Of a stretch of 64,000 nucleotides of DNA, positions 1 to 64,000 are shown one piece after another. The notes beneath the pieces are model-generated. The model saw only the letters and a list, made by a program, of their open reading frames with translations. It did not search any database and was not told where the DNA came from. How positions within the stretch are numbered: position 1 is the first letter of the stretch; each line of letters starts with the position of its first letter. The translations under genes were made by a program, and so were the position numbers. This stretch comes from Roseivirga sp. E12 (GTDB lineage: Bacteria; Bacteroidota; Bacteroidia; Cytophagales; Cyclobacteriaceae). The stretch is from the NCBI RefSeq assembly GCF_017592825.1, contig NZ_JAGFMD010000001.1, positions 930,001 through 994,000 on the forward strand. Reading direction: 5' to 3'.

Positions 1-255
1 GCGGTGGCTAGTTCGGGAGAAGCAGTAGCCATTAGCTTTATTGGAAGAGAAGACACCAAACTGTTTGGCTCAGCCTCTTGTGGTGCTAGTACAGCCAACA
101 AAAGTTTCACACTTAAGGATGACTCATCGTTACACCTTACTGTGTCTTATATGGCAGACCGTAATACGAACAAGTTCGGTGAGGAGATAATACCAGACCA
201 AGTCAGCTCACCTGAAAAGATTGTTGAAGATGTCGTTGTTTGGATGAATCAGTGA
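1..255 (+). CDS. S41 family peptidase, C-terminal end only (partial, 5' end outside window)
   Basis: The reading frame is open from base 1, so the gene begins upstream of the window; about 84 residues remain. The motif SSGEAVAISF followed by a Gly-rich segment (FGSASCGASTAN) and then a beta-strand stretch with LTVSYMADRN and IIPDQ is the usual end of tail-specific (S41/CtpA-like) serine proteases. The Ser in the SSGE motif is the probable nucleophile of the family. The likely role is periplasmic or lipoprotein-type protein processing, but the signal peptide and PDZ region cannot be seen. The family call is by recognition of the motif; substrate unknown. Confidence 0.75.
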   Translation, partial: AVASSGEAVAISFIGREDTKLFGSASCGASTANKSFTLKDDSSLHLTVSYMADRNTNKFGEEIIPDQVSSPEKIVEDVVVWMNQ

Positions 256-306
256 GACATTAGAATTTCATTTTTCCTATCTTAGAACGAACGCAAGTTT
301 CTAGAT

Positions 307-846
307 ATGGAGAAGAAAAACAGTGTTTACATTGGGACAAGTCTTGACGGCTATATAGCCGATTCAGACGGAAAAATTGATTTCTTAGACACCTTTACAT
401 TCCCTGAAGGTGAAGACATGGGCTACTATGCTTTTATGGATCGCATTGATGCCCTGGTCATGGGACGCGTTACATTTGAGACAGTCTTAGGTTTTAATGT
501 TCCATGGCCTTACCAAAAGCCTGTTTACGTGCTAAGTAATACACTGGAACAACTTCCTGCAGATTATGAAGACAAAGCCCACCTGATTAAAGGACCACTT
601 AAGGAAGTGCTTGCGAATATTCACAAACAAGGGCATTCACGACTGTACATTGATGGAGGAAGTACAATTCAAAGCTTTCTAAAGGAAGACCTCATTGATG
701 AAATGATCATCACAACCATCCCAGTCTTGGTAGGTGGTGGTCACCCCCTATTTGGCGAAGTGAATCAAACTCTCATTTTTGAGTGTGCTAACACACAGCG
801 ATTTGCAGACAAGGTTGTTCAAAATCGATTTCTTCGGATCAAATAA
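307..846 (+). CDS. Dihydrofolate reductase-like protein (RibD C-terminal domain family)
   Basis: 179 residues, a single RibD_C/DHFR-like domain. Visible features are the N-terminal strand and NADPH-site motif GTSLDGYIADSDGKIDFL, the segment YYAFMDRIDALVMGRVTFE, the LYIDGGSTIQSFL motif, and the IITTIPVLVGGGHPLFG strand near the C-terminus. Members of this YwjB/YyaP-like family are short stand-alone NAD(P)H-dependent reductases whose physiological substrates are mostly unknown; the protein lacks the deaminase domain of true RibD and is not a classical FolA. It sits 51 bp after the S41 protease on the same strand. The ATG at 307 is a plausible start. Confidence 0.85.
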   Translation: MEKKNSVYIGTSLDGYIADSDGKIDFLDTFTFPEGEDMGYYAFMDRIDALVMGRVTFETVLGFNVPWPYQKPVYVLSNTLEQLPADYEDKAHLIKGPLKEVLANIHKQGHSRLYIDGGSTIQSFLKEDLIDEMIITTIPVLVGGGHPLFGEVNQTLIFECANTQRFADKVVQNRFLRIK

Positions 847-866
847 GTCAAAGCCTGCATTAGAGG

Positions 867-882
867 CACCTTTCTCAAGGTG
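867..882. repeat. Short perfect hairpin after the reductase gene
   Basis: CACCTT, a TCTC loop, then AAGGTG: a 6-bp perfect stem about 20 bp after the stop codon at 846. No T-run follows, so a terminator role is uncertain. Confidence 0.35.
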
Positions 883-962
883 ACGTAGAGATGACGGTAT
901 CATGTCGTAAGAAACTATTCACCTACAATCTACTTTTGCTCTAGACGATAACTACAATTGAT

Positions 963-1628
963 ATGAACACCAATACTTTAGCAAAGAGATTAAGAGAATT
1001 CAGAGTTCTTAGAGGAATGTCACAAGAGTTTCTCGCTGAAGAATCACAAGTCAGCCTAAGAACTATTCAGAGAATAGAGAATGAAGAATCAATACCCACT
1101 GGTGAGACTATAAAGAGGATATCCACAGCACTTGATGTCGAAATGCACGAGCTTGTAGGTACTGACACTGCTACCCCAACCAGTGACCTAAAGGGAACGA
1201 TTGTCTACTTGAAAAGGCAACTATCTAAAACACACGTCAAATCTGAACAGCGTACCCTGAAAAGGTTTATTACTATTCTTGTCGACTTAAAATCAAAGGA
1301 ACTAAGTAAAGAAAAGCAGGGAGAGATTGAGGCATATATTGTGTTTTTAGAACTCGATAAAATCCCCTCTCACAGCAACGAATTATTTGATGAAAAATTG
1401 ATAAAATTCAAAAGGTACTTAAAAACTAAACTCAGATATGTTCCTCATCGATTCTATACTGCCATTACGCTAATGTTTGCTATACCTTTCGCAAGTGGTT
1501 TTATAGTAAATGATCACTTTGATTTAAATACTAGAATTGGAATTGCCGCTTTAGCGATTACCTTGATAGGTTTAGGCACATTGCTAGATCTAAGAATGAA
1601 GAAAAATGGACGCTCGCTTAGATTGTAA
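963..1628 (+). CDS. XRE-family HTH regulator with C-terminal membrane anchor
   Basis: 221 residues. Residues about 5-65 form a Cro/C1-type helix-turn-helix (LAKRLREFRVLRGMSQEFLA, then SQVSLRTIQRIENEESIPTG). The middle (about 75-155) is charged and helical. The C-terminal 65 residues hold two hydrophobic segments, around YTAITLMFAIPFASGFIV and IGIAALAITLIGLGTLLDL, separated by a short loop. A DNA-binding domain tethered to the inner membrane is therefore predicted, with both ends cytoplasmic. The gene stands alone between a same-strand reductase and a convergent carrier gene; its target is unknown. This HTH plus short membrane tail pattern occurs in Bacteroidota but no function is established for it here. 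Confidence 0.85.
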   Translation: MNTNTLAKRLREFRVLRGMSQEFLAEESQVSLRTIQRIENEESIPTGETIKRISTALDVEMHELVGTDTATPTSDLKGTIVYLKRQLSKTHVKSEQRTLKRFITILVDLKSKELSKEKQGEIEAYIVFLELDKIPSHSNELFDEKLIKFKRYLKTKLRYVPHRFYTAITLMFAIPFASGFIVNDHFDLNTRIGIAALAITLIGLGTLLDLRMKKNGRSLRL

Positions 1629-1755
1629 GTAGAATCCATATTTAATCTGCCCTATTCTATAGACGTCTTAAGGCTCTTAATCTGTCATAACAACAAGCGT
1701 TCACTTGGGGAAGACACAGATGTCGCAGAGTCAAAGAATCACCAAATACCCTTTC

Positions 1756-1780
1756 TACCCTGAGCATAGCCGAAGGGACT
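1756..1780. repeat. CCCTGAGC...CGAAGGG intergenic repeat (Bacteroidota type)
   Basis: ACCCTGAGCATAGCCGAAGGG is one copy of an imperfectly palindromic intergenic repeat; related copies lie at 7094, 7224 and 7545 (the last mutated). It overlaps the last codon of the YfcC-type gene. Confidence 0.7.
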
Positions 1781-3269
1781 AAAACAAATACCCTACAATC
1801 AATATTACTGCTCCTAAAACTGCCAACGGAATCAGCAGTTTGAATACAAACTTTAGCCAGATATTGTAAGGCACATTGACCATGGCCAAAGATGGCAGAA
1901 TTAGACCGGAGGGGGTAATAAATTGCATTAAGCCAAAGCCGAAGAGATAGGCGTTGACAATCTCCTCTGTTGGTACACCCACAACTACTCCAAGTGCTCC
2001 CATAATCGGCATACTCACAAGTGCCAAACCAGAGGATGAACTGATAAAGAAGGCCAGAACAAAAAACACGATCATCAATACTGGTAGAAAAATCAAGGGC
2101 GAAGTTCCTGATACCAGGCTTGATGCTTCATTGAGCAAGGTTCCCGATATAAGACCCTCGTTCAATACGATCGTGATCCCTCTTGCCACGCCAATAATCA
2201 AGGACACCCCTAGCAAATCTTTTGCACCACTCACAAAGGCTGCTACAAAATCACTTTCTGTAGTTCGTTGAACTACCCCTAGGATGATGGCCGCCAACAA
2301 AAACAATGCGGTCATTTCTTCGAACCACCAACCCAATGTAGATACGCCATAGATCATCACCAGAAAGGTCATGGCGAACAAAGCCAAGAGCACCCATGTA
2401 CCGGTAGTCATACTGCCCGCTTCTACCGACTTCTGTTTACCTTCAAAAGGATTCTTTACCCCTAGGCCATAGAGAATAGATGTTTCTGGATTTAGTTTCA
2501 CGCGTTCGGCATACCGAACTATGTACCATATTAAGACGATAGACCCGAGCACGAGCATTGCAATTCGACTCTCAATCCCCTCAGTCCAGCTAACACCGGC
2601 AGCATCAGAAGCGATTATAGTTCCAAATGGATTGATCAGAGCACCCATCAGCCCGATACAGGAACCACCATAGACGGCCGCAACAGGGACAATTAAGTCA
2701 TAGCCTGCTGCCAAGAAAATAGGAACAAGAATGGGGTAAAAAGCGATAGTTTCCTCTTGCATACCAAAGGTAGTTCCACCAATCGCGATCAATAGTATTA
2801 GTGAGATTATAAGCCACTTCTCCCTACCCTCCATGCGCTTTGCCAATAAACCAACTCCTTTATCCAGCGCACCCGAGTGTTGGAATACTCCAATGAAGCC
2901 GCCAATAATCAGAACAAACAGAATAATATCAATTGACTGATAGATTCCCTTAATCGGTGCATACAAGATTTCTCTTAATCCTTGTGGTGCAGAGTCCTGC
3001 TCATTATAGGTGTTTGGAATTGAAATTGGTCTTCGAATCTTCCCCTCTTCGAACTTGGAGAGTTCCATATTGAGGCCCAAACTGTCTAAAACCTCTTGAT
3101 TCGCTGGCAATTCTACCTCATTTGACCCATTTACTAAAAATATTTTTTTGTCATTATCATAGGCCAAAGTGTCAAAACTACCTGCAGGTAGAAGCCATGT
3201 TGCCAGAGCGCTAAGAATAATGATAATGTATAAAACTGTGAATGGGGATGGAAACTTGATTCGCTTCAT
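1779..3269 (-). CDS. YfcC-family inner-membrane carrier (C4-dicarboxylate/arginine-type ion transporter superfamily)
   Basis: 496 residues, mostly hydrophobic, with about 12 predicted membrane segments. The N-terminus (FPSPFTVLYIIIILSALATW, then LLPAGSFD) matches the start of the YfcC/DcuC-like permeases. It has the family's extra periplasmic loop after TM1 (residues about 35-90) and conserved Gly-rich re-entrant stretches such as GGTTFGMQEETIAFYPILVP and SSSSGLALVSMPIMGALG. Related proteins carry dicarboxylates, amino acids or other organic anions, often as antiporters; the substrate cannot be told from sequence. The gene is monocistronic, convergent with the XRE regulator, and ends in a CCCTGAGC-type repeat. 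Confidence 0.85.
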   Translation of the reverse strand: MKRIKFPSPFTVLYIIIILSALATWLLPAGSFDTLAYDNDKKIFLVNGSNEVELPANQEVLDSLGLNMELSKFEEGKIRRPISIPNTYNEQDSAPQGLREILYAPIKGIYQSIDIILFVLIIGGFIGVFQHSGALDKGVGLLAKRMEGREKWLIISLILLIAIGGTTFGMQEETIAFYPILVPIFLAAGYDLIVPVAAVYGGSCIGLMGALINPFGTIIASDAAGVSWTEGIESRIAMLVLGSIVLIWYIVRYAERVKLNPETSILYGLGVKNPFEGKQKSVEAGSMTTGTWVLLALFAMTFLVMIYGVSTLGWWFEEMTALFLLAAIILGVVQRTTESDFVAAFVSGAKDLLGVSLIIGVARGITIVLNEGLISGTLLNEASSLVSGTSPLIFLPVLMIVFFVLAFFISSSSGLALVSMPIMGALGVVVGVPTEEIVNAYLFGFGLMQFITPSGLILPSLAMVNVPYNIWLKFVFKLLIPLAVLGAVILIVGYLF

Positions 3270-3435
3270 AAAGTGTCTTTAAACGCATTGAGAGATGATT
3301 TATCAATCAATACCTATTCTATAGATAAATATAGTGCTTAGTTATTGCAATCAAAGTGACCGAAGAAAAGTCATCGATTTATCAATTTATCCTGTAAAAT
3401 ATTGAACCATAATTACTTCCACCCGTTATCAAGGT

Positions 3436-3454
3436 GGTTAGCAAGTAGCTAACC
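3436..3454. repeat. 7-bp perfect inverted repeat upstream of cspA
   Basis: GGTTAGC, AAGTA, GCTAACC lies about 55 bp before the cspA start, inside its probable 5' leader. Long structured leaders act as temperature sensors in other cold-shock mRNAs; that role here is inference. Confidence 0.45.
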
Positions 3455-3510
3455 TTATTGCGAAATGTGCAGGTTATCAGGAATTTAATCTCTAGCTTGC
3501 GCGATTATTA

Positions 3511-3714
3511 ATGAATAACAAAATGAAAGAAGGAACAGTAAAATTTTTCAATGATTCAAAAGGCTTCGGTTTTATCACAGATAGCGAAGACAACAAAGAG
3601 TACTTTGTACACGTGTCAGGTCTTATCGATGAAGTTCGTGAAGGCGACAGCGTAACTTTTGATCTCAAAGAAGGTAGAAAAGGCTTAAATGCTGTGGATG
3701 TAAAGGTTGCATAA
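3511..3714 (+). CDS. cspA: Cold-shock protein (single CSD domain)
   Basis: 67 residues, a complete OB-fold cold-shock domain. RNP1 is KGFGFI (in NDSKGFGFITD) and RNP2 is YFVHVS. It binds single-stranded nucleic acid and is expected to melt RNA secondary structure in the cytoplasm. The annotated ATG at 3511 gives MNNKMKEGTVKFF; the ATG four codons downstream (3523) gives the more usual MKEGTVKFF and may be the true start. A strong hairpin terminator follows at once, so it is transcribed alone. The final residues (GLNAVDVKVA) are typical of Bacteroidota Csp proteins. Confidence 0.95.
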   Translation: MNNKMKEGTVKFFNDSKGFGFITDSEDNKEYFVHVSGLIDEVREGDSVTFDLKEGRKGLNAVDVKVA

Positions 3715-3737
3715 ACAGCAAACGAATATATACCACC

Positions 3738-3766
3738 AAGCCCTGAATTTTATTTAGGGCTTTTTT
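3738..3766 (+). terminator. Rho-independent terminator of cspA
   Basis: AAGCCCTGAAT pairs with ATTTAGGGCTT (11 bp with one G-T pair, 3-nt loop) and is followed by a run of Ts, 24 bp after the cspA stop codon. Confidence 0.9.
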
Positions 3767-3848
3767 ATGCCCTTTTGTCTCTTAGCAAAGTCTTCCGTTT
3801 AAGGAATCTAATAGCCGTCACTTTTTTAACTGCTCAGAATCAATATCT

Positions 3849-3869
3849 TAGTAAGACTAAAACTTACTA
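3849..3869. repeat. 7-bp inverted repeat directly before pntAA start
   Basis: TAGTAAG, ACTAAAA, CTTACTA ends 3 bp before the ATG at 3873. It could be an operator or an mRNA hairpin masking the start; nothing else marks a function. Confidence 0.4.
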
Positions 3870-3872
3870 TCT

Positions 3873-5009
3873 ATGACCATAGGTCTCTTAAAAGAACCCG
3901 AAGGAGAGCATCGGGTAGCATTACTTCCTGAAAGCGTAAAAACATTAATCGATTCAAAAGTCACCGTCCTAGTCGAAAAAAGTGCTGGAGCTTCTGCATT
4001 CAGTTCTGATGAAGATTACCAAAATATAGGAGCCACATCTACAACTCGGGAAGATGTACTATCGGCTGATATGATTATCGGCATCAACCCTCCTAGTGAT
4101 AATGAAATTGATCAGTTAAACGAAGGGCAAACCTTATTGTGCATCTTTCAACCACTTTCCAATAAGTCGCTGGTTGAGAAACTACAGTCCTTAAAGCTTA
4201 CGAGCTTCAGCCTTGACAATGTACCCAGAACAACAAGAGCACAATCCATGGATGTGCTTTCTTCTATGGCTACAGTGGCAGGATATAAAGCGGTTTTACA
4301 AGCTGCTGCAACTGCACCTCGCTTCTTCCCTATGTTTATGACAGCTGCAGGGAGCATTATTCCCTCTAAAGTATTGGTGCTTGGGGCCGGAGTCGCAGGC
4401 CTCCAGGCTATTGCCACCGCTCGTAGACTTGGAGCTGTAGTAGAAGCATTCGATGTGAGAGCCGCAGCTGAAGAAGAGGTAAAAAGTTTAGGTGCCAAAT
4501 TTGTAAAAGTTGAGGGTGCCAAAGACGATGCTGCTGCTGGCGGTTACGCGGTGGAACAAACCGATGAATACAAAGCCAAGCAACAGGCACTCATCCAAGA
4601 TCACGCTAAGAAAGCCAATATCATTATTAGCACAGCCCAAATACCGGGTAGAAAAGCACCTACACTTATCCTTGCCGATACCGTTGCCAATATGCAGCCT
4701 GGTAGCGTTATTGTCGATCTAGCAGCCTCGACAGGTGGTAATTGCCAATTGACTGAAAATGACCAGACCGTTCAGAAGCATGAAGTAACCATTATCGGTA
4801 ACTCTAACCTTCCCTCCTCCATGCCAATGGACGCTAGCAAAATGTTCGGCAAGAACATTGTCAACCTTTTAAAGCTAATGATCGATGCTGAGGGAGGTCT
4901 AAACCTAAATTGGGAAGATGACATCATTGCCAATACCTGCGTAACTCACGATGGAAATATTATGAGCGAACGCGTCAAAAATATTCTTTTCCAAACCGAA
5001 ACAGCCTAA
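3873..5009 (+). CDS. pntAA: NAD(P) transhydrogenase subunit alpha, part 1 (NAD(H)-binding domain I)
   Basis: 378 residues, the soluble NAD(H)-binding domain of proton-translocating transhydrogenase, which transfers hydride from NADH to NADP+ driven by the proton gradient. The N-terminal half starts with TIGLLKEPEGEHRVALLPE as in alanine dehydrogenase/PntA. RAQSMDVLSSMATVAGYKA is the family-specific RAQ loop, and VLVLGAGVAGLQAIATARRLG (residues near 168) is the Rossmann nucleotide-binding turn. In many bacteria, unlike E. coli, PntA is split into a soluble part and a small membrane part, as here. First gene of a tight four-gene operon (3-bp gap to pntAB). Confidence 0.96.
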   Translation: MTIGLLKEPEGEHRVALLPESVKTLIDSKVTVLVEKSAGASAFSSDEDYQNIGATSTTREDVLSADMIIGINPPSDNEIDQLNEGQTLLCIFQPLSNKSLVEKLQSLKLTSFSLDNVPRTTRAQSMDVLSSMATVAGYKAVLQAAATAPRFFPMFMTAAGSIIPSKVLVLGAGVAGLQAIATARRLGAVVEAFDVRAAAEEEVKSLGAKFVKVEGAKDDAAAGGYAVEQTDEYKAKQQALIQDHAKKANIIISTAQIPGRKAPTLILADTVANMQPGSVIVDLAASTGGNCQLTENDQTVQKHEVTIIGNSNLPSSMPMDASKMFGKNIVNLLKLMIDAEGGLNLNWEDDIIANTCVTHDGNIMSERVKNILFQTETA

Positions 5010-5012
5010 TTC

Positions 5013-5324
5013 ATGCAAGACCTTCTATCACTGTTTTACGAAAACAGGGAATTCATTTTTCTAATTATCGTATCCATTTTTTTAGGAATCGAGGTAATAT
5101 CAAATGTACCTGCCGTATTGCATACGCCTTTAATGTCGGGCGCCAATGCCATTCATGGTGTGGTCATCATCGGTAGCATTATCATCATGCTCGAGGCCTC
5201 TCCAGACAACTACTTTGCACTGATTTTAGGATTCTTTGCCGTAGTCTTGGGCACCCTCAATGTGGTTGGTGGATTTGTGGTCACCAATCGAATGTTAGAG
5301 ATGTTTAAGAAAAAGGAGAAGTAG
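5013..5324 (+). CDS. pntAB: NAD(P) transhydrogenase subunit alpha, part 2 (membrane part)
   Basis: 103 residues with three to four hydrophobic segments; the motif NVPAVLHTPLMSGANAIHG is diagnostic of the membrane portion of PntA. It supplies part of the proton channel of domain II together with PntB. The gene lies 3 bp after pntAA and 1 bp before pntB, so translational coupling is likely. The length is typical for the stand-alone PntAB of split transhydrogenases. Confidence 0.95.
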   Translation: MQDLLSLFYENREFIFLIIVSIFLGIEVISNVPAVLHTPLMSGANAIHGVVIIGSIIIMLEASPDNYFALILGFFAVVLGTLNVVGGFVVTNRMLEMFKKKEK

Positions 5325-5325
5325 C

Positions 5326-6738
5326 ATGATGGAATTACTAGGACTCAGCATTCTCGAACTCTGCTATATCGCAGCTTCAATCACCTTTATCATGGGCCTT
5401 AAAATGCTCAGTAGTCCAGATAAAGCAAGGAAAGGAAACCTGATAGCAGCCTACGGTATGGGTATTGCCATTTTAGCCACCATTCTTTTTAAAGAAGAAT
5501 TGACAGCTGATAAATGGTTGAACTATGCATTGATATTAGCTGGATTGATTGTAGGAACAGTCATCGGAACGCGCATGGCCTTGAAAGTAAAAATGACGGC
5601 AATGCCTCAAATGGTATCATTCTTCAATGGTATGGGAGGTGCTTGTGCCGCTGTCATTTCGTTGGTAGAATTTGACCACCTGCTTCATACTGGCAAAGTC
5701 GAAATGAGCATGCTGATCGTTATTATACTAGGTCTTATCATTGGTGGAGTTTCTTTCTCAGGAAGTATCATTGCTTATGGTAAACTCGAAGGAAAAATTG
5801 GTGACAAAGCACTCCCTGCTGGTCAAGTCATCAATATCGTGCTGTTATTAGTAATGATAGGCCTTGGAGTATTCATTGCCATGGCCGATACTCAGGAAGC
5901 TCTATACATCTATATTCTGTTAGGTGTTTCACTTCTCTATGGAGTGCTCTTCGTAATGCCAATCGGAGGTGCTGATATGCCTGTGGTGATTTCATTGTTA
6001 AATAGCTTTACTGGTATGGCAGCCGCTCTGGGTGGCTTCCTCTATGGTAATCAGGCAATGCTCACCGGTGGTATCTTAGTAGGTTCTGCCGGTACAATCT
6101 TGACAGTGTTGATGTGCACAGCTATGAATCGTTCGCTCACCAATGTACTGATAGGATCATTCGGTGGTGGCGGTGCTGGAGCTTCAGGACAATCAGGAGA
6201 ACAGGGAACTGTCAAAGAAATATCCGTAACAGATGCAGCTATTTTACTCGCTTATGCGAATAAAGTATCTGTTGTACCTGGCTATGGCTTAGCTGTCGCT
6301 CAAGCACAGCACACAGTACATAACCTAGAAAAAATTCTGGATGACAAAGGGGTAGAAATGAACTATGCAATCCACCCTGTAGCAGGCAGGATGCCAGGCC
6401 ATATGAATGTCCTTCTAGCCGAAGCAGATGTACCATACCCTAAGTTGATGGAGATGGAAGATGCCAATGATGACATGGACAATACGGATGTAGTTTTAGT
6501 CATTGGAGCGAATGATGTGGTAAACCCTGCAGCCGAAAACGACCCTTCAAGTCCAATCTACGGTATGCCGATCATTGACGTAATCAAAGCCAAGAACATC
6601 ATTGTAATGAAACGATCGATGGGCAAAGGTTATGCAGGTATCGAGAACGAGCTCTTCTTTCATGATAAAAACCGAATGCTTTTTGGTGATGCTAAGGACT
6701 CATTGGAAAAGCTGATTAGCGAAGTTAAAAACCTATAA
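5326..6738 (+). CDS. pntB: NAD(P) transhydrogenase subunit beta
   Basis: 470 residues. The N-terminal 270 residues hold about nine membrane helices (domain II); motifs such as MPQMVSFFNGMGGACAA are family-specific. The C-terminal 180 residues form the NADP(H)-binding domain III: GYGLAVAQAQHTVHNL, HPVAGRMPGHMNVLLAEA, VLVIGANDVVNPAA and MKRSMGKGYAGIENELF. Together with pntAA/pntAB it makes the complete enzyme that supplies NADPH at the cost of proton-motive force. Two successive ATGs (5326 and 5329) are possible starts, 1 bp after the pntAB stop codon. Confidence 0.96.
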   Translation: MMELLGLSILELCYIAASITFIMGLKMLSSPDKARKGNLIAAYGMGIAILATILFKEELTADKWLNYALILAGLIVGTVIGTRMALKVKMTAMPQMVSFFNGMGGACAAVISLVEFDHLLHTGKVEMSMLIVIILGLIIGGVSFSGSIIAYGKLEGKIGDKALPAGQVINIVLLLVMIGLGVFIAMADTQEALYIYILLGVSLLYGVLFVMPIGGADMPVVISLLNSFTGMAAALGGFLYGNQAMLTGGILVGSAGTILTVLMCTAMNRSLTNVLIGSFGGGGAGASGQSGEQGTVKEISVTDAAILLAYANKVSVVPGYGLAVAQAQHTVHNLEKILDDKGVEMNYAIHPVAGRMPGHMNVLLAEADVPYPKLMEMEDANDDMDNTDVVLVIGANDVVNPAAENDPSSPIYGMPIIDVIKAKNIIVMKRSMGKGYAGIENELFFHDKNRMLFGDAKDSLEKLISEVKNL

Positions 6739-6741
6739 GCG

Positions 6742-7080
6742 TTGATCGATTATAATAACAAGCGTTTCCGGGCCATTCAGAACTCTGAGAATGGTCAGGT
6801 CGCTGAAGGCCTGGTTTTTCATTATCACCAAGAAGGGAATGTGCTTTCCTGCAATTACTCTGGGGGTGACATCATTAAAGGACATCTCATTGGACTGGTA
6901 GACTCAAATGGAGTGATCGATATGCGGTATCATCAAGTCGATTCCAAAGGCCAACTTATGACGGGTATCTGTACCTCCACTCCTCACCTGATGGAAACCG
7001 GCAAAATCAGACTCCATGAATCTTGGCAATGGACTTCTGGTAACTTGTCCAAAGGCACATCTGTTTTAGAAGAGGTATAA
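6742..7080 (+). CDS. Small conserved protein of the type often labelled n-acetylglutamate synthase in Bacteroidota
   Basis: 112 residues beginning with TTG at 6742, 3 bp after pntB. Visible motifs: FRAIQNSENGQVAEGLVFHYHQEG, then CNYSGGDIIKGHLIGLVD, and a C-terminal KIRLHESWQWTSG. The alternating hydrophobic pattern suggests an all-beta fold with repeated Y-S-G-G and F-H-Y-H elements. Homologues are common in Bacteroidota; the name n-acetylglutamate synthase used for them has no support from GNAT-type motifs here, so I treat the function as unknown. Its last 90 bp are duplicated at 7442-7531. Co-transcription with pnt genes is likely from spacing, though a functional link is not evident. Confidence 0.75.
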   Translation: MIDYNNKRFRAIQNSENGQVAEGLVFHYHQEGNVLSCNYSGGDIIKGHLIGLVDSNGVIDMRYHQVDSKGQLMTGICTSTPHLMETGKIRLHESWQWTSGNLSKGTSVLEEV

Positions 7081-7091
7081 CCTACACTTTT

Positions 7092-7158
7092 TTACCCTGA
7101 GCGTAGTCGAAGGGACTCTATATTTTATAATCAGAGTCTCTTGCAGAAGACTCTGATT
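7092..7158. repeat. Composite hairpin repeat, copy 1
   Basis: A CCCTGAGCGTAGTCGAAGGG element is followed, after an AT-rich spacer, by AATCAGAGTCT, an 8-nt loop and AGACTCTGATT (7129-7158). The two parts recur together at 7224-7287 and 7546-7610. Confidence 0.85.
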
Positions 7159-7222
7159 AAGAGAGAGTGATGAAAGTGACATGTTTTATTGTAAAATCGC
7201 AAAGCTCAAGCACTCCCTATTC

Positions 7223-7287
7223 TCACCCTGAGCGCAGCCGAAGGGACTCTACTTTATCATCAGAGTCTCTTTCAGAAGACTCTGATT
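7223..7287. repeat. Composite hairpin repeat, copy 2
   Basis: CACCCTGAGCGCAGCCGAAGGG followed by ATCAGAGTCT, loop, AGACTCTGATT (7259-7287). It diverges from copy 1 in the loop (CTTTCAGA for CTTGCAGA). Confidence 0.85.
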
Positions 7288-7355
7288 GAGGGAGATAACG
7301 TTAATAGTGAACTAGAGACCCTGAAACAAGTTCTGGGTGACGTTCTCTATTTCTT

Positions 7356-7430
7356 CGTCATGCTGAACTTGGTTCAGCATCTTATTAATTTCAATTTTAT
7401 AATCAGAGTCTCTTGCAGAAGACTCTGATT
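7356..7430. repeat. CATGCTGAAC hairpin plus CAGAGTCT hairpin, copy 3
   Basis: Here the first element is different: ATGCTGAAC, TTG, GTTCAGCAT (7360-7380, perfect 9-bp stem), a hairpin repeat also known to be scattered in Bacteroidota genomes. It is followed by the same AATCAGAGTCT/AGACTCTGATT hairpin (7401-7430). Confidence 0.85.
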
Positions 7431-7441
7431 GAGGCAAAGTC

Positions 7442-7531
7442 ATGGAAGATGGAAAGATCAGACTCCATGAATCTTGGCAATGGACTTCTGGTGACCTGTC
7501 CAAAGGCACATCTGTTTTAGAAGAAGTTTAA
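7442..7531 (+). pseudogene. Duplicated 3' fragment of the 6742-7080 gene
   Basis: The 90 bases at 6991-7080 are repeated at 7442-7531 without indels (constant offset of 451) and with only a handful of substitutions. The reading frame stays open and ends with the same TAA, giving MEDGKIRLHESWQWTSGD and then LSKGTSVLEEV, 29 residues. Upstream of it there is no remaining gene, only the hairpin repeat. It is most simply a remnant of a tandem duplication that carried the gene end plus its downstream repeat; translation from the ATG at 7442 is possible but not shown. Confidence 0.85.
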
Positions 7532-7544
7532 CCAGCCCCCTTCT

Positions 7545-7610
7545 TACCATGAGCGTAGCCGAAGGGACTCTATACTTTATAATCCGAGTCTCTTGCAGAA
7601 GACTCTGATT
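7545..7610. repeat. Composite hairpin repeat, copy 4
   Basis: ACCATGAGCGTAGCCGAAGGG (one change in the CCCTGAGC core) followed by AATCCGAGTCT, loop, AGACTCTGATT (7581-7610, one mismatch in the stem). It follows the gene fragment just as copy 1 follows the intact gene. Confidence 0.8.
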
Positions 7611-7680
7611 GAGGCAGGGCTTTGTTAGCAAATTCATCCATTATTACTCAGACAAAAGTTAAATCAACTCCTATTCTTTT

Positions 7681-7688
7681 TAGCTTTG
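7681..7688 (+). promoter_or_regulatory. Candidate -7 box of ywbE-truC
   Basis: TAGCTTTG matches the Bacteroidota -7 consensus TAnnTTTG. It ends 4 bp before the ywbE ATG, which would give a leaderless or near-leaderless transcript. No good -33 TTTG is seen at the right distance, so this is tentative. Confidence 0.35.
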
Positions 7689-7692
7689 CCAA

Positions 7693-7890
7693 ATGAATGG
7701 TCAACTGAGAGAAAACATCCAAATTGGTAGCGAAGTCAACATTGTGCTCAAGAAAGATCAGCGCAGCGGAACGCTCACTCATGGTTTTGTCAAAGATATT
7801 CTCACAAGTGCTCCCAAGCATACCCATGGTATCAAAGTGCGTTTAGAGGATGGGCAAATCGGTCGTGTCAAAGAAGTGATTGAGCAATAG
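7693..7890 (+). CDS. ywbE: YwbE family protein
   Basis: 65 residues matching the small YwbE family (DUF2196): MNGQLRENIQIGSEVNIVLK followed by KDQRSGTLTHGFVKDILT, HTHGIKVRLEDGQIGRVK. The alternating pattern suggests a small beta-barrel like those of KOW/SH3-type nucleic-acid-associated proteins, but the function of the family is not established. It lies 6 bp upstream of truC, implying co-transcription. Length and both ends agree with the family, so the start at 7693 is well supported. Confidence 0.9.
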   Translation: MNGQLRENIQIGSEVNIVLKKDQRSGTLTHGFVKDILTSAPKHTHGIKVRLEDGQIGRVKEVIEQ

Positions 7891-7896
7891 CGACCG

Positions 7897-8580
7897 ATGT
7901 TAGAGATTCTCTATCAAGACGACTATTTGGTTGCTATAAATAAGCCTCATGGCTTATTGGTGCATCGCTCCCACATTGCCACAAACACCGACACTTTTGC
8001 CGTTCAAGAGCTTAGAAACCAGCTAGACAAGCATGTCTATCCCGCACATAGGTTGGATCGAAAAACTTCAGGCGTTCTTCTATTCGCTTTAGACAAACAA
8101 GTACTTCCCAAACTACAAGTTCAATTTGCTGAGCATAGCATTGAGAAAACGTATTGGGCCATTTTGAGGGGTTATACAGAAGAGACCGGAACTATAGACT
8201 ACGCACTCACCAATGACAAAGGGAAATCACAAGATGCAGTCACTCACTACTCAACCTTACAAAAAACTGAAATAGATGTTCCCTTCGGTAAGCACGACAC
8301 TTCAAGGTATTCGTTGGTGGAGGCGAAACCCACTACGGGAAGAATGCATCAATTGAGGAAGCATTTTGCTCATATTCTGCATCCAATCATCGGAGATCGT
8401 CCACATGGTTGTAACAAACAGAACAAACTCTTTCTGGAAAAGTGGAATATGAACACCATGTTACTCCATGCCAAGTCATTACTCCTAGAGCATCCCGTCA
8501 CAAAACAGCCGCTACTGATTGAAGCAAAGCTTCAAAGCGAGTTCATGAGAATGACGGAAACACTGGGGTTTAAGAACTAG
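7897..8580 (+). CDS. truC: tRNA pseudouridine synthase TruC-like (RluA family)
   Basis: 227 residues, single RluA/TruC catalytic domain without an S4 domain. The start MLEILYQDDYLVAINKPHGL and the catalytic motif HRLDRKTSGVLLFAL (catalytic Asp in HRLDR) follow E. coli TruC, which modifies U65 in tRNA. Further motifs: GRMHQLRKHFAH and HPIIGDRPHG. It acts on tRNA in the cytoplasm. The stop codon TAG shares the palindromic CTAG (8577-8580) with the stop codon of the convergent PPK2 gene. The TruC assignment rather than another RluA member rests on N-terminal similarity and lack of S4. Confidence 0.88.
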   Translation: MLEILYQDDYLVAINKPHGLLVHRSHIATNTDTFAVQELRNQLDKHVYPAHRLDRKTSGVLLFALDKQVLPKLQVQFAEHSIEKTYWAILRGYTEETGTIDYALTNDKGKSQDAVTHYSTLQKTEIDVPFGKHDTSRYSLVEAKPTTGRMHQLRKHFAHILHPIIGDRPHGCNKQNKLFLEKWNMNTMLLHAKSLLLEHPVTKQPLLIEAKLQSEFMRMTETLGFKN

Positions 8581-9368
8581 GCTTCTTCTTGGCTGTAAGG
8601 AATTGCATCTAACATATGCTGAATCACGTTGACTCTTGCCACAGTCTTCCTATTTGCCTTAAGTATTACCCAAGGCGCTTTTTCGGTATTGGTATGTTCG
8701 AACATACGCTCCTTATACTCAGTATAGACATCCCATAACTCTTGAGCTCTGTCATCCACAGGAGACATCTTCCAACGTTTCAGGGGGTTGTTCTTAATGT
8801 CTTCGAATCGCTTCTCTTGTTCTTCCTTTGTAATGGAGAAATAGAACTTGATCAAGATGATGCCATCATTGGTGATCATATCTTCGAAGTTGTTCACCTC
8901 TGCCATAAATCTCTCATACTCCTCCTGAGTACAAAAGCCATTCACAGGCTCTACAACTGCACGGTTATACCAACTCCTATCGAAGAAGACCATTTCTCCA
9001 GGGTTGGGAAGTTTGTTGATGTACCGTTGAAAATACCATTGCCCTCGTTCTTGATCGGTAGGTTTTGGTAGAGCCACTACCTTATAATTCCTTGGATTTA
9101 GGTGGTGAGTTGCTCGCCTAATAGCTCCGCCCTTGCCTGCAGCATCTCGTCCCTCAAAAAGGATACAAACTCTTTGGTTATTCTTAATTACCCATTGCTG
9201 AAGCTTGATCAGTTCCACCTGAAGGTCTTCCAAGGTTTTTTCAGACTTAACAGTTCTAAGAACTTTATCCGGGTTGATGTTATCACCTTGTTGCAACAGC
9301 AACTTAATTCCCAAATTCGAATTAAGAAGCTTCAAGTCTTTTATAGAAAAATTCGGTTGCTCTTCCAT
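8577..9368 (-). CDS. ppk2: Polyphosphate kinase 2 family protein (second of tandem pair)
   Basis: 263 residues, one PPK2 domain. Walker A is GRDAAGKGG (residues 73-81); Walker B/lid motifs are FFDRSWYNRAVVEPV and the conserved PLKRWKMSPVD. PPK2 enzymes move phosphate between polyphosphate and nucleoside mono/diphosphates, making ADP/ATP or GTP; the class cannot be fixed by eye. Its ATG abuts the TAA of the upstream paralogue with no gap, so the two are translated from one mRNA. The pair differ mainly in the N-terminal 60 residues and at the C-terminus, so they may have different nucleotide preferences or form a hetero-oligomer. Confidence 0.92.
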   Translation of the reverse strand: MEEQPNFSIKDLKLLNSNLGIKLLLQQGDNINPDKVLRTVKSEKTLEDLQVELIKLQQWVIKNNQRVCILFEGRDAAGKGGAIRRATHHLNPRNYKVVALPKPTDQERGQWYFQRYINKLPNPGEMVFFDRSWYNRAVVEPVNGFCTQEEYERFMAEVNNFEDMITNDGIILIKFYFSITKEEQEKRFEDIKNNPLKRWKMSPVDDRAQELWDVYTEYKERMFEHTNTEKAPWVILKANRKTVARVNVIQHMLDAIPYSQEEA

Positions 9369-10268
9369 TTAAATCAAGTGATAAATTGAACGGTGAAACC
9401 TCATAACCACATTAGGATCAGGCAAGACATTGGTATTCGCATTGGCCTTACCTTCATATTCAAACTTTGAAAGCACATGTCTTATAGCCTCTAACCGAGC
9501 CTCTTTCTTGGCGTTTGTTTTCAATATGGTCCATGGACTAAAGTTGGTATGCGTTCTAGCAAACATCTGCTCTTTGTAGTAGGTGTAGCTATCCCACATC
9601 TCCTGCCCTTTCTCATCTACAGGGCTAAGCTTCCATTGTTTGAGGGGATTATTTCTTCGATCGCCAAAGCGTTTACTTTGCTCCTCTTTATTGATGGAAA
9701 ACCAGAGCTTGATAACGTGGATTCCATCCTCAAAAAGCATGTGCTCAAACTCAGGTACTTGACGCATGAATTGTTGGTACTGGTCTTCATCACAAAAACC
9801 CATAACTGGCTCAACTACAGCCCTGTTATACCAGCTACGGTCAAAGAAAACGACTTCACCGGCATTCGGCAATTCCTTAATATACCTTCTAAAATACCAC
9901 TGTTTTCTTTCCAAATCTGTCGGCTTATTCAAGGCTACAACTCTCAAAGAACGTGGATTCATATGTTCCACAAAACGCTTGATTGTTCCTCCCTTACCAG
10001 CAGCATCTCTTCCCTCGAAAATAACCGCAACCCGTTGACCTGTATCCGCCACCCAACGCTGCCATTTAACTAATTCAATCTGAAGCTGTTCTAATTGATG
10101 TTCGTAATCAAGATTACTGAGCGCCTTGTTGAAACTGCGACCTTTTGCCTTTAGAATACGCTCGAGGTCCTCTCTGTTATTGATTTTTGCCAGATCTTCG
10201 TTTGTGATCTTTTTATCAACATTGAATTGATCTCTTACGGAATCATCGGTAATAAGGAATTCACTCAT
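9369..10268 (-). CDS. ppk2: Polyphosphate kinase 2 family protein (first of tandem pair)
   Basis: 299 residues. Walker A GRDAAGKGG at residues 86-94, then MNPRSLRVVALNKPTDLERK, FFDRSWYNRAVVEPVMGF and NPLKQWKLSPVD: all hallmarks of one-domain PPK2. It has a longer N-terminus (about 13 residues) and a C-terminal tail (VVMRFHRSIYHLI) absent from its neighbour. It is the promoter-proximal gene of a two-gene operon. The paralogues are clearly related through most of the domain, consistent with an old tandem duplication. Role: energy and nucleotide homeostasis from polyphosphate in the cytoplasm. Confidence 0.92.
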   Translation of the reverse strand: MSEFLITDDSVRDQFNVDKKITNEDLAKINNREDLERILKAKGRSFNKALSNLDYEHQLEQLQIELVKWQRWVADTGQRVAVIFEGRDAAGKGGTIKRFVEHMNPRSLRVVALNKPTDLERKQWYFRRYIKELPNAGEVVFFDRSWYNRAVVEPVMGFCDEDQYQQFMRQVPEFEHMLFEDGIHVIKLWFSINKEEQSKRFGDRRNNPLKQWKLSPVDEKGQEMWDSYTYYKEQMFARTHTNFSPWTILKTNAKKEARLEAIRHVLSKFEYEGKANANTNVLPDPNVVMRFHRSIYHLI

Positions 10269-10369
10269 TTTTGGCTTCTTTCAGGGGATTCGAAGTTAAT
10301 AAATTCACGGAAGATATGAAGGTTAGATAGACATGATCTATGTCATATTCCCATCAATTGAACAAGATA

Positions 10370-11431
10370 TTATTTGACGTGCGCCCGAAACGTCAGAACA
10401 AGTACTGGTTTTACAGAATCATTAGAGAAAATTGCGAGGGTCTTTCGTTCTAAACCAATCCTATCCGTTGCATTGAATTGCACCCTTAACGATTGTGAGG
10501 TTCCACTTTCTATACGCTCTACATCATTATAGACCAGACAGTCACAGTTAGATTCTATCTTTTCTATGATCAATGCTTGCTCTCCTCGGTTGGCAAGTGA
10601 AACCGTAACTTCCTTCGTTTGCCCCACTTTCACCACTTTAAAATCATGATTTATTAGATTAGTTGACAACCTCGGTCCAACCGCATTGACATTAGTGCGA
10701 GGAATTAGTGTGTATTGCACAGGCAGAACAGTAATCAATTTTCCTTCATTATAAAGCTTTATCTGACGCTTTTGAAAGCCAATAGCACTCTGATCATTTG
10801 TAACAAAGTCTATTCTCATTTTCGTAAATGCATTATGGGTCACTTCAGTTGTGGCAAAACTCACCTTAATGGAGTCTCCGGCAGAAAGACTATTAGCTTT
10901 TATATTGCTTCCTCCAAGGTTATAGACATCGAAAGTTGCGGATAATGTATCTTCCCTTTGACCTGATTTGAGGTTAAAAACTTCCTCCTTGGCTCTAAAC
11001 GGAAAATGTATATTTCTATAGGCCTTGAATACATCCAGCTCACTTTGCAAAACCTTAAAGCTCATTTGAAAGCCGTGTAATACCAGATCATTTTGGTCCA
11101 AGAGGCGCAACTCATATTCCATATCACCAGCACTGGTCGGTAAAGTGATACTAATGGGTATTTCAATCTCCTCGCCAGAACCGATGGGTCTTTCAAAAGG
11201 TTTGAAGCTCAAACTTTCATCACTACTCCATAACTTCACTCTAATGGAGTCATTACTCATGTTGGTCCATGAGAGCGTGCGGTTATAGCGCTTAAATTCA
11301 CCCTCAACTACTCCCAGGTCAACAAATTCAAGGTTTTGAGCATGACTTACATTAAAGAAAAAAAGGAAGAACCCAAAGAATAGAAAATGGATTAACCTGC
11401 TCACTCGCGACCTGAATATCATACTCCTCAT
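10370..11431 (-). CDS. Exported protein with C-terminal DUF1573 domain
   Basis: 353 residues. A hydrophobic signal peptide (IHFLFFGFFLFFFNVSHAQ, ending near residue 32) is followed by Ig-like beta-rich sequence. The last 100 residues (LINHDFKVVKVGQTKEVTVS, NRGEQALIIEKIESNCDC, LKLTF-type end) fit DUF1573, an ASH/Ig-like domain common in Bacteroidota, with the usual Cys-x-Cys (CDC). The protein is probably periplasmic or surface exposed; no enzyme motif is visible. ATG at 11431 or the one three codons later could be used. The gene is divergent from trpS with about 75 bp between their likely starts. Confidence 0.8.
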   Translation of the reverse strand: MRSMIFRSRVSRLIHFLFFGFFLFFFNVSHAQNLEFVDLGVVEGEFKRYNRTLSWTNMSNDSIRVKLWSSDESLSFKPFERPIGSGEEIEIPISITLPTSAGDMEYELRLLDQNDLVLHGFQMSFKVLQSELDVFKAYRNIHFPFRAKEEVFNLKSGQREDTLSATFDVYNLGGSNIKANSLSAGDSIKVSFATTEVTHNAFTKMRIDFVTNDQSAIGFQKRQIKLYNEGKLITVLPVQYTLIPRTNVNAVGPRLSTNLINHDFKVVKVGQTKEVTVSLANRGEQALIIEKIESNCDCLVYNDVERIESGTSQSLRVQFNATDRIGLERKTLAIFSNDSVKPVLVLTFRAHVK

Positions 11432-11506
11432 TTGATCAGTAAAATTAAACGTTGATTTGTTGAATTGAGCATGCCATTATTATTTAATTTGCCCAAAATT
11501 TTACCA

Positions 11507-12478
11507 ATGGCAAGAATACTCACCGGTATCCAAAGTTCAGGAAAACCACACCTCGGAAACATCCTTGGTGCTATGAAACCGGCCATCGACTTATCTAACG
11601 ATCCCAAGAACGAATCATTCTTTTTTATAGCGGATCTCCATTCCCTGACAACAATCAAAGACCCACAGACCAGGATTGAGAACACCAATGCTGTGGCTGC
11701 GGCCTGGCTCGCCTGTGGTTTCAATACTGAAAAAAACACCTTTTACAGACAATCAAGAGTGCCTGAGGTCTGTGAATTGAATTGGTATATGAACTGTTTT
11801 ACTCCTTTCCCCATGCTCGCAAATGCGCATAGCTTTAAGGACAAAGCAGACCGTTTGTCTGATGTGAATGCCGGACTATTCACTTACCCCGTGTTAATGG
11901 CATGTGACATACTCTTGTATGATGCCAATATTGTACCCGTAGGAAAAGACCAAAGGCAACATCTTGAAATGACGAGAGACATTGCGAGTGGTATCAATCA
12001 CTCTTATGGAGAAGTATTCGTTCTACCTGAAGCCCAGATAAACGAGGAGGTCATGACAATACCGGGTATTGATGGTCAAAAAATGAGCAAGTCTTATGGC
12101 AATATCATAGATATTTTTCAAGCTGATAAACCACTTAGAAAGAACATCATGAAGATTGTGACAGATAGCACTCCTTTAGAAGACCCAAAAGACCCTGCTA
12201 GTGATATCACCTTCTCATTGTACTCTTTGCTAGCAAACGACAGTCAGATAGAGGAAATGAGGAAGAATTACCTGGGTGGCAACTATGGTTATGGTCACGC
12301 TAAGCAAGCCCTTTACGAGCTCATTCTTGATAAGTTTTCGAAGGAACGGGAGACCTACAACTACTATATGGAAAACCCACAATTATTAGAAGAAGAACTC
12401 ACAAAAGGCGAGAAAAAAGCACGAGTAGTGGCTAGAGAGGTGTTGTCGAGAGTTAAATCGACTTTAGGCTTTGCTTGA
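11507..12478 (+). CDS. trpS: Tryptophanyl-tRNA synthetase
   Basis: 323 residues from the ATG at 11507, which gives the canonical start MARILTGIQSSGKPHLGN; the frame is open a little further upstream (TTG at 11465) but the extra 14 residues are not family-like. Class I signature 1 is PHLGN (residues 14-18) and signature 2 is KMSKS (192-196). DQRQHLEMTRDIA is the Trp-RS motif near the Trp pocket. It charges tRNA-Trp in the cytoplasm. Length is normal. No terminator is seen between it and the lipoprotein gene 83 bp downstream. Confidence 0.96.
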   Translation: MARILTGIQSSGKPHLGNILGAMKPAIDLSNDPKNESFFFIADLHSLTTIKDPQTRIENTNAVAAAWLACGFNTEKNTFYRQSRVPEVCELNWYMNCFTPFPMLANAHSFKDKADRLSDVNAGLFTYPVLMACDILLYDANIVPVGKDQRQHLEMTRDIASGINHSYGEVFVLPEAQINEEVMTIPGIDGQKMSKSYGNIIDIFQADKPLRKNIMKIVTDSTPLEDPKDPASDITFSLYSLLANDSQIEEMRKNYLGGNYGYGHAKQALYELILDKFSKERETYNYYMENPQLLEEELTKGEKKARVVAREVLSRVKSTLGFA

Positions 12479-12561
12479 AACTTTGAACATTGAAATCTTT
12501 TCAGGGTTTAAAGTGCACCAAATGGTTAGAAATATCGTTTCATATTCGTAAACTTAATCCA

Positions 12562-13101
12562 ATGAAAAAGTTCTCCATTTCATTATCTCTGGTTCTGACC
12601 TTGCTGATCACTTTGTCTTGCGACAATGATGATTCCTCTTCCGAATTTACTGGTAATGAGGTTAGACTTGAAATGATTCCTGGAACGGTACAAGGCAATA
12701 CGACTACAGGAACACTCTTAATTCGTGAAAGAAGCAATGGACAGGCACAGATAGAGATTAGCCTGAACAATGTTTTAACCAATGCGGATCACCCGGTCCA
12801 CTTGCACGTAGGCAGCTTAGATGATGATGGAGATGTGGTGTTATTGTTAGAAAGACTCACCGAACAAAATGGCATTGGAAGAAGTGTTACCATCCTCGAT
12901 GCACTGGAAGACAACACGACCCTTAATTATTCCAGTTTCTTGAATTTTAACGGAAGTGTAAAGGTTCATTTCGAAGATTCGGGACCTCTTGAAAACGAAG
13001 TCTTGGGTGCTGTGAATATTGGAATTAATACTTCTGGAAATCAGGCTTACTTGGATGGCCTAAAATCTATTACAATTTGTAATTCCGACTTCGGAAACTA
13101 G
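12562..13101 (+). CDS. Lipoprotein with CHRD-like domain
   Basis: 179 residues from ATG 12562 (MKKFSISLSLVLTLLITLSC), which gives a clean signal peptide with lipidation Cys at residue 20 followed by an acidic DNDDSSS spacer. An upstream frame extension to 12490 would bury the signal peptide and is rejected. The mature part contains HPVHLHVGSLDDDGDVV, reminiscent of the CHRD domain and of Cu/Zn-SOD-like HAVHIH segments, but metal ligands are not complete. Two Cys are absent except CNSD near the C-terminus. Function unknown; likely envelope-anchored. It converges on the large T9SS protein gene with a 3-bp gap. Confidence 0.75.
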   Translation: MKKFSISLSLVLTLLITLSCDNDDSSSEFTGNEVRLEMIPGTVQGNTTTGTLLIRERSNGQAQIEISLNNVLTNADHPVHLHVGSLDDDGDVVLLLERLTEQNGIGRSVTILDALEDNTTLNYSSFLNFNGSVKVHFEDSGPLENEVLGAVNIGINTSGNQAYLDGLKSITICNSDFGN

Positions 13102-13104
13102 ACC

Positions 13105-16100
13105 TCATCTCACAATTACCTTTTTTCTTGTTTGACGACTTCCATCCGTCAACCTGATAACGTATATACCTGGCTTCAAGCCAGATGTACTGACAGACAA
13201 GCCATCCCGAACAAGTCTATGATCAACATTAGCTTCTCTACCAAATTGATCGATTAGTTGCAATTGAAGGTATTCCGTCACATAAACTGATGGCAGCTTA
13301 ATTGTCAAATTTGAATTAACAATCACTGGGTTTGGGTATACATTAATCTCGAAGGGCTGAGTACTTCCATCATAAAAAACCGACCTAATCTCAGAATACT
13401 CAAACTGCCCATTAAAATCCGTTTGTTTTAACCTATAGAATGACCTGCCTCGCAATGGACTTCTATCTGTAGCATTATAGGTGATCAACTCTTCTGAGTT
13501 ACCAGCGCCTGCCAGAGTAAGCACCGGTGAAAAATTAATCCCGTCAATAGATCTCTCAATAGTATAAAAGTCATTATTCTCTTCTGAAGAAGTCACCCAC
13601 TCCAATTCCACAGTAGACTCTGTCAAACGCACATCGAAGCTAAGCAATACGATTGGGAGCCTGTCAGTTGTGTTATCCATAGCATATAGATCTCCGAAAG
13701 CATCTACATTGGTAATTGAAACTGTATTGGTAACCGGATTGACCGTACCTGCAACATGCCAGTCTAAAAATGCTTCTCCCGGAGGCGTTCGATATACGGT
13801 GCCTACCATGCTCGCTTCGGTTCCCGTTACATCAGCATCTACATAAGTATAAGAAGCATTGAAACGTGGGCCAGAGATATCACTAGGGCTGACTGTCCAG
13901 AACCTACTGATAAACGCAACAGCAGCCGTACCATCATCATCACCACCAGCACCAGTATTGTCCGTATCTCTACTTGGGTGGTCAGCATCAGTAATTGAGA
14001 AGTCCAAAAATGGGCTACCTCCAAAAGTGGCTGAACTAATCGTAAATGAGTTTATTGGAGAATAATCATCCGCATCACCCATTGGAAAACTTAATGTCGC
14101 TCCTGCTGAAGAATATAATTGCCTCAAAACTCCAGTTCCTGAATCCTGAATGTAACTGGTTGAGCTTCCTCCAGAAATGGTCGCACCATCTGCAATAATT
14201 AAATTTTGGTTACCCATTGTGAAATCCCCGGCTGTCAGAGTAAGTACTCCATTGATTGTAAACACTGTGTTTGTGGTAACATCCACTCCGTCAGCTTTAT
14301 CAATCGTAAGGTTATGATAAAACCCATCAGTTGTCGGTTCAATTAATTGATTTGCACTTGTGCGATTATAAGTAACAGTATTTGGGCTAGCAGAAGCAGT
14401 AAAATTGGTGATAGAGAAGTTACCCGTTGAACCACCATATAACATCACTCCATTCAATCCATTGATAAAAGTACCCGTACCAGAAGTAGTGGCAAGTCTG
14501 TCTGTAATATTCAGACCACCTGTGTTGGTGTTGGTATAACTAGCTCCATCATTTATAATAAAATCTGACATAGAAGTCATGATCGATGAGCCAGATATAG
14601 TTCCTGTTGCACTAGTCAATGTGTAATTACAACCATTTGTTGTACTACAACCAGTGAAAGTACCATCATTTGCCAAGTTACCATTGATAGTCGGATCGTA
14701 AGGTGAAGTAGCCACCCAAGACCCGCTAGCACCTACTGAAATATTGTTGTAACTGTATGTTCCTCCATTACCATCACTTGTATATGTACCGTTGGTTACT
14801 GTTATAATGCCTGTTGAGGTGATTGTCGGGCTAGCAACATTAATTGTACCTCCTCCAGTAATATCCATATTCACAAAACTGATTATTCCCGAATTGATAT
14901 CGTTTGTACCACCACTGATATCGTAGTCTCCTGCAATTGACAGCGTATTGGCCGCATTGTTTTTATTAAACGATCCGCTTGAAACCGTCAATCCTCCAGT
15001 GGCATTGGACAAGGTAAGTGTCCCTTCAGAAAGTGTTACCGAGCCAGTAGCAACTGACATATCAGTGGCATCAATAGTAGATGGATTTACCGGAGTTGTA
15101 GCCTCATTCATTGTCATGGTACCGCCTGTGATAATAATATCCCCTGTGATATTCAGATCTCCATCATTATGATCGAAAGTGCCATTGGACATTGTCAGAT
15201 CGGCTCCAACATTGATAACGGCCTCGCTATTATTAGGCTGAAATTCTCCAGTTCCTGAAATTGTGATGTCATTAGTAATGGATAGAAGGTGATCACCATT
15301 AATATTGACTACCCCCCCGCTAATGGTCATTCCTCCCGTGGCATTCGAAAGTGTCAGGGTTCCATCTGCAAGGTTTGCTGTACCTGCGGTCATGGTAAGG
15401 TCCGTGGCATCAACCGTACTTGTCTCGCCCCCCATATTCATAAGGCCCGTACCAGAAATCAATATATCTCCGGTCACATTGACATCTCCATTATTGTGAT
15501 CGTACTCTCCTGAACTAATGACTATATCTCCACCCACATTAGTAGTGGCACCGGTCGCATTTGAGGTAAGTTCGCCACCACTAATAGAAATGTTATTAGT
15601 CACCTCCAATGTGGAGGTAGTCGTGACCGATACTATCGATCCTGTGTTAATCGTTAGCCCACCACTGGGATTAGAAAGGGTTAAGGTACCTTCAGGTAGT
15701 GTTACTGTTGTATTAGTAACGGTCATATCTGTGGCATCTACGGTCGAAGGATTTGTCGTTTCATTCAAAGTCATGGTACCACCCGTGAAGGTCATATCTC
15801 GAGAAATATTCACATCACCATTATTGTGATCATAAAGTCCAGCGGACATCAATAAGTCACCGCTAATATTAGCAACAGCAGACACATTGTTTGGAGAATA
15901 TTCAGCAGTCGCATTTGCAATATTCAAATCGTTGGTGACATTGAGGGTTGCTGCATTGTGTATTAAAACCCCAGCTGCATTCAGTGTGATTCCATCAGAG
16001 CCGGCATTGGTGGCATTCACCGTGCCACCGGCCAAAGTCATTGTAGCATTTTCAATTATAATCTGATCTGCGTCCAGAGTAGAGGTCCCAGTATATGTAA

Positions 16101-17271
16101 CAGTACCTCCTGAGATCAAGAAATCATCTGTAATATTTACATCGCCATTATTGTGGTCATAAAGTCCACCAGTCATAATAATATCACCAGAAATATTGGC
16201 GACAGCACCGACATTGTTAGGCTCTAATTCACTGTCTGCCGTAATGGTCAAATTACCTGAAACAGTAAGCGTATTGGCCGATTGCAGACGCATTCTTCCT
16301 CTTGTCAACGTAAGATTATTGTTTACGGTAGCATCAGCAAGGTTTACATCCACCCGAGTAGTAGCATTAGGTTTATTTACTGTTAGATTGTAGAAGGGTC
16401 CGAGCGTAATGTTTTCATTTCCTGTACCATCGTAAATAACGGTGTTCCCAACTGTATTGAGTGTAAAGGTCAATTCTGAATAAGCTCCATTATCTCTTAG
16501 GTTGAGCACGCCAGTACTTCCATTTACAAATACTCCAGTTATTGGTGCAGTAGCCCCATCAATATTATCGGTAACCACTAGTAAGCCATTATTGGTTAGC
16601 GTAACACCATTATTTACACGGATATCAGTAATATAAACCGTATCGGAACCGCTTATGGTTGAACCATTGGTTCGGAAGGTATATCGACAGCCAGTTGTAT
16701 TTGAACAACCATTCCAAGTATCCCCATTATGAACAATACTTCCGTCTATATTGAATACCTCTGTGACATTACCATTGTCCCAGGTGCCCCCTGAGTTAAC
16801 AGTAATATTGGTAAAGGTTTTAGTTCCTGTAGCGCTTGAAAATGATAATGTGCCGTCAATTGTAGTTGTGCCGAATTCGTTAAATCGAATACCTCCGATT
16901 GTGGCCGTTCCAGAAGTAATACCAAAGTTCCCTGTGACATCGATGCGCTGGTTATTAGATGTCCCCGTCAGGCTAGAGGTGCCAGACATGGTTAGATCTC
17001 CACTAACATTCAATCGTCTATTGGCCGTCCAGTCCAGTTGCCCAGAGCCTTGAAGTGTAAGATTGGTGATGTTCCTTGTGCCCGTATTGGCCATTGTCAC
17101 TACATCACCAGTGGCAATAATCACATTGTCGGTCGAACCTGGTGTAGAACCGCCCTGATCCCAGGTAGTGCCATCGTCCCAATTACCGCCACCTCCGGTG
17201 CTAGTAAAAGTAGTCTGCGCCCACATGGGAAAAGACAATAATAACAATATGTATACTAGACCAACTCTCAC
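13105..17271 (-). CDS. Large repetitive secreted protein with type IX secretion sorting domain
   Basis: 1388 residues with signal peptide (MRVGLVYILLLLSFPMWAQ). Residues about 20-960 are rich in G, T, N, S and built of short beta-strand repeats of the kind that fold into a parallel beta-helix. At least four long units share a core YDHNNGDVNIT-like motif (FDHNDGDLNIT in the last), each followed by ISGGT/VDATD and TLTLSNATGG segments, spaced roughly 100-120 residues. Near 1210-1300 is a domain with VELEWVTSSEENNDFYTIER, common in front of sorting domains. The last 80 residues (YPNPV..., GLKPGIYVIRLTDG, ending KKVIVR) are a type A T9SS C-terminal domain. Expected location: cell surface or secreted; possible adhesin. 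Monocistronic. Confidence 0.88.
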   Translation of the reverse strand: MRVGLVYILLLLSFPMWAQTTFTSTGGGGNWDDGTTWDQGGSTPGSTDNVIIATGDVVTMANTGTRNITNLTLQGSGQLDWTANRRLNVSGDLTMSGTSSLTGTSNNQRIDVTGNFGITSGTATIGGIRFNEFGTTTIDGTLSFSSATGTKTFTNITVNSGGTWDNGNVTEVFNIDGSIVHNGDTWNGCSNTTGCRYTFRTNGSTISGSDTVYITDIRVNNGVTLTNNGLLVVTDNIDGATAPITGVFVNGSTGVLNLRDNGAYSELTFTLNTVGNTVIYDGTGNENITLGPFYNLTVNKPNATTRVDVNLADATVNNNLTLTRGRMRLQSANTLTVSGNLTITADSELEPNNVGAVANISGDIIMTGGLYDHNNGDVNITDDFLISGGTVTYTGTSTLDADQIIIENATMTLAGGTVNATNAGSDGITLNAAGVLIHNAATLNVTNDLNIANATAEYSPNNVSAVANISGDLLMSAGLYDHNNGDVNISRDMTFTGGTMTLNETTNPSTVDATDMTVTNTTVTLPEGTLTLSNPSGGLTINTGSIVSVTTTSTLEVTNNISISGGELTSNATGATTNVGGDIVISSGEYDHNNGDVNVTGDILISGTGLMNMGGETSTVDATDLTMTAGTANLADGTLTLSNATGGMTISGGVVNINGDHLLSITNDITISGTGEFQPNNSEAVINVGADLTMSNGTFDHNDGDLNITGDIIITGGTMTMNEATTPVNPSTIDATDMSVATGSVTLSEGTLTLSNATGGLTVSSGSFNKNNAANTLSIAGDYDISGGTNDINSGIISFVNMDITGGGTINVASPTITSTGIITVTNGTYTSDGNGGTYSYNNISVGASGSWVATSPYDPTINGNLANDGTFTGCSTTNGCNYTLTSATGTISGSSIMTSMSDFIINDGASYTNTNTGGLNITDRLATTSGTGTFINGLNGVMLYGGSTGNFSITNFTASASPNTVTYNRTSANQLIEPTTDGFYHNLTIDKADGVDVTTNTVFTINGVLTLTAGDFTMGNQNLIIADGATISGGSSTSYIQDSGTGVLRQLYSSAGATLSFPMGDADDYSPINSFTISSATFGGSPFLDFSITDADHPSRDTDNTGAGGDDDGTAAVAFISRFWTVSPSDISGPRFNASYTYVDADVTGTEASMVGTVYRTPPGEAFLDWHVAGTVNPVTNTVSITNVDAFGDLYAMDNTTDRLPIVLLSFDVRLTESTVELEWVTSSEENNDFYTIERSIDGINFSPVLTLAGAGNSEELITYNATDRSPLRGRSFYRLKQTDFNGQFEYSEIRSVFYDGSTQPFEINVYPNPVIVNSNLTIKLPSVYVTEYLQLQLIDQFGREANVDHRLVRDGLSVSTSGLKPGIYVIRLTDGSRQTRKKVIVR

Positions 17272-17668
17272 TGGTGATTGAGTAATATTTAGGTGACTTC
17301 TAGTAAAGGAGATTGTGCTAACCCAAAAGGATAGCTAGTCGCAAAACGATAGGTCTAGAGTTTGCGCGTAGAAATAGTACTTGAAAATACTCAAAAATGC
17401 CCTCTAATCATAATAAACCTACCCAACTCCCTCACTCGTTCCATGCCCCACTTTCGTTTATTAGTAACCTTTAGCCTTATAATACCCTTCTTTCTTTATG
17501 GTATTTTTTATCTTTTTTATTGAACCATACCTCTATGATTTTATGATTCCCTTATCAGGATTATCTCTTCTGTAGAGCTGGTCATCAAGATTATTTTGAA
17601 TATTCTTTCGATTAGAGAACGATTATTCGAGACAATCTTGTTTATACTTGCAACGAATAATTTGACCT
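17272..17668. other. 397-bp AT-rich divergent intergenic region
   Basis: It separates the divergent T9SS cargo gene and the M3 peptidase gene and should hold both promoters. TATACTTG at 17644-17651 is one base off TAnnTTTG and lies 17 bp before the peptidase ATG. No convincing -33 partner, RNA gene or repeat was seen. Confidence 0.5.
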
Positions 17669-19708
17669 ATGAGTAATCCACTTGTTGACATACCCAATAC
17701 TCCTTTCAAGACTCCGCCATTTTCGGCCATTAAGAATGAACATTTCAAGCCTGCCATCGAGCAATTAATTGAGGTGGCTAAATCAGAAATAGATGAAATC
17801 ATTGAGCGAATAGATATTCCTGACTTTGCTAATACAATAGAGGCATTAGAAAAAGCGGGAAAGCAATTAGACAGGGCGTCTTCTATATTCTTTAATCTGA
17901 ACAGTGCTGAGACTAATGACGAAATTCAGGCGATTGCTAAGGAGGTTTCACCACTCCTTACCGAGTTCTCAAACGACATCCTCTTGAATGAAAGGCTCTT
18001 CAACAAAGTCAAATCGGTGTATGATACTGTAGAGCGATCCTTTCTGAATACGGAACAAAAGACACTGCTTGATAAGACCTACAAAGGTTTTGTCAGAAAT
18101 GGAGCCTTATTAGACAATAATCAAAAAGATCAGCTCAGAAAGATAGATGTAGAACTGGCACAACTCTCATTGACATTTGGAGAGCATGTTCTTGCAGAGA
18201 CGAATAAGTATGAAATGATCATTGATAATGACGAAGATCTAGCCGGCCTACCCCAATTCGTTATCAATCAAGCTTCCGAAACTGCAAAAGAGAAAGGGCA
18301 TGAAGGTAAATGGGTCTTCACTCTGGATTATCCAAGTTACGTTCCCTTTGTCACCTACGCTGCCAACCGCGAGTTGAGAAAAGAACTTAGCATTGCTGCA
18401 GGCTCCAAAGCTTTCAAAGGAGACGAGTTTGACAATCAGGACATTGTCAAACAAATAGCCTCATTAAGACATCAGAGAGCTAACTTACTGGGATATGATA
18501 CACACGCTCACTTTATACTAGAAGAGCGCATGGCCGAGTCTCCGGAAAAGGTGATGTCCTTTTTATCTGAAATAGGCACTTACGGAAAAGGAGGAGCCGA
18601 AAGAGATGTTCAGGAAGTCGCTGACTATGCAGAGCAGTTAGACGGTATAGAAGAACTACAACGCTGGGACTTCGCCTACTACTCTGAAAAACTTAAGAAA
18701 GAAAAGTACACCATCGATGATGAAATGCTCAAGCCTTACTTCAAGTTGGAAAACGTCATTGATGGAGTTTTTGAGACAGCTAAACGTTTATTTGATCTTG
18801 ACTTCGTCAGAACAGATAAGATAGATAAGTACCATTCTGATGTAATGACATATGAAGTCAAAGATTCTTCGGGTAAGCATGTCTCAGTCTTTTATGCGGA
18901 CTTCTTTCCAAGAGCTGGGAAACGTGCTGGGGCCTGGATGACTTCCTACGCGGGTCAATATAAAGATCAGGACGGTGACCACCGACCACTTGTATCTATC
19001 GTCTGCAACTTTACTAAACCTACTGGAGATACCCCATCCCTCCTAGCTTTCAATGAAGTCACAACGCTTTTTCATGAATTCGGACACGCACTCCATGGCA
19101 TGCTAGCCAATGGTCAATACGAGAGTCTTAGTGGGACTAGCGTATACTGGGACTTTGTGGAACTTCCGTCTCAAATACTAGAAAACTGGTGTTATGAAAA
19201 GGAATGTCTTGACCTCTTTGCTAAACATTATGAAACTGGAGAAGCAATCCCAACAGAGTTGATTCAAAAGATTAAGGACAGTGCCAACTTCATGGAAGGC
19301 TACCAAACAATGAGGCAGCTCAGCTTCGGTATGCTGGATATGGCTTGGCATGGACAAGACAACTCTAATATCGAAGGAGTCGCACAATTTGAGCGATCAA
19401 TTATGTCCAAAACGGACGTACTGCCTTCAATCCCAAACACAAATATGAGTTGTGCATTCTCTCATATTTTTCAGGGTGGTTATTCCGCAGGATATTACAG
19501 TTATAAGTGGGCAGAAGTCCTTGATGCTGATGCATTTGAGTACTTTAAGCAAAATGGTATATTTAATAAGGAAGTTGCCGACCTGTTTAAGGATAACGTA
19601 CTATCCAGAGGTGGAGCCGAGCATCCGATGATATTGTATAAAAAGTTCAGAGGACAGGAACCAGATGTGAAGGCGTTGTTAAGGCGTGCTGGCTTAGTGA
19701 AAAGTTGA
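17669..19708 (+). CDS. M3 family zinc metallopeptidase (oligopeptidase A / dipeptidyl carboxypeptidase type)
   Basis: 679 residues, the usual length for PrlC/Dcp-like thimet-type peptidases. The zinc site is HEFGH (His469, Glu470, His473) with the third ligand Glu498 in FVELPSQ; the M3 substrate-binding segment FSHIFQGGYSAGYYSYKWAE is present close to the C-terminus. There is no signal peptide, so a cytoplasmic role in degrading peptides is expected. First gene of a coupled operon: its TGA overlaps the TTG start of the MFS gene (TTGA). Start ATG 17669 gives the family-like MSNPLVDIPNTPFKTPPFSA. Confidence 0.93.
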   Translation: MSNPLVDIPNTPFKTPPFSAIKNEHFKPAIEQLIEVAKSEIDEIIERIDIPDFANTIEALEKAGKQLDRASSIFFNLNSAETNDEIQAIAKEVSPLLTEFSNDILLNERLFNKVKSVYDTVERSFLNTEQKTLLDKTYKGFVRNGALLDNNQKDQLRKIDVELAQLSLTFGEHVLAETNKYEMIIDNDEDLAGLPQFVINQASETAKEKGHEGKWVFTLDYPSYVPFVTYAANRELRKELSIAAGSKAFKGDEFDNQDIVKQIASLRHQRANLLGYDTHAHFILEERMAESPEKVMSFLSEIGTYGKGGAERDVQEVADYAEQLDGIEELQRWDFAYYSEKLKKEKYTIDDEMLKPYFKLENVIDGVFETAKRLFDLDFVRTDKIDKYHSDVMTYEVKDSSGKHVSVFYADFFPRAGKRAGAWMTSYAGQYKDQDGDHRPLVSIVCNFTKPTGDTPSLLAFNEVTTLFHEFGHALHGMLANGQYESLSGTSVYWDFVELPSQILENWCYEKECLDLFAKHYETGEAIPTELIQKIKDSANFMEGYQTMRQLSFGMLDMAWHGQDNSNIEGVAQFERSIMSKTDVLPSIPNTNMSCAFSHIFQGGYSAGYYSYKWAEVLDADAFEYFKQNGIFNKEVADLFKDNVLSRGGAEHPMILYKKFRGQEPDVKALLRRAGLVKS

Positions 19709-20871
19709 GTCAGGTACCCAAGCGCATATTGCCCGCTATAGTTTTCGCGCAGTTTGCGGGAACCTCGTTGTGGTTTGCTGGCAATGCCATACTACCTCAG
19801 CTTCAAAGTTCCTGGGATCTGCCAGAGAGCAGTCTGGCCAATGTTACTTCAATGGTAATGTTAGGTTTTATCACAGGCACTTTCCTTTTTGCATTGTTTT
19901 CGGTAGCAGATAGATTCAAACCAAGCAGAGTCTTTCTTGCATGCTCTATTCTAGGAGCCAGCTTCAACCTGATGCTGATGTTCCTACCGAATAGTTATTT
20001 CAATCTACTCCTACTGCGTTTCATGACAGGAATTTTCATAGCTGGCATCTACCCTGTAGGGATGAAAATTTCAGCCGACTGGTTTGGAAACAAACTTGGA
20101 AAGGCCCTAGGCTACTTGGTTGGAGCTTTAGTGATTGGCTCGGCATTTCCGCATCTATTGAATCATTTTGGCACATCACTCTCCTGGGAGTTTGTTCTCA
20201 TTGGCACATCTATCCTTGCGCTTTTGGGTGGTATCACTATGATTCTCTTCGTTGGAGAGGGTCCTCACCGCGTATTAGGTGCCCGTTTCGAACCAGGGAA
20301 AATGATTGATGTTTTCCGTAAAAAAGACTTCCGGTCTGCTGCCTTTGGCTATTTCGGGCATATGTGGGAACTCTATACGCTTTGGGCATTTATACCAGTC
20401 ATACTACTCTACTATAATGAGACACACTCTACTGATATTCCCATTAGCTTATGGACCTTTCTGATTATTGCAATGGGATCCATTGGCTGCGTTTTAGGAG
20501 GAGTATTTTCAGTTAAGCTAGGAAGCGCCAAAGTAGCGCTCAGGTTCTTATTCTTATCTGGTGTATTGTGCCTGGCCTCCCCTCTTTTTTATCAATTACC
20601 CGAACCTCTGTTTCTAGGGATATTCCTTATTTGGGGGTTTGCCGTCATAGGCGATTCAGCACAATTCTCATCACTTAATGCCCTCACAGCACCTCCTGAA
20701 TTTAAAGGAACGGCACTTACAATTGCCGTAAGCATTGGTTTTTTACTCACAATACCGAGTATTCAGTTATTAAGTCTCTTAACTGAACAGATGGATACTC
20801 GTTGGCTTCTGTTTACCTTAGTAATAGGTCCTATCTTTGGATTGCTCCATACTAGAAAATTGATTAGATGA
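19705..20871 (+). CDS. Major facilitator superfamily transporter
   Basis: 388 residues with about 12 hydrophobic segments. It starts at TTG 19705, overlapping the preceding stop codon, giving MSQVPKRILPAIVFAQFAGT and the first helix at once. MFS-like features are the short loop after TM2 (VADRFKPSRVF) and GIYPVGMKISADWFG in TM4-5. Relatives of this kind are annotated as nitrate/nitrite-like or general MFS carriers; the substrate cannot be told. It is translationally coupled to the peptidase upstream and to the sigma factor downstream (ATGA overlap). The linkage might mean peptide or drug export under that sigma factor, which is inference. Confidence 0.88.
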   Translation: MSQVPKRILPAIVFAQFAGTSLWFAGNAILPQLQSSWDLPESSLANVTSMVMLGFITGTFLFALFSVADRFKPSRVFLACSILGASFNLMLMFLPNSYFNLLLLRFMTGIFIAGIYPVGMKISADWFGNKLGKALGYLVGALVIGSAFPHLLNHFGTSLSWEFVLIGTSILALLGGITMILFVGEGPHRVLGARFEPGKMIDVFRKKDFRSAAFGYFGHMWELYTLWAFIPVILLYYNETHSTDIPISLWTFLIIAMGSIGCVLGGVFSVKLGSAKVALRFLFLSGVLCLASPLFYQLPEPLFLGIFLIWGFAVIGDSAQFSSLNALTAPPEFKGTALTIAVSIGFLLTIPSIQLLSLLTEQMDTRWLLFTLVIGPIFGLLHTRKLIR

Positions 20872-22136
20872 ATTCCGAAACAAGTGGTAAAGAAAGCAAG
20901 GCCTTAGCCGAACACTTCTTTCGACTGGAATATGCAAAGATTGTCGCAGTGATTACCCCATACTTTGGTCTAAGTAAGATAGATCTGGCAGAAGACATTG
21001 TTCAAGACACACTGTTGGAGGCCATTCATACTTGGGAATACAAGGGCATTCCAGATAACCCTGCTGCATGGCTCTATACGGTTGCCAAAAACAAAGCACT
21101 CAATAGTCTCAAGAGAATAGAGATTGAGAAAAAATACATTGAATCGACAACCTACCCTTTGCTCACATCAGAAACAACGTTTTCTGAAGAGCAAATAGCT
21201 GATGATCAGCTAAGAATGATGTTCGCCTGCTGTAACCCTGCCATTTCTCAAGATGCTCAGATAAGTCTCATTCTCAAGACGCTCTGCGGACTTAGCATAG
21301 GAGAAATTGCCAATGCATTCGTAACATCTAACGAGACTATAAATAAACGTTTGGTCAGGGCCAGAAAAGTGCTGAAAGACATACAGGCGCCATTTGAAAT
21401 CCCCAATGATCAAGTGTTAGAAGAACGCTTAATTGCAGTTCATAAAACCGTTTTTCTACTATTCAATGAAGGTTATAGTACTTCTAAAGGCGATCAGTTG
21501 ATCAACTATGAATTATGCCTAGAGGCAATTCGACTCACAGAATTAATCAGCAATCATCCGAAATTCGCCAGTCATTCATCTCCACATGCCCTACTTGCCT
21601 TGATGCTTCTGAACGCCTCTCGATTTAAAGCGAGAATGGCTGACGATGGAGCAATTATAAGAATGGTCGATCAGGACAGATCTTTGTGGGATCAAAGGCT
21701 CATAGGCCTAGGCTTACAGCACCTAGGAAAGATTCCAGACCACAATGAAGTAAGCATTTATCATATTTTGGCTACAATATCCGCCTACCACTGTACTTCA
21801 AAAAACTACGAAAGCACTAATTGGGAAGGTATTCTGAAAATGTACGATGTACTGATATCTATTGATAACTCCTCCCTTGTGAGACTCAACCGGGCCATAG
21901 CATTGGCTAAAGTTGAAGGTGCAAAAGCAGGTATCAAAGAACTACTGAATATTGAGAAAACCATTCCCCCTGCCTATCACCTCTTTCACACAACCCTGGC
22001 AGAATTGTATATGGAAACGGAACAGTTCGACATTGCCATTATTTGGTTTCAAGAAGCGCTTAAATTGAAAGTAAGCAACAAAGAAAAACAGCTAATAACG
22101 AACAGAATCGAAGTCTGTAGTCAAGGTCTAAAATAA
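20868..22136 (+). CDS. ECF sigma factor with C-terminal TPR-like extension (ECF42/SigJ-like, DUF6596)
   Basis: 422 residues. Region 2 is at about 20-85 (AEDIVQDTLLEAIHTWEYKG and PAAWLYTVAKNKALNSLKR); region 4 at about 120-170 (LKTLCGLSIGEIANAFVTSN then ETINKRLVRARKVL). Residues 190-422 form a helical extension with LFNEGYSTSKG and TPR-like repeats near the end (YHLFHTTLAELYMETEQFDI). This long-extension architecture belongs to the ECF42 group, where the extension replaces a separate anti-sigma factor and the gene is typically next to YCII/DGPF-domain genes. That is exactly what follows at 22204. Overlaps the MFS gene by ATGA, so it is co-translated with it. Confidence 0.92.
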   Translation: MNSETSGKESKALAEHFFRLEYAKIVAVITPYFGLSKIDLAEDIVQDTLLEAIHTWEYKGIPDNPAAWLYTVAKNKALNSLKRIEIEKKYIESTTYPLLTSETTFSEEQIADDQLRMMFACCNPAISQDAQISLILKTLCGLSIGEIANAFVTSNETINKRLVRARKVLKDIQAPFEIPNDQVLEERLIAVHKTVFLLFNEGYSTSKGDQLINYELCLEAIRLTELISNHPKFASHSSPHALLALMLLNASRFKARMADDGAIIRMVDQDRSLWDQRLIGLGLQHLGKIPDHNEVSIYHILATISAYHCTSKNYESTNWEGILKMYDVLISIDNSSLVRLNRAIALAKVEGAKAGIKELLNIEKTIPPAYHLFHTTLAELYMETEQFDIAIIWFQEALKLKVSNKEKQLITNRIEVCSQGLK

Positions 22137-22203
22137 ATTTCAGTTTACTGTCCCTATTTCATTTGTGAAATTGTAGTAGGGTCAAACACTTAAAAAGAAA
22201 GTT

Positions 22204-22560
22204 ATGAAAGAATTTATGGCATTTATTTACACCCAAGGAGACCATATGGCAGAGATGTCTCCTGCCGAACAGCAAGACCATGTTGAGCGTGTTGGGGGAT
22301 ACATCCAAAGCCTTATGGGAAATGGCACAATGAAAGGGGCCCAGCCGCTTGAAATGTCTGGCATTACCATTTCTGGGACAAAGGACAATTTGCATGACTC
22401 CCCTTTCAATGAAACCAAGGAAATCATAGGAGGATACTATCATTTGGTGGCAGATTCAATCGAAGAAGTTGCCGATGTGATCAGAAAAGACCCGAGGTTT
22501 GAGGATGGACCATGGAAAATCGAAATCCGGCCTATCAGGGTAGTTCAGGGCATAAACTAG
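22204..22560 (+). CDS. YCII/DGPF-domain protein
   Basis: 118 residues, one YCII-like dimeric alpha+beta barrel. The DGPF signature appears as DSPFNETKEIIGGYYHLVA; the early SPAEQQDHVERVGGYIQSL and late DPRFEDGPWKIEIRPI are typical of this subfamily. The biochemical role is unknown; members are regular neighbours and presumed targets of ECF42-type sigma factors. It lies 67 bp after the sigma gene, so it may have its own promoter in 22137-22203; a TGTC at 22149 resembles a reported ECF42 -35 element, but I could not find a matching -10. Confidence 0.9.
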   Translation: MKEFMAFIYTQGDHMAEMSPAEQQDHVERVGGYIQSLMGNGTMKGAQPLEMSGITISGTKDNLHDSPFNETKEIIGGYYHLVADSIEEVADVIRKDPRFEDGPWKIEIRPIRVVQGIN

Positions 22561-22647
22561 TACATTCAATAGTCGTCATTTGTCTCATCAGTTTTTCGAT
22601 TACGCAAATGACGACTTCGATCAAACACTTTCAATCAATCTAAAGTT

Positions 22648-23148
22648 GTGATACCATATTTTAAGAAAATGGTATCAATAGAAGGTCACTCAGGCATTTA
22701 CACCCTCAGGACAGAACAGTTACTCAACACAGATTTGAATACGGCATGGGAGTTCTTTTCCTCTCCTAATAACCTAGTCAAAATCACCCCAGAGCATATG
22801 GCCTTTGAAATAACATCAGGCAAAGCCAAGCCTATGTATCCTGGTCAGATCATTACGTATAAGGTTTCTCCTTTTCCCGGTGTAAGAGCAAGCTGGGTTA
22901 CAGAAATCACACATGTGAAGGATCATGAGTTCTTTGTCGATGAACAACGCTTTGGTCCTTACAGTATGTGGCATCACGAACATATATTCAAGGTAACTGA
23001 TAAAGGCTTAATGATGTGGGATAAAGTGTCCTATAAGCTACCATTTGGCATTCTGGGAAGAATGATCCATCCGATATTGGTAAAGAACAAGCTTACACAG
23101 ATTTTCACTCATCGATATAAGGTACTGGAGGAAGTTTTTCCTGCCTAA
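22648..23148 (+). CDS. SRPBCC-family (START-like) protein
   Basis: 166 residues with GTG at 22648, or 159 with the ATG at 22669; neither has a clear Shine-Dalgarno. The SRPBCC helix-grip pattern is visible: LRTEQLLNTDLNTAWEFFSS and PNNLVKITPEHMAFEI at the start, a central YKVSPFPGVRASWVTEIT, and the long C-terminal helix after LPFGILGRMIHPILVKNKL. Such proteins bind hydrophobic ligands; no enzyme residue can be assigned. It is possibly co-transcribed from the preceding YCII gene (87-bp gap). It abuts the convergent cyclophilin gene with no spacer. Confidence 0.85.
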   Translation: MIPYFKKMVSIEGHSGIYTLRTEQLLNTDLNTAWEFFSSPNNLVKITPEHMAFEITSGKAKPMYPGQIITYKVSPFPGVRASWVTEITHVKDHEFFVDEQRFGPYSMWHHEHIFKVTDKGLMMWDKVSYKLPFGILGRMIHPILVKNKLTQIFTHRYKVLEEVFPA

Positions 23149-23736
23149 CTATTTACTTCCCTTGGGTATTTCAAATCCATAAGCCGAGATTTCGGCCTCA
23201 GTCATACGGACTACATTAACATCTAAAGTAATTGGTGTTGATGGTTTGTTGCTAGAATCCTTTTCTACTTTAACAATTTGATCCACAACATCCATCCCTT
23301 TAAATACCTGGCCGTAAATCATGTAGTTTCCATCCAAGCGAGCCAAGCCATCCTTATTTTGAACAATATAAAACTGACATGCGGCAGATAGTTTACCAGG
23401 ATTGTCATCTCTACCAGCTCCAAAAGCTCCATAGATATGCTTTTTGCCCGCCTCAAACTCTGGTTCTAACAAATGAACAGAGTAAGCAAACCCTTCAGGT
23501 GTGTCAGGGCAACCACCTTGAGCAACGAAGTTTTCGATAACCCGATTGAAGGTGTAATCATCCCAATAGCCCTCATTAGCCAACTCTATAAAAGCCTTTT
23601 TATGTTTGGGCGCTTCATCGTATAACCAAACAAGTATTTCGCCCATTGGCGTCTTAATCTGACCAACTTCGTAGGTCTTGTCTTGGGCACAGGCTGTTGA
23701 AGTGATAACAAATAGTAAGAAAAGGGCCTTTTTCAT
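23149..23736 (-). CDS. Cyclophilin-type peptidyl-prolyl isomerase, probable lipoprotein
   Basis: 195 residues. The signal sequence MKKALFLLFVITSTAC is followed by AQ, fitting a lipoprotein with lipidated Cys16. The cyclophilin domain shows YTFNRVIENFVAQGGCP, a bacterial version of the F-H-R-V-I-x-x-F-M-I-Q-G-G motif with the catalytic Arg in NRV; LSAACQFYIVQNKDGLARLD, equivalent to S-Q-F-F-I; and YMIYGQVFKGMDVVDQIV. It should assist folding of exported proteins in the periplasm. It is downstream of the DEAD-box helicase (29-bp gap), possibly co-transcribed. Confidence 0.9.
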   Translation of the reverse strand: MKKALFLLFVITSTACAQDKTYEVGQIKTPMGEILVWLYDEAPKHKKAFIELANEGYWDDYTFNRVIENFVAQGGCPDTPEGFAYSVHLLEPEFEAGKKHIYGAFGAGRDDNPGKLSAACQFYIVQNKDGLARLDGNYMIYGQVFKGMDVVDQIVKVEKDSSNKPSTPITLDVNVVRMTEAEISAYGFEIPKGSK

Positions 23737-23765
23737 ATGAATCCGTTTCCCTAAACTTATTAAAA

Positions 23766-24878
23766 TTAGCTCAATGGTTGAATTTTGATCTTTAATTCCT
23801 TTTGAAGTGTATGGATATGCTCCTTTTCACGATCACTGATAAAAAGTACTGAGTTACCTTTAAGACCGGCTCTTCCCGTTCTTCCACTTCGATGAGTATA
23901 GTACTCCGTTTGCTGTGGTAACTCATAATGTATTACAAAGCTCAGCCCCTTGACATCGATTCCCCTAGCGGCAATATCAGTTGTAACTAAAAGGTCGACC
24001 TTTTCACTTTTGAATTTACGCATAGCCTTATCTCTATCCCTTTGCCCCATATCTCCTTCAATCACATCGACTAGAAGGTTTTTAGCCAACAATTGTTTTG
24101 CTAAAGTACGGGCAGTCCTCTTGGTCTGACAGAAGATCATTCCCCTCTCTTCTTTATGGTAAGCCAAAAAATGCATCAACTCGGGAAGTTTATCCTTTGA
24201 GTTACACACCATATATTCATGAGTAACATTAGAATTAACGCCAGCATTTCTGCTCACCTCTACCTTTCGAAAATCTTTACGCAGAAACTTTTTGATGATT
24301 TCTTGAATGCCTTGAGGCATAGTAGCAGAAAAAAGCCAAACGTTCTTTTCGATTGGAACATAACCGAGGATATAATGTATGTCTTGTTTAAAGCCCATAC
24401 TTAACATCTCGTCTGCTTCATCAAGCACAACATGTCTAACTCTTGTTAGATCAACAGCATCTCTTTTTATCAAGTCCATCAAACGTCCAGGAGTTGCCAC
24501 AATTACGTGAGTAGGTCTTGTTAGACGTTGTATTTGATTGTTAATATCAGCACCACCATAAACGGCCTCCACAAATATCTTGTCCGTATACTTGGTGAAT
24601 TTGAAAAGCTGTTTAGCAATCTGTTGACATAACTCCCTTGTTGGCGCAATGATCAAACCTTGCACTTCTGATTTACTAGCATCAATATTTTGTAGAAGAG
24701 GTAATCCAAAAGCGGCCGTTTTGCCCGTACCTGTCTGCGCCTGACCCACAAAATCCTCTGATGAATTAAGCAATAAAGGAATTGCCGATTGTTGGATATC
24801 AGTTGGTTCAAAAATGTTCAACTCATTAAGACCTTTAATGAGCTTACCGGAAATACCTAATTCAGAAAATGAAGCCAC
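23766..24878 (-). CDS. DEAD-box ATP-dependent RNA helicase (RhlE-like)
   Basis: 370 residues: helicase core only, without the basic C-terminal tail of many RhlE proteins. Motifs in order: Q-motif (FEPTDIQQSAIPLL), I (AQTGTGKTAAFGLP), Ia (PTRELCQQ), Ib (TPGRLMDL), II (DEADEML), III (SATMP), IV-V (GMIFCQTKRTA, TTDIAARGIDV), VI (HRSGRTGRAG). It unwinds short RNA duplexes in ribosome assembly, RNA decay or cold adaptation. Gene is divergent from the MogA/MoaB gene. Confidence 0.95.
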   Translation of the reverse strand: MASFSELGISGKLIKGLNELNIFEPTDIQQSAIPLLLNSSEDFVGQAQTGTGKTAAFGLPLLQNIDASKSEVQGLIIAPTRELCQQIAKQLFKFTKYTDKIFVEAVYGGADINNQIQRLTRPTHVIVATPGRLMDLIKRDAVDLTRVRHVVLDEADEMLSMGFKQDIHYILGYVPIEKNVWLFSATMPQGIQEIIKKFLRKDFRKVEVSRNAGVNSNVTHEYMVCNSKDKLPELMHFLAYHKEERGMIFCQTKRTARTLAKQLLAKNLLVDVIEGDMGQRDRDKAMRKFKSEKVDLLVTTDIAARGIDVKGLSFVIHYELPQQTEYYTHRSGRTGRAGLKGNSVLFISDREKEHIHTLQKELKIKIQPLS

Positions 24879-24962
24879 GATTTATATTTTAGCTGACAAA
24901 GGTAGAACGAATACTTCGCATTAAAGCATTGGAATAGTCTTAAGTGGGTTGTTTATTTGGGG

Positions 24963-25508
24963 ATGGATTTGGATGGCATACAATCTGTTAAAATTGGCAT
25001 CATCACTGTGTCTGACCGGGCAAGCAAAGGAGTCTATGAAGACCTCTCTGGTAAGGCCATCATAGATACCCTCAAAGACTATTTGATCACCAAATGGGAA
25101 CCAATTTATCAGGTAATTCCTGATGAACAGTACTTAATCGAGAGTACTATCAAACAGATGGCGGATAAGGAAAAATGCTCTCTCATTGTAACTACAGGGG
25201 GTACTGGTCCTGCATTGAGGGATGTGACACCTGAAGCTACTGAAGCTGTTTGTGACAAAATGATGCCCGGGTTCGGAGAACTGATGCGTCAAGTTAGCCT
25301 TCAATATGTACCCACCGCTATCCTATCAAGGCAAACTGCCGGTATTCGTGGAAATTCACTAATCGTCAACCTTCCTGGAAAACCGAAATCTATCAGGGAA
25401 TGTCTAGATGCAGTTTTTCCTGCTATTCCCTATTGTATCGATCTTATTGAAGGGCCTTTTCTTGAAACTAATCCTGACAAAATCTCGGTCTTCAGGCCGA
25501 AAGGTTAA
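24963..25508 (+). CDS. mog: Molybdopterin adenylyltransferase (MogA/MoaB family)
   Basis: 181 residues from ATG 24963 (MDLDGIQSVKIGIITVSDRA). The frame could start two codons earlier at TTG 24957. Molybdopterin-binding domain motifs: TVSDRASKGVYEDLSG, the nucleotide/MPT loop TTGGTGPALRDVTPEAT, and NLPGKPKSIRECLDAVFPAIPY. It activates molybdopterin by adenylylation before metal insertion. No other moa/moe genes are in the window, so it stands apart from the rest of the pathway. MogA versus MoaB cannot be settled here; the length and PGKPKS motif favour MogA. Confidence 0.9.
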   Translation: MDLDGIQSVKIGIITVSDRASKGVYEDLSGKAIIDTLKDYLITKWEPIYQVIPDEQYLIESTIKQMADKEKCSLIVTTGGTGPALRDVTPEATEAVCDKMMPGFGELMRQVSLQYVPTAILSRQTAGIRGNSLIVNLPGKPKSIRECLDAVFPAIPYCIDLIEGPFLETNPDKISVFRPKG

Positions 25509-25546
25509 TAGCGCTTTGTTGCTTTTGCGTTAGTCAATCGTTTTAG

Positions 25547-25571
25547 GATAGAGAATGATTTATTCTCTATC
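25547..25571. promoter_or_regulatory. 10-bp perfect inverted repeat just upstream of receptor 1
   Basis: GATAGAGAAT, GATTT, ATTCTCTATC ends 11 bp before the TTG start of the first receptor gene. It could be an operator, a translation-controlling hairpin, or a weak terminator of the MogA transcript (no T-run follows). Confidence 0.55.
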
Positions 25572-25582
25572 AACTTCAACCA

Positions 25583-28477
25583 TTGACACTATCTGCCAAA
25601 TTCAGAGACTTTAGGTCTAGCAGTATCTATCTTAAGCACTTTTGCTTTTTGCTGATCGTCCTTTTGTTTTCAATGAAAGACGTCTCCGCTCAGGTGATTG
25701 GTGGAAAGGTCGTAATGGAAAATGGCAAAGACACCCCCATTCCCTTTGCAAATGTTAAGCTTGTCGGACCTGAATATCTAAACAGAGCAGTTGGAGTCTC
25801 TTCAGATGAGAAGGGCGTATTTATTTTGGCTGTAAAAAAATTCCCTGTTGAGATCGAAGTTAGCGCTCTGGGTTTCATCTCTCAAAAGATTAAACTAAGT
25901 GAGACTAAGATTGATCTGATTATAAGACTCAAGCAATCATCATTACAGCTTGACGATTTCATTTTGGTAGAAGAAAAGATATCCGAGGAAGAGCTAAAGG
26001 CTCCTATCGAAACTATCAAAGTGAATCTTGCCGCTATACAAAGCACGCCTTCCTTCAATTACTTTGATGCTGTCGGTAACCTAAAAGGGGTTGATCTCAC
26101 CACACAGAGTGTGGTCATCAACAATGTAAACACCAGAGGTTTCAACTCTACAACAAATCAGAGGTTTAGACAATTTACAGATGGAGTGGACCAACAGGCA
26201 CCCGGTTTAAGCTTTGCACTTGGAAATGTTGCCGGACCAAGCTCTTTAGATGTTGAATCTATTGAACTCATTCCTGGTCCCTCATCGGCCTTTTACGGTC
26301 CATCTTCATTCAATGGAGTTTTAGAACTCAAGACAAAAAATGCTTTTGATTACCCTGGACTAACATTCTCCGCTAAAGGAGCCACCGCCTCAGTGGATAA
26401 AGACAATTCCAAATTCTTAAACATTGGAGACAACTTCATAGGCGAAGTGGCAGGTCGATATTCATTTTCGATAAAAGATAGGCTTGGCATTAAACTCAAT
26501 GCATCAATACTTAATGGAGTGGATTTCAGAGCTAGAAACTTTGATAACGTTGGCCCTGGTAACTCCTTTGACCGTGTTCACACAATTGAAAATCAAAGTA
26601 TAAACTTACTGAATGCTTATGGAGATGACCGATCAGCACTTTTTACCGTACCTAGTGGATTTACCGTTTTTCAAGATGAGAATGCAGGGCCGGTTCTTAT
26701 TCCCAACCCTAATGATACCGCATTTACTGTAACGAGATCTGGCTATCGCGAAGAAGATCTTGTAGACTACAATGCTTCTAACCTCAAACTTCAAGGGACA
26801 CTGCAATTCAAAATCAATGAGGACATGATGTTCACCCTCGTTTCCAACTATGCAAAAGCCAGTGCGATGATTACAAATGAGGATAGAATGGCTTTACGAG
26901 GTTTTGAGATATTTCAGCAAAAAGCTGAAATACAGGGAAAGAAATTGCTACTGAGAGCTTACTCTACACAACAGAGCGCGGGTGAAACGTATAACGTAGG
27001 CCTTTTAGCTGATGAATTAGTACAGAGAGCAAAACCCGATGAGGTTTGGTTTGAGCAATATTTGCGCTTTTACATGGCAAACAGAGGGATCATCAACTCT
27101 AGGAATTTTGCGGAATCTCAATTTCCAATTTTCAGGGACTTTTACACCAAGTTTCAACCAGGTACACAGCAGTATGACTCTATAAGGAATAATATCATTA
27201 CGACTAGAGTGGCGGATGGAGGCGCTCGAATATTTGACAAGTCGAAACTACATCATTTCGAAGCCAAATATGATGTAGGTGAAGTTGGAGCATTTCTCCA
27301 AAACTTGACCTTTGGTGGAAACTATAGACTGTATGATCCTCAATCAGCAGGAACAATTTTTATTGACACTGCCAATGTTGATATCACTAACATTGAATAT
27401 GGTGTCTTTGGAGAGTTTAAAAAGGAACTGGACCCTAGAACTGACCTCAGTGGATCATTAAGGTATGATAAGAATGAAAGCTTTGATGGAAAGTTTAGTC
27501 AGAGACTCTCCCTAGTGCGCGAGGCAAAGGCCAACCAGTTCTTCAGAGCTTCGGTTCAACGGGGCTTTCGATTTCCAAATGTTAGAGAGCAATTTTATAA
27601 TCAAAACTTAGGCGATAAGGTACTGATTGGTGGTCTGGAACAAGTCACAGACTTTTACGAGCTCCAAGGCAATGCGTACATCCAACAATCGCTGAGAGAC
27701 TATGAGAGGGCAATCATCAATACAATTATTGAAGACAATATTAAGATTGAACTGGCAAAACTAAGGCACATCGATATCTTGGCCAATGGTATTGTCAGAC
27801 AAGACCAGTTTCGTGGGCTTGAACCAGAAAGGATTACTTCCTTCGAATTTGGATACCGGAGCCTTATTCAGGACAGGAGAGTTTTTGAGGTCAACTATTA
27901 CCGCAACTATTATCAGAATTTTATCGGTAACCTCAGGATAGTAAAGCCGCGAACAAGCCCTTCACTTGATTTAATTAGAGCTGTAAACCAGGCTTCTAGT
28001 CCAGGCACCAGTGACCTCATCTTTGTTACTGCTAATTCCGAGAAACAGATTATCACACAAGGTCTAGAAGTCCTCTACGACATTACCGGTCTTTCCGGCA
28101 TCAATTTTTCCGTTAATGCCACCTTTGCAGATATCATTCAGGATGCTGATGACCCTTTAATTCCTGGTTTCAATACACCACCTTTTAAGTTTAATGTGAA
28201 GGTGGGTCATCGCAGAATATCACGAAACTTTGGTGCTGAATTCACTTGGCGATCACGCACAGCTTTTGATTGGAGAAGCCCCTTTGCCGATGGTCGTGTA
28301 ACAGGATTTAGCACATTCGATGTTCAACTAACATTCAGAGTACCAAGAGCCAATTCTCTTATCAGAATTGGAGGGAATAATGTCACGAACAACAACCAAT
28401 TTAATTCGTATGGCGGTCCCGAAATCAGTGCCTTTTATTATGTAAGCTTTTCTTTCGACCCATTTCAGAGTAGATAA
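25583..28477 (+). CDS. TonB-dependent outer-membrane receptor 1 of three
   Basis: 964 residues. An in-frame TGA at 25556 and the lack of ATG before the signal peptide leave TTG 25583 as the best start; the signal peptide ends near residue 36 (SMKDVSAQ). Then come a CarboxypepD_reg-like domain (VIGGKVVMENGKDTPIPFAN), a TonB-box-like LDDFILVEEK, the plug domain (NVNTRGFNSTTNQRFRQF, PGPSSAFYGPSSFNG) and a 22-strand-type barrel ending FYYVSFSFDPFQSR with terminal aromatic motif. It should import a large or scarce ligand across the outer membrane using TonB energy. A partner lipoprotein gene follows after 3 bp. No SusD-like gene is present, so it is not a SusCD pair. Substrate unknown. Confidence 0.93.
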   Translation: MTLSAKFRDFRSSSIYLKHFCFLLIVLLFSMKDVSAQVIGGKVVMENGKDTPIPFANVKLVGPEYLNRAVGVSSDEKGVFILAVKKFPVEIEVSALGFISQKIKLSETKIDLIIRLKQSSLQLDDFILVEEKISEEELKAPIETIKVNLAAIQSTPSFNYFDAVGNLKGVDLTTQSVVINNVNTRGFNSTTNQRFRQFTDGVDQQAPGLSFALGNVAGPSSLDVESIELIPGPSSAFYGPSSFNGVLELKTKNAFDYPGLTFSAKGATASVDKDNSKFLNIGDNFIGEVAGRYSFSIKDRLGIKLNASILNGVDFRARNFDNVGPGNSFDRVHTIENQSINLLNAYGDDRSALFTVPSGFTVFQDENAGPVLIPNPNDTAFTVTRSGYREEDLVDYNASNLKLQGTLQFKINEDMMFTLVSNYAKASAMITNEDRMALRGFEIFQQKAEIQGKKLLLRAYSTQQSAGETYNVGLLADELVQRAKPDEVWFEQYLRFYMANRGIINSRNFAESQFPIFRDFYTKFQPGTQQYDSIRNNIITTRVADGGARIFDKSKLHHFEAKYDVGEVGAFLQNLTFGGNYRLYDPQSAGTIFIDTANVDITNIEYGVFGEFKKELDPRTDLSGSLRYDKNESFDGKFSQRLSLVREAKANQFFRASVQRGFRFPNVREQFYNQNLGDKVLIGGLEQVTDFYELQGNAYIQQSLRDYERAIINTIIEDNIKIELAKLRHIDILANGIVRQDQFRGLEPERITSFEFGYRSLIQDRRVFEVNYYRNYYQNFIGNLRIVKPRTSPSLDLIRAVNQASSPGTSDLIFVTANSEKQIITQGLEVLYDITGLSGINFSVNATFADIIQDADDPLIPGFNTPPFKFNVKVGHRRISRNFGAEFTWRSRTAFDWRSPFADGRVTGFSTFDVQLTFRVPRANSLIRIGGNNVTNNNQFNSYGGPEISAFYYVSFSFDPFQSR

Positions 28478-28480
28478 ACC

Positions 28481-29992
28481 ATGAAGCAGATGAATAGAAA
28501 ACACTTCCTCTTCTTTATGCTCCTCTTCCTCTATGGTTGTAGTGAGTTTGAATTCCCTGACCCAATTATAACACCAGAGCCTACAGCAGATGCTGACTTC
28601 TCAAAAATAGTGTTTATCGGGGGCTCCAGATTTGCAGGAATTGATGATGGCGCCCTTTCCTCTCGCGGTTATCAATTTTCTGTGCCCAACCTCTTCTTAA
28701 AAGAACTAGGTTTTGTCAGCTCCGATGCGATTGTCGCGCCCCGGGTAAATTCTGAAAACGGTTTTAACATCTATACAAACACCAACCTCAGTGGAAATGA
28801 AGGATCTTTTCGTTTATTCTTTCCGCAAGACGACACACTTTTTTTCAAACGAGAAACTAGATTGGGGACACCTTTGACTTATGAAAATCAGGGAGTTGAT
28901 CAACTGCAAGTGTTTAGCTTTCCAAACGCGACTATTTTTGAGATCACAGAAGGCACTCAGTCAACTAACCCCTATTTATCCGCATTCTTTAATAACTCAT
29001 CTTCACTGTTAGAGAGAGCAAAAACAGTATCACCTAGTTTTTTTGTGCTCGACATGGGTTTTGACGACATTTTCGGTTTCGCCAAGAGTGGAATAACAGG
29101 TAACATGGCTGTGAATGTGATGAGTAACTTCAACAAAGGAGACTTACTCAGCGAGGATTTGTTTAGGGAAAGAATTCAAAATACAGTGGATGAATTGCTT
29201 TCCACAGGTACTGAAGTCAAAGGGCTGCTCTTTAACATTCCTGATATTATAGATTACCCCTTCTTCTCTCTGATGCCCACATCTATAAACAACCATGTTA
29301 GATCAAAGGGAAGTCTCAGAATAGATGCCCACTTCAGAGCCGTAGATTTTAATAACCTAATCTTTGATTATTATGACCTGCACCCTGGTGTATCAGATGA
29401 AGACAGGCGTCCATTATTGGATTTTGGAGGAGGGATCGATGCTGATAGATGGGGTTTGGTCGCTGAGGACGAGACACTGACAGACCTTGTTTTAAATGGT
29501 CTAACGATCCCTAAATTAAAGCAACTTGAACTACTTGATTTTGTATTTTATCAGAACGAGCAACAACTATGGACGGGGTTTGGAAGCTTGGTTGAGAACC
29601 CAATAAGAGAAGACGGCTATTTAGATCAAGATGAAGCAAAGCTGATACAAGAGAAAATAGTGGCTTACAATACCATCATTAAAGAAGTGGCCGATGCGTC
29701 TAACGGCAAGTTGGCTATAGTTGACATGGCTAAGTTTTTTGAAGAGATGTTCGTTGGCTACAGTCGTTTACTGGGTAACCCTACAGAAGGACTAAACATT
29801 GATGGCGTTCGCCTAGAGCCTTTAATAAGTAGGGATGGGATTTTCTCCGGTGATGGCATTAATATGAATCCCGTAGGTAATGCAGTTATCATTAATCGAA
29901 TGATAGAGGCAATCAATCAACACTTCAATGGTAATCTGACCAAATTGGACCCCAATAATCTTCCCAACACACCCTTTGATATTGGGAATTAG
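28481..29992 (+). CDS. SGNH/GDSL-like lipoprotein 1, apparent catalytic residues replaced
   Basis: 503 residues; signal peptide with lipobox LYGC (Cys20). Block I of SGNH hydrolases is recognisable as FIGGSRFAGIDDGAL (Ser49; Bacteroidota relatives usually have G-N-S-L-T-A-G-x-x-D-G-A-L). Block III, normally G-x-N-D, is MGFDDIFGFAKSG with Asp195 in the Asn position. Block V, normally D-G-x-H-x-x-P-x-G, is GDGINMNPVGNAV with Asn461 in the His position. It is therefore probably inactive as an esterase and may bind ligand for the adjacent receptor. It forms an operon with receptor 1 (3-bp gap). The family call is by motif and context, the loss of catalysis is my inference. Confidence 0.8.
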   Translation: MKQMNRKHFLFFMLLFLYGCSEFEFPDPIITPEPTADADFSKIVFIGGSRFAGIDDGALSSRGYQFSVPNLFLKELGFVSSDAIVAPRVNSENGFNIYTNTNLSGNEGSFRLFFPQDDTLFFKRETRLGTPLTYENQGVDQLQVFSFPNATIFEITEGTQSTNPYLSAFFNNSSSLLERAKTVSPSFFVLDMGFDDIFGFAKSGITGNMAVNVMSNFNKGDLLSEDLFRERIQNTVDELLSTGTEVKGLLFNIPDIIDYPFFSLMPTSINNHVRSKGSLRIDAHFRAVDFNNLIFDYYDLHPGVSDEDRRPLLDFGGGIDADRWGLVAEDETLTDLVLNGLTIPKLKQLELLDFVFYQNEQQLWTGFGSLVENPIREDGYLDQDEAKLIQEKIVAYNTIIKEVADASNGKLAIVDMAKFFEEMFVGYSRLLGNPTEGLNIDGVRLEPLISRDGIFSGDGINMNPVGNAVIINRMIEAINQHFNGNLTKLDPNNLPNTPFDIGN

Positions 29993-30176
29993 TCAAGCAA
30001 ACTTCCCTTTTGGCTTATTTAAAGGACGATTTTATACCCAGGATTGTGAATTCGAAGGCCCTGTCTCTTCTCCTATCAAAAGATGATGTGTCGCTTTCTT
30101 GACCTCTTTGATTTTCATTTAGATCAATGGCAAAAAAACTTTTTGGACGGTAGTAACTTTTGTCAAGGAGAGCGTT

Positions 30177-33089
30177 TTGTTTGCAGTGCCTAAAAGGGCA
30201 GGCTTAAAACTCTTAACAAATTATAAATTGACATCTCGCACAATCGCGAATAGACTGCTGAAGTCCATTTCGCTGACACTCGTCATTTTGGCTATAGCAC
30301 AAAGCAGTGCACTGGCCCAAATAGTAGTAGGTAAAGTCGTTAGAAAAGACAACAAAGAACCCATCGGCTACGCCAACGTAAAATTCTCGGGCATTAATTA
30401 CTCAAACCGTTCAGTCGGAGTATCATCGGATGAAAAAGGGGAATTTACTTTGGCTGTAAAAAGCTTTCCAGTCGAATTAGAAATAAGTGCTCTAGGTTAC
30501 AAACCAAAGAAAGTCACAATTACCGAATCAATCACCAATTTGGTTGTGGAGCTTGAGGAGTCTTCAAAAGCACTAGAGGAATTTGTCGTTACAGCTGAAA
30601 AAATTAGTGAGGAAGACCTAAGAGCCCCTATTGAAATTATCAAGGTAGATATAACCGAGATACAGAGTACACCTTCATTCAACTTCTTTGATGCAGTCGG
30701 TAACCTTAAGGGTGTCGATTTAACAACACAAAGTGTGGTCGTTAATACCGTCAACACGAGAGGGTTCAACTCCAGTACAAATCAGAGATTCCGACAATTC
30801 AGTGATGGTATAGACAATCAGGCTCCAGGGCTTAGTTTCTCCTTAGGAAATATAGTCGGACCAGGAACTCTCGATATTGAATCTTACGAAATTGTACCTG
30901 GCCCCTCTTCTGCATTCTACGGTCCATCTTCATTTAATGGGGTCTTGGAAATGAATACTAAGAATGCCTTTGATTACCCTGGCTTTACTTTCTCGGCCAA
31001 GGGAGCAACAGTTTCAGTATTAAAAGACAATTCGAAGTTCTTGAATATTGGAGATAATTTTATTCGAGATGTTGCAGGACGTTATGCATTCACTATTAAA
31101 GATAAAGTGGGCGTCAAGATAAGTGCCGCTTCCTTGAATGGTGTTGATTTCAGGGCTAGAAACTACGATAATTTCGGACCTGGTAAATCATTTGAAAATG
31201 TCCATTCTGGCGATAACCAAAGTGTGAATTTAGTAAATGCCTATGGAGATGATCGTTCAGCTTTTCTAGTTGTGCCAAGTGGTTTCCTTGTTGCTGGTGG
31301 TGAAGGCGGTGGCCTTGTCCCAACTCAAACGGATACGGCATTTACTGTAACCAGATCTGGTTACAGAGAAGAAGACCTAGTGAATTACGATGCCACAAAT
31401 ACAAAACTCAATGCTGAAATTGCAGTAAGGATAACACCAGAAATGTCTTTGGCTCTTACTTCATTCTATAGCAAAACAGACGCTATGATAACAAGTGAAG
31501 ATAGGATTGCACTGAGAGATTTTGAGGTATACCAACAAAAGGCTGAACTTAAAGGAAAAAGGTTATTAGTACGAGCCTACTCCACTCAACAAGATGCTGG
31601 CAATACTTATAACGTTGGTCTATTAGCTGATGAACTTGTTCAGAGAGCTAAACCTGATGAAATATGGTATGATCAGTACACAAGGCTATATACTGCCGGT
31701 CGAGGCGTGGTAGGTGCAAGAAATCTTGCTGACTCGAGATTCCCAGGACAGTTCTTTACCAAATTTGAACCCGGAACGGAACAGTATGATTCTATCAGAA
31801 GCAAGATTATCTCTACGGAGATCACCCAAGGAGGTGCTAGAATCTTTGACGAATCAAAGTTATACCACATTGAGGGTAAATATGAATTGGAGGACGCTCA
31901 AGATTATTTTCGTAAACTGACAATTGGTGGTAACTATAGGGTTTACGACCCAGAGTCTGCAGGAACAATCTTTACAGACACCATAGGAAATGATTTAACC
32001 AATTTTGAATTCGGTGCTTTTATTGAAGGCACCAAAGCCTTAGATGACCGTACTGATGTCAGTGGCTCATTAAGAATAGATAAAAATGAAAACTTCGATG
32101 CAAAATTGAGCCAGAGGTTATCTGTGGTTAGGTCACGGGGGCAAAATCAGTTCTTTCGAGCATCGTTCCAAAGAGGTTTCAGGTTTGCAAATATCCGCGA
32201 GCAGTTCTACAACCAGAATTTAGGTGATAAGATTATCATTGGTGGTTTGACAGAAGTTACCGACACTTATGACCTACAAGGCAACGCCTTCATTCAGCAG
32301 TCACTTCAGCAATACCAAGATGCTCTTGCAAATAGCGTCATCAATGATAATGCACAGCTAGAGTTTGCCAAGCTTCAACACTTAGATGTTGCTCAGAGTG
32401 GAATTATTAGTCAAGACCAATTTAGAGGGCTAAAACCAGAACAAATAACATCTTTCGAAATTGGCTATAAGAGTCTTATTCAAGATAGAAGAGTCTTTGA
32501 AGTCAATTATTATAGAAATTATTACCAAAACTTTATTGGTAACCTCAGAGTGGTTAAACCGCGAACGAGTCCTTCTGTTGATTTGATAAGGGCCGTTGAG
32601 CAAGCCGCAAGTCCAGGAACAAGTGAAGTGATTTTTGTGACGGCAAATTCCGAAAAGCAAATCATTACCCAAGGTCTAGAAATGGTATATGATATAACAG
32701 GTTTATCAGGAGTCAATTTTGCAGTTAATGCGACTTTTGCCGACATCATTCAAGACTCTGACGACCCATTGGTACCAGGTTTTAACACCCCTCCTTTCAA
32801 GTTTAATGTGAAAGTCGGGCATAGAAGAATCAGTCGAAACTTTGGAGCCGAACTAACTTGGAGATCGAGAACAGGTTTCGAATGGCAAAGTCCATTTGCT
32901 GATGGTGATGTTGGTGGATTCAGTACATTCGATATTCAGTTGACATTCAAGCTTCCAAAGGCCAACTCTCTGCTGAGGTTTGGTGGCAATAATATTTACA
33001 ACATTGATCAGTTTAATTCATTTGGAGGACCTGAAGTCAATGCATTTTATTACGTTAGTTTTACATTCGACCCATTCCAAAGCAGATAA
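30177..33089 (+). CDS. TonB-dependent outer-membrane receptor 2 of three
   Basis: 970 residues, paralogous to receptor 1 over the whole length. The start is TTG 30177, supported by AAGGAG at 30165-30170 with a 6-bp spacing. Signal peptide ends near residue 47 (IAQSSALAQ). CarboxypepD_reg-like domain (IVVGKVVRKDNKEPIGYANV), TonB-box-like EEFVVTAEK, plug (VNTRGFNSSTNQRFRQFSDG) and barrel with the same C-terminal FYYVSFTFDPFQSR. Receptors 1 and 2 share long near-identical barrel segments (for example YYRNYYQNFIGNLR), whereas the external-loop region around residues 330-380 differs. It heads the second transcription unit, 184 bp after lipoprotein 1. Confidence 0.93.
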   Translation: MFAVPKRAGLKLLTNYKLTSRTIANRLLKSISLTLVILAIAQSSALAQIVVGKVVRKDNKEPIGYANVKFSGINYSNRSVGVSSDEKGEFTLAVKSFPVELEISALGYKPKKVTITESITNLVVELEESSKALEEFVVTAEKISEEDLRAPIEIIKVDITEIQSTPSFNFFDAVGNLKGVDLTTQSVVVNTVNTRGFNSSTNQRFRQFSDGIDNQAPGLSFSLGNIVGPGTLDIESYEIVPGPSSAFYGPSSFNGVLEMNTKNAFDYPGFTFSAKGATVSVLKDNSKFLNIGDNFIRDVAGRYAFTIKDKVGVKISAASLNGVDFRARNYDNFGPGKSFENVHSGDNQSVNLVNAYGDDRSAFLVVPSGFLVAGGEGGGLVPTQTDTAFTVTRSGYREEDLVNYDATNTKLNAEIAVRITPEMSLALTSFYSKTDAMITSEDRIALRDFEVYQQKAELKGKRLLVRAYSTQQDAGNTYNVGLLADELVQRAKPDEIWYDQYTRLYTAGRGVVGARNLADSRFPGQFFTKFEPGTEQYDSIRSKIISTEITQGGARIFDESKLYHIEGKYELEDAQDYFRKLTIGGNYRVYDPESAGTIFTDTIGNDLTNFEFGAFIEGTKALDDRTDVSGSLRIDKNENFDAKLSQRLSVVRSRGQNQFFRASFQRGFRFANIREQFYNQNLGDKIIIGGLTEVTDTYDLQGNAFIQQSLQQYQDALANSVINDNAQLEFAKLQHLDVAQSGIISQDQFRGLKPEQITSFEIGYKSLIQDRRVFEVNYYRNYYQNFIGNLRVVKPRTSPSVDLIRAVEQAASPGTSEVIFVTANSEKQIITQGLEMVYDITGLSGVNFAVNATFADIIQDSDDPLVPGFNTPPFKFNVKVGHRRISRNFGAELTWRSRTGFEWQSPFADGDVGGFSTFDIQLTFKLPKANSLLRFGGNNIYNIDQFNSFGGPEVNAFYYVSFTFDPFQSR

Positions 33090-33098
33090 AATAAAGTC

Positions 33099-34592
33099 AT
33101 GATGAAAAAAGTAACACTTCTGCTCTTAACGATTTTAGTTCTCACAGCATGTGAGTACGAATTCCCAGATCCTGTAGCTATATCAGAGCCATCTGCAGAT
33201 GCAGATTTCTCAAACATTGTCTTTGTTGGTGGGTCGAGACTCGCTGGCATTGAAGATGGCGCACTATCTATTCGAGGCAATCAATATGCCGTCCCTAACC
33301 TATTTTTGAAAGAATTGGGTTTTGTAGATACAGACCAAGTAGTGACTCCACGGGTCAACTCTGAAAACGGTTTCAATATTTACGAAAATGCAGATATCAA
33401 TGGAACAACGGGTGCCTACCGAGTTTTCTTTCCCTCTGCCGACACCGTGTTCTTCAAAAGAGAGTTGACAACTGGCACTGCCTTAGCATTTGAAAATGCT
33501 GGTGATGGAGATTTAAATTCATTTAGCTTTCCTGGTGCCTCAATTTTAGATGTGACTGAATCTGGCAGATCGTTAAATCCTTATACCAATGCCTTTTTTG
33601 ATAACTCACAATCAATTCTGGCTAGGGCCACTAGTGCTAACCCATCTTTCTTTGTGTTAGATCTTGGCTATCAGGACATGTTAAACTTCGTTTTGAATGG
33701 TGCAACAGGAGATATGAATGCAGGACTAGCCACGGCTGGTGTTGCTGATTTGCCTAGCGAAGCGTTTTTTAGAACCAAACTTGAGGAAGCGACAAATGCT
33801 CTTCTTAACCAGAATGCATCTGCAAAAGGTGTGTTGATCAATATTCCTGACTTTACACTTTTCCCATATTTTGTAAGAACGTCATATGACGTGACTCCAT
33901 TTGTGATATCTGAACGACAGATAATTTCGGCTGCTCAAGGTGAAGCAGCCCTATTTAATAACTCCTTGATTGGATTCTATCAACAGAACCCGGGTATTCC
34001 ATCGGCAGATAGAAGACCATTCATTGACTATGGCAACGATTCTAGGTTCAATTGGGGAATAATGGTAGAAGACCAGACTTTAGCCGATGTCACCTTCAAT
34101 GGCAATGTGGTTCCTAAAGTAAGACAGTTGAAGATAGACGACTACATGTTCTACAAAGAGGAACAACGATTAAGAACCGGGTATGGCATGCAGGTATCCA
34201 ACCCTGTTCCAAACAATGGATTTATCAGTTTCGAAAAAGGCGAAGAGATAAAACTAAAAATCGCAGCTTACAATGCCATAATCCAAGATGTTGCTAATAA
34301 TTCTGGCGGCAGACTAGTGGTAGCAGACACTTACACTGTCTTTAATCAAATGACTAATGGTTTCAACAAGCTGTTAGGAAACGCTGCAGATGGATTGAAT
34401 GTTGATGGTGTTGTATTAGAGCCTCGTATCAGTCGATTTGGCGTGTTTTCTACAGATGGTTTAAATTTGAATCCTGTCGGAAATGCAATCATTGTGAATA
34501 CGATCGTCAGTGCGATCAACAATAACTTAAATGGAAACTTAAGACAGGTAAACCCAAACAATTTGCCGGGTACAGTCTTTACAAATAACTAG
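33099..34592 (+). CDS. SGNH/GDSL-like lipoprotein 2, apparent catalytic residues replaced
   Basis: 497 residues (ATG 33099 or the next codon), signal peptide with lipobox LTAC (Cys18). Paralogue of lipoprotein 1, with the same opening EFPDP and block I FVGGSRLAGIEDGAL (Ser46). Block III is LGYQDMLNFVLNG with Gln192 where Asn is expected. Block V is TDGLNLNPVGNAI with Asn456 where the catalytic His is expected. The independent changes in block III (Asp versus Gln in the two copies) with a conserved Asn in block V argue for a preserved non-catalytic function. It lies 9 bp after receptor 2, in the same operon, and 40 bp before receptor 3. Confidence 0.8.
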   Translation: MMKKVTLLLLTILVLTACEYEFPDPVAISEPSADADFSNIVFVGGSRLAGIEDGALSIRGNQYAVPNLFLKELGFVDTDQVVTPRVNSENGFNIYENADINGTTGAYRVFFPSADTVFFKRELTTGTALAFENAGDGDLNSFSFPGASILDVTESGRSLNPYTNAFFDNSQSILARATSANPSFFVLDLGYQDMLNFVLNGATGDMNAGLATAGVADLPSEAFFRTKLEEATNALLNQNASAKGVLINIPDFTLFPYFVRTSYDVTPFVISERQIISAAQGEAALFNNSLIGFYQQNPGIPSADRRPFIDYGNDSRFNWGIMVEDQTLADVTFNGNVVPKVRQLKIDDYMFYKEEQRLRTGYGMQVSNPVPNNGFISFEKGEEIKLKIAAYNAIIQDVANNSGGRLVVADTYTVFNQMTNGFNKLLGNAADGLNVDGVVLEPRISRFGVFSTDGLNLNPVGNAIIVNTIVSAINNNLNGNLRQVNPNNLPGTVFTNN

Positions 34593-34632
34593 AGTCAAGC
34601 TCGCGCCTGTATGCTGAACTAATTCGTCTCAT

Positions 34633-37473
34633 ATGCACAAGTTGTTAAACGTAAGAATATTACTGATCATGCTTGCTTTTGCAAGCATGATTTTTAGCTC
34701 TTATACACTATCAGCGCAGAGTGTCTCTGGTAAAATCATTGACTCTAGAACCAAAGCACCAATACCCTTCGCTACTGTTACCATTCCTTCTATCAATACC
34801 ATAGCCGCAAAGACCGGTACCTCTGCCAATGAAAAAGGAGAATTCACGATAGTCATTAATTCCACCCTGCCACTCGAATTGGAGTTTTCTCGGGTTGGCT
34901 TTTTAAGGAAACGAGTGCTCATCACTAGGTTTCAGGACGACTTAGTGGTTGAGATGGTGGAAGACTTCACACAGCTCGATGACGTAACTGTAACCAGTGA
35001 AAAAGTAACAGTTGAAGAACTACGTGCTCCAATAGATATTCAAAAGATAGACCTGAAAACAATCCAGTATACCCCCTCTTTCAACTTCTATGACGCAATT
35101 GGAAACCTCAAAGGTGTAGACCTTACCACACAGAGTACTATTATTAATAATGTGAACGCGCGAGGCTTCAATTCCAACTCAAACCCTCGGTTCAGACAGT
35201 TTATAGACGGAATCGATACACAAGCACCAGGTTTGAGCTTCTCACTTGGAAACATTGTTGGGCCCAGTTCACTAGACATAGAATCAATCAGAGTTATTCC
35301 TGGCCCCTCCACATCATTCTATGGTCCTAGTGCATTCAATGGAATCCTTGATATGCAAACCAAGAGCCCGTTCGATTTCCAAGGCTTCTCCTTCTCGGCT
35401 AAAGGAGCTACTGCTGCCATTGAAGATACGAATAAGGATTTTATAAGTTTTGCCAATAATACAGGGGAAATTTCGGCTAGATACGCTTATGCATATAAAG
35501 ATAAAATTGGCGTAAAAGTAAGTGGTACTTTCTTTAGAGGAGTAGACTTTAGAGCTAGAAATTACGATAATAAAGGAACCGGTTTTCGGTTTGAGCAAGT
35601 ACATGATAATCAAAATCAGGGTGTGGATGGCATCAATGTTTATGGCGATGACAGGCCAATAATCATGGTCCTTCCAAAGAACAATGTAAATCCGGGCGCA
35701 TTAGACACGGCCTTTTACCTCACGCGAACAGGTTACCGTGAGGAGAACATTGTAAACTATGACGCGCGCAACTATAAGTTCAACGCGGAGATTGCCTACA
35801 AAATCGCTCCTGAGACTGAGTTCAGTCTAACCGCTCAGTATGGAATTGCCGATGCGATGATCACTGGAGTTGATAGAATAGCCCTAAGGGATTTCGAAAT
35901 TACACAGTACAAGGCTGAACTCGAGAGCCCTCGTTTCTTGATAAGAGCCTACACTACACAACAAAATTCCGGTAATACCTATAATGCGGGAGCACTAGGT
36001 GAAGCATTGGTTCAAGCAGGAAAGCCAAATGCGCAATGGTTTCAACGATACCGCACGGGTTACACAAATACCTTAGGAGGACGAAGAGGAATAGAAATAG
36101 CTAGAATAAGAGCCGAATCATTGACCCCAGGACTCCACCCAGGTCGGCTAGACCCTGAATCGGCAGAATTTGATTCTACGAGAACAGCTATCCTTAACAA
36201 TGCTAATTTTTCTGACGGAGTCAGAATTAAAGACGAATCTAGCCTGAGTCATCTGGATATTAGATACAGTTTTAAGGAAAGTCAGGAGTTTTTCAAGGAC
36301 CTGTTTTTAGGCGGCAGTTATCGATTTTATGACCCTGAGTCAAACGGAACTGTCTTTGTCGATTCGGCAGCTAACGACATTACTAATTACGAATATGGTG
36401 TGTATTTGGAAGGTGTAAAGGAAATTGATGATAAGACAGACCTGACAGTGTCATTGAGGTACGATCAAAATGAAAATTTTGACCCCAAACTAAATCAAAG
36501 AATATCAGTAGTAAGAAATTATAAAAACGATCACTATTTCAGAGCTTCATTCAGTCGTGGCTTCAGATTCCCAAACGTTAGAGAGCAGTTTCAAAACCAG
36601 AATTTGGGAGATGTATTCCTAGTAGGTGGTCTTCCGGAAGTAACTGAGAACTATGGACTTATTGGCAATGCTTTCTCGCAAAGTGCATTGTTAGCCTATA
36701 ATGATAGAGTCTTTGAGGCAGTTAATGTAAACAACGAAAGATATACTCAGGCTCAGACACAGTTTTTAGATATAGTACGAGATGACATTGTGACTACAGC
36801 GGATTTCGATGGTCTAGAACCTGAAAGAATAACAACCATCGAGTTTGGTTATAGGAGCCTTGTTCAACAGAGAAGAATATTTGAGGTGACGGTATACCGA
36901 AACTATTATCAGAACTTTATTGGCAATAGACGATTAGTATTACCGAGAACCAGTCCTAGCATCGACTTACAGCGAGCCATTGATCAAGGGAATAATCCTG
37001 CTACTAGCGACCTGATTTTTGTGGCAGACAATTCTGAAAGCGATATTGTGACGCAGGGAGTGGAATTACTTTATGACATTACTGGGCTTTCAGGAATCAA
37101 CTTCAGTGTTAATGCCACATTCTCAAACATAATTCAAGATGCTAACGACCCAATTGTTCCAGGCTTTAATACGGCACCTTTTAAATGGAATGTAACCTTG
37201 GGACATCGGAGAATGAGTAGAAACCTAGGTGGATCATTTACTTGGAGATCGAGATCAGCCTTTGACTGGCAAAGCCCATTCGCAGATGGCAGAGTAGAGG
37301 GCTTCTCTACATTCGATATTCAGCTCACGTACAGACTCCCTGAGCTCGATTCTCAGATTAGAATTGGTGGAAATAACGTCTATAACATTGATCAGTTCAA
37401 CACTTTTGGAGGACCGGAGATCAATGCTTTCTATTATATCAGTTTCACTTTCGATCCTTTTCAAAAGAACTAA
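34633..37473 (+). CDS. TonB-dependent outer-membrane receptor 3 of three
   Basis: 946 residues; ATG start, signal peptide ending near residue 28 (SSYTLSAQ). CarboxypepD_reg-like domain (SVSGKIIDSRTKAPIPFATV), TonB-box-like LDDVTVTSEK, plug (NVNARGFNSNSNPRFRQF) and barrel ending FYYISFTFDPFQKN. It is clearly a paralogue of receptors 1 and 2 but more diverged (for example ESDIVTQGVELLYDITGLSG compared with EKQIITQGLE), and it lacks its own SGNH lipoprotein. It probably shares the lipoprotein 2 made from the same operon or acts alone. Its TAA overlaps the stop codon of the convergent TolB-like gene. Confidence 0.92.
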   Translation: MHKLLNVRILLIMLAFASMIFSSYTLSAQSVSGKIIDSRTKAPIPFATVTIPSINTIAAKTGTSANEKGEFTIVINSTLPLELEFSRVGFLRKRVLITRFQDDLVVEMVEDFTQLDDVTVTSEKVTVEELRAPIDIQKIDLKTIQYTPSFNFYDAIGNLKGVDLTTQSTIINNVNARGFNSNSNPRFRQFIDGIDTQAPGLSFSLGNIVGPSSLDIESIRVIPGPSTSFYGPSAFNGILDMQTKSPFDFQGFSFSAKGATAAIEDTNKDFISFANNTGEISARYAYAYKDKIGVKVSGTFFRGVDFRARNYDNKGTGFRFEQVHDNQNQGVDGINVYGDDRPIIMVLPKNNVNPGALDTAFYLTRTGYREENIVNYDARNYKFNAEIAYKIAPETEFSLTAQYGIADAMITGVDRIALRDFEITQYKAELESPRFLIRAYTTQQNSGNTYNAGALGEALVQAGKPNAQWFQRYRTGYTNTLGGRRGIEIARIRAESLTPGLHPGRLDPESAEFDSTRTAILNNANFSDGVRIKDESSLSHLDIRYSFKESQEFFKDLFLGGSYRFYDPESNGTVFVDSAANDITNYEYGVYLEGVKEIDDKTDLTVSLRYDQNENFDPKLNQRISVVRNYKNDHYFRASFSRGFRFPNVREQFQNQNLGDVFLVGGLPEVTENYGLIGNAFSQSALLAYNDRVFEAVNVNNERYTQAQTQFLDIVRDDIVTTADFDGLEPERITTIEFGYRSLVQQRRIFEVTVYRNYYQNFIGNRRLVLPRTSPSIDLQRAIDQGNNPATSDLIFVADNSESDIVTQGVELLYDITGLSGINFSVNATFSNIIQDANDPIVPGFNTAPFKWNVTLGHRRMSRNLGGSFTWRSRSAFDWQSPFADGRVEGFSTFDIQLTYRLPELDSQIRIGGNNVYNIDQFNTFGGPEINAFYYISFTFDPFQKN

Positions 37474-38351
37474 TAGTCACCTGGTATCCAGGCTGGTTCA
37501 CCATGGTAAGTATTACCAGAAGTGATTTTCGTAAACTTACGATCTACAACGTCAATAGTATAGATATGATCACCATCATCCGTGGTACCATGAAATGCTA
37601 TCTTATCTCCATTTAGTGACCATGCAATCTCTTGCTCAGCATAAGGAGTATTGGTTAGTTGCTTAAGTGCTTTGCTCTGTAAGTCCAGAATATAAATATC
37701 TTCTTTGCCTCCCTCCTTATCTTCCCGCATGGTAAAAGCAATTTTGGTTCCGTCAGGAGACCATGTATTATATTTTTCAATCAGATTATTATCCGTCAAT
37801 CTATCTACCTCCTTTGTCTTAAGATTCATTAAATAGAGTTCGTTACTTCCAGATCGATCAGAAACAAAAAGTAACTTATTGCCAGAGGGAGAAACGGAAA
37901 ACCTTCCATTATATGACTGACTATTGGTTAATTGCTGGCGATCACTCCCGTCCAATTTGCACCACCAGATATTCTGATTTTCATTGTCTCCTTCGATGTA
38001 AACAATTCTCTCTCCATTAGGAGTCAACTGAAAGTTCGACAACTGACTATTGGGTAGTGTATCTACTTCATTGCTATTCAAAGTTATTGCAATCACTGAA
38101 AAGTTTCTTGCCGTATCGTTCGTATAGTAAACCAGTTTATCTAACCCTTCATTCCATTTTGGGCTCCAATCCCAACCTTCATTGGTTGTGAGCCTTCTCT
38201 CCCATTGCCCTAAGACATCGTTGGTATACAAATCAAAATTTCCATCCCGACTTGATAAATAGACAAGGCTCTCGGTCTTTTCCTTCAGATTAGGACTACA
38301 GGATATAGCCGTAACAAGGACACTCAAAAAAAGAAGTTTACGCATGCACAT
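37470..38351 (-). CDS. TolB-like beta-propeller lipoprotein (PD40 repeats)
   Basis: 293 residues. ATG 38351 or 38345 (MRKLLFLSVLVTAISC) gives a lipoprotein signal with Cys at the end of TAISC. The mature protein has about six PD40-type repeats: SRDGNFDLYTND, WDWSPKWNEGLDKLVYYTND, SPSGNKLLFVSDRSGSNELY, WSPDGTKIAFTMRED, WSLNGDKIAFHGTTDDGD. Such propellers occur in TolB and in many peptide- or sugar-binding proteins; without an N-terminal TolB domain it is not TolB itself. It is convergent with receptor 3 (4-bp overlap). A role as an accessory of the receptor cluster is possible but not shown. Confidence 0.88.
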   Translation of the reverse strand: MCMRKLLFLSVLVTAISCSPNLKEKTESLVYLSSRDGNFDLYTNDVLGQWERRLTTNEGWDWSPKWNEGLDKLVYYTNDTARNFSVIAITLNSNEVDTLPNSQLSNFQLTPNGERIVYIEGDNENQNIWWCKLDGSDRQQLTNSQSYNGRFSVSPSGNKLLFVSDRSGSNELYLMNLKTKEVDRLTDNNLIEKYNTWSPDGTKIAFTMREDKEGGKEDIYILDLQSKALKQLTNTPYAEQEIAWSLNGDKIAFHGTTDDGDHIYTIDVVDRKFTKITSGNTYHGEPAWIPGDY

Positions 38352-38476
38352 GCTAAAAGAACTCAGAAATGAATAAAGAGTTATTCACTAAATTAAAAAA
38401 TTACAGAGAGCTCTGGTTTTTAGGGAAACAGAAACCAAAAGAGCTATTTACATGTTGGTACATAAACACTGAAATT

Positions 38477-39490
38477 ATGTCTTCAATCATCTCTATCGAA
38501 AAACTGAGTTTTCCATGGCAAACACAAGATCCATTCTTGTTCTGTGCGTTCCATGATGACCACTATCCCAAGGGAAATGGTAAGTTGGGACCTGTAGATT
38601 CTCTATCGGGTAGACAAATAGGCTCAGATTTTAGTGGAAAGGATGGTTGGAGTATGTACCACGGTCAGGAAGTACCGGGTTTCCCATCACACCCTCATAA
38701 AGGTTTTGAAACGATAACTATTGCCGAAAAAGGTTTGGTAGATCATTCTGATTCATTGGGAGCTGCTGGAAGATTTGGTAATGGCGATGTGCAATGGATG
38801 ACTGCAGGTGGTGGTGTTCAACATTCAGAAATGTTTCCTCTATTGAAGGAAGATGAGGAGAATCCTTTATTGCTATTTCAGATTTGGCTCAACCTACCAA
38901 AAGCCAGCAAGCATGTACCAGCTCATTTTGCAATGCTTTGGAATGAAGACATACCCATTTACAAACACACGGATGGAGAAGGAAATACAACGTCAGTAAA
39001 AGTCATTTCTGGAAAGTTGGGAGAAATTGTAAGTCCAAGTCCAGCGCCAGACTCCTTTGCCGCTAATGCCGACAATGATGTGGCAGTATGGTTAATTGAA
39101 ATGGAAGGCAATGCGCAGTGGGAATTACCACTAGCTGATAAGGCTTCAAACAGAAGTCTTTACCTATATGAAGGTGATGGAGTCTTAATTGATGGTCAAG
39201 AGTTCCCAAAAGGCTATATGACCAAACTTGCAGCTAACGAAGCTACCCGATTAGTGAATGGTGATTCGACAGCCAAGTTCTTGTTTCTTCAAGGAAAACC
39301 GATCGGTGAGCCTGTCGCCCAATACGGACCTTTTGTAATGAATACGAATGCCGAAATCCAAGAAGCTATGATGCAATTTCAAAGGACTCAATTTGGAGGC
39401 TGGCCATGGCCTAGCAGCAGCCATACACACGATCCAGCGCGTGGTCGTTTTGCGCTGCATGCTGATGGTCGTGAGGAGATTAAAGATTGA
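38477..39490 (+). CDS. Pirin family protein
   Basis: 337 residues from ATG 38477 (MSSIISIEKLSFPWQTQDPF). A frame extension upstream to 38369 exists but is not family-like. Bicupin pirin motifs: the metal-site region HPHKGFETITIAEKGLVDHS, then GDVQWMTAGGGVQHSEMFPL, which carries the His/Glu ligands of the N-terminal cupin. The C-terminal cupin is more degenerate, and the protein ends with a short extension containing SHTHDPARGRFALHADG. Pirins bind Fe or other metals and some have quercetinase activity or regulate enzymes; the role here is unknown. It overlaps nothing and converges on an M20 peptidase gene. Confidence 0.92.
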   Translation: MSSIISIEKLSFPWQTQDPFLFCAFHDDHYPKGNGKLGPVDSLSGRQIGSDFSGKDGWSMYHGQEVPGFPSHPHKGFETITIAEKGLVDHSDSLGAAGRFGNGDVQWMTAGGGVQHSEMFPLLKEDEENPLLLFQIWLNLPKASKHVPAHFAMLWNEDIPIYKHTDGEGNTTSVKVISGKLGEIVSPSPAPDSFAANADNDVAVWLIEMEGNAQWELPLADKASNRSLYLYEGDGVLIDGQEFPKGYMTKLAANEATRLVNGDSTAKFLFLQGKPIGEPVAQYGPFVMNTNAEIQEAMMQFQRTQFGGWPWPSSSHTHDPARGRFALHADGREEIKD

Positions 39491-39511
39491 TAGCCTGAAT
39501 CGATTTAGCTC

Positions 39512-40837
39512 TTATCGTTTTTCAAGTTTAATCCCTTTCATCAAACGGTACATCAAAACAGCCGCTCGCTTGCTTTGTTTGGGTAAAGCACGTATGTCTC
39601 CAGTTTCATTGATTGTGTGATCATCGGCACCACTCATTCCCATTCCATCAATGCCCATACTGATATAGGCAGAGGTAAAGGATATATCCGCAGCGCCAGC
39701 ATCGGCAGGATTGACTGCTCCTACCTCGCCAAAGCCAAGGTCTTGACTTACTTTGCTGAAAGCATTCATTAACTGATAGTTACCATCTGTTGGTGCAAAA
39801 GGAGGATACCCATCTGCGAATTCAATAATGGCCTTTGTCTGAGGTAAGTGCTTTGAAACAATCCTCTTCATGGTAGCCTGTGCCTTGGCTAATTGTTCTG
39901 GCGTCAAGCAACGAATGTCACCTGTGACTGTCACATCTTTAGAAACCACATTGTTCTTACCGAAAGCGGTTCCGGATTTTTCACGATCATCGTAAGTCAC
40001 AGTTGTTCCACCCACAATTGCACCTGGATTAAAGGTCAAAAACTCCTCACTTGCCAACTCATCATAAAACTGATAAAGGATTCTGGAAGCTTCATAAATA
40101 GCCCCTGCCCCCACTTCAGGCTTAAACACTTGACTTGAATGAGCCGCATTTCCGGTGACGGTGAGCTTCCATTCAGACGAGCTACGTCTAGCCACATTTA
40201 CTGTCGCTGGGTTGCCATCTCCATTCTCAAACCCTAAGGCTACATCTGCCCATTTAGCGGCTTCTATTAATGCTTTCTTAGATTCAGACAGTGGCTTACC
40301 ACTAAGTTCCTCGTCTCCTGTCATCACCACCCAGATGTTCATGTCCTTAAGTATGCCCTGAGCATGCAAGGCCGATAGTGCCTGCAAAATGATGACATCA
40401 CCACCTTTCATATCTGCAATACCCGGTCCTTTGATGGTGTTCTCGTCCACCTGTCTCCATTCCTGATTAGGACTATCTGGTTCAAAGACTGTATCTAAGT
40501 GACCGATCAGCATTATTTTCGGTCCCTTACCTCCTTCAATTTTAGCGACCAAGTGCCCGGCACGGTTAAAAGAACGACCATCTAACCATTCGGTCTGCAT
40601 GCCCAGAGCATCAAACCTAGGCATCAATACATCAGCTACAGCCCTTACGCCTTCAAAATTCATCGTGCCACTATTGATGTTGATGATGTCTTTGAGTAGC
40701 TGCAGTGCACTGGCATTATTTTCATCTACCCAATTGACCAGCTTCTTTTCAGTTCTATCAACCTGGGCTTGAGAAAGAGCGGTTATTGTAAAGAGAAATA
40801 AGACTGTGAGGAAATAAGGGAGGTGGCATTTTTTCAT
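39512..40837 (-). CDS. Secreted M20 family metallopeptidase (glutamate carboxypeptidase-like)
   Basis: 441 residues from ATG 40837, which gives a signal peptide (MKKCHLPYFLTVLFLFTITA, ending SQAQ); a start at 40870 would add 11 residues in front of it. Di-zinc site motifs: GHLDTVFE (His and metal Asp), GIADMKGGD (bridging Asp), GDEELSG (catalytic and metal Glu), ALGFENGDG, and the late ADDHTINETGD (metal His). A dimerisation domain lies in the middle (GNAAHSSQVFKPEVGAGAIY). Overall it resembles CPG2/ArgE-type peptidases acting on C-terminal Glu or N-acylated amino acids in the periplasm. Substrate unknown. Confidence 0.93.
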   Translation of the reverse strand: MKKCHLPYFLTVLFLFTITALSQAQVDRTEKKLVNWVDENNASALQLLKDIININSGTMNFEGVRAVADVLMPRFDALGMQTEWLDGRSFNRAGHLVAKIEGGKGPKIMLIGHLDTVFEPDSPNQEWRQVDENTIKGPGIADMKGGDVIILQALSALHAQGILKDMNIWVVMTGDEELSGKPLSESKKALIEAAKWADVALGFENGDGNPATVNVARRSSSEWKLTVTGNAAHSSQVFKPEVGAGAIYEASRILYQFYDELASEEFLTFNPGAIVGGTTVTYDDREKSGTAFGKNNVVSKDVTVTGDIRCLTPEQLAKAQATMKRIVSKHLPQTKAIIEFADGYPPFAPTDGNYQLMNAFSKVSQDLGFGEVGAVNPADAGAADISFTSAYISMGIDGMGMSGADDHTINETGDIRALPKQSKRAAVLMYRLMKGIKLEKR

Positions 40838-40887
40838 AGCAATCTGAGTATTTTTAACAATACTAATCAACAGTTATAAGAAATTCT

Positions 40888-41418
40888 ATGAGCCAGCACT
40901 TAGATTTTAAAGGAAAGTGGGGAACCGAGGTTCGTAAATGCTATAAACTCAAAAGCATTCAGTCTGTAGATGGCACAGAATTAGCACCTGAGGATATGAG
41001 AATCCGATCAATGAACTTTGGCCAGCATTGGAGAACTGAAGGTGTTGAAAACTTTCCATACGAAGCTAAAATTCCATTAGCCTTTGTCATAGACTATTTG
41101 AATACTCAACTTGAAGAGTATGTTGAGGACGCGATCGCTGATCCTGATGAAGATGATGAAATGGACAACCTTCTTAAAGCTTATGGATGGTCCACCGATG
41201 CCGAAAATCTACTTTCAAATACCTCTGAAAGACTAAAAGACTTGCTCATGGACTTCTTTGCCTTTGATATGCTCATACACTGGTATTGTGATGGTCAAGC
41301 ACCAGATAATGGGGCTATGATCAATTCTTTTGAAAGATTTTCTATCGATGGAGATTATCTAATTATCACAGGACAGTGTAGGAAATCTGGCTTCCCTGTC
41401 AGGTATCAGGATATCTAG
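40888..41418 (+). CDS. Unknown conserved-looking cytoplasmic protein
   Basis: 176 residues, no signal peptide or membrane segment. It is acidic (YVEDAIADPDEDDEMDNLL) with a central helix and several aromatic positions (GQHWRTEGVENFPY, MLIHWYCDGQAPDNG). I do not recognise the family. It is transcribed divergently from the M20 peptidase (50 bp between starts) and abuts the convergent acidic gene at 41419 with no spacer. The codon use looks like that of its neighbours, so I consider it a real gene. Confidence 0.75.
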   Translation: MSQHLDFKGKWGTEVRKCYKLKSIQSVDGTELAPEDMRIRSMNFGQHWRTEGVENFPYEAKIPLAFVIDYLNTQLEEYVEDAIADPDEDDEMDNLLKAYGWSTDAENLLSNTSERLKDLLMDFFAFDMLIHWYCDGQAPDNGAMINSFERFSIDGDYLIITGQCRKSGFPVRYQDI

Positions 41419-41844
41419 TTATTTCTTCGCCCTCCAAGCCACTTGCTTAGCAGTGTCTCCCACTGTAACAATGAGCCTTGTTGGTCCAGGTACTAAAACG
41501 ATTCTTACTTCTTGATCTGGGAAGTCATCTACTGTAACTGGAACACCTTCTCCATATTCGATATCGTAGCTATAACGCCCTTTATGATCCTTCTGGTTAC
41601 GAATGTAGTTTTTTGCAAAATAGGCTACCGGAAGTAACACATCATTATCTGGACAAAACTCATCATGAACTTCGGCAATTGCCTCTTCTAAGTCTTGACC
41701 AAAATCTTCTAGAAATTGATCTTCCAAATCATGAAGTTCTTCTTCAAGATCATCATAGCGTTCATCGCTATAATCCATCTCGTCTAACTCATTTATCTTG
41801 TCAGCGATGAGTACAAAATCCTCATTTAACTTATCTACGTTCAT
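41419..41844 (-). CDS. Unknown highly acidic protein
   Basis: 141 residues. The first 70 are very rich in Asp/Glu (DEMDYSDERYDDLEEELHDL, EDQFLEDFGQDLEEAIAEVH) and predicted helical, perhaps coiled-coil. The second half is beta-like and more neutral (YSYDIEYGEGVPVTVDDFP, VRIVLVPGPTRLIVTVGD). No signal peptide. I do not recognise it. Convergent with 40888-41418; no overlap but zero spacing. Possibly a nucleic-acid-mimic or chaperone-like acidic protein, but that is only suggested by composition. Confidence 0.7.
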   Translation of the reverse strand: MNVDKLNEDFVLIADKINELDEMDYSDERYDDLEEELHDLEDQFLEDFGQDLEEAIAEVHDEFCPDNDVLLPVAYFAKNYIRNQKDHKGRYSYDIEYGEGVPVTVDDFPDQEVRIVLVPGPTRLIVTVGDTAKQVAWRAKK

Positions 41845-41940
41845 GCTTCGTTAACTTTAATGCAAAGAAGTTTAGTTCAACTAAAACATACAAGCATATT
41901 GATGAAAAGGTACTTTATTTTTGACAAAAAGTAGAATAGC

Positions 41941-41971
41941 TTTCACCACCTGAATAAGCCTCTTATTTTTG
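41941..41971 (+). promoter_or_regulatory. Promoter of the phosphohexomutase operon
   Basis: TTTC (41941-41944), 19 bp, then TATTTTTG (41964-41971): a perfect Bacteroidota -7 box TAnnTTTG and a -33 box with one change. The predicted start near 41977 leaves a leader of about 55 nt before the ATG at 42032. Confidence 0.65.
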
Positions 41972-42031
41972 TTGCAATAGTTACTTCTTACAGTTTTGAT
42001 TTTGCTAGAAGTGACCAATTAATTCTCAGTA

Positions 42032-43750
42032 ATGATTGATCAATCGACACAGGAAAAAATAGATTTATGGCTCAATAGTGCTATAGATGAGGAAAGCAAA
42101 GCACTTATCAGGGCCATGTCTGAAGATGAACTGACAGACTCTTTCTACAAAGATCTAGAATTTGGAACAGGTGGCCTACGTGGAGTAATGGGTCCAGGCT
42201 CCAATCGTATTAACAAGTACACCATAGGCATGGCTACGCAAGGCCTTGCCAATTATCTTCTAAAGTCTTTTCCAGGTGAAGAAATTAAAGTGGCTATAGC
42301 ACACGACAGTCGAAATAACAGTCGTTTCTTTGCTGAAACAACGGCTGCCGTTTTCTCAGCTAATCATATTCATGTCTACTTATTTGAAGACCTAAGGCCC
42401 ACCCCAGAATTATCTTATGCTATAAGGAAGTTGGGTTGCAAAAGTGGTGTTGTTTTAACCGCCTCTCATAATCCAAAGGAATACAACGGCTATAAGGCTT
42501 ATTGGGATGATGGTGCCCAAGTCATTGCGCCTCATGACAAAAATATCATTGCCGAGGTTCAGGCCATTGCTGGTTTCGAAGCAGTCAATTTTGACAAAAA
42601 CGAGAGTAAAATAGAGTCGATCGGTAGAATGATGGACGAACAATATATTGATGCCATTTTAGACCTTACACTGGCTCAAGATGCTATTGATAGGCAGTCC
42701 GATTTAAAAATTGTCTTCACTCCTATTCACGGAACTTCGATCACACTTGTGCCTGAAGTTTTGGAAAGAAAGGGTTTCAAAAACGTTTCGATAGTAGAAG
42801 AACAGGCTGAACCCAATGGTAACTTTCCAACGGTAGTATATCCTAACCCGGAAGAGGAAGAAGCCATGACCATGGCCTTGAAGCAAGCACAAAGGCTGGA
42901 TGCCGATTTAGTAATGGCGACTGACCCTGATGCAGATAGAGTGGGCATTGCTGCAAAGAATAAGAATGGCGAGTTTGAATTACTTAATGGTAACCAAGCC
43001 GCTGCTTTGCTGATTTACTTTCTTCTTTCTAAATGGAAGGAAAATGGAAAGCTCAATGGTAATCAAATGATTATCAAGACAATCGTTACTTCAGATCTTT
43101 TAGACCGAATTGCCGAAAGTTTTGGTGTAGACTGTCCAAACACACTCACTGGTTTCAAATTCATTGCATCATTAATCAAAGAATTAGAGGGCAAAAAAGA
43201 ATTCATTGGAGGTGGTGAGGAAAGTTATGGTTACATGATCAGCGACTTTGTAAGAGACAAAGATGCTATTGCCTCCTGCGCTATGCTTGCCGAAATGACC
43301 GCTTGGGCGAAAGACCAAGGACTTACTGTCTTTGATCTACTAACCGAAGTTTACCTGAAATTTGGCTACTATCAAGAAGCACTAGTTTCAATGACAAAAA
43401 CCGGAAAGCAAGGGGCTGAAGAAATACAGGCAATGATGTCTGGTTTTAGATCAAATCCTCCAACAGCAATCGCTGGCAGCAGAGTAAATAAGGTTTGCGA
43501 CTATCAGACATCTAAGGAAACGGACTTGGTTAATGGTTTTACAGCAGTAATTGATTTACCCAAATCAAACGTACTACAGTTCATACTAGAAGATGGTGCT
43601 AAAATTTCTGCCAGACCCTCCGGTACAGAACCAAAAATCAAGTTTTATATTAGTGTAAACATGCCACTGGAAGCAAAAGAAGATCAAGCATCTGTAAAAG
43701 CTTCTTTAATGGCCAGAATCGAAGCCATTAAAAAGGATTTGGACCTATGA
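42032..43750 (+). CDS. pgcA: Phospho-sugar mutase (phosphoglucomutase/phosphomannomutase)
   Basis: 572 residues with the four alpha-D-phosphohexomutase domains. The catalytic phosphoserine loop is TASHNPKEYNGYK, the Mg-binding loop DPDADRVGIA, the sugar-binding loop GGGEESYGYM, and the phosphate-binding loop RPSGTEPKIKFY. The length and N-terminus (GTGGLRGVMGPGSNRINKYT) match the PgcA-type enzymes interconverting glucose-1- and glucose-6-phosphate. It heads an operon with dinB-like and murB: the next gene overlaps it by ATGA. Link to MurB suggests provision of sugar phosphates for the envelope, although the genes are not in one pathway strictly. Confidence 0.94.
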   Translation: MIDQSTQEKIDLWLNSAIDEESKALIRAMSEDELTDSFYKDLEFGTGGLRGVMGPGSNRINKYTIGMATQGLANYLLKSFPGEEIKVAIAHDSRNNSRFFAETTAAVFSANHIHVYLFEDLRPTPELSYAIRKLGCKSGVVLTASHNPKEYNGYKAYWDDGAQVIAPHDKNIIAEVQAIAGFEAVNFDKNESKIESIGRMMDEQYIDAILDLTLAQDAIDRQSDLKIVFTPIHGTSITLVPEVLERKGFKNVSIVEEQAEPNGNFPTVVYPNPEEEEAMTMALKQAQRLDADLVMATDPDADRVGIAAKNKNGEFELLNGNQAAALLIYFLLSKWKENGKLNGNQMIIKTIVTSDLLDRIAESFGVDCPNTLTGFKFIASLIKELEGKKEFIGGGEESYGYMISDFVRDKDAIASCAMLAEMTAWAKDQGLTVFDLLTEVYLKFGYYQEALVSMTKTGKQGAEEIQAMMSGFRSNPPTAIAGSRVNKVCDYQTSKETDLVNGFTAVIDLPKSNVLQFILEDGAKISARPSGTEPKIKFYISVNMPLEAKEDQASVKASLMARIEAIKKDLDL

Positions 43751-44199
43751 AAGCAGTAATCGAATCTCTCAATGGGCTCTACGAAAGGGACCTGGACAAG
43801 CTCTTAACAGAAGTTAAAGCTTATAAGGATGAAGCCAACTTGTGGAAAGTAGAAGGTGAAATCACAAACTCTGGCGGTAATCTTGCCCTCCACTTATGTG
43901 GTAACTTAAGACACTTTATTGGTGCTATGCTTGGTGGATCTGGTTACATCAGACAAAGAGATGATGAATTCAACCTTAAGGATGTTAAAAGATCTGAGCT
44001 GATAGACCTGATTAAGACGACAAAGAAGGTTGTCTCTGAAACGCTCAGCGCATTGAACGAGGAACAACTTGAGGAAAACTATCCGGTTAATGTGTTCGGA
44101 AAGGAAATGACAACCATTTTCTTTATTAACCACCTCTACGGGCATTTGAATTATCACTTAGGCCAACTCAACTATCACAGAAGGTTATTAGATCAATAA
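43747..44199 (+). CDS. DinB-like (DUF1572-type) protein
   Basis: 150 residues, four-helix DinB-like fold. Metal ligand candidates are His in LALHLCGNLRHFIG and the C-terminal FINHLYGHLNYHLGQLNYHR, the normal H...H-x3-H arrangement. DinB-superfamily proteins in Bacteroidota include bacillithiol-dependent transferases, but many have no known activity. The gene overlaps pgcA (ATGA) and murB (TAATG), so the three are translated in a coupled fashion. Confidence 0.85.
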   Translation: MKAVIESLNGLYERDLDKLLTEVKAYKDEANLWKVEGEITNSGGNLALHLCGNLRHFIGAMLGGSGYIRQRDDEFNLKDVKRSELIDLIKTTKKVVSETLSALNEEQLEENYPVNVFGKEMTTIFFINHLYGHLNYHLGQLNYHRRLLDQ

Positions 44200-45212
44200 T
44201 GGCCAATTTCTCAGAAAACGTTTCTCTCAAACCATTCAATACTTTTGGAATTGATGCCCGAGCGAGGAAGTTCCAGACATTCTCATCGCTAGGTGAACTT
44301 CAAGCTTTACTAAAGTCTATTGGAGATTCACCATTATTAATACTCGGTGGTGGAAGTAACCTACTGCTGACTCAGGATTTTGAGGGCTACGTGCTGAAAA
44401 ACGAGCTTAGAGGCATCTCTGTCATTGAAGAAAACAAGGACCACATCTTCGCTGAAGTCCAAGCAGGTGAAAACTGGCATGAATTCGTACTACATGCCAT
44501 AGCTAATAATTGGGCAGGGGTTGAAAATCTATCTCTTATTCCCGGAACTGTCGGTGCAGCTCCAATGCAAAACATTGGCGCTTATGGCGTAGAGATCAAG
44601 CAAGTCTTTGAGTCCTTAAAAGCAGTTGAGATCGAGACAGGAATTGTACATACTTTCAATAAGGAAGAATGCGAATTTGGATATAGAGAGAGTATTTTCA
44701 AAAAATCTCACAAGGGCAAGTACATTATCACGTCAGTAGTTTTTAGGTTGAATAAAAAGCCTGAATTCAATATTTCTTACGGTGCAATTCAAGATACACT
44801 TAATGAATTGGGCATCTCAGAATTAAGCATCAAGGCAGTGAGTGATGCTGTCATCAAAATCAGGCAAAGTAAACTCCCCGATCCAAAAGAAATTGGAAAT
44901 GCCGGTAGCTTTTTCAAGAATCCAGAGGTTGGAAAAATCGACTTTGAGGGCCTTAAAGCTGAATTTCCTAATATTCCGGGTTACCAATTGCCCAATAATG
45001 TAGTGAAGATTCCTGCGGCCTGGCTGATTGAGCAAGCGGGGTGGAAAGGAAAGACATTTGGCCAAATTGGCGTTCATAAAAATCAACCCTTGGTACTCGT
45101 CAACTACGGACAGGGTAAAGGTGTCGACTTGAAAGACCTTGCCTTCAAAATTCGAACAAGTGTAAGCGAAAAGTTTGGCATTGAGTTAACCCCTGAGGTA
45201 AATATTATCTAA
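44199..45212 (+). CDS. murB: UDP-N-acetylmuramate dehydrogenase
   Basis: 337 residues. The FAD-binding PCMH domain has LLILGGGSNLLLTQDF and NLSLIPGTVGAAPMQNIGAYG, and the catalytic region has GNAGSFFKNPEVG with the proton-donor Ser, IPAAWLIEQAGWKGKTFG, and the final NLTPEVNII-like end (GIELTPEVNII). It reduces UDP-GlcNAc-enolpyruvate to UDP-MurNAc in peptidoglycan synthesis. The ATG overlaps the dinB-like stop codon by one base. Length fits the E. coli-type (type I) enzyme. Confidence 0.96.
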   Translation: MANFSENVSLKPFNTFGIDARARKFQTFSSLGELQALLKSIGDSPLLILGGGSNLLLTQDFEGYVLKNELRGISVIEENKDHIFAEVQAGENWHEFVLHAIANNWAGVENLSLIPGTVGAAPMQNIGAYGVEIKQVFESLKAVEIETGIVHTFNKEECEFGYRESIFKKSHKGKYIITSVVFRLNKKPEFNISYGAIQDTLNELGISELSIKAVSDAVIKIRQSKLPDPKEIGNAGSFFKNPEVGKIDFEGLKAEFPNIPGYQLPNNVVKIPAAWLIEQAGWKGKTFGQIGVHKNQPLVLVNYGQGKGVDLKDLAFKIRTSVSEKFGIELTPEVNII

Positions 45213-45213
45213 C

Positions 45214-45558
45214 ATGGACAAGGGAAAACTCATCGATTATTGTCTAGAGGAAGCTCGAAAAGGTAAAGACTTCGGAACACTACGGGAAGAGCTACAAGCC
45301 TTCAATCTGGAACCTCAAGAAATTAACCAGATTATTAAGTATGTTGACGATAACCTGCTAACAAATGCGCTCCATGGGGCATATAAAAGTCATAGAAGAG
45401 AGTACTTAATGGTGGGATGGTTTCTTTTGATTGTTGGCGTACTTGCCACAGTGCTTACCTATACTGGTGTCATTAACATGGGCGATTCTTATTTGATTGT
45501 CTATGGGCCCATCATCGTAGGACTCGGTTTAATAGTAGGGAATCGGACTGAGGTTTAA
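45214..45558 (+). CDS. Small membrane protein of unknown function
   Basis: 114 residues starting 1 bp after the murB stop. Residues 1-65 are a soluble helical part (LIDYCLEEARKGKDFGTLRE, EINQIIKYVDDNLL), then two membrane segments, YLMVGWFLLIVGVLATVLTY and YLIVYGPIIVGLGLIVGN. The N-terminal part resembles a small UBA-like three-helix bundle only superficially. No family recognised. Operon position suggests an envelope-related role but nothing more can be said. Confidence 0.75.
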   Translation: MDKGKLIDYCLEEARKGKDFGTLREELQAFNLEPQEINQIIKYVDDNLLTNALHGAYKSHRREYLMVGWFLLIVGVLATVLTYTGVINMGDSYLIVYGPIIVGLGLIVGNRTEV

Positions 45559-45599
45559 ATCAGAGTTTTTATCTATCTTCAGCCACTCTTTAATCAACC

Positions 45600-46808
45600 A
45601 TGGCTAAGCGTACCCCTGCCCTAGGCTTTATACTATTTACCGTTTTACTAGATGTCATTGGCATAGGAATAATCATTCCGATTATTCCAGGCCTTTTAGG
45701 CGAATTAGGCTATCCAGATGCCGGAGAAGCCTCTTTCATAGGAGGATTACTACTTTTCACCTATGCCTTCATGCAATTTCTGTTTGCGCCAATACTCGGT
45801 GGACTGAGCGATCAATATGGAAGAAGGTTGGTCATTCTTATAGCCCTTTTTGGTTTGACAATCGATTATGTCGTTGTTGCATTTGCACCAACAATCGTAT
45901 GGTTATTTGGTGCTAGAATAGTCGCAGGTATTTGTGGGGCAAGTTTCTCATCGGCTTCTGCCTACGTTGCAGATATAAGTGCCCCAGAGGACAGACCCAA
46001 GAACTTTGGAATGATCGGTGCTGCTTTTGGGCTAGGGTTTATACTTGGCCCTGTATTAGGTGGCTTGTTAGGCCAGGTAGACATACGACTACCCTTCTTT
46101 GTTTCAGCTGGTTTAACTTTCCTAAACTTCATATATGGCTTTTTTGTGCTACCCGAATCACTTAGCAAAGAGAACAGGCGCAAGTTTGAATGGAAAAGGG
46201 CAAATCCCATAGGATCACTCAAAAGCCTCACCAAATATCCTTTCTTAAAGAATCTTTTCATTGCCTTCTTTATCATCTATGTGGCCAGCCACTCTGTGCA
46301 GAGCAACTGGTCATTTTTCGGCAAAGAAGTATTTGAATGGACCGAATTAGATATTGGAATCTCTCTAGCAGTAGTTGGGTTCTTTGTAGCCATTGTTCAG
46401 GCTGTACTCATTGGCAGAGCGGTCAAGAAGTTTGGTCAGAGTAAAACCATCTACATTGGCCTAGCTTGCAACCTAACTGGTTTTATCCTCTTTGCGATGG
46501 CTTCTCAAGAATGGATGATGTACTCCTTCCTAGCAGTATATGTTATGGGTGGACTGGCGGGGCCTACTCTTCAAGGTATAATGTCTTCACAAGTGCCTGC
46601 CAATGAACAAGGTGAATTCATGGGGGCCATTACAAGTCTACAGAACCTTGGTAATATCTTTGGACCCCTAATTATGACTGGAATCTTCTTTTACTTCACT
46701 ACCACATCTAGTTTCTATTTCCCAGGAGCTGCCTTTGCCTTAGCAGCGCTCTTTTCAATCGTTAGCGGAACAATTATTTACAAAACAATTTCAAAGCGGA
46801 CTGAATGA
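45600..46808 (+). CDS. MFS transporter, TCR/Tet-like drug:proton antiporter family
   Basis: 402 residues, 12 predicted membrane helices. MFS motif A between TM2 and TM3 is GGLSDQYGRRLVILIALFG, and motif C in TM5 is GAAFGLGFILGPVLGG, marking an exporter of the DHA1 type close to TetA. Start MAKRTPALGFILFTVLLDVI is typical. It is 41 bp from the small membrane gene, likely the last gene of the pgcA-murB operon. Export of a tetracycline-like or other compound is known of the family; the substrate here is unknown, and resistance should not be assumed. Confidence 0.88.
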   Translation: MAKRTPALGFILFTVLLDVIGIGIIIPIIPGLLGELGYPDAGEASFIGGLLLFTYAFMQFLFAPILGGLSDQYGRRLVILIALFGLTIDYVVVAFAPTIVWLFGARIVAGICGASFSSASAYVADISAPEDRPKNFGMIGAAFGLGFILGPVLGGLLGQVDIRLPFFVSAGLTFLNFIYGFFVLPESLSKENRRKFEWKRANPIGSLKSLTKYPFLKNLFIAFFIIYVASHSVQSNWSFFGKEVFEWTELDIGISLAVVGFFVAIVQAVLIGRAVKKFGQSKTIYIGLACNLTGFILFAMASQEWMMYSFLAVYVMGGLAGPTLQGIMSSQVPANEQGEFMGAITSLQNLGNIFGPLIMTGIFFYFTTTSSFYFPGAAFALAALFSIVSGTIIYKTISKRTE

Positions 46809-46841
46809 TTAAATTGAGGATACTTTGAAAGACATCTCAAT

Positions 46842-47717
46842 TTGAAAATCCAAGTCTCTAACGAAACAGCCCCTCTTGAAGTGGTGATTCTCGGTATCGC
46901 AAACGATATGGGCGCACCTCTGGACATCAATCCTGTCAGTAAATCTCATATGCTCAATGGTACCTACCCTGTGGAGTCAGACATACTTAATGAGTTGGCA
47001 ACTTTTGAAAAGGCGCTTCTAGAGGCCAATGTACAAGTGCTTAGACCCAGAAATCTCGAAGGAGTAGAACAAATCTTCACTCGAGATATAGGCTTTGCCA
47101 TTGACAACAAATTCGTTATTGCCAACATGAGAGAGCCTGTAAGACAAAAAGAGTTTCCAGGTATCGAACAACTTTTAAGTGATGTTCCTAAGTCAGATGT
47201 ATTGAGACTTCCAGATGATGTGCTTGTCGAAGGAGGTGATGTAATCGTACACAATGATTATGTATTTGTCGGTATTAGTAGGCGAACCAATATGGCAGGA
47301 TATGAATTCCTTAAAAATCATTTTCAGGATAAAAGTGTTCACGCGCTTCCATTAGAGGTGACTGACAGCCCACAAACAAATATTCTTCATCTAGATTGTG
47401 CTTTTCAACCTGTAGGAGAAAAGTCTGCAATCATCTATGAAGAAGGGTTCAAATCGAGGCCAGAAGTACTCTATGATCTTTTCGATGAAGATGATTTCAT
47501 TAGAGTTTCATTAGAAGAAAAACAGAGGATGTTTCCTAACATATTCTCAGTGTCACCTACTAAAGTCATTGTCGAGGAGCAGTTTCACAGACTGAAAGAA
47601 GAACTGGCTAGCAGAGGAATAGAAACCGTAGATGTAAAGTTCAAAGAGACCTCAAAATTGAGTGGACTATTGAGGTGTTCCACATTGCCACTCCGGAGAT
47701 CTCACACAAACATGTGA
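46842..47717 (+). CDS. Guanidine-modifying amidinohydrolase family enzyme (arginine deiminase/DDAH-like)
   Basis: 291 residues; TTG 46842 gives MKIQVSNETAPLEVVILGIA. Pentein-fold motifs: FTRDIGFAIDNKFVIANM, the acid pair EGGDVIVHNDYVFVG, the catalytic His region TNILHLDCAFQPVGE, and the catalytic Cys in LSGLLRCSTLPLRR at the end. These are the Cys-His-Asp/Glu active-site elements of arginine deiminase, DDAH and related amidinotransferases. Which guanidino compound is used cannot be told. It is 33 bp after the MFS gene and 52 bp before the AraC gene. Confidence 0.88.
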   Translation: MKIQVSNETAPLEVVILGIANDMGAPLDINPVSKSHMLNGTYPVESDILNELATFEKALLEANVQVLRPRNLEGVEQIFTRDIGFAIDNKFVIANMREPVRQKEFPGIEQLLSDVPKSDVLRLPDDVLVEGGDVIVHNDYVFVGISRRTNMAGYEFLKNHFQDKSVHALPLEVTDSPQTNILHLDCAFQPVGEKSAIIYEEGFKSRPEVLYDLFDEDDFIRVSLEEKQRMFPNIFSVSPTKVIVEEQFHRLKEELASRGIETVDVKFKETSKLSGLLRCSTLPLRRSHTNM

Positions 47718-47769
47718 TCAAAGGATATTCTCCTTTATCCTTATCTTGCCAACCTACGTAAGCATATTC

Positions 47770-48822
47770 ATGGAAGCCAAACTGGATATTTGGATTGTAC
47801 TTTTTATTGCTGCCGCGGCACAAGGTGTGTTTCTTTCTTCAATGCTCTTCTTAAAACCCTCAAGGGTTGAAACAGCAAAAAAAGCACAGTACTTACTGGC
47901 ACTTCTGATGCTGACATTCACAATCACTATTGCCTACTACGTAACGTACTGGACAGGTATTTCTAGTCAGCTAAGTCCAATTCTTAGTATAATTCTGCAG
48001 TTCACTCTACTCTTTGGGCCACTTGCCTATTTCTATCTCTATTATTCGTTACGTCAAAAATTACCAAGGTTTTATGGCTTACACTTCTTGCCATTCTTGT
48101 TGGTCAATGCATTGATGTATAGCATTCAATTCATCCAACCTGATTTTCAATCATATTACCTTTTTAGTGCTTTTGCGTCCCTTCATGTATTGGTTTATGC
48201 ATTGTACAACTTGTTCTTTATCCGATTAGAAAACAATAACAAGTGGGTAAGGCAAGTCGCTCTTTCCTTCTTAGGTTATGCAATCTGCCTCTTGACGTAT
48301 TATATATTGGTTTGGACAGGAGTTTTACAAATCCAGCACGACTATATGGTTTCAATGGGTATGACTTTATTCATTTACTTTATCGGGTACCATGGCTTTA
48401 AGCATCCAGTTGCATCTGATAATAAATTGTCCCAAGAGAAATATCAAAAGTCATCTCTGACCGATCAGGCTATAAAGCTCATTGCACAGCAACTTGATGA
48501 CTTAATGCAGAAGGACAAGCTGTACACCAACGGTGACTTGAAATTAAGCCAGCTTGCCTCTCTCCTAGAACATAGTCCTCATGTAGTCTCACAGGTCATC
48601 AATGTGGCTAAAAAACAGAAATATTCAGATTATCTAAATGAGTTAAGAGTAGATGAAGCCATTAGACTCATGAAAGAGGAAGAATACCAAAACGCTAAAC
48701 TGATTGCCATTGGCTTGGATGCAGGCTTTAACAATAAAACTTCCTTCCTAAATGCCTTTAAGAAAAGAATTGGGCAATCTCCTTCTGACTATAGAAGATC
48801 CCTCTATAGTCAGGTTTCATAG
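47770..48822 (+). CDS. AraC-type regulator with N-terminal seven-helix membrane domain
   Basis: 350 residues from ATG 47770 (MEAKLDIWIVLFIAAAAQGV); a TTG at 47746 is a less likely start. About seven hydrophobic helices (residues 8-220) are followed by a cytoplasmic AraC HTH domain (residues about 240-350): LKLSQLASLLEHSPHVVSQV, YLNELRVDEAIRLM, IGLDAGFNNKTSFLNAFKKR, GQSPSDYRRSL. Such membrane-embedded AraC regulators are frequent in Bacteroidota and may sense a ligand in the membrane or periplasm. The nearest candidate targets are the cupin gene downstream and the amidinohydrolase gene upstream. Confidence 0.92.
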   Translation: MEAKLDIWIVLFIAAAAQGVFLSSMLFLKPSRVETAKKAQYLLALLMLTFTITIAYYVTYWTGISSQLSPILSIILQFTLLFGPLAYFYLYYSLRQKLPRFYGLHFLPFLLVNALMYSIQFIQPDFQSYYLFSAFASLHVLVYALYNLFFIRLENNNKWVRQVALSFLGYAICLLTYYILVWTGVLQIQHDYMVSMGMTLFIYFIGYHGFKHPVASDNKLSQEKYQKSSLTDQAIKLIAQQLDDLMQKDKLYTNGDLKLSQLASLLEHSPHVVSQVINVAKKQKYSDYLNELRVDEAIRLMKEEEYQNAKLIAIGLDAGFNNKTSFLNAFKKRIGQSPSDYRRSLYSQVS

Positions 48823-48853
48823 TGAGTGAATGGAAAATCTTACCGGGGTTTCC

Positions 48854-48872
48854 CAAAACACAATTCGTTTTG
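48854..48872. repeat. CAAAAC/GTTTTG inverted repeat upstream of the cupin gene
   Basis: CAAAAC, a 7-nt loop and GTTTTG, 29 bp before the cupin ATG. It might be an operator for a nearby regulator; no T-run follows. Confidence 0.3.
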
Positions 48873-48900
48873 AGCTTATTAATGTTTTAACCTTAAACTG

Positions 48901-49323
48901 ATGAATATGTCACAGAGAAGATCATTTATAGCTACACTTGGTTTATTTTTATTTACCAACCCAGTCAGACTACTTGGCAGAGTGGGCTCAAAAAAACAGA
49001 CTATGAATTCAAAATTCTATGACATAGCATCTCTTGAAAAAGAACTTAAATCAGGGAATCGCAGATACCTCCCTTTTCTCAATGTCGATAAGCTAAGGAC
49101 TGGACTTTATATACTACCAAAGGGATCTGAGGACACTCAGCAGCCTCACGAACATGATGAGGTTTACTACATCCTCTCGGGGAAAGCTAAATTCTTAGCA
49201 GGCCAAAATGAAACAGCTGTAAAGGAAGGTGCTGTCCTTTATGTGAAAGCCAATGTTGAGCATAGGTTCTTTGAAATCGAAGAAGAACTCAAGATTCTCG
49301 TATTCTTCTCAAATATGAAATAA
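48901..49323 (+). CDS. Cupin-domain protein with Tat-like signal
   Basis: 140 residues. The N-terminus (SQRRSFIATLGLFLF) fits a twin-arginine signal (S-x-R-R-S-F-I), followed by a small hydrophobic stretch; an internal ATG at 49003 would give a cytoplasmic form of about 106 residues. The single cupin has motif 1 QPHEHDEVYYILSGKAKF (His, His, Glu ligands) and motif 2 AVLYVKANVEHRFFEI (final His). A metal-binding enzyme or small-molecule sensor is likely; no substrate can be assigned. A symmetric terminator immediately follows. Confidence 0.85.
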   Translation: MNMSQRRSFIATLGLFLFTNPVRLLGRVGSKKQTMNSKFYDIASLEKELKSGNRRYLPFLNVDKLRTGLYILPKGSEDTQQPHEHDEVYYILSGKAKFLAGQNETAVKEGAVLYVKANVEHRFFEIEEELKILVFFSNMK

Positions 49324-49354
49324 AAAAAGGGAGTCATTAATGACTCCCTTTTTT
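49323..49354. terminator. Bidirectional terminator between cupin and OmpA genes
   Basis: A 32-bp perfect palindrome: AAAAAAGGGAGTCATT followed by AATGACTCCCTTTTTT. On both strands it forms a GC-rich hairpin followed by a T-run, serving the cupin gene (+) and the OmpA gene (-). Confidence 0.95.
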
Positions 49355-49366
49355 CTAGACAACGTT

Positions 49367-51466
49367 CTATTTCTTTCTCTCTCCATTTTCATCTACGAAG
49401 TAGAGTTCCACCCTTCTGTTAAAGGCTCTTCCTTTGACAGTTCTGTTCGAAGCTATCGGCAAGTCCTCACTAAAAGTCTGCACGTCCATTTGGTCAGCAT
49501 CAACTCCCTTGTCTTTCAAATAGTTGAAAACTGCAGTGTATCTCCTCTGCCCCAGAGCAACATTATATTCATTCGTACCATAGGCATCTGTATGGCCAGC
49601 TACCATGATTCTTAGATCTGTTCTTCTTTGAAGTAGCTCTGCTGCCTCATTAAGTCTTTCAAAAAACTCAGCCTTGATATTCTGTTTATCGAAGTCAAAG
49701 AAAACGTTAGGCAATTCGATTAACTCTTCCTCAGCAACTACAACCGGATCAGCTGCTTTTTCCTCAACAACAGCTACTGGAGATTCTTCGACCACTGTGT
49801 CTGCGGTAGCTTCCACGACTTCTTCCACAGCTTCGACTACCTCCTCTACAACAGGCTCAGGTTCTTCTTCAACCACTGGAATCACTACCCCTTCAGTTGA
49901 TGGTGGATCTACTGGAATATTGTTCGGATCTAAATCAAAGCTATTGATCATTTTGACATAGATCTCCTTTTCATTTCGACCACATTCTCCAATAAAGAAA
50001 TCTTGTTCTATTTCAAACTCATCTCTAAACAATACTCGAATTTGATGCTCTTTTTCATAGAGCACTTCTCCATCTCGTTCAACTCTAAGAGTGAAATCAC
50101 TCTCGATTGGCATATTCATAAAGTACACGCCATATTCATTCGTCACTGCAGAGTATTTATCCTCTTGGCCTACGACCGAGATAGTGGCATTACCTACTGC
50201 TGTTACATTATCACACTCGAGTACTTTACCCTGGATCTGAGAGTTGTTGAACATGATCACACGATAAATATCAACCTCTCCATATCCACCTGGTCGGCTA
50301 GAAGAGAAGTATGCGTTTTTACCATAAAGGGTAAAAAAAGTGTCATCAGTTGGTAGGTTGATCGGTGCTCCCATATTTTCTGGCTTTGAGAACAAGCCGG
50401 TAGCCGTATCAAGTCTTGAAGTGAAAATATCGTAACCTCCCATTGAATCATGTCCTTTTGATGAAAAATAAAGTGTTCCATCTTCTGCTACATAAGGAGC
50501 GTCTTCTTTCTTAGGAGTATTCAGTTCTTCAATGAAATATGGTTTTGACCATTTCCCATCTGCTGACTTGTGCACAATGTATAAGTCAGAGTTTTCATTA
50601 TTATTACCAAAGTCTGAGGCGTAGATAATCGAATTCCCATTGTTGTATACAAATGCATGCGGTTCCCATTTACCTGTATTAATAGGAAGTTCTTCTCTTT
50701 GTCCCCAAACACCATCAGCTCCTAGTTGAGACATAAAGAGGTCCTCTTCTCTATAAGTAATCAGCGTACTATCATTATTAAGAAGTTGAATAGGAGCATC
50801 AAAAGTGCCATCTGAGGCATACCCAGCAAGAGGTTTATCCTTATTCCAGTCGTCAAGTTCATTCATATCAGCAGTCAATACCTGCTCATAGTATTCACCA
50901 TCATCGGCAACCTCACCAAGCCCTTCTCTTCTCGCGGTAAAGAATATACCTCTTTGATTAGAGGTGACAATTTGACTATACTCGTTACCAACAGTATTAA
51001 CATTTGCTCCCAGATTTTTTACAATAATCTCTTTCGGCTGAGGCAGGTAGAGTTTGGCGTTTTGAATGTTATTGAATATTTCAAAATAACGCGGTTTTGC
51101 ATAATCCTCTAGTAAGTTTTGATTAACCCTTCTTAAAGTTCTTTCGGCATCATCTACTCTTCCACCAAATAGGTATGCTTCAGCATAAGGAATCCAAAAT
51201 GAGGGGTCATCTTCTGCATAAGGTAGAGCTTCTTGGAACAGGGCGTAAGACTTATCAAAGCGATAACGTTGTGAATGACAAATAGCGGCCAGCCATTTTA
51301 CCTCATAGTTCTTTTTCTTTTTTGCCATGATTGGTTCCAAGTAGCTTAAGGCTACCTCCCAATCTTCTTCTTCCATTGCTCCATAAACCTTGTTAAGGTT
51401 TTGTGCTTTTAGGGCAACGCTGCACATGACAATGAATGCCAATGTTAAAAGTGCTGATCTTTTCAT
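49367..51466 (-). CDS. OmpA-family protein with TPR, PD40 and carboxypeptidase-regulatory-like domains (PorE-like)
   Basis: 699 residues; signal peptide ending near residue 21 (SVALKAQ). Order of domains: TPR-like helices (about 25-130), a PD40/WD40-like propeller (about 150-420: SSKGHDSMGGYDIFTSRL, SSSRPGGYGEVDIYRV), a CarboxypepD_reg-like domain (IQGKVLECDNVTAVGNATIS, 430-510), an acidic Glu/Val-rich linker (about 520-585) and a C-terminal OmpA peptidoglycan-binding domain (FFDFDKQNIKAEF, VAGHTDAYGTNEYNVALGQR). This is the layout of PorE, a peptidoglycan-binding part of type IX secretion, but no lipobox is seen and similar proteins occur widely in Cytophagales. It is monocistronic. Confidence 0.92.
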   Translation of the reverse strand: MKRSALLTLAFIVMCSVALKAQNLNKVYGAMEEEDWEVALSYLEPIMAKKKKNYEVKWLAAICHSQRYRFDKSYALFQEALPYAEDDPSFWIPYAEAYLFGGRVDDAERTLRRVNQNLLEDYAKPRYFEIFNNIQNAKLYLPQPKEIIVKNLGANVNTVGNEYSQIVTSNQRGIFFTARREGLGEVADDGEYYEQVLTADMNELDDWNKDKPLAGYASDGTFDAPIQLLNNDSTLITYREEDLFMSQLGADGVWGQREELPINTGKWEPHAFVYNNGNSIIYASDFGNNNENSDLYIVHKSADGKWSKPYFIEELNTPKKEDAPYVAEDGTLYFSSKGHDSMGGYDIFTSRLDTATGLFSKPENMGAPINLPTDDTFFTLYGKNAYFSSSRPGGYGEVDIYRVIMFNNSQIQGKVLECDNVTAVGNATISVVGQEDKYSAVTNEYGVYFMNMPIESDFTLRVERDGEVLYEKEHQIRVLFRDEFEIEQDFFIGECGRNEKEIYVKMINSFDLDPNNIPVDPPSTEGVVIPVVEEEPEPVVEEVVEAVEEVVEATADTVVEESPVAVVEEKAADPVVVAEEELIELPNVFFDFDKQNIKAEFFERLNEAAELLQRRTDLRIMVAGHTDAYGTNEYNVALGQRRYTAVFNYLKDKGVDADQMDVQTFSEDLPIASNRTVKGRAFNRRVELYFVDENGERKK

Positions 51467-51603
51467 CGTTTAGTTAGTCAGTTGTATAAAAATAGTGTCT
51501 ATGTACCGTGAAAGGTAAGTCGAAAAAGTCGATGGTTGTGTTGAGGATGTATAGAAACTATACGAAGCTAAGATACGAAAAAATCTTCTACAAGAACCGA
51601 ATA

Positions 51604-52572
51604 CTAAAACCTCAATATTTCAGCATCATTAAAGCCGATCATAAAAGTTCCATTTTGGATATTGATAGCAGCATCAGAATACAAGAAATACAGCTCCTGA
51701 TTATCCTCATCAAAGGCTTCTATCAAATACTTACCTCCTAAGAAAATGGACTTCTGAAGCCTCACCTTCCTTTGGTAATCAAATTGAGCACCAAGGCCAA
51801 TACATTCTGCACGCACATAGGCATTGGCCTTATTGGTGAGTGAAGCTACATCATTAACACGACCAAAGAATTTGGCTACCTCTAAGTTTTTAGGTGATTG
51901 GTATATGTTTGGGACTGTGTCATTTTGAATCATCTCCCCTTCCGATAAGAAGGCCACTCGATCGGCAACCAGCATAGCATCTCTCGTATCGTGCGTAACG
52001 AAAATCAGTCCTAGATTCTCTGACTTAACGATATCGACCAATTCGATAAGTAAATCTTGCTTAGTCAATGGATCGAGATTACTAAAGGGCTCGTCCATTA
52101 AGAGTAGCTCCGGATCATCCGCCAGAGCTCTGGCAATCGAAAGTCTTTGCTTTTGTCCTCCCGAGAGTTCCTTGGGCATTCTAGCAGCCAGTTCAGAAAT
52201 ATTGCAAAGGGCCAATAACTCTGCTGTCCTCTCCATTTGATATTCCTTGTCGAAATGAAGAAGTTTATATCGGATGTTTTCCTCCACCGACATATTAGGC
52301 TTAAGCTGAAAGTCTTGAAAGACTACTTTGATTTTTGGGTGACCAGCAATTAGCTGTTCATCAGGGTCTTGCAAGGGGATGCCTTTGAAAAGAACTTCTC
52401 CCTGGTCCGGCTTCATGAGTCCCGCAATAATCTGCAGCATAGTACTCTTGCCTGAGCCACTTTTGCCAACTAGGGCTATGATCTGGTTTTCGACAATGCT
52501 GAGACTGACATTATTCACAGCACCATAATCCTCCCCCGGGTAAGTTTTAGAAATGTTTCTGACTTCAAGCAT
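51604..52572 (-). CDS. ABC transporter ATP-binding protein (orphan)
   Basis: 322 residues. Walker A is GKSGSGKST, Q-loop VVFQDFQLKPNMSVEENIRY, signature LSGGQKQRLSIARALADDPE, Walker B LLLMDEPFSNLD, and switch His FVTHDTRDAMLVADR. After about residue 235 comes a C-terminal TOBE-like extension (FFGRVNDVASLTNKANAYVR), as in importers of the CUT/sulfate/Fe type (PotA/FbpC-like). No permease or binding-protein gene is adjacent. It may serve a permease coded elsewhere. Confidence 0.9.
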   Translation of the reverse strand: MLEVRNISKTYPGEDYGAVNNVSLSIVENQIIALVGKSGSGKSTMLQIIAGLMKPDQGEVLFKGIPLQDPDEQLIAGHPKIKVVFQDFQLKPNMSVEENIRYKLLHFDKEYQMERTAELLALCNISELAARMPKELSGGQKQRLSIARALADDPELLLMDEPFSNLDPLTKQDLLIELVDIVKSENLGLIFVTHDTRDAMLVADRVAFLSEGEMIQNDTVPNIYQSPKNLEVAKFFGRVNDVASLTNKANAYVRAECIGLGAQFDYQRKVRLQKSIFLGGKYLIEAFDEDNQELYFLYSDAAINIQNGTFMIGFNDAEILRF

Positions 52573-52586
52573 CTGGTCCTAATTAA

Positions 52587-52615
52587 CAAAAAAGGCCACC
52601 CAATGGGCGGCCTTT
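52587..52615 (-). terminator. Terminator of the sorbosone-dehydrogenase-like gene
   Basis: On the minus strand AAAGGCCGCCC, ATT, GGGTGGCCTTT forms an 11-bp stem with one mismatch, followed by a T-run. It lies 19 bp after the stop codon at 52634. Confidence 0.9.
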
Positions 52616-52633
52616 GTCGAAATTAATTTCGAA

Positions 52634-53785
52634 TTAATTCTCGTAACTGATTCTATAGATACAGTGGTTAACATCATCAGAAACTAGGATAGAGCCATCA
52701 GGCATTTCCATAATATCTACTGGCTTACCCCAACCTTTATTCGTCTCCTCATCTAACCAACCATCTGCAAAAATCTCACTCTTCACCACTTTATCACCTT
52801 CAACTTGAATAAACCTCAATTGATAACCAATATGACCAGCTTCTTTCGTCCTATTCCATGAACCGTGCTGCGCTACCAAAATGTTATTCTTGTATTTAGT
52901 GGGGAACATATTCCCCTGATAGAATCTCAGGCCTAGTGGTGCCGAATGTGGCTCAAACTTGAATGCTGGCTCTCTATAGTCAGCTTTGGCATGGTCTTTT
53001 CCGAAATCAGGGTCTGCAATATCACCTTGATGCCAATAGGGAAAACCAAAGTGGTCCCCTTTGGCTGAAACATGATTTAATTCACAGGCAGGGACATCAT
53101 CTCCCAATAAATCTCTTCCATTGTCTGTAAACCACATATCACCCGTCTCAGGGTGCCATGCAAAGCCTACAGAGTTACGTACTCCCTTTACATATACTTC
53201 CATATCAGAACCATCCGGATTCATTCGGGTAATGGAGGCATAAACTTCATTTTCTTCTGACTTATCACATACATTACAAGGAGCACCGACAGGAACATAG
53301 AGCTTTCCATCAGGGCCAAATGAAATAAACTTCCATCCGTGATGCGTTTCAGTGGGGTACCCATCGAAAATCACTTCTGATTTAGGTGACGCTAGGTTGT
53401 TCATAATATCTGGAAACCGATGAATTTTACTCACTTCGGCCACAAACAAATCACCATTATGGAAGTAAACACCGTTAGGCATTCTGAGTCCAGTTGCGAT
53501 CGTGTCTACTTTATCGGCCACCATATCTCCATTAGTATCCGTCAAAGCATAGACATTCCTTCTTCTTCGATTACCGACAAAGACTGTTTTTCCATCATCT
53601 GTTCTGGCTAGTGAACGGGCATCAACAATGTTTGTGGCGTACATAGATATTTTAAAGCCATCGGGAAGATTTATCTTGGCTAGTCTGGCACTGTACTCGG
53701 TATCTGTTTGCTGCCCAGCAGACTGACATGCAGCAGAAAGGCTGATTAAACAGGCTAGACTTAGGGTAAGGACAAGTTTGTTCAT
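52634..53785 (-). CDS. Sorbosone dehydrogenase-like (PQQ/soluble glucose dehydrogenase fold) lipoprotein
   Basis: 383 residues from ATG 53785 (MNKLVLTLSLACLISLSAAC); the lipobox SAAC predicts lipidation at Cys20. The frame extends to 53824 but that region would not give a signal peptide. The beta-propeller resembles soluble glucose/sorbosone dehydrogenases: LPDGFKISMYATNIVDARSL, TGLRMPNGVYFHNGDLFVAE, HHGWKFISFGPDGKLYVPVG, GVRNSVGFAWHPETGDMWFT, DDVPACELNHVSAKGDHFGF. The CNVC after PVGAP and the late PDGSILVSDDVNHCIYRISY are also typical. It probably oxidises sugars or aldoses in the envelope if PQQ is supplied, but many relatives have no known substrate. Confidence 0.9.
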   Translation of the reverse strand: MNKLVLTLSLACLISLSAACQSAGQQTDTEYSARLAKINLPDGFKISMYATNIVDARSLARTDDGKTVFVGNRRRRNVYALTDTNGDMVADKVDTIATGLRMPNGVYFHNGDLFVAEVSKIHRFPDIMNNLASPKSEVIFDGYPTETHHGWKFISFGPDGKLYVPVGAPCNVCDKSEENEVYASITRMNPDGSDMEVYVKGVRNSVGFAWHPETGDMWFTDNGRDLLGDDVPACELNHVSAKGDHFGFPYWHQGDIADPDFGKDHAKADYREPAFKFEPHSAPLGLRFYQGNMFPTKYKNNILVAQHGSWNRTKEAGHIGYQLRFIQVEGDKVVKSEIFADGWLDEETNKGWGKPVDIMEMPDGSILVSDDVNHCIYRISYEN

Positions 53786-53860
53786 GGAAGAAGTATTCGT
53801 TTTCCCGAAGGTATCAAAAAACAAGGATTTCCATGAATGCTATTTTATCAAAGGCTGTGG

Positions 53861-53890
53861 TTTGATTTGTGTTAGGGAAGGCTAATTTTG
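53861..53890 (+). promoter_or_regulatory. Strong promoter of the ABC-F gene
   Basis: TTTG (53861-53864), 18 bp, TAATTTTG (53883-53890): both elements of the Bacteroidota promoter match exactly. The -7 box ends 4 bp before the ATG at 53895, so the transcript should begin at or very near the start codon. Confidence 0.75.
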
Positions 53891-53894
53891 CGGC

Positions 53895-55808
53895 ATGATT
53901 GCCATTAACAACCTTTCCTATCTTATCGGTGACAGAGCCTTGTATGACAATGCTTCGTTGCATATCAAACCCAATGATAAAATCGGTCTGATTGGTTTGA
54001 ATGGCAAGGGTAAATCCACCCTTCTGCACTTGATCATTGGCAATTATCAGGCAACTAGTGGCGAGATCTCAAAAAGTAAGGATTGTACCATAGGCTTCTT
54101 GAACCAAGACCTGCTCTCTTACCAATCAGATGAAAGCATATTAGCCGTGGCGATGCAGGCATTTGAGCGGGCTAATCAACTTCAGCGAAAAATTGATTCT
54201 ATCCTTAAGCAGATGGAAACTAACTACGAGGAACAACTTGTAGATAAGTTGACTAAGGCTCAGGATGAGTATGAAGCACTTGGTGGGTATAGCCTTCAGT
54301 CTGAAGCTGAGGCGATCCTCGAAGGAATTGGATTTCGTACAGAAGATTTGCAACGCCCATTGAGAGAATTTTCTGGTGGCTGGAGAATGCGTGTAATGCT
54401 GGCTAAGCTCTTACTTCAGAAGCCTTCCCTCCTGATGCTTGATGAGCCTACCAACCACCTTGACCTTCCGTCAATTCAATGGATTGAGAATTACCTTAGA
54501 AATTATGAAGGTGCGATTATAGTAGTATCACACGATAGGCAGTTCCTTGATAATGTGATTACATCCACTGTCGAAGTTGCTAGGCAAAGTCTTACACATT
54601 ATGCAGGTAACTATTCCTTTTACTTAAAGGAAAAGACACTACGCGAAGAGATTCAAAAGAACGCTTTTGAAAACCAGCAGCAGGCCATCAAACAAACGGA
54701 ACGTTTTGTAGAGCGATTCAGGTCTAAAGCGACTAAAGCACGTCAGGTACAGTCAAGAGTGAAAGCCTTGGAAAAGATGGACCTGATTGAAGATGTGGTT
54801 GATGAAAATATGACCATGAACTTTAAGTTCGGTTTCAAGCAGAAATCAGGTAGGTATATCATCGAATTAAATAATATCTCTAAGGCTTATGGCGACTTGC
54901 AAATCCTAAAGAATACCAGTGCTCAAATAGAACGTGGTGACAAAATCGCACTTATTGGTGCTAATGGAAAAGGGAAGTCTACTATGCTACGGATCATTGC
55001 AGGCACCGAGCCAATTGAAGGGGAGCGAAAAGAAGGTTTCAACGTCCTTACGGCTTTCTACGCTCAGCACCAATTAGAGGCCCTAAACCTACAGAATGAA
55101 ATTCTGGATGAGCTCAAACAGGCTGGTAGTAGTAAAACTGAAGGAGAATTACGGGGCATCTTAGGTTGTTTCCTTTTTCAAAACGATGAGGTATTTAAGA
55201 AGATCAAAGTCCTTTCTGGAGGTGAAAAGTCTCGCGTAGCTTTGTCCAAAACCCTTCTATCAGAGGCCAACTTCCTAATGATGGATGAGCCTACCAATCA
55301 CCTGGATTTTCTTTCAGTAAACATTCTGACACAGGCACTTCAACAATACGAAGGTACATTCGTGATCGTATCTCACGACAGGCATTTTGTATCCCAAATC
55401 GCCAATAAAATCTGGTACATAGAGGATGGAGAGTTAAAGGTTTACCCAGGAACCTATGATGAATATGAATACTGGCAATCTCAGAAAGAGAAGCAAACCG
55501 TAGCTCAAAACACAAAGCCAAAGACTGAAACAAAACCTAAAGTCAGCCAACCAAAACCAAGGGATAACGAAGAAGAAAAGGAACTCAAGCGATTGAAAAA
55601 AGAACTTAGTGCCATTGAAACAAAAATTGAGGTTCTGGAAGCGGAAGTTTCAAGTATTGAAGAAGAACTCAGCAAACCTGAAGTATTCGGAGACCCTGAC
55701 CTATTGGCTGAAAAAAGTCAATTGCATCAGGTGTCAAAAGATAAGCTTGAGGCACTGCACATTGAGTGGGAGGAGTTCGCTACAAAAATTGATACTATCG
55801 AGGGTTAG
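53895..55808 (+). CDS. ABC-F family ATP-binding protein
   Basis: 637 residues with two ABC domains and no membrane part. Domain 1: Walker A GLNGKGKST, signature FSGGWRMRVMLAKLLLQKPS, Walker B LLMLDEPTNHLDL. Between is the long P-site tRNA-interaction-type linker (about 230-310). Domain 2: GANGKGKST, VLSGGEKSRVALSKTLL, LMMDEPTNHLD. The C-terminal 90 residues are Lys/Glu-rich and predicted coiled-coil, as in Uup-type proteins. ABC-F proteins act on ribosomes, resolving stalled translation or protecting from antibiotics. Start ATG 53895 gives the usual MIAINNLSYLIGDRALYDNA. Confidence 0.95.
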   Translation: MIAINNLSYLIGDRALYDNASLHIKPNDKIGLIGLNGKGKSTLLHLIIGNYQATSGEISKSKDCTIGFLNQDLLSYQSDESILAVAMQAFERANQLQRKIDSILKQMETNYEEQLVDKLTKAQDEYEALGGYSLQSEAEAILEGIGFRTEDLQRPLREFSGGWRMRVMLAKLLLQKPSLLMLDEPTNHLDLPSIQWIENYLRNYEGAIIVVSHDRQFLDNVITSTVEVARQSLTHYAGNYSFYLKEKTLREEIQKNAFENQQQAIKQTERFVERFRSKATKARQVQSRVKALEKMDLIEDVVDENMTMNFKFGFKQKSGRYIIELNNISKAYGDLQILKNTSAQIERGDKIALIGANGKGKSTMLRIIAGTEPIEGERKEGFNVLTAFYAQHQLEALNLQNEILDELKQAGSSKTEGELRGILGCFLFQNDEVFKKIKVLSGGEKSRVALSKTLLSEANFLMMDEPTNHLDFLSVNILTQALQQYEGTFVIVSHDRHFVSQIANKIWYIEDGELKVYPGTYDEYEYWQSQKEKQTVAQNTKPKTETKPKVSQPKPRDNEEEKELKRLKKELSAIETKIEVLEAEVSSIEEELSKPEVFGDPDLLAEKSQLHQVSKDKLEALHIEWEEFATKIDTIEG

Positions 55809-57242
55809 TTACTCCTCTTTTCTCGTCAAGAAATAATTCAATGATAGTCCAAAGCCTAATACTGAGGCAGGACTAGAGTTTACTTCATCACCAATACCAG
55901 TAACAAATCTTCTGTAGCTAATATCTCCGCTAATTCCAAACTGACTATTTAGTCTATAATTTAAGCCTAAACCGGAGACCCCACTGATGTTAGTTCTGTT
56001 CAAGAAATCACTTTCTGAGGGGTTAACTTTTCGGGTTTCGAGAAAGTTAAGATCACCTTTAATCTTATAGGCTAAGAAATAATCAAGACCAAGACCAGCT
56101 CTTACCGCAATATCAAATTTGCCAAAAGTCACAACCTTATAGCTAAAAGTACTCTGTAGAAATAGACTCTGAACAGTGTTTTCTAAATCATATTCTCCGA
56201 CAAAGAATACGTTTTCCGAATCAAAACCAATCGGTGCATAAATTGGCAATGACCTTCCATCCTCAACCGAATAGGCGTTCGATCTATTCCTGAATCTAAA
56301 TTCGGAATACCTCGCACCTAGATTCAGAGAAAGCCTCCTGCTAAGATCCATAGTAAAACCAAAACCAGCACTAATAGCACCTACCGCTTGGTCTTCACTA
56401 GACTCAACATCAGCAGCCAAAGCATTCAAGTTGCTTGGGTCCTTCAATTCTGCCTGTACAGCACTCGTTGAGAAACTCGTTGAAGATAAATTCATTACGC
56501 TATTACCCAAAGAACCATTAAGGCTATTCTGACCACTAAAATCAGCTCTTCTTGGAACAACTTTTTCTGCACTTGCCAACTCAAGTTCCATCATAGGTTC
56601 CAACTCCATTTTAGCATTGAACATCAGCATTTCTGCTGCAAGGCTATTGCGATAAGGTTTAGGCTCAGCAAGTACCATGATGGATGGATTGAGCACTTCA
56701 AATGGTCCGACACTTTCAATCGGCTTAAGCATATCCGAAACCGGATCGTTTCCTCCAGTGACTTCCTCACTCTTTCCTTCTTTAGGTATTACGTTCTCAG
56801 TCTTGGCCTGTAAACTACTCAGCTCTGTATTGGAAGAAATTGGGTCCTTGATCGATTCTCTTGAGTTATCCGCAGTGTTTAGTTCTGATTCATCCTTGTT
56901 AGAAGCTAACTGGTCATTGCTGCCAGCATCTGTTTCTTTAGGAGCATCGTTATTTTTCGTGTTAGGGTCTTTTGTCTCTTGTTCATTGTCCTCTCCTTCG
57001 ACCTTAGACAGTTCCTTGACCGGTAAATTTGAGTTACTATTAAAGTACCCATCATTGTATAGGAAACCGAAAGTGAATATCACAGCCAAACCAGCTGCAA
57101 CTCCATAGGTCTGCCACATAAAGAAGAACCCTTTCTTCTTTTTGGCTGTTAAGGCAGCTTCAATACCCGTCCAGACCCTATCGGACGGTTGAAATTCTGC
57201 TCCCTCAAAAACATTTTGAATATCGTTTTCAAAACTGCTCAT
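55809..57242 (-). CDS. Protein joining an anti-sigma-like inner-membrane N-terminus to an outer-membrane-barrel-like C-terminus
   Basis: 477 residues. Residues 1-38 are a short cytoplasmic part (FENDIQNVFEGAEFQPSDRV) like the start of some anti-sigma factors; a KKKK stretch and a hydrophobic helix (about 40-62) follow. Residues 65-180 are an Asn/Ser/Glu/Lys-rich spacer. From about 280 on the sequence alternates hydrophobic residues with FGFTMDLSRRLSLNLGARYS and NSQFGISGDISYRRFVTG, and ends LGFGLSLNYFLTRKEE, as in outer-membrane beta-barrels. It overlaps the ECF sigma gene by 4 bp. It may be a sigma regulator reaching from the inner to the outer membrane. Abuts the ABC-F gene end. Confidence 0.75.
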   Translation of the reverse strand: MSSFENDIQNVFEGAEFQPSDRVWTGIEAALTAKKKKGFFFMWQTYGVAAGLAVIFTFGFLYNDGYFNSNSNLPVKELSKVEGEDNEQETKDPNTKNNDAPKETDAGSNDQLASNKDESELNTADNSRESIKDPISSNTELSSLQAKTENVIPKEGKSEEVTGGNDPVSDMLKPIESVGPFEVLNPSIMVLAEPKPYRNSLAAEMLMFNAKMELEPMMELELASAEKVVPRRADFSGQNSLNGSLGNSVMNLSSTSFSTSAVQAELKDPSNLNALAADVESSEDQAVGAISAGFGFTMDLSRRLSLNLGARYSEFRFRNRSNAYSVEDGRSLPIYAPIGFDSENVFFVGEYDLENTVQSLFLQSTFSYKVVTFGKFDIAVRAGLGLDYFLAYKIKGDLNFLETRKVNPSESDFLNRTNISGVSGLGLNYRLNSQFGISGDISYRRFVTGIGDEVNSSPASVLGFGLSLNYFLTRKEE

Positions 57243-57796
57243 GACATTAACATATTAGATTGAACAACTCCATTTGCTTCATCAATCATAGATTTCAAAA
57301 GCGCTCTTGCCCTGGCATATTGCGACTTAGAAGTTCCCTCTGAGATCTCTAATTGTTTCGCAATTTCCTTATGGCCATAACCCTCTATTGCAAAGAGGTT
57401 AAACACCGTTCTACAACCGACAGGCAACTTTTGCAGCATTGCCATGATTTCGGTGAAATGTAGATTGGATAAAATCAATTCTTTTTCCACATGAAGTGGC
57501 GTTTTATCAATATCCAGCATTGGTTGCTGGTAAAGCTTCTTTCTGTTGTGATTGATTGAGGTATTGATCACAATGCGTTTCAACCAAGTAAGAAATTGTG
57601 CTTCTTGCCGAAACGATTCCAGACTATTGAAAATCTTTACAAATGCGTCTTGAAGGATATCTTCGGCATCTTCTTGCGATTTCCCATACCGCATAGCCAC
57701 TGGCATCAGTTTTGCAGCATAGCGATCATAAAGTTCGCGCTGCGCCTTCAGCTCACCTTTAACACATTTATTAATTAATTCTATATCTTGAATCAT
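57239..57796 (-). CDS. ECF RNA polymerase sigma factor
   Basis: 185 residues from ATG 57796 (MIQDIELINKCVKGELKAQR), the typical start of Bacteroidota ECF factors; the frame runs upstream to 57892 without family-like sequence. Region 2: DAEDILQDAFVKIFNSLESF and TWLKRIVINTSINHNRKK. Region 4: LPVGCRTVFNLFAIEGYGHK followed by EIAKQLEISEGTSKSQYARA. It directs transcription of an unknown regulon, presumably under control of the membrane protein coded by the overlapping downstream gene. The two start within 4 bp (ATGA), which gives balanced synthesis. Confidence 0.93.
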   Translation of the reverse strand: MIQDIELINKCVKGELKAQRELYDRYAAKLMPVAMRYGKSQEDAEDILQDAFVKIFNSLESFRQEAQFLTWLKRIVINTSINHNRKKLYQQPMLDIDKTPLHVEKELILSNLHFTEIMAMLQKLPVGCRTVFNLFAIEGYGHKEIAKQLEISEGTSKSQYARARALLKSMIDEANGVVQSNMLMS

Positions 57797-57894
57797 TGAC
57801 GCAGAGCATCCGCTTCTCTTGATAATATTGACACAACAAAGAACTAAAAGGTTGTTAAGGCAAGATAATTCATGCGAAAAGGTTATTAACACTA

Positions 57895-59163
57895 ATGAAT
57901 ACCCAAAAAACTAGTCTCACTGTCCTATTATTGGTCCTTTTTGTATCGATTACTTTCGGACAAAAGCAATTGTTGTACCAAGATAAGGCCTATGAGTCTA
58001 CCATAAAGACAATCCAACTCTACCCAAATGATCCGTCAATAGAAGCTTCCTTATCACCCCCTATTAAAGACATTGACGATGACCGAAAGCTCTTGTTAGA
58101 GTTTGATGACTTACGTGAAGATGCAGACTACTACTTTGTCTACTTCATTCATTGCAATGCCGATTGGCAACCATCCGACCTTAGGGCACCCATGTATATG
58201 ACAGGATACAATGAGTTTGAAATAATGAATTTTGAATTCAGCTCACAGGCAAAGATCAACTATGTGCACTATAGCTTTGAGCTCCCAAAGTTTAAGGAAA
58301 CGGGGAATTATCTCGCTGTGGTCTACCGCGATAGAAAAAAGAAAGACATCATCTTATCTAAGCGATTCTCACTCTATAAAAATCAAGTGGCCGTTGGCGG
58401 AAATATCAGTCGATCGTCAGATGTGGCCAATCGATTGAAAAACCAAAGGGTTGAGGTTACATTAAATTATGCTGGTCTCAATGCAATGGACCCAAGTAAA
58501 GACTTCACTGTGGTGGTAAGGCAAAACCAGAGACCAGATGTAACCAAACTAGGCCTTGACCATACCTTCATAGATGATAATGCCAAGCTTATCCGTTACC
58601 AGAATTTAGGTGAGGAAAATGATTTTCCTGGCTGGAATGAATTTCGGTTTTTTGATATCAGTACAGTAAATGGGTCAGGGAGGAATGTTGCCCAAATCGG
58701 TTTCACAAACAATAGGCCGCGTGCTCAATTGATTCCCGACAGAGTGCGAGACCCGGCATATTTTCAAGTTCTTGACGTTAACGGACAGTATTACATCAGA
58801 GACCTAGAAACAGGTCGTGATGGCCGTCTTACAGCCGAATATGTAGATGTCAAATTCACGCTTGACTATCCCGAGACAAGCGAATCAATTTATTTGGTTG
58901 GGCAGTTTAATCAATGGATTAGAAATGAGAGTTCATTAATGCGCTATGATCCAGTCAACAAAAACTACTATTCCAATCAACTTCTGAAACAAGGCTGGTA
59001 TAACTACCTGTATACTGTAGATTCAAGCAACCCGCAGAGTGTGGAACAAAGCTTTTTTGAAACCGAAAACCTGTATGAGGTTTTAGTCTACTTCAAGCCC
59101 ATGGGTGGAAGGGGCGATCAACTGGTCGGATACAGCAGGATCAATTACAACTCAAGGCGTTAG
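57895..59163 (+). CDS. Type IX secretion plug-protein family member (DUF5103)
   Basis: 422 residues with signal peptide (MNTQKTSLTVLLLVLFVSIT, ending FGQ). The N-terminal domain carries YESTIKTIQLYPNDPSIEAS and FIHCNADWQPSDLRAPMYM, typical of the family formerly called DUF5103, a member of which was found plugging the SprA translocon of the type IX secretion system. The C-terminal third (YFQVLDVNGQYYIRDLETGR, YPETSESIYLVGQFNQW) resembles an Ig/CBM48-like fold. Expected location is the periplasm or outer-membrane periplasmic face. It begins 98 bp from the sigma gene in divergent orientation and its stop overlaps that of the Cas6-like gene. Confidence 0.88.
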   Translation: MNTQKTSLTVLLLVLFVSITFGQKQLLYQDKAYESTIKTIQLYPNDPSIEASLSPPIKDIDDDRKLLLEFDDLREDADYYFVYFIHCNADWQPSDLRAPMYMTGYNEFEIMNFEFSSQAKINYVHYSFELPKFKETGNYLAVVYRDRKKKDIILSKRFSLYKNQVAVGGNISRSSDVANRLKNQRVEVTLNYAGLNAMDPSKDFTVVVRQNQRPDVTKLGLDHTFIDDNAKLIRYQNLGEENDFPGWNEFRFFDISTVNGSGRNVAQIGFTNNRPRAQLIPDRVRDPAYFQVLDVNGQYYIRDLETGRDGRLTAEYVDVKFTLDYPETSESIYLVGQFNQWIRNESSLMRYDPVNKNYYSNQLLKQGWYNYLYTVDSSNPQSVEQSFFETENLYEVLVYFKPMGGRGDQLVGYSRINYNSRR

Positions 59164-59972
59164 ACTGTTACCAATTCCTTGCTAAAACTGTACTGCTCTG
59201 TTCTGTCAATTGGGTTTGCATTGGCAATATCCAACATGCCAAAGCCCTTGTAGGTGTAATTCCCTAAGCCACAGTTAAATAGAAACTCTTGTACTTCTTT
59301 CGCTGCATACAGTTTAAAGGGAAGTGTATAACCTCTCACTTCATATTTGACATCCATATCAAAGACTGAGTAAATACGCGCAAACTTCTTCTCTTTTTCC
59401 CTAAGTCGGTTGAGATAAGCAACATCAGGAACAATCTGGAACTTATTAAAACTAGCAAGTTGTGCCTCTGTATAGAGTCCTGTAGATTCCATGCGTTGCA
59501 TTGTAGAATCGTATAAGAGGTCAGAAAATTCGTCTGTCTCAGGTAAGATAAATCTCTTACCTTCTGTATCGTTGAATGCAGCCTTGGTCGGAACTACTGG
59601 TGAAATGCAGATAAACTTCATTTCATCTGTCAGGTCAATAGCCTTTTCTACCTCAGTATTCATCGGTGAAACCTCAAGGTTGCCCAGTTGGACATCATCG
59701 AACTCAAATACCTGCTCCAATAAGTAATCTAGAAATGCCTGATCAGCTGAGGAGATTACCAGTGTCACCAGGCTCGAATAGTAATGTAGCCCGTTTCTGG
59801 AAATCTTTGTCTGACCTTTAAGGCCTGAAAAATTGAAGTAAGGATAATGAATGTACTTTTCATTGCCCCCTTTTACCAATACACCTTTTAAAAACTGTGC
59901 TAAAATATGTTGGTGATGAAATGGAAGATATGCCCCCCTATTCTTCAGCTTAAAAATTATTCTAACTCTCAC
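59160..59972 (-). CDS. cas6: Solitary Cas6-like CRISPR RNA endoribonuclease
   Basis: 270 residues with GTG start (59972) preceded by AAGGAG at good spacing. It has the RAMP layout of two ferredoxin-like halves. N-terminal half: RVRIIFKLKNRGAYLPFHHQ (strand, then the LP-helix), HYPYFNFSGL (like the F-x-F-S-x-L of Cas6). C-terminal half ends with the Gly-rich loop FNCGLGNYTYKGFGMLDIA (GLG at 235-237, GFG at 243-245). In P. furiosus Cas6 catalysis uses Tyr31, His46 and Lys52; here His42 with Lys52, or His19/20/22, are candidates. No other cas gene or CRISPR array is in the window. Neighbours are ychF (same strand, 132 bp upstream) and the T9SS plug gene. Confidence 0.85.
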   Translation of the reverse strand: MRVRIIFKLKNRGAYLPFHHQHILAQFLKGVLVKGGNEKYIHYPYFNFSGLKGQTKISRNGLHYYSSLVTLVISSADQAFLDYLLEQVFEFDDVQLGNLEVSPMNTEVEKAIDLTDEMKFICISPVVPTKAAFNDTEGKRFILPETDEFSDLLYDSTMQRMESTGLYTEAQLASFNKFQIVPDVAYLNRLREKEKKFARIYSVFDMDVKYEVRGYTLPFKLYAAKEVQEFLFNCGLGNYTYKGFGMLDIANANPIDRTEQYSFSKELVTV

Positions 59973-60104
59973 GACACTCCTTTTTCAACTATACCTTCTA
60001 ATCCTCAAGCACATACATGTGTTCAAGTCATTGGCATAACTGAATGATATTAGAGATTGTTCAATTGCTAGAAAAAAAATAGAATAAATGTCAGTTGGAG
60101 ATCA

Positions 60105-61202
60105 CTAAACATTGAAACGGAAATGCATCACATCACCGTCTTTGACAATATACTCCTTACCCTCTACAGCCATTTTACCTGCCTCTTTAATAGCTACTTC
60201 TGTCTTATACTCTTCGTAGTCGGGTATTTTGATCACTTCAGCTTTGATAAAGCCTTTTTCAAAGTCAGTATGAATAACACCTGCTGCTTGTGGTGCCTTC
60301 CAGCCTTTCTTAATGGTCCAGGCCCTTACTTCGGTTACACCTGCTGTGAAATAAGTAATGAGGTCAAGCAAGGAATAGGAAGCCCTGATCAGTTTGTTTA
60401 AGCCAGACTCAGTAAGTCCATACTCCTCCAAGAACATTTGCTTCTCGTCCTCCTCTTCCAATTCGGCAATTTGAGATTCTATTGATGCCGAAATCATAAT
60501 AATCTCAGCTTCTTCATCTTTGATACCTTCCTTCAGTGCCTCGACATGATCATTACCTGTATGAATCGCAGACTCTTCTACATTCGCCACATAAACCACT
60601 GGCTTGATGGTAAGTAATGAAAGGTCTTTTAAAACTTCCAACTCATCCTCGTTCGCTTCAATGGCTCTTGCATTCGCTCCACCTTCTAGCGCAGCTTTGA
60701 ACTTCTCAAGTACAACGATCTGCTTTCTGGCATTGGCGTCACCAGACTTAGCAACCTTTTGATTTCTTTCAATTTTCTTGTTGATGGATTCCAGATCTTT
60801 GTATTGAAGCTCAGTGTCAATCACATCTTTATCAAAAACTGGATCAACACTACCAGCTACGTGAACTACATTGTCATCATTAAAGCATCGAATAACGTGG
60901 ATGATCGCATCCACCTCTCGGATATTTGCCAAGAACTTGTTACCAAGCCCCTCTCCTTTACTCGCTCCTTTTACCAAACCTGCGATATCCACAAATTCGA
61001 TCACAGTTGGGATAACCTTTTGAGGACTTACTAAGCTTTCCAGAACATTCAACCTCACATCGGGTACCGTAACAACTCCAACGTTAGGTTCAATAGTGCA
61101 AAATGGAAAATTAGCAGCCTCCGCTTTAGCGCTAGAAAGTGCATTGAATAGTGTAGATTTTCCAACATTAGGAAGTCCGACAATACCACATTGTAATCCC
61201 AT
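60105..61202 (-). CDS. ychF: Redox-regulated ATPase / GTPase YchF
   Basis: 365 residues. G1 loop GLPNVGKST at the N-terminus, G3 DIAGLVKGASKGEGLGNKF, then a helical hairpin domain and the C-terminal TGS/ubiquitin-like domain (TAGVTEVRAWTIKKGWKAPQ, GVIHTDFEKGFIKAEVI). YchF is an Obg-like universally conserved P-loop ATPase that binds ribosomes and takes part in stress response. The normal NKxD motif is replaced by NVEE, which explains ATP rather than GTP preference in the family. It could share a transcript with the downstream cas6. Confidence 0.96.
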   Translation of the reverse strand: MGLQCGIVGLPNVGKSTLFNALSSAKAEAANFPFCTIEPNVGVVTVPDVRLNVLESLVSPQKVIPTVIEFVDIAGLVKGASKGEGLGNKFLANIREVDAIIHVIRCFNDDNVVHVAGSVDPVFDKDVIDTELQYKDLESINKKIERNQKVAKSGDANARKQIVVLEKFKAALEGGANARAIEANEDELEVLKDLSLLTIKPVVYVANVEESAIHTGNDHVEALKEGIKDEEAEIIMISASIESQIAELEEEDEKQMFLEEYGLTESGLNKLIRASYSLLDLITYFTAGVTEVRAWTIKKGWKAPQAAGVIHTDFEKGFIKAEVIKIPDYEEYKTEVAIKEAGKMAVEGKEYIVKDGDVMHFRFNV

Positions 61203-61247
61203 GAGTCTTATTAACTTTTATCTGATGACTTCATTTAAAATCGCGCG

Positions 61248-61278
61248 CAAAGATAACGATTATTGCTTTCGACAGAAA
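61248..61278 (-). promoter_or_regulatory. Promoter of ychF
   Basis: On the minus strand TTTC, 19 bp, TATCTTTG: perfect TAnnTTTG -7 box (61255-61248) with a -33 box one base off. The transcript start near 61243 leaves a leader of about 40 nt. Confidence 0.65.
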
Positions 61279-61301
61279 TGTAAGCCTGAGTTATAGGACA
61301 T

Positions 61302-61337
61302 AAAAAAACCCTACCCTGATAAAACAAGATAGGGGTT
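61302..61337 (-). terminator. Terminator of the DUF3276 gene
   Basis: On the minus strand AACCCCTA and TAGGGTT form a stem with one bulged C around a 20-nt loop, followed by a run of seven Ts; 17 bp after the stop codon. Confidence 0.75.
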
Positions 61338-61354
61338 CATTTAAATCTCTTTAG

Positions 61355-61699
61355 TTAGTCCCAGCTCAGCTGGCTATCTGAATCTCCATCGGCAGCATTC
61401 TGCATGCTGAACTCTTGGTCTTCTTCGTATTGATCGAAATCAAATTCGGGCATTAACTCTTCCTTAACATGCTCTACAGTTTCACTCAAGGCATTTACAA
61501 ATTTTGCAAAGTCTTCTTTATACAGGAAGATTTTGTGTTTCTCATATGTGAAACCATCTTCTTTGTATTTCCTTTTGCTTTCTGTAATAGTAAGGTAATA
61601 ATCGTTTGAGCGTGTAGCTTTGATATCAAAAAAATAGGTTCTCTTCCCTGCTCTTACCCTCTTCGAAAAAATTTCATTCCGGTCCTTTTGCTCTTCCAC
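61355..61699 (-). CDS. PUR-alpha-like nucleic-acid-binding protein (DUF3276)
   Basis: 114 residues. FSKRVRAGKRTYFFDIKATR, NDYYLTITESKRKYKEDGF and HKIFLYKEDFAKFVNALSE are typical of the Bacteroidota DUF3276 family, which has the fold of the eukaryotic Pur-alpha protein and of Borrelia BpuR, binding single-stranded DNA or RNA. The C-terminus is an acidic tail (EFDFDQYEEDQEFSM). A small housekeeping regulator or RNA-binding role is expected. Monocistronic, with terminator. Confidence 0.92.
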   Translation of the reverse strand: MEEQKDRNEIFSKRVRAGKRTYFFDIKATRSNDYYLTITESKRKYKEDGFTYEKHKIFLYKEDFAKFVNALSETVEHVKEELMPEFDFDQYEEDQEFSMQNAADGDSDSQLSWD

Positions 61700-61881
61700 A
61701 GTCTTCGTTTTAAATCCCTTTAAAGGTCGAATTATTAAAAAAGTATGGCCTAATATAAACCATTAATAATTACTATTGCAATAACCGTAGAAATAAAAGG
61801 AGAAACTTCAGGTTGAATTATAGAGTACCATTTAAAGGCTGTTTAACGCCTTTAACTCAACATTAAACAAGTCTAGGAAAG

Positions 61882-62787
61882 ATGCAGTTCTCGCTCGAAG
61901 AAATTAAGAAGTTTGGTAATATCGAATTACTCGCTAAGCAAATGGTAGAGGGCTTCATTACCGGATTGCACAAATCGCCCTATCATGGCTTTTCCGTTGA
62001 GTTTGCAGAACATAGGCTCTACAATAATGGTGAGAGTACACGACACATCGACTGGAAAATTTTTGCGAAGACTGATCGTCTTTATACAAAAAGGTACGAG
62101 GAAGAAACCAACCTCAGATGTCAATTGGTCTTAGATCAGTCTTCATCAATGTACTACCCTACTGAGAACTACGGTAAAATGCGCTTTTCGGTATTGGCAG
62201 CAGCTTCCATCACCTACCTTTTGCATAAACAACGGGATGCCGTGGGCCTACATACTTTCAGTGACAAGCTAGAGTTGGAGACTCAGGTTAAGTCTTCGCC
62301 TGCTCATATTCATAAGCTATTTCTACAGCTCAATGGCTTGCTAGAAAAAGAGAAAACCGAAAAGAGAACTAATGTTGCACAGATACTTCATCAGCTCGCA
62401 CAAAAGGTTCACCGAAGATCTCTGGTTGTGATATTCAGTGACATGTTCGATAACCAGAACAATGAAGAAGAGTTGATGTCTGCACTTCAACATCTCAAGC
62501 ACAAAAAGCATGAAGTTTTACTCTTTCATGTCACAGACCATAAGACTGAATTCAATTTCGAGTTTGAAGACCGCCCTTATGAATTTATAGATTCCGAGAC
62601 GAAGGAAAGGGTTAGGTTAAATCCTGCGACTATCAAGAAGGACTTCAAAAAACAAATGGACAGCTACTACCACGAGCTTTACCTAAAATGTGCCAAACTA
62701 AAAATTGACTTGATAGAGGCTGATATTAATGAAGGGTTCGACCAAATACTCAAATCTTATTTGATTAAGAGAGGTAAGATGTCATAA
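61882..62787 (+). CDS. DUF58 domain protein (MoxR-associated vWA-like)
   Basis: 301 residues. N-terminal GFITGLHKSPYHGFSVEFAE and RHIDWKIFAKTDRLYTKRYE are the family motif; a vWA-like MIDAS site, LDQSSSMYYP (D-x-S-x-S), follows near residue 90. DUF58 proteins are usually coded next to MoxR AAA ATPases and BatA-type aerotolerance proteins; those are not seen here within the window. It acts probably at the inner membrane or in the cytoplasm. Start ATG 61882 is well placed after a 182-bp gap in which I see no clear promoter. Confidence 0.92.
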   Translation: MQFSLEEIKKFGNIELLAKQMVEGFITGLHKSPYHGFSVEFAEHRLYNNGESTRHIDWKIFAKTDRLYTKRYEEETNLRCQLVLDQSSSMYYPTENYGKMRFSVLAAASITYLLHKQRDAVGLHTFSDKLELETQVKSSPAHIHKLFLQLNGLLEKEKTEKRTNVAQILHQLAQKVHRRSLVVIFSDMFDNQNNEEELMSALQHLKHKKHEVLLFHVTDHKTEFNFEFEDRPYEFIDSETKERVRLNPATIKKDFKKQMDSYYHELYLKCAKLKIDLIEADINEGFDQILKSYLIKRGKMS

Positions 62788-62812
62788 AAAAGGCCTCCAT
62801 TCGGAAGCCTTA
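62785..62812. terminator. Terminator between DUF58 and ferredoxin genes
   Basis: AAGGCCTCC, ATTC, GGAAGCCTT: 9-bp stem with one mismatch. On the minus strand it is followed by a T-run of six, fitting termination of the ferredoxin transcript; on the plus strand the T-rich tail is weaker. Confidence 0.8.
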
Positions 62813-62845
62813 TTCTTAATTATCAATTCTTAACTCCTAATTCAC

Positions 62846-63208
<363 letters not shown>

Positions 63209-63270
63209 TCAGTCTTATTTCAACAACATTTTGCGCATGAAGTTTCACGAAATAAGATTTTTTTCAGTCG

Positions 63271-63278
63271 CAAAAGTA
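63271..63278 (-). promoter_or_regulatory. Candidate -7 box of the ferredoxin gene
   Basis: On the minus strand TACTTTTG fits TAnnTTTG, about 80 bp before the ferredoxin start. No good -33 box seen. Confidence 0.4.
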
Positions 63279-63312
63279 ATACTCAAATTCACTTAGAAGT
63301 AAACTTAAGGCG

Positions 63313-63320
63313 TATTTTTG
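63313..63320 (+). promoter_or_regulatory. Candidate -7 box of the acyl-CoA reductase gene
   Basis: TATTTTTG fits TAnnTTTG and lies 16 bp before the ATG at 63337; the leader would be about 10 nt. No good -33 box seen. Confidence 0.45.
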
Positions 63321-63336
63321 CAGCAACGATTGAAAA

Positions 63337-64000
63337 ATGACTATTCAAGAGCGAAAAGAAGGTTTATCAGCACTAGGAAACTGGTTTGGCACCATTAATA
63401 CCAGTGAGTTAGATCAGTTAGTAATGATGGCTGGCAATGAAAATAGCTGGTTCACTCCCGAAAGTGTTAAAAATGCATTCGCTGCTTGGGCAGAAGTGCT
63501 TAACGCTGAGAAAATTGAACAGTGGACATCGGGTCAAACCTTAAACCCCATCTCAGCAAAAAGAATTGGTTTGATCATGGCTGGAAACATCCCCTTGGTT
63601 GGCCTTCATGACCTCTTGACAGTGCTGATATCAGGGAATGCTGCTCATATCAAATATTCATCTCAAGACAGAGCTCTGATGAGTGCCGTGGTGAATCAGC
63701 TGACAACAATTAATCCTGGTTTCCAAGAACATATCAAAGTAATTGATAGGCTCAACGATGTAGATGCCATCATTGCCACAGGATCTGACAATAGTGCGAG
63801 GTATTTCAAACACTACTTTTCAAAGTACCCCCATATCATCAGGCAAAATAGAGTTTCCATCGGCATATTAGACGGGAATGAAACCGAAGAAGAATTAGCT
63901 AAAATTGGACAAGATGCTTTCCAATACTTCGGTTTAGGTTGCCGAAATGTATCTAAAGTCTTTGTACCCAAAGGTTTTGAATTGCCAAAACTTATCAAGT
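63337..64000 (+). CDS. Acyl-CoA reductase (LuxC-like), partial at 3' end
   Basis: 221 residues are in the window and the frame is still open at the end. The sequence MTIQERKEGLSALGNWFGTI, RIGLIMAGNIPLVGLHDLL and RYFKHYFSKYPHIIRQNRVS, then YFGLGCRNVSKVFVP with the probable catalytic Cys, matches the LuxC-type NADPH-dependent acyl-CoA reductase family of the aldehyde dehydrogenase superfamily. In Bacteroidota the product is likely to be a fatty aldehyde or related compound, but the substrate is not known. Its gene starts 147 bp from the divergent ferredoxin gene, with back-to-back -7 boxes between them. Confidence 0.88.
   Translation, partial: MTIQERKEGLSALGNWFGTINTSELDQLVMMAGNENSWFTPESVKNAFAAWAEVLNAEKIEQWTSGQTLNPISAKRIGLIMAGNIPLVGLHDLLTVLISGNAAHIKYSSQDRALMSAVVNQLTTINPGFQEHIKVIDRLNDVDAIIATGSDNSARYFKHYFSKYPHIIRQNRVSIGILDGNETEEELAKIGQDAFQYFGLGCRNVSKVFVPKGFELPKLIK

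Follow-up and report, generated by a model that had tools for sequence, protein, structure and literature searches.

What is the role of a Cas6-like protein in Roseivirga sp. E12, a bacterium in whose genome CRISPR markers above cut-off are absent? In CRISPR systems, Cas6 is the enzyme that matures crRNA. The gene in question lies on the minus strand of the window (the whole stretch of 64,000 nucleotides that was analysed), where a sequence-only reading had placed it as a solitary Cas6-like endoribonuclease gene. As had been described there, it comes after ychF in the same orientation and shares bases with a gene for a T9SS plug protein. The gap to ychF measures 132 bp, and the plug gene is convergent, with an overlap of four bases. 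The features are listed below, with conservation counted over 99 orthologue loci representing 94 distinct genes.

57895 to 59163, plus strand: T9SS plug-protein gene (PF17116), convergent with the Cas6-like gene, 4-bp overlap at 59160-59163
59160 to 59972, minus strand: solitary Cas6-like gene of 270 codons for amino acids, beginning with GTG at 59972
59229 to 59270, minus strand: glycine-rich RAMP loop GLGNYTYKGFGMLD, codons 235-248; G235, G243, G245 and D248 in 99/99 loci, G237 in 98/99
59814 to 59831, minus strand: FSGLKG motif, codons 48-53; S49 and K52 in 99/99 loci
59910 to 59918, minus strand: HHQ motif, codons 19-21, where predicted helix alpha1 begins; H20 in 98/99 loci
59973 to 60104, no strand assigned: 132-bp intergenic stretch separating ychF from the Cas6-like gene
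60105 to 61202, minus strand: ychF, upstream of the Cas6-like gene in the same orientation and conserved as its neighbour

The position of a DUF3276 gene (PF11680; 61355-61699 in the window) upstream of ychF is also kept in many relatives. The good ribosome site noted earlier ahead of the Cas6-like gene (AAGGAG) is not seen ahead of the start codons in most relatives. The start codons are GTG in 62, TTG in 13 and ATG in 12 of 87 order-level loci, and ATG in all 12 loci outside the order.

Assignment of the protein to Cas6 is supported by profiles and by fold. The Pfam model Cas_Cas6_C matches the window protein at 1.6e-18 and 68.1 bits (cut-off 23), the NCBIfam model cas_cas6 scores 67.6 (cut-off 58.65), and the PADLOC Cas6b model matches at 7.6e-30. 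The closest solved sequences are Cas6-related proteins of Pyrococcus (3UFC at 1.1e-5, 3QJP and 3QJJ at about 9e-5). An AlphaFold model of the protein (mean pLDDT 67, pTM 0.67, with a weak C-terminal half) finds Cas6 structures as its top matches in the PDB by Foldseek (E from 6e-12) and as its best ones by VIA-align (the top five at Z 17.6 to 15.5). The Cas6 architecture proposed from the sequence is hence confirmed by profiles above curated cut-offs and by a model that, weak C-terminal half included, matches the Cas6 fold. The glycine-rich C-terminal loop of Cas6 is present, with G235, G243 and G245 invariant in the orthologue loci. The usual catalytic Tyr/His is absent from this Cas6/RAMP fold, as in non-catalytic Cas6 of the PfuCas6nc type.

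Orthologues were found in 128 of 148 sampled Cyclobacteriaceae genomes and in 75 of 84 genera; the Pfam Cas6 model yields the same tally for the family (128/148) and matches none of the 20 non-carriers. Named carriers include Roseivirga, Nitritalea, Pararhodonellum and Rhodocytophaga. At the level of Cytophagales, 150 of 291 genomes match, 144 of them at 150 bits or more and six weakly (best E 1e-6 to 1e-3). Matches in Bacteroidia amount to 28 of 295 genomes, including 12 outside the order at 113-173 bits (f93, f108, f125, f133), and those in Bacteroidota to 60 of 395 genomes, where 60 bits are exceeded in nine only, all from the own family. A Cas6 tree of 92 rows was computed from 53 representatives of the order, the 12 distant proteins and 27 other Cas6 homologues, the latter hand-picked among weak matches. 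All 65 solitary rows form one branch (support 100/100, length 1.4) apart from the 27 other Cas6 proteins; as the tree is unrooted, the direction of change, namely descent from a CRISPR Cas6, is assumed. Three Cas6 homologues of 219-245 aa (L100, L150, L151), which are devoid of LHxxG[YF], sit on a long branch of their own.

The family differs from other Cas6 proteins in its active face. The first domain of the control proteins mostly displays IYK, followed by FLHxxGY. The motif LHxxG[YF] occurs in 0/99 solitary proteins versus 18/20 controls and 3/7 further Cas6 rows; because it is also missing in 2/20 controls and 4/7 further rows, its absence alone proves neither a loss of catalysis nor a role outside CRISPR. 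Conversely, P[FL]HHQ is present in 90/99 and FSx[LIV]K[GA] in 98/99 solitary proteins versus 0/27 other Cas6 proteins for either motif. The position of the usual catalytic Tyr is taken by K29 in the window protein and by K in 65/99 loci. Besides H20, S49 and K52 (see the list above), conserved residues comprise H19 (92 of 99 loci), Q21 (96), Y186 (99), K195 and R199 (98 each). Two sites had been put forward as catalytic candidates. His42 is rejected, as it is not conserved (His in 6/99 loci). In the His19-22 region, by contrast, H20 and H19 are kept.

The AlphaFold model predicts a helix at residues 21-35, with H19 and H20 at the start of alpha1, which makes a rebuilt active site possible. According to PMC3727216, the active site of Cas6 lies between the glycine-rich loop and helix alpha1, and no catalytic residue is common to all Cas6 subfamilies. 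PMC3652601 describes a Cas6 that is active although it lacks the His, locates the His of Cas6e and Cas6f in alpha1 and regards a chaperone role as possible. An active site rebuilt from the conserved H20 and K52 is possible. As the usual catalytic-His segment is gone while HHQ and FSxLKG are near-invariant, we hypothesize two ways of acting on RNA: the solitary protein may protect or escort an RNA without cutting it, or it may cut the RNA with an active site rebuilt at helix alpha1. The odds between cutting and binding alone are about even. The earlier suggestion that the protein may have been recruited to cut an RNA of the cell is retained in part: the non-CRISPR role fits the data, whereas cutting is a mere possibility, and the usual catalytic Tyr/His segment is lacking family-wide.

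The nucleotide sequence around the start codon may carry additional information. About 22 nt ahead of the GTG, in an A/U-rich leader, are conserved in 24 related genomes. Synonymous conservation is raised in 25 genomes, with codon identities of 0.77 (codons 1-15), 0.65 (31-45) and 0.71 (46-60), as compared with 0.39-0.56 elsewhere; conservation of the leader and of codons 1-60 was seen in loci L004-L030. RNAalifold predicts a hairpin over codons 46-60, whose paired cells and covariation score exceed those of all but 3/500 shuffles. The hairpin has a single compensatory pair, and its pairs and pair types are no more than those of shuffles (375 and 500 of 500). Within the own genus, codons 1-15 alone stand out clearly (ratio 1.69; 1.30 for codons 1-30 of ychF), and head to head the start region differs from ychF by a modest gap (0.59 vs 0.48). 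Judged by this pattern of conservation, the leader and start region may be considered a possible autoregulatory site and hence a lead. In its most explicit form, the cellular role would be that of a core RNA-processing factor, shared by an entire bacterial lineage, which cuts or guards a chromosomal RNA via a rebuilt site of H19/H20 and K52, may regulate its own mRNA by means of this leader and start region, and is tied to translation by its long-lived association with ychF; we regard this combination as tentative and, taken as a whole, rather unlikely.

A Cas6 may also serve CRISPR loci from a distance. In the genome under study (35 contigs, 4,701,246 bases, completeness 99.9%), the solitary gene is the one and only Cas6 match. 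Models of Cas1, RAMP and Cas9 find no match in this genome, and Cas3-core matches are found below cut-off only (best 3.3e-10); such sub-cut-off matches occur in all 148 family genomes, as general helicases would give. An exact 20-mer scan displays no repeat array in the 64-kb window, where Rfam at gathering thresholds likewise finds nothing. The proposed search for further cas genes thus yielded none for Cas1, RAMP and Cas9 and none above cut-off for Cas3, and the processing of a distant array, which had been offered as one explanation, finds no support from these models in this genome.

For the family at large, four markers were considered in the 148 genomes: Cas1, RAMPs, and above-cut-off matches to Cas3 and to Cas9. 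Any of the four is present in 55/128 carriers vs 5/20 non-carriers (P = 0.15), and none of them in 73/128 carriers. The Class 1 markers among them, namely RAMPs and above-cut-off Cas3, are found in 33/128 carriers vs 0/20 non-carriers (Fisher P = 0.007), a comparison that ignores relatedness and is no clean test, since several non-carriers share genera. This association speaks against full independence from CRISPR. Among the 33 Class 1 carriers, further Pfam Cas6 matches are present in 22 and absent in 11, 7 of which are RAMP-positive. In 7/10 RAMP-positive genomes the solitary protein is the only Cas6 match, so a part-time role in CRISPR is possible there. The exact 20-mer scan found repeat arrays in 0/87 order-level solitary loci (stretches of 3.8 to 20.8 kb, some shorter) and in 12/20 control Cas6 loci (L088-L107).

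These figures bear on the idea of a trans-acting Cas6, a shared service gene whose product would process the pre-crRNA of CRISPR loci at other sites of the genome. The Class 1 association and the RAMP-positive genomes with a sole Cas6 match agree with it, as does a passage of PMC12669027 according to which most type III systems apparently use Cas6 in trans. On the other hand, no Class 1 marker is present in 95/128 carriers and no marker of any kind among the four in the 73 mentioned, two thirds of the Class 1 carriers (22/33) have further Pfam Cas6 matches, the 87 order-level stretches are free of arrays, and the own genome is without Cas1, RAMP and Cas9 matches. We consider the trans-acting Cas6 improbable. 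The occurrence of the family in genomes with or without CRISPR suggests that the protein probably handles an RNA of the cell itself.

The location of the gene is a further line of evidence. Taking a distance under 700 bp as directly upstream, ychF directly precedes the gene on the same strand in 77/99 loci. This includes 50/50 genomes of the family (L001-L030, L068-L087), 16/17 named loci (L031-L047), 7/20 loci from the order's other families (L048-L067) and 4/12 loci outside the order. Within the family, the plug gene usually converges on it from the opposite side. Since 13/20 loci of the order's other families are without the ychF link, a partner is not required. A partner gene was rejected as well: among 20 loci beyond the family (L047-L066), ychF is the sole neighbour to recur in more than four (the ychF cluster of seven in these loci includes one other GTPase, in L047). 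In 6/12 distant loci (L136-L140, L143), a gene of 631-767 aa lies after the solitary gene or overlaps it. The link to ychF may point towards translation.

Inheritance appears to be mainly vertical. Trees of ychF and cas6 for 70 taxa have 24/67 splits in common (mean 0.2 and maximum 2 in 200 label shuffles), well-supported cas6 splits recur in the ychF tree in 17/31 cases and do not in 14/31, and the distances of the two genes correlate with a Mantel r of 0.84 (shuffles at most 0.30). A search of 50,697 phage records gave no match to the solitary protein, and 72,556 plasmid records gave one, a 602-kb replicon of Bernardetia. The copy on this replicon (NZ_CP147018.1, 328852-329628) is 50% identical and annotated as CRISPR-associated endoribonuclease Cas6. 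A mobile-element gene was rejected on the grounds of these records and of the fixed position within the family. The same data weigh on the view that the protein is an antiviral factor which binds or cuts invader RNA alone, in the absence of CRISPR. Its kinship with a defence gene and the matches of PADLOC Cas6 models speak in favour of such a function, but the fixed family locus by ychF, the agreement with the ychF tree, a very low dN/dS (see below), and the absence of phage and near absence of plasmid records speak against it, and we deem it very improbable.

Selection on the gene was estimated from 10 non-overlapping pairs out of 452 prefiltered ones, with dS outside 0.05-1.5 dropped. The median dN/dS of the Cas6-like gene is 0.031 (range 0.012-0.061). 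The corresponding median for ychF is 0.022 on the 6/10 pairs where it was measurable, with ychF saturated in several, and the plug gene was measurable on one pair, so both genes are only rough yardsticks. In the 20/148 family genomes that are without the gene, ychF and the plug gene adjoin, with no more than 126 bp between them, in 8 of 16 such loci read, for which loss is the simplest interpretation; the gene is hence dispensable in some genomes. A functionless remnant of a lost CRISPR system would agree with these absences and with the lack of a CRISPR marker above cut-off in the own genome, but it is ruled out for practical purposes by the dN/dS of about 0.03 over 10 pairs and by invariant positions across 99 loci. 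Distribution, synteny, congruence with the ychF tree and purifying selection all lend strong support to the earlier description of a stable resident gene.

Taken together, we hypothesize that a Cas6 was exapted as a host RNA-binding and perhaps RNA-cutting core protein, usually located by ychF, inherited mainly vertically and acting outside CRISPR; we assign this reading a probability of roughly 78%. A Cas6 would have settled as a core gene of the chromosome in and around Cytophagales, and would still, as the kept RAMP fold and glycine-rich loop suggest, most likely bind a specific RNA made by the cell. The family is no stray gene, but a widely kept, probably CRISPR-independent one with a changed catalytic face, and appears to have the standing of a housekeeping gene in many environmental Bacteroidota. 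If this is true, a Cas RNase has been exapted into core RNA biology, and annotations of "Cas6" in these bacteria (e.g. on the Bernardetia replicon) need not signal CRISPR. Among the matches listed in a search of open-access literature, which mostly leaves subscription journals outside, none was recognised as an account of a solitary or domesticated Cas6 family in Bacteroidota. The relevant passages of PMC8730458, a review on the exaptation of CRISPR parts, do not feature a solo Cas6, and "solo" or "standalone" Cas6 in the passages of PMC8866350 denotes the ordinary crRNA-processing enzyme.

Compared with known systems, the solitary protein aligns with CRISPR Cas6 of the Pyrococcus furiosus type over the full length of the profiles (hhalign 99.9%, 23% identity), and fold and glycine-rich loop are common to both. 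The solitary family differs in that it is without the Tyr and the FLHxxGY segment, has conserved HHQ and FSxLKG, and is kept beside ychF; above-cut-off CRISPR markers are absent in the window genome and in 73/128 carriers. Among the nearest PDB relatives by both sequence and fold are PfuCas6nc (3UFC) and 3QJJ of P. horikoshii, which we take to be archaeal proteins from CRISPR-bearing species, whereas the solitary gene is widespread in a bacterial order and most sampled carriers are without a CRISPR marker. PMC3652601 describes 3UFC as the non-catalytic Cas6 of P. furiosus. The same source presents the Sulfolobus Cas6 Sso1437, like the solitary protein, as devoid of the usual catalytic His, with a chaperone-like role weighed by the authors; unlike what we propose here, that protein acts on CRISPR RNA and has another set of basic residues. 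Solo-Cas4, as characterised in passages of PMC5704561, is alike in being a Cas protein outside CRISPR loci that is inherited mainly vertically and often found in CRISPR-free genomes, but differs as a nuclease of the adaptation module, under selection near the genomic median, with a patchy distribution in bacteria and no RAMP.
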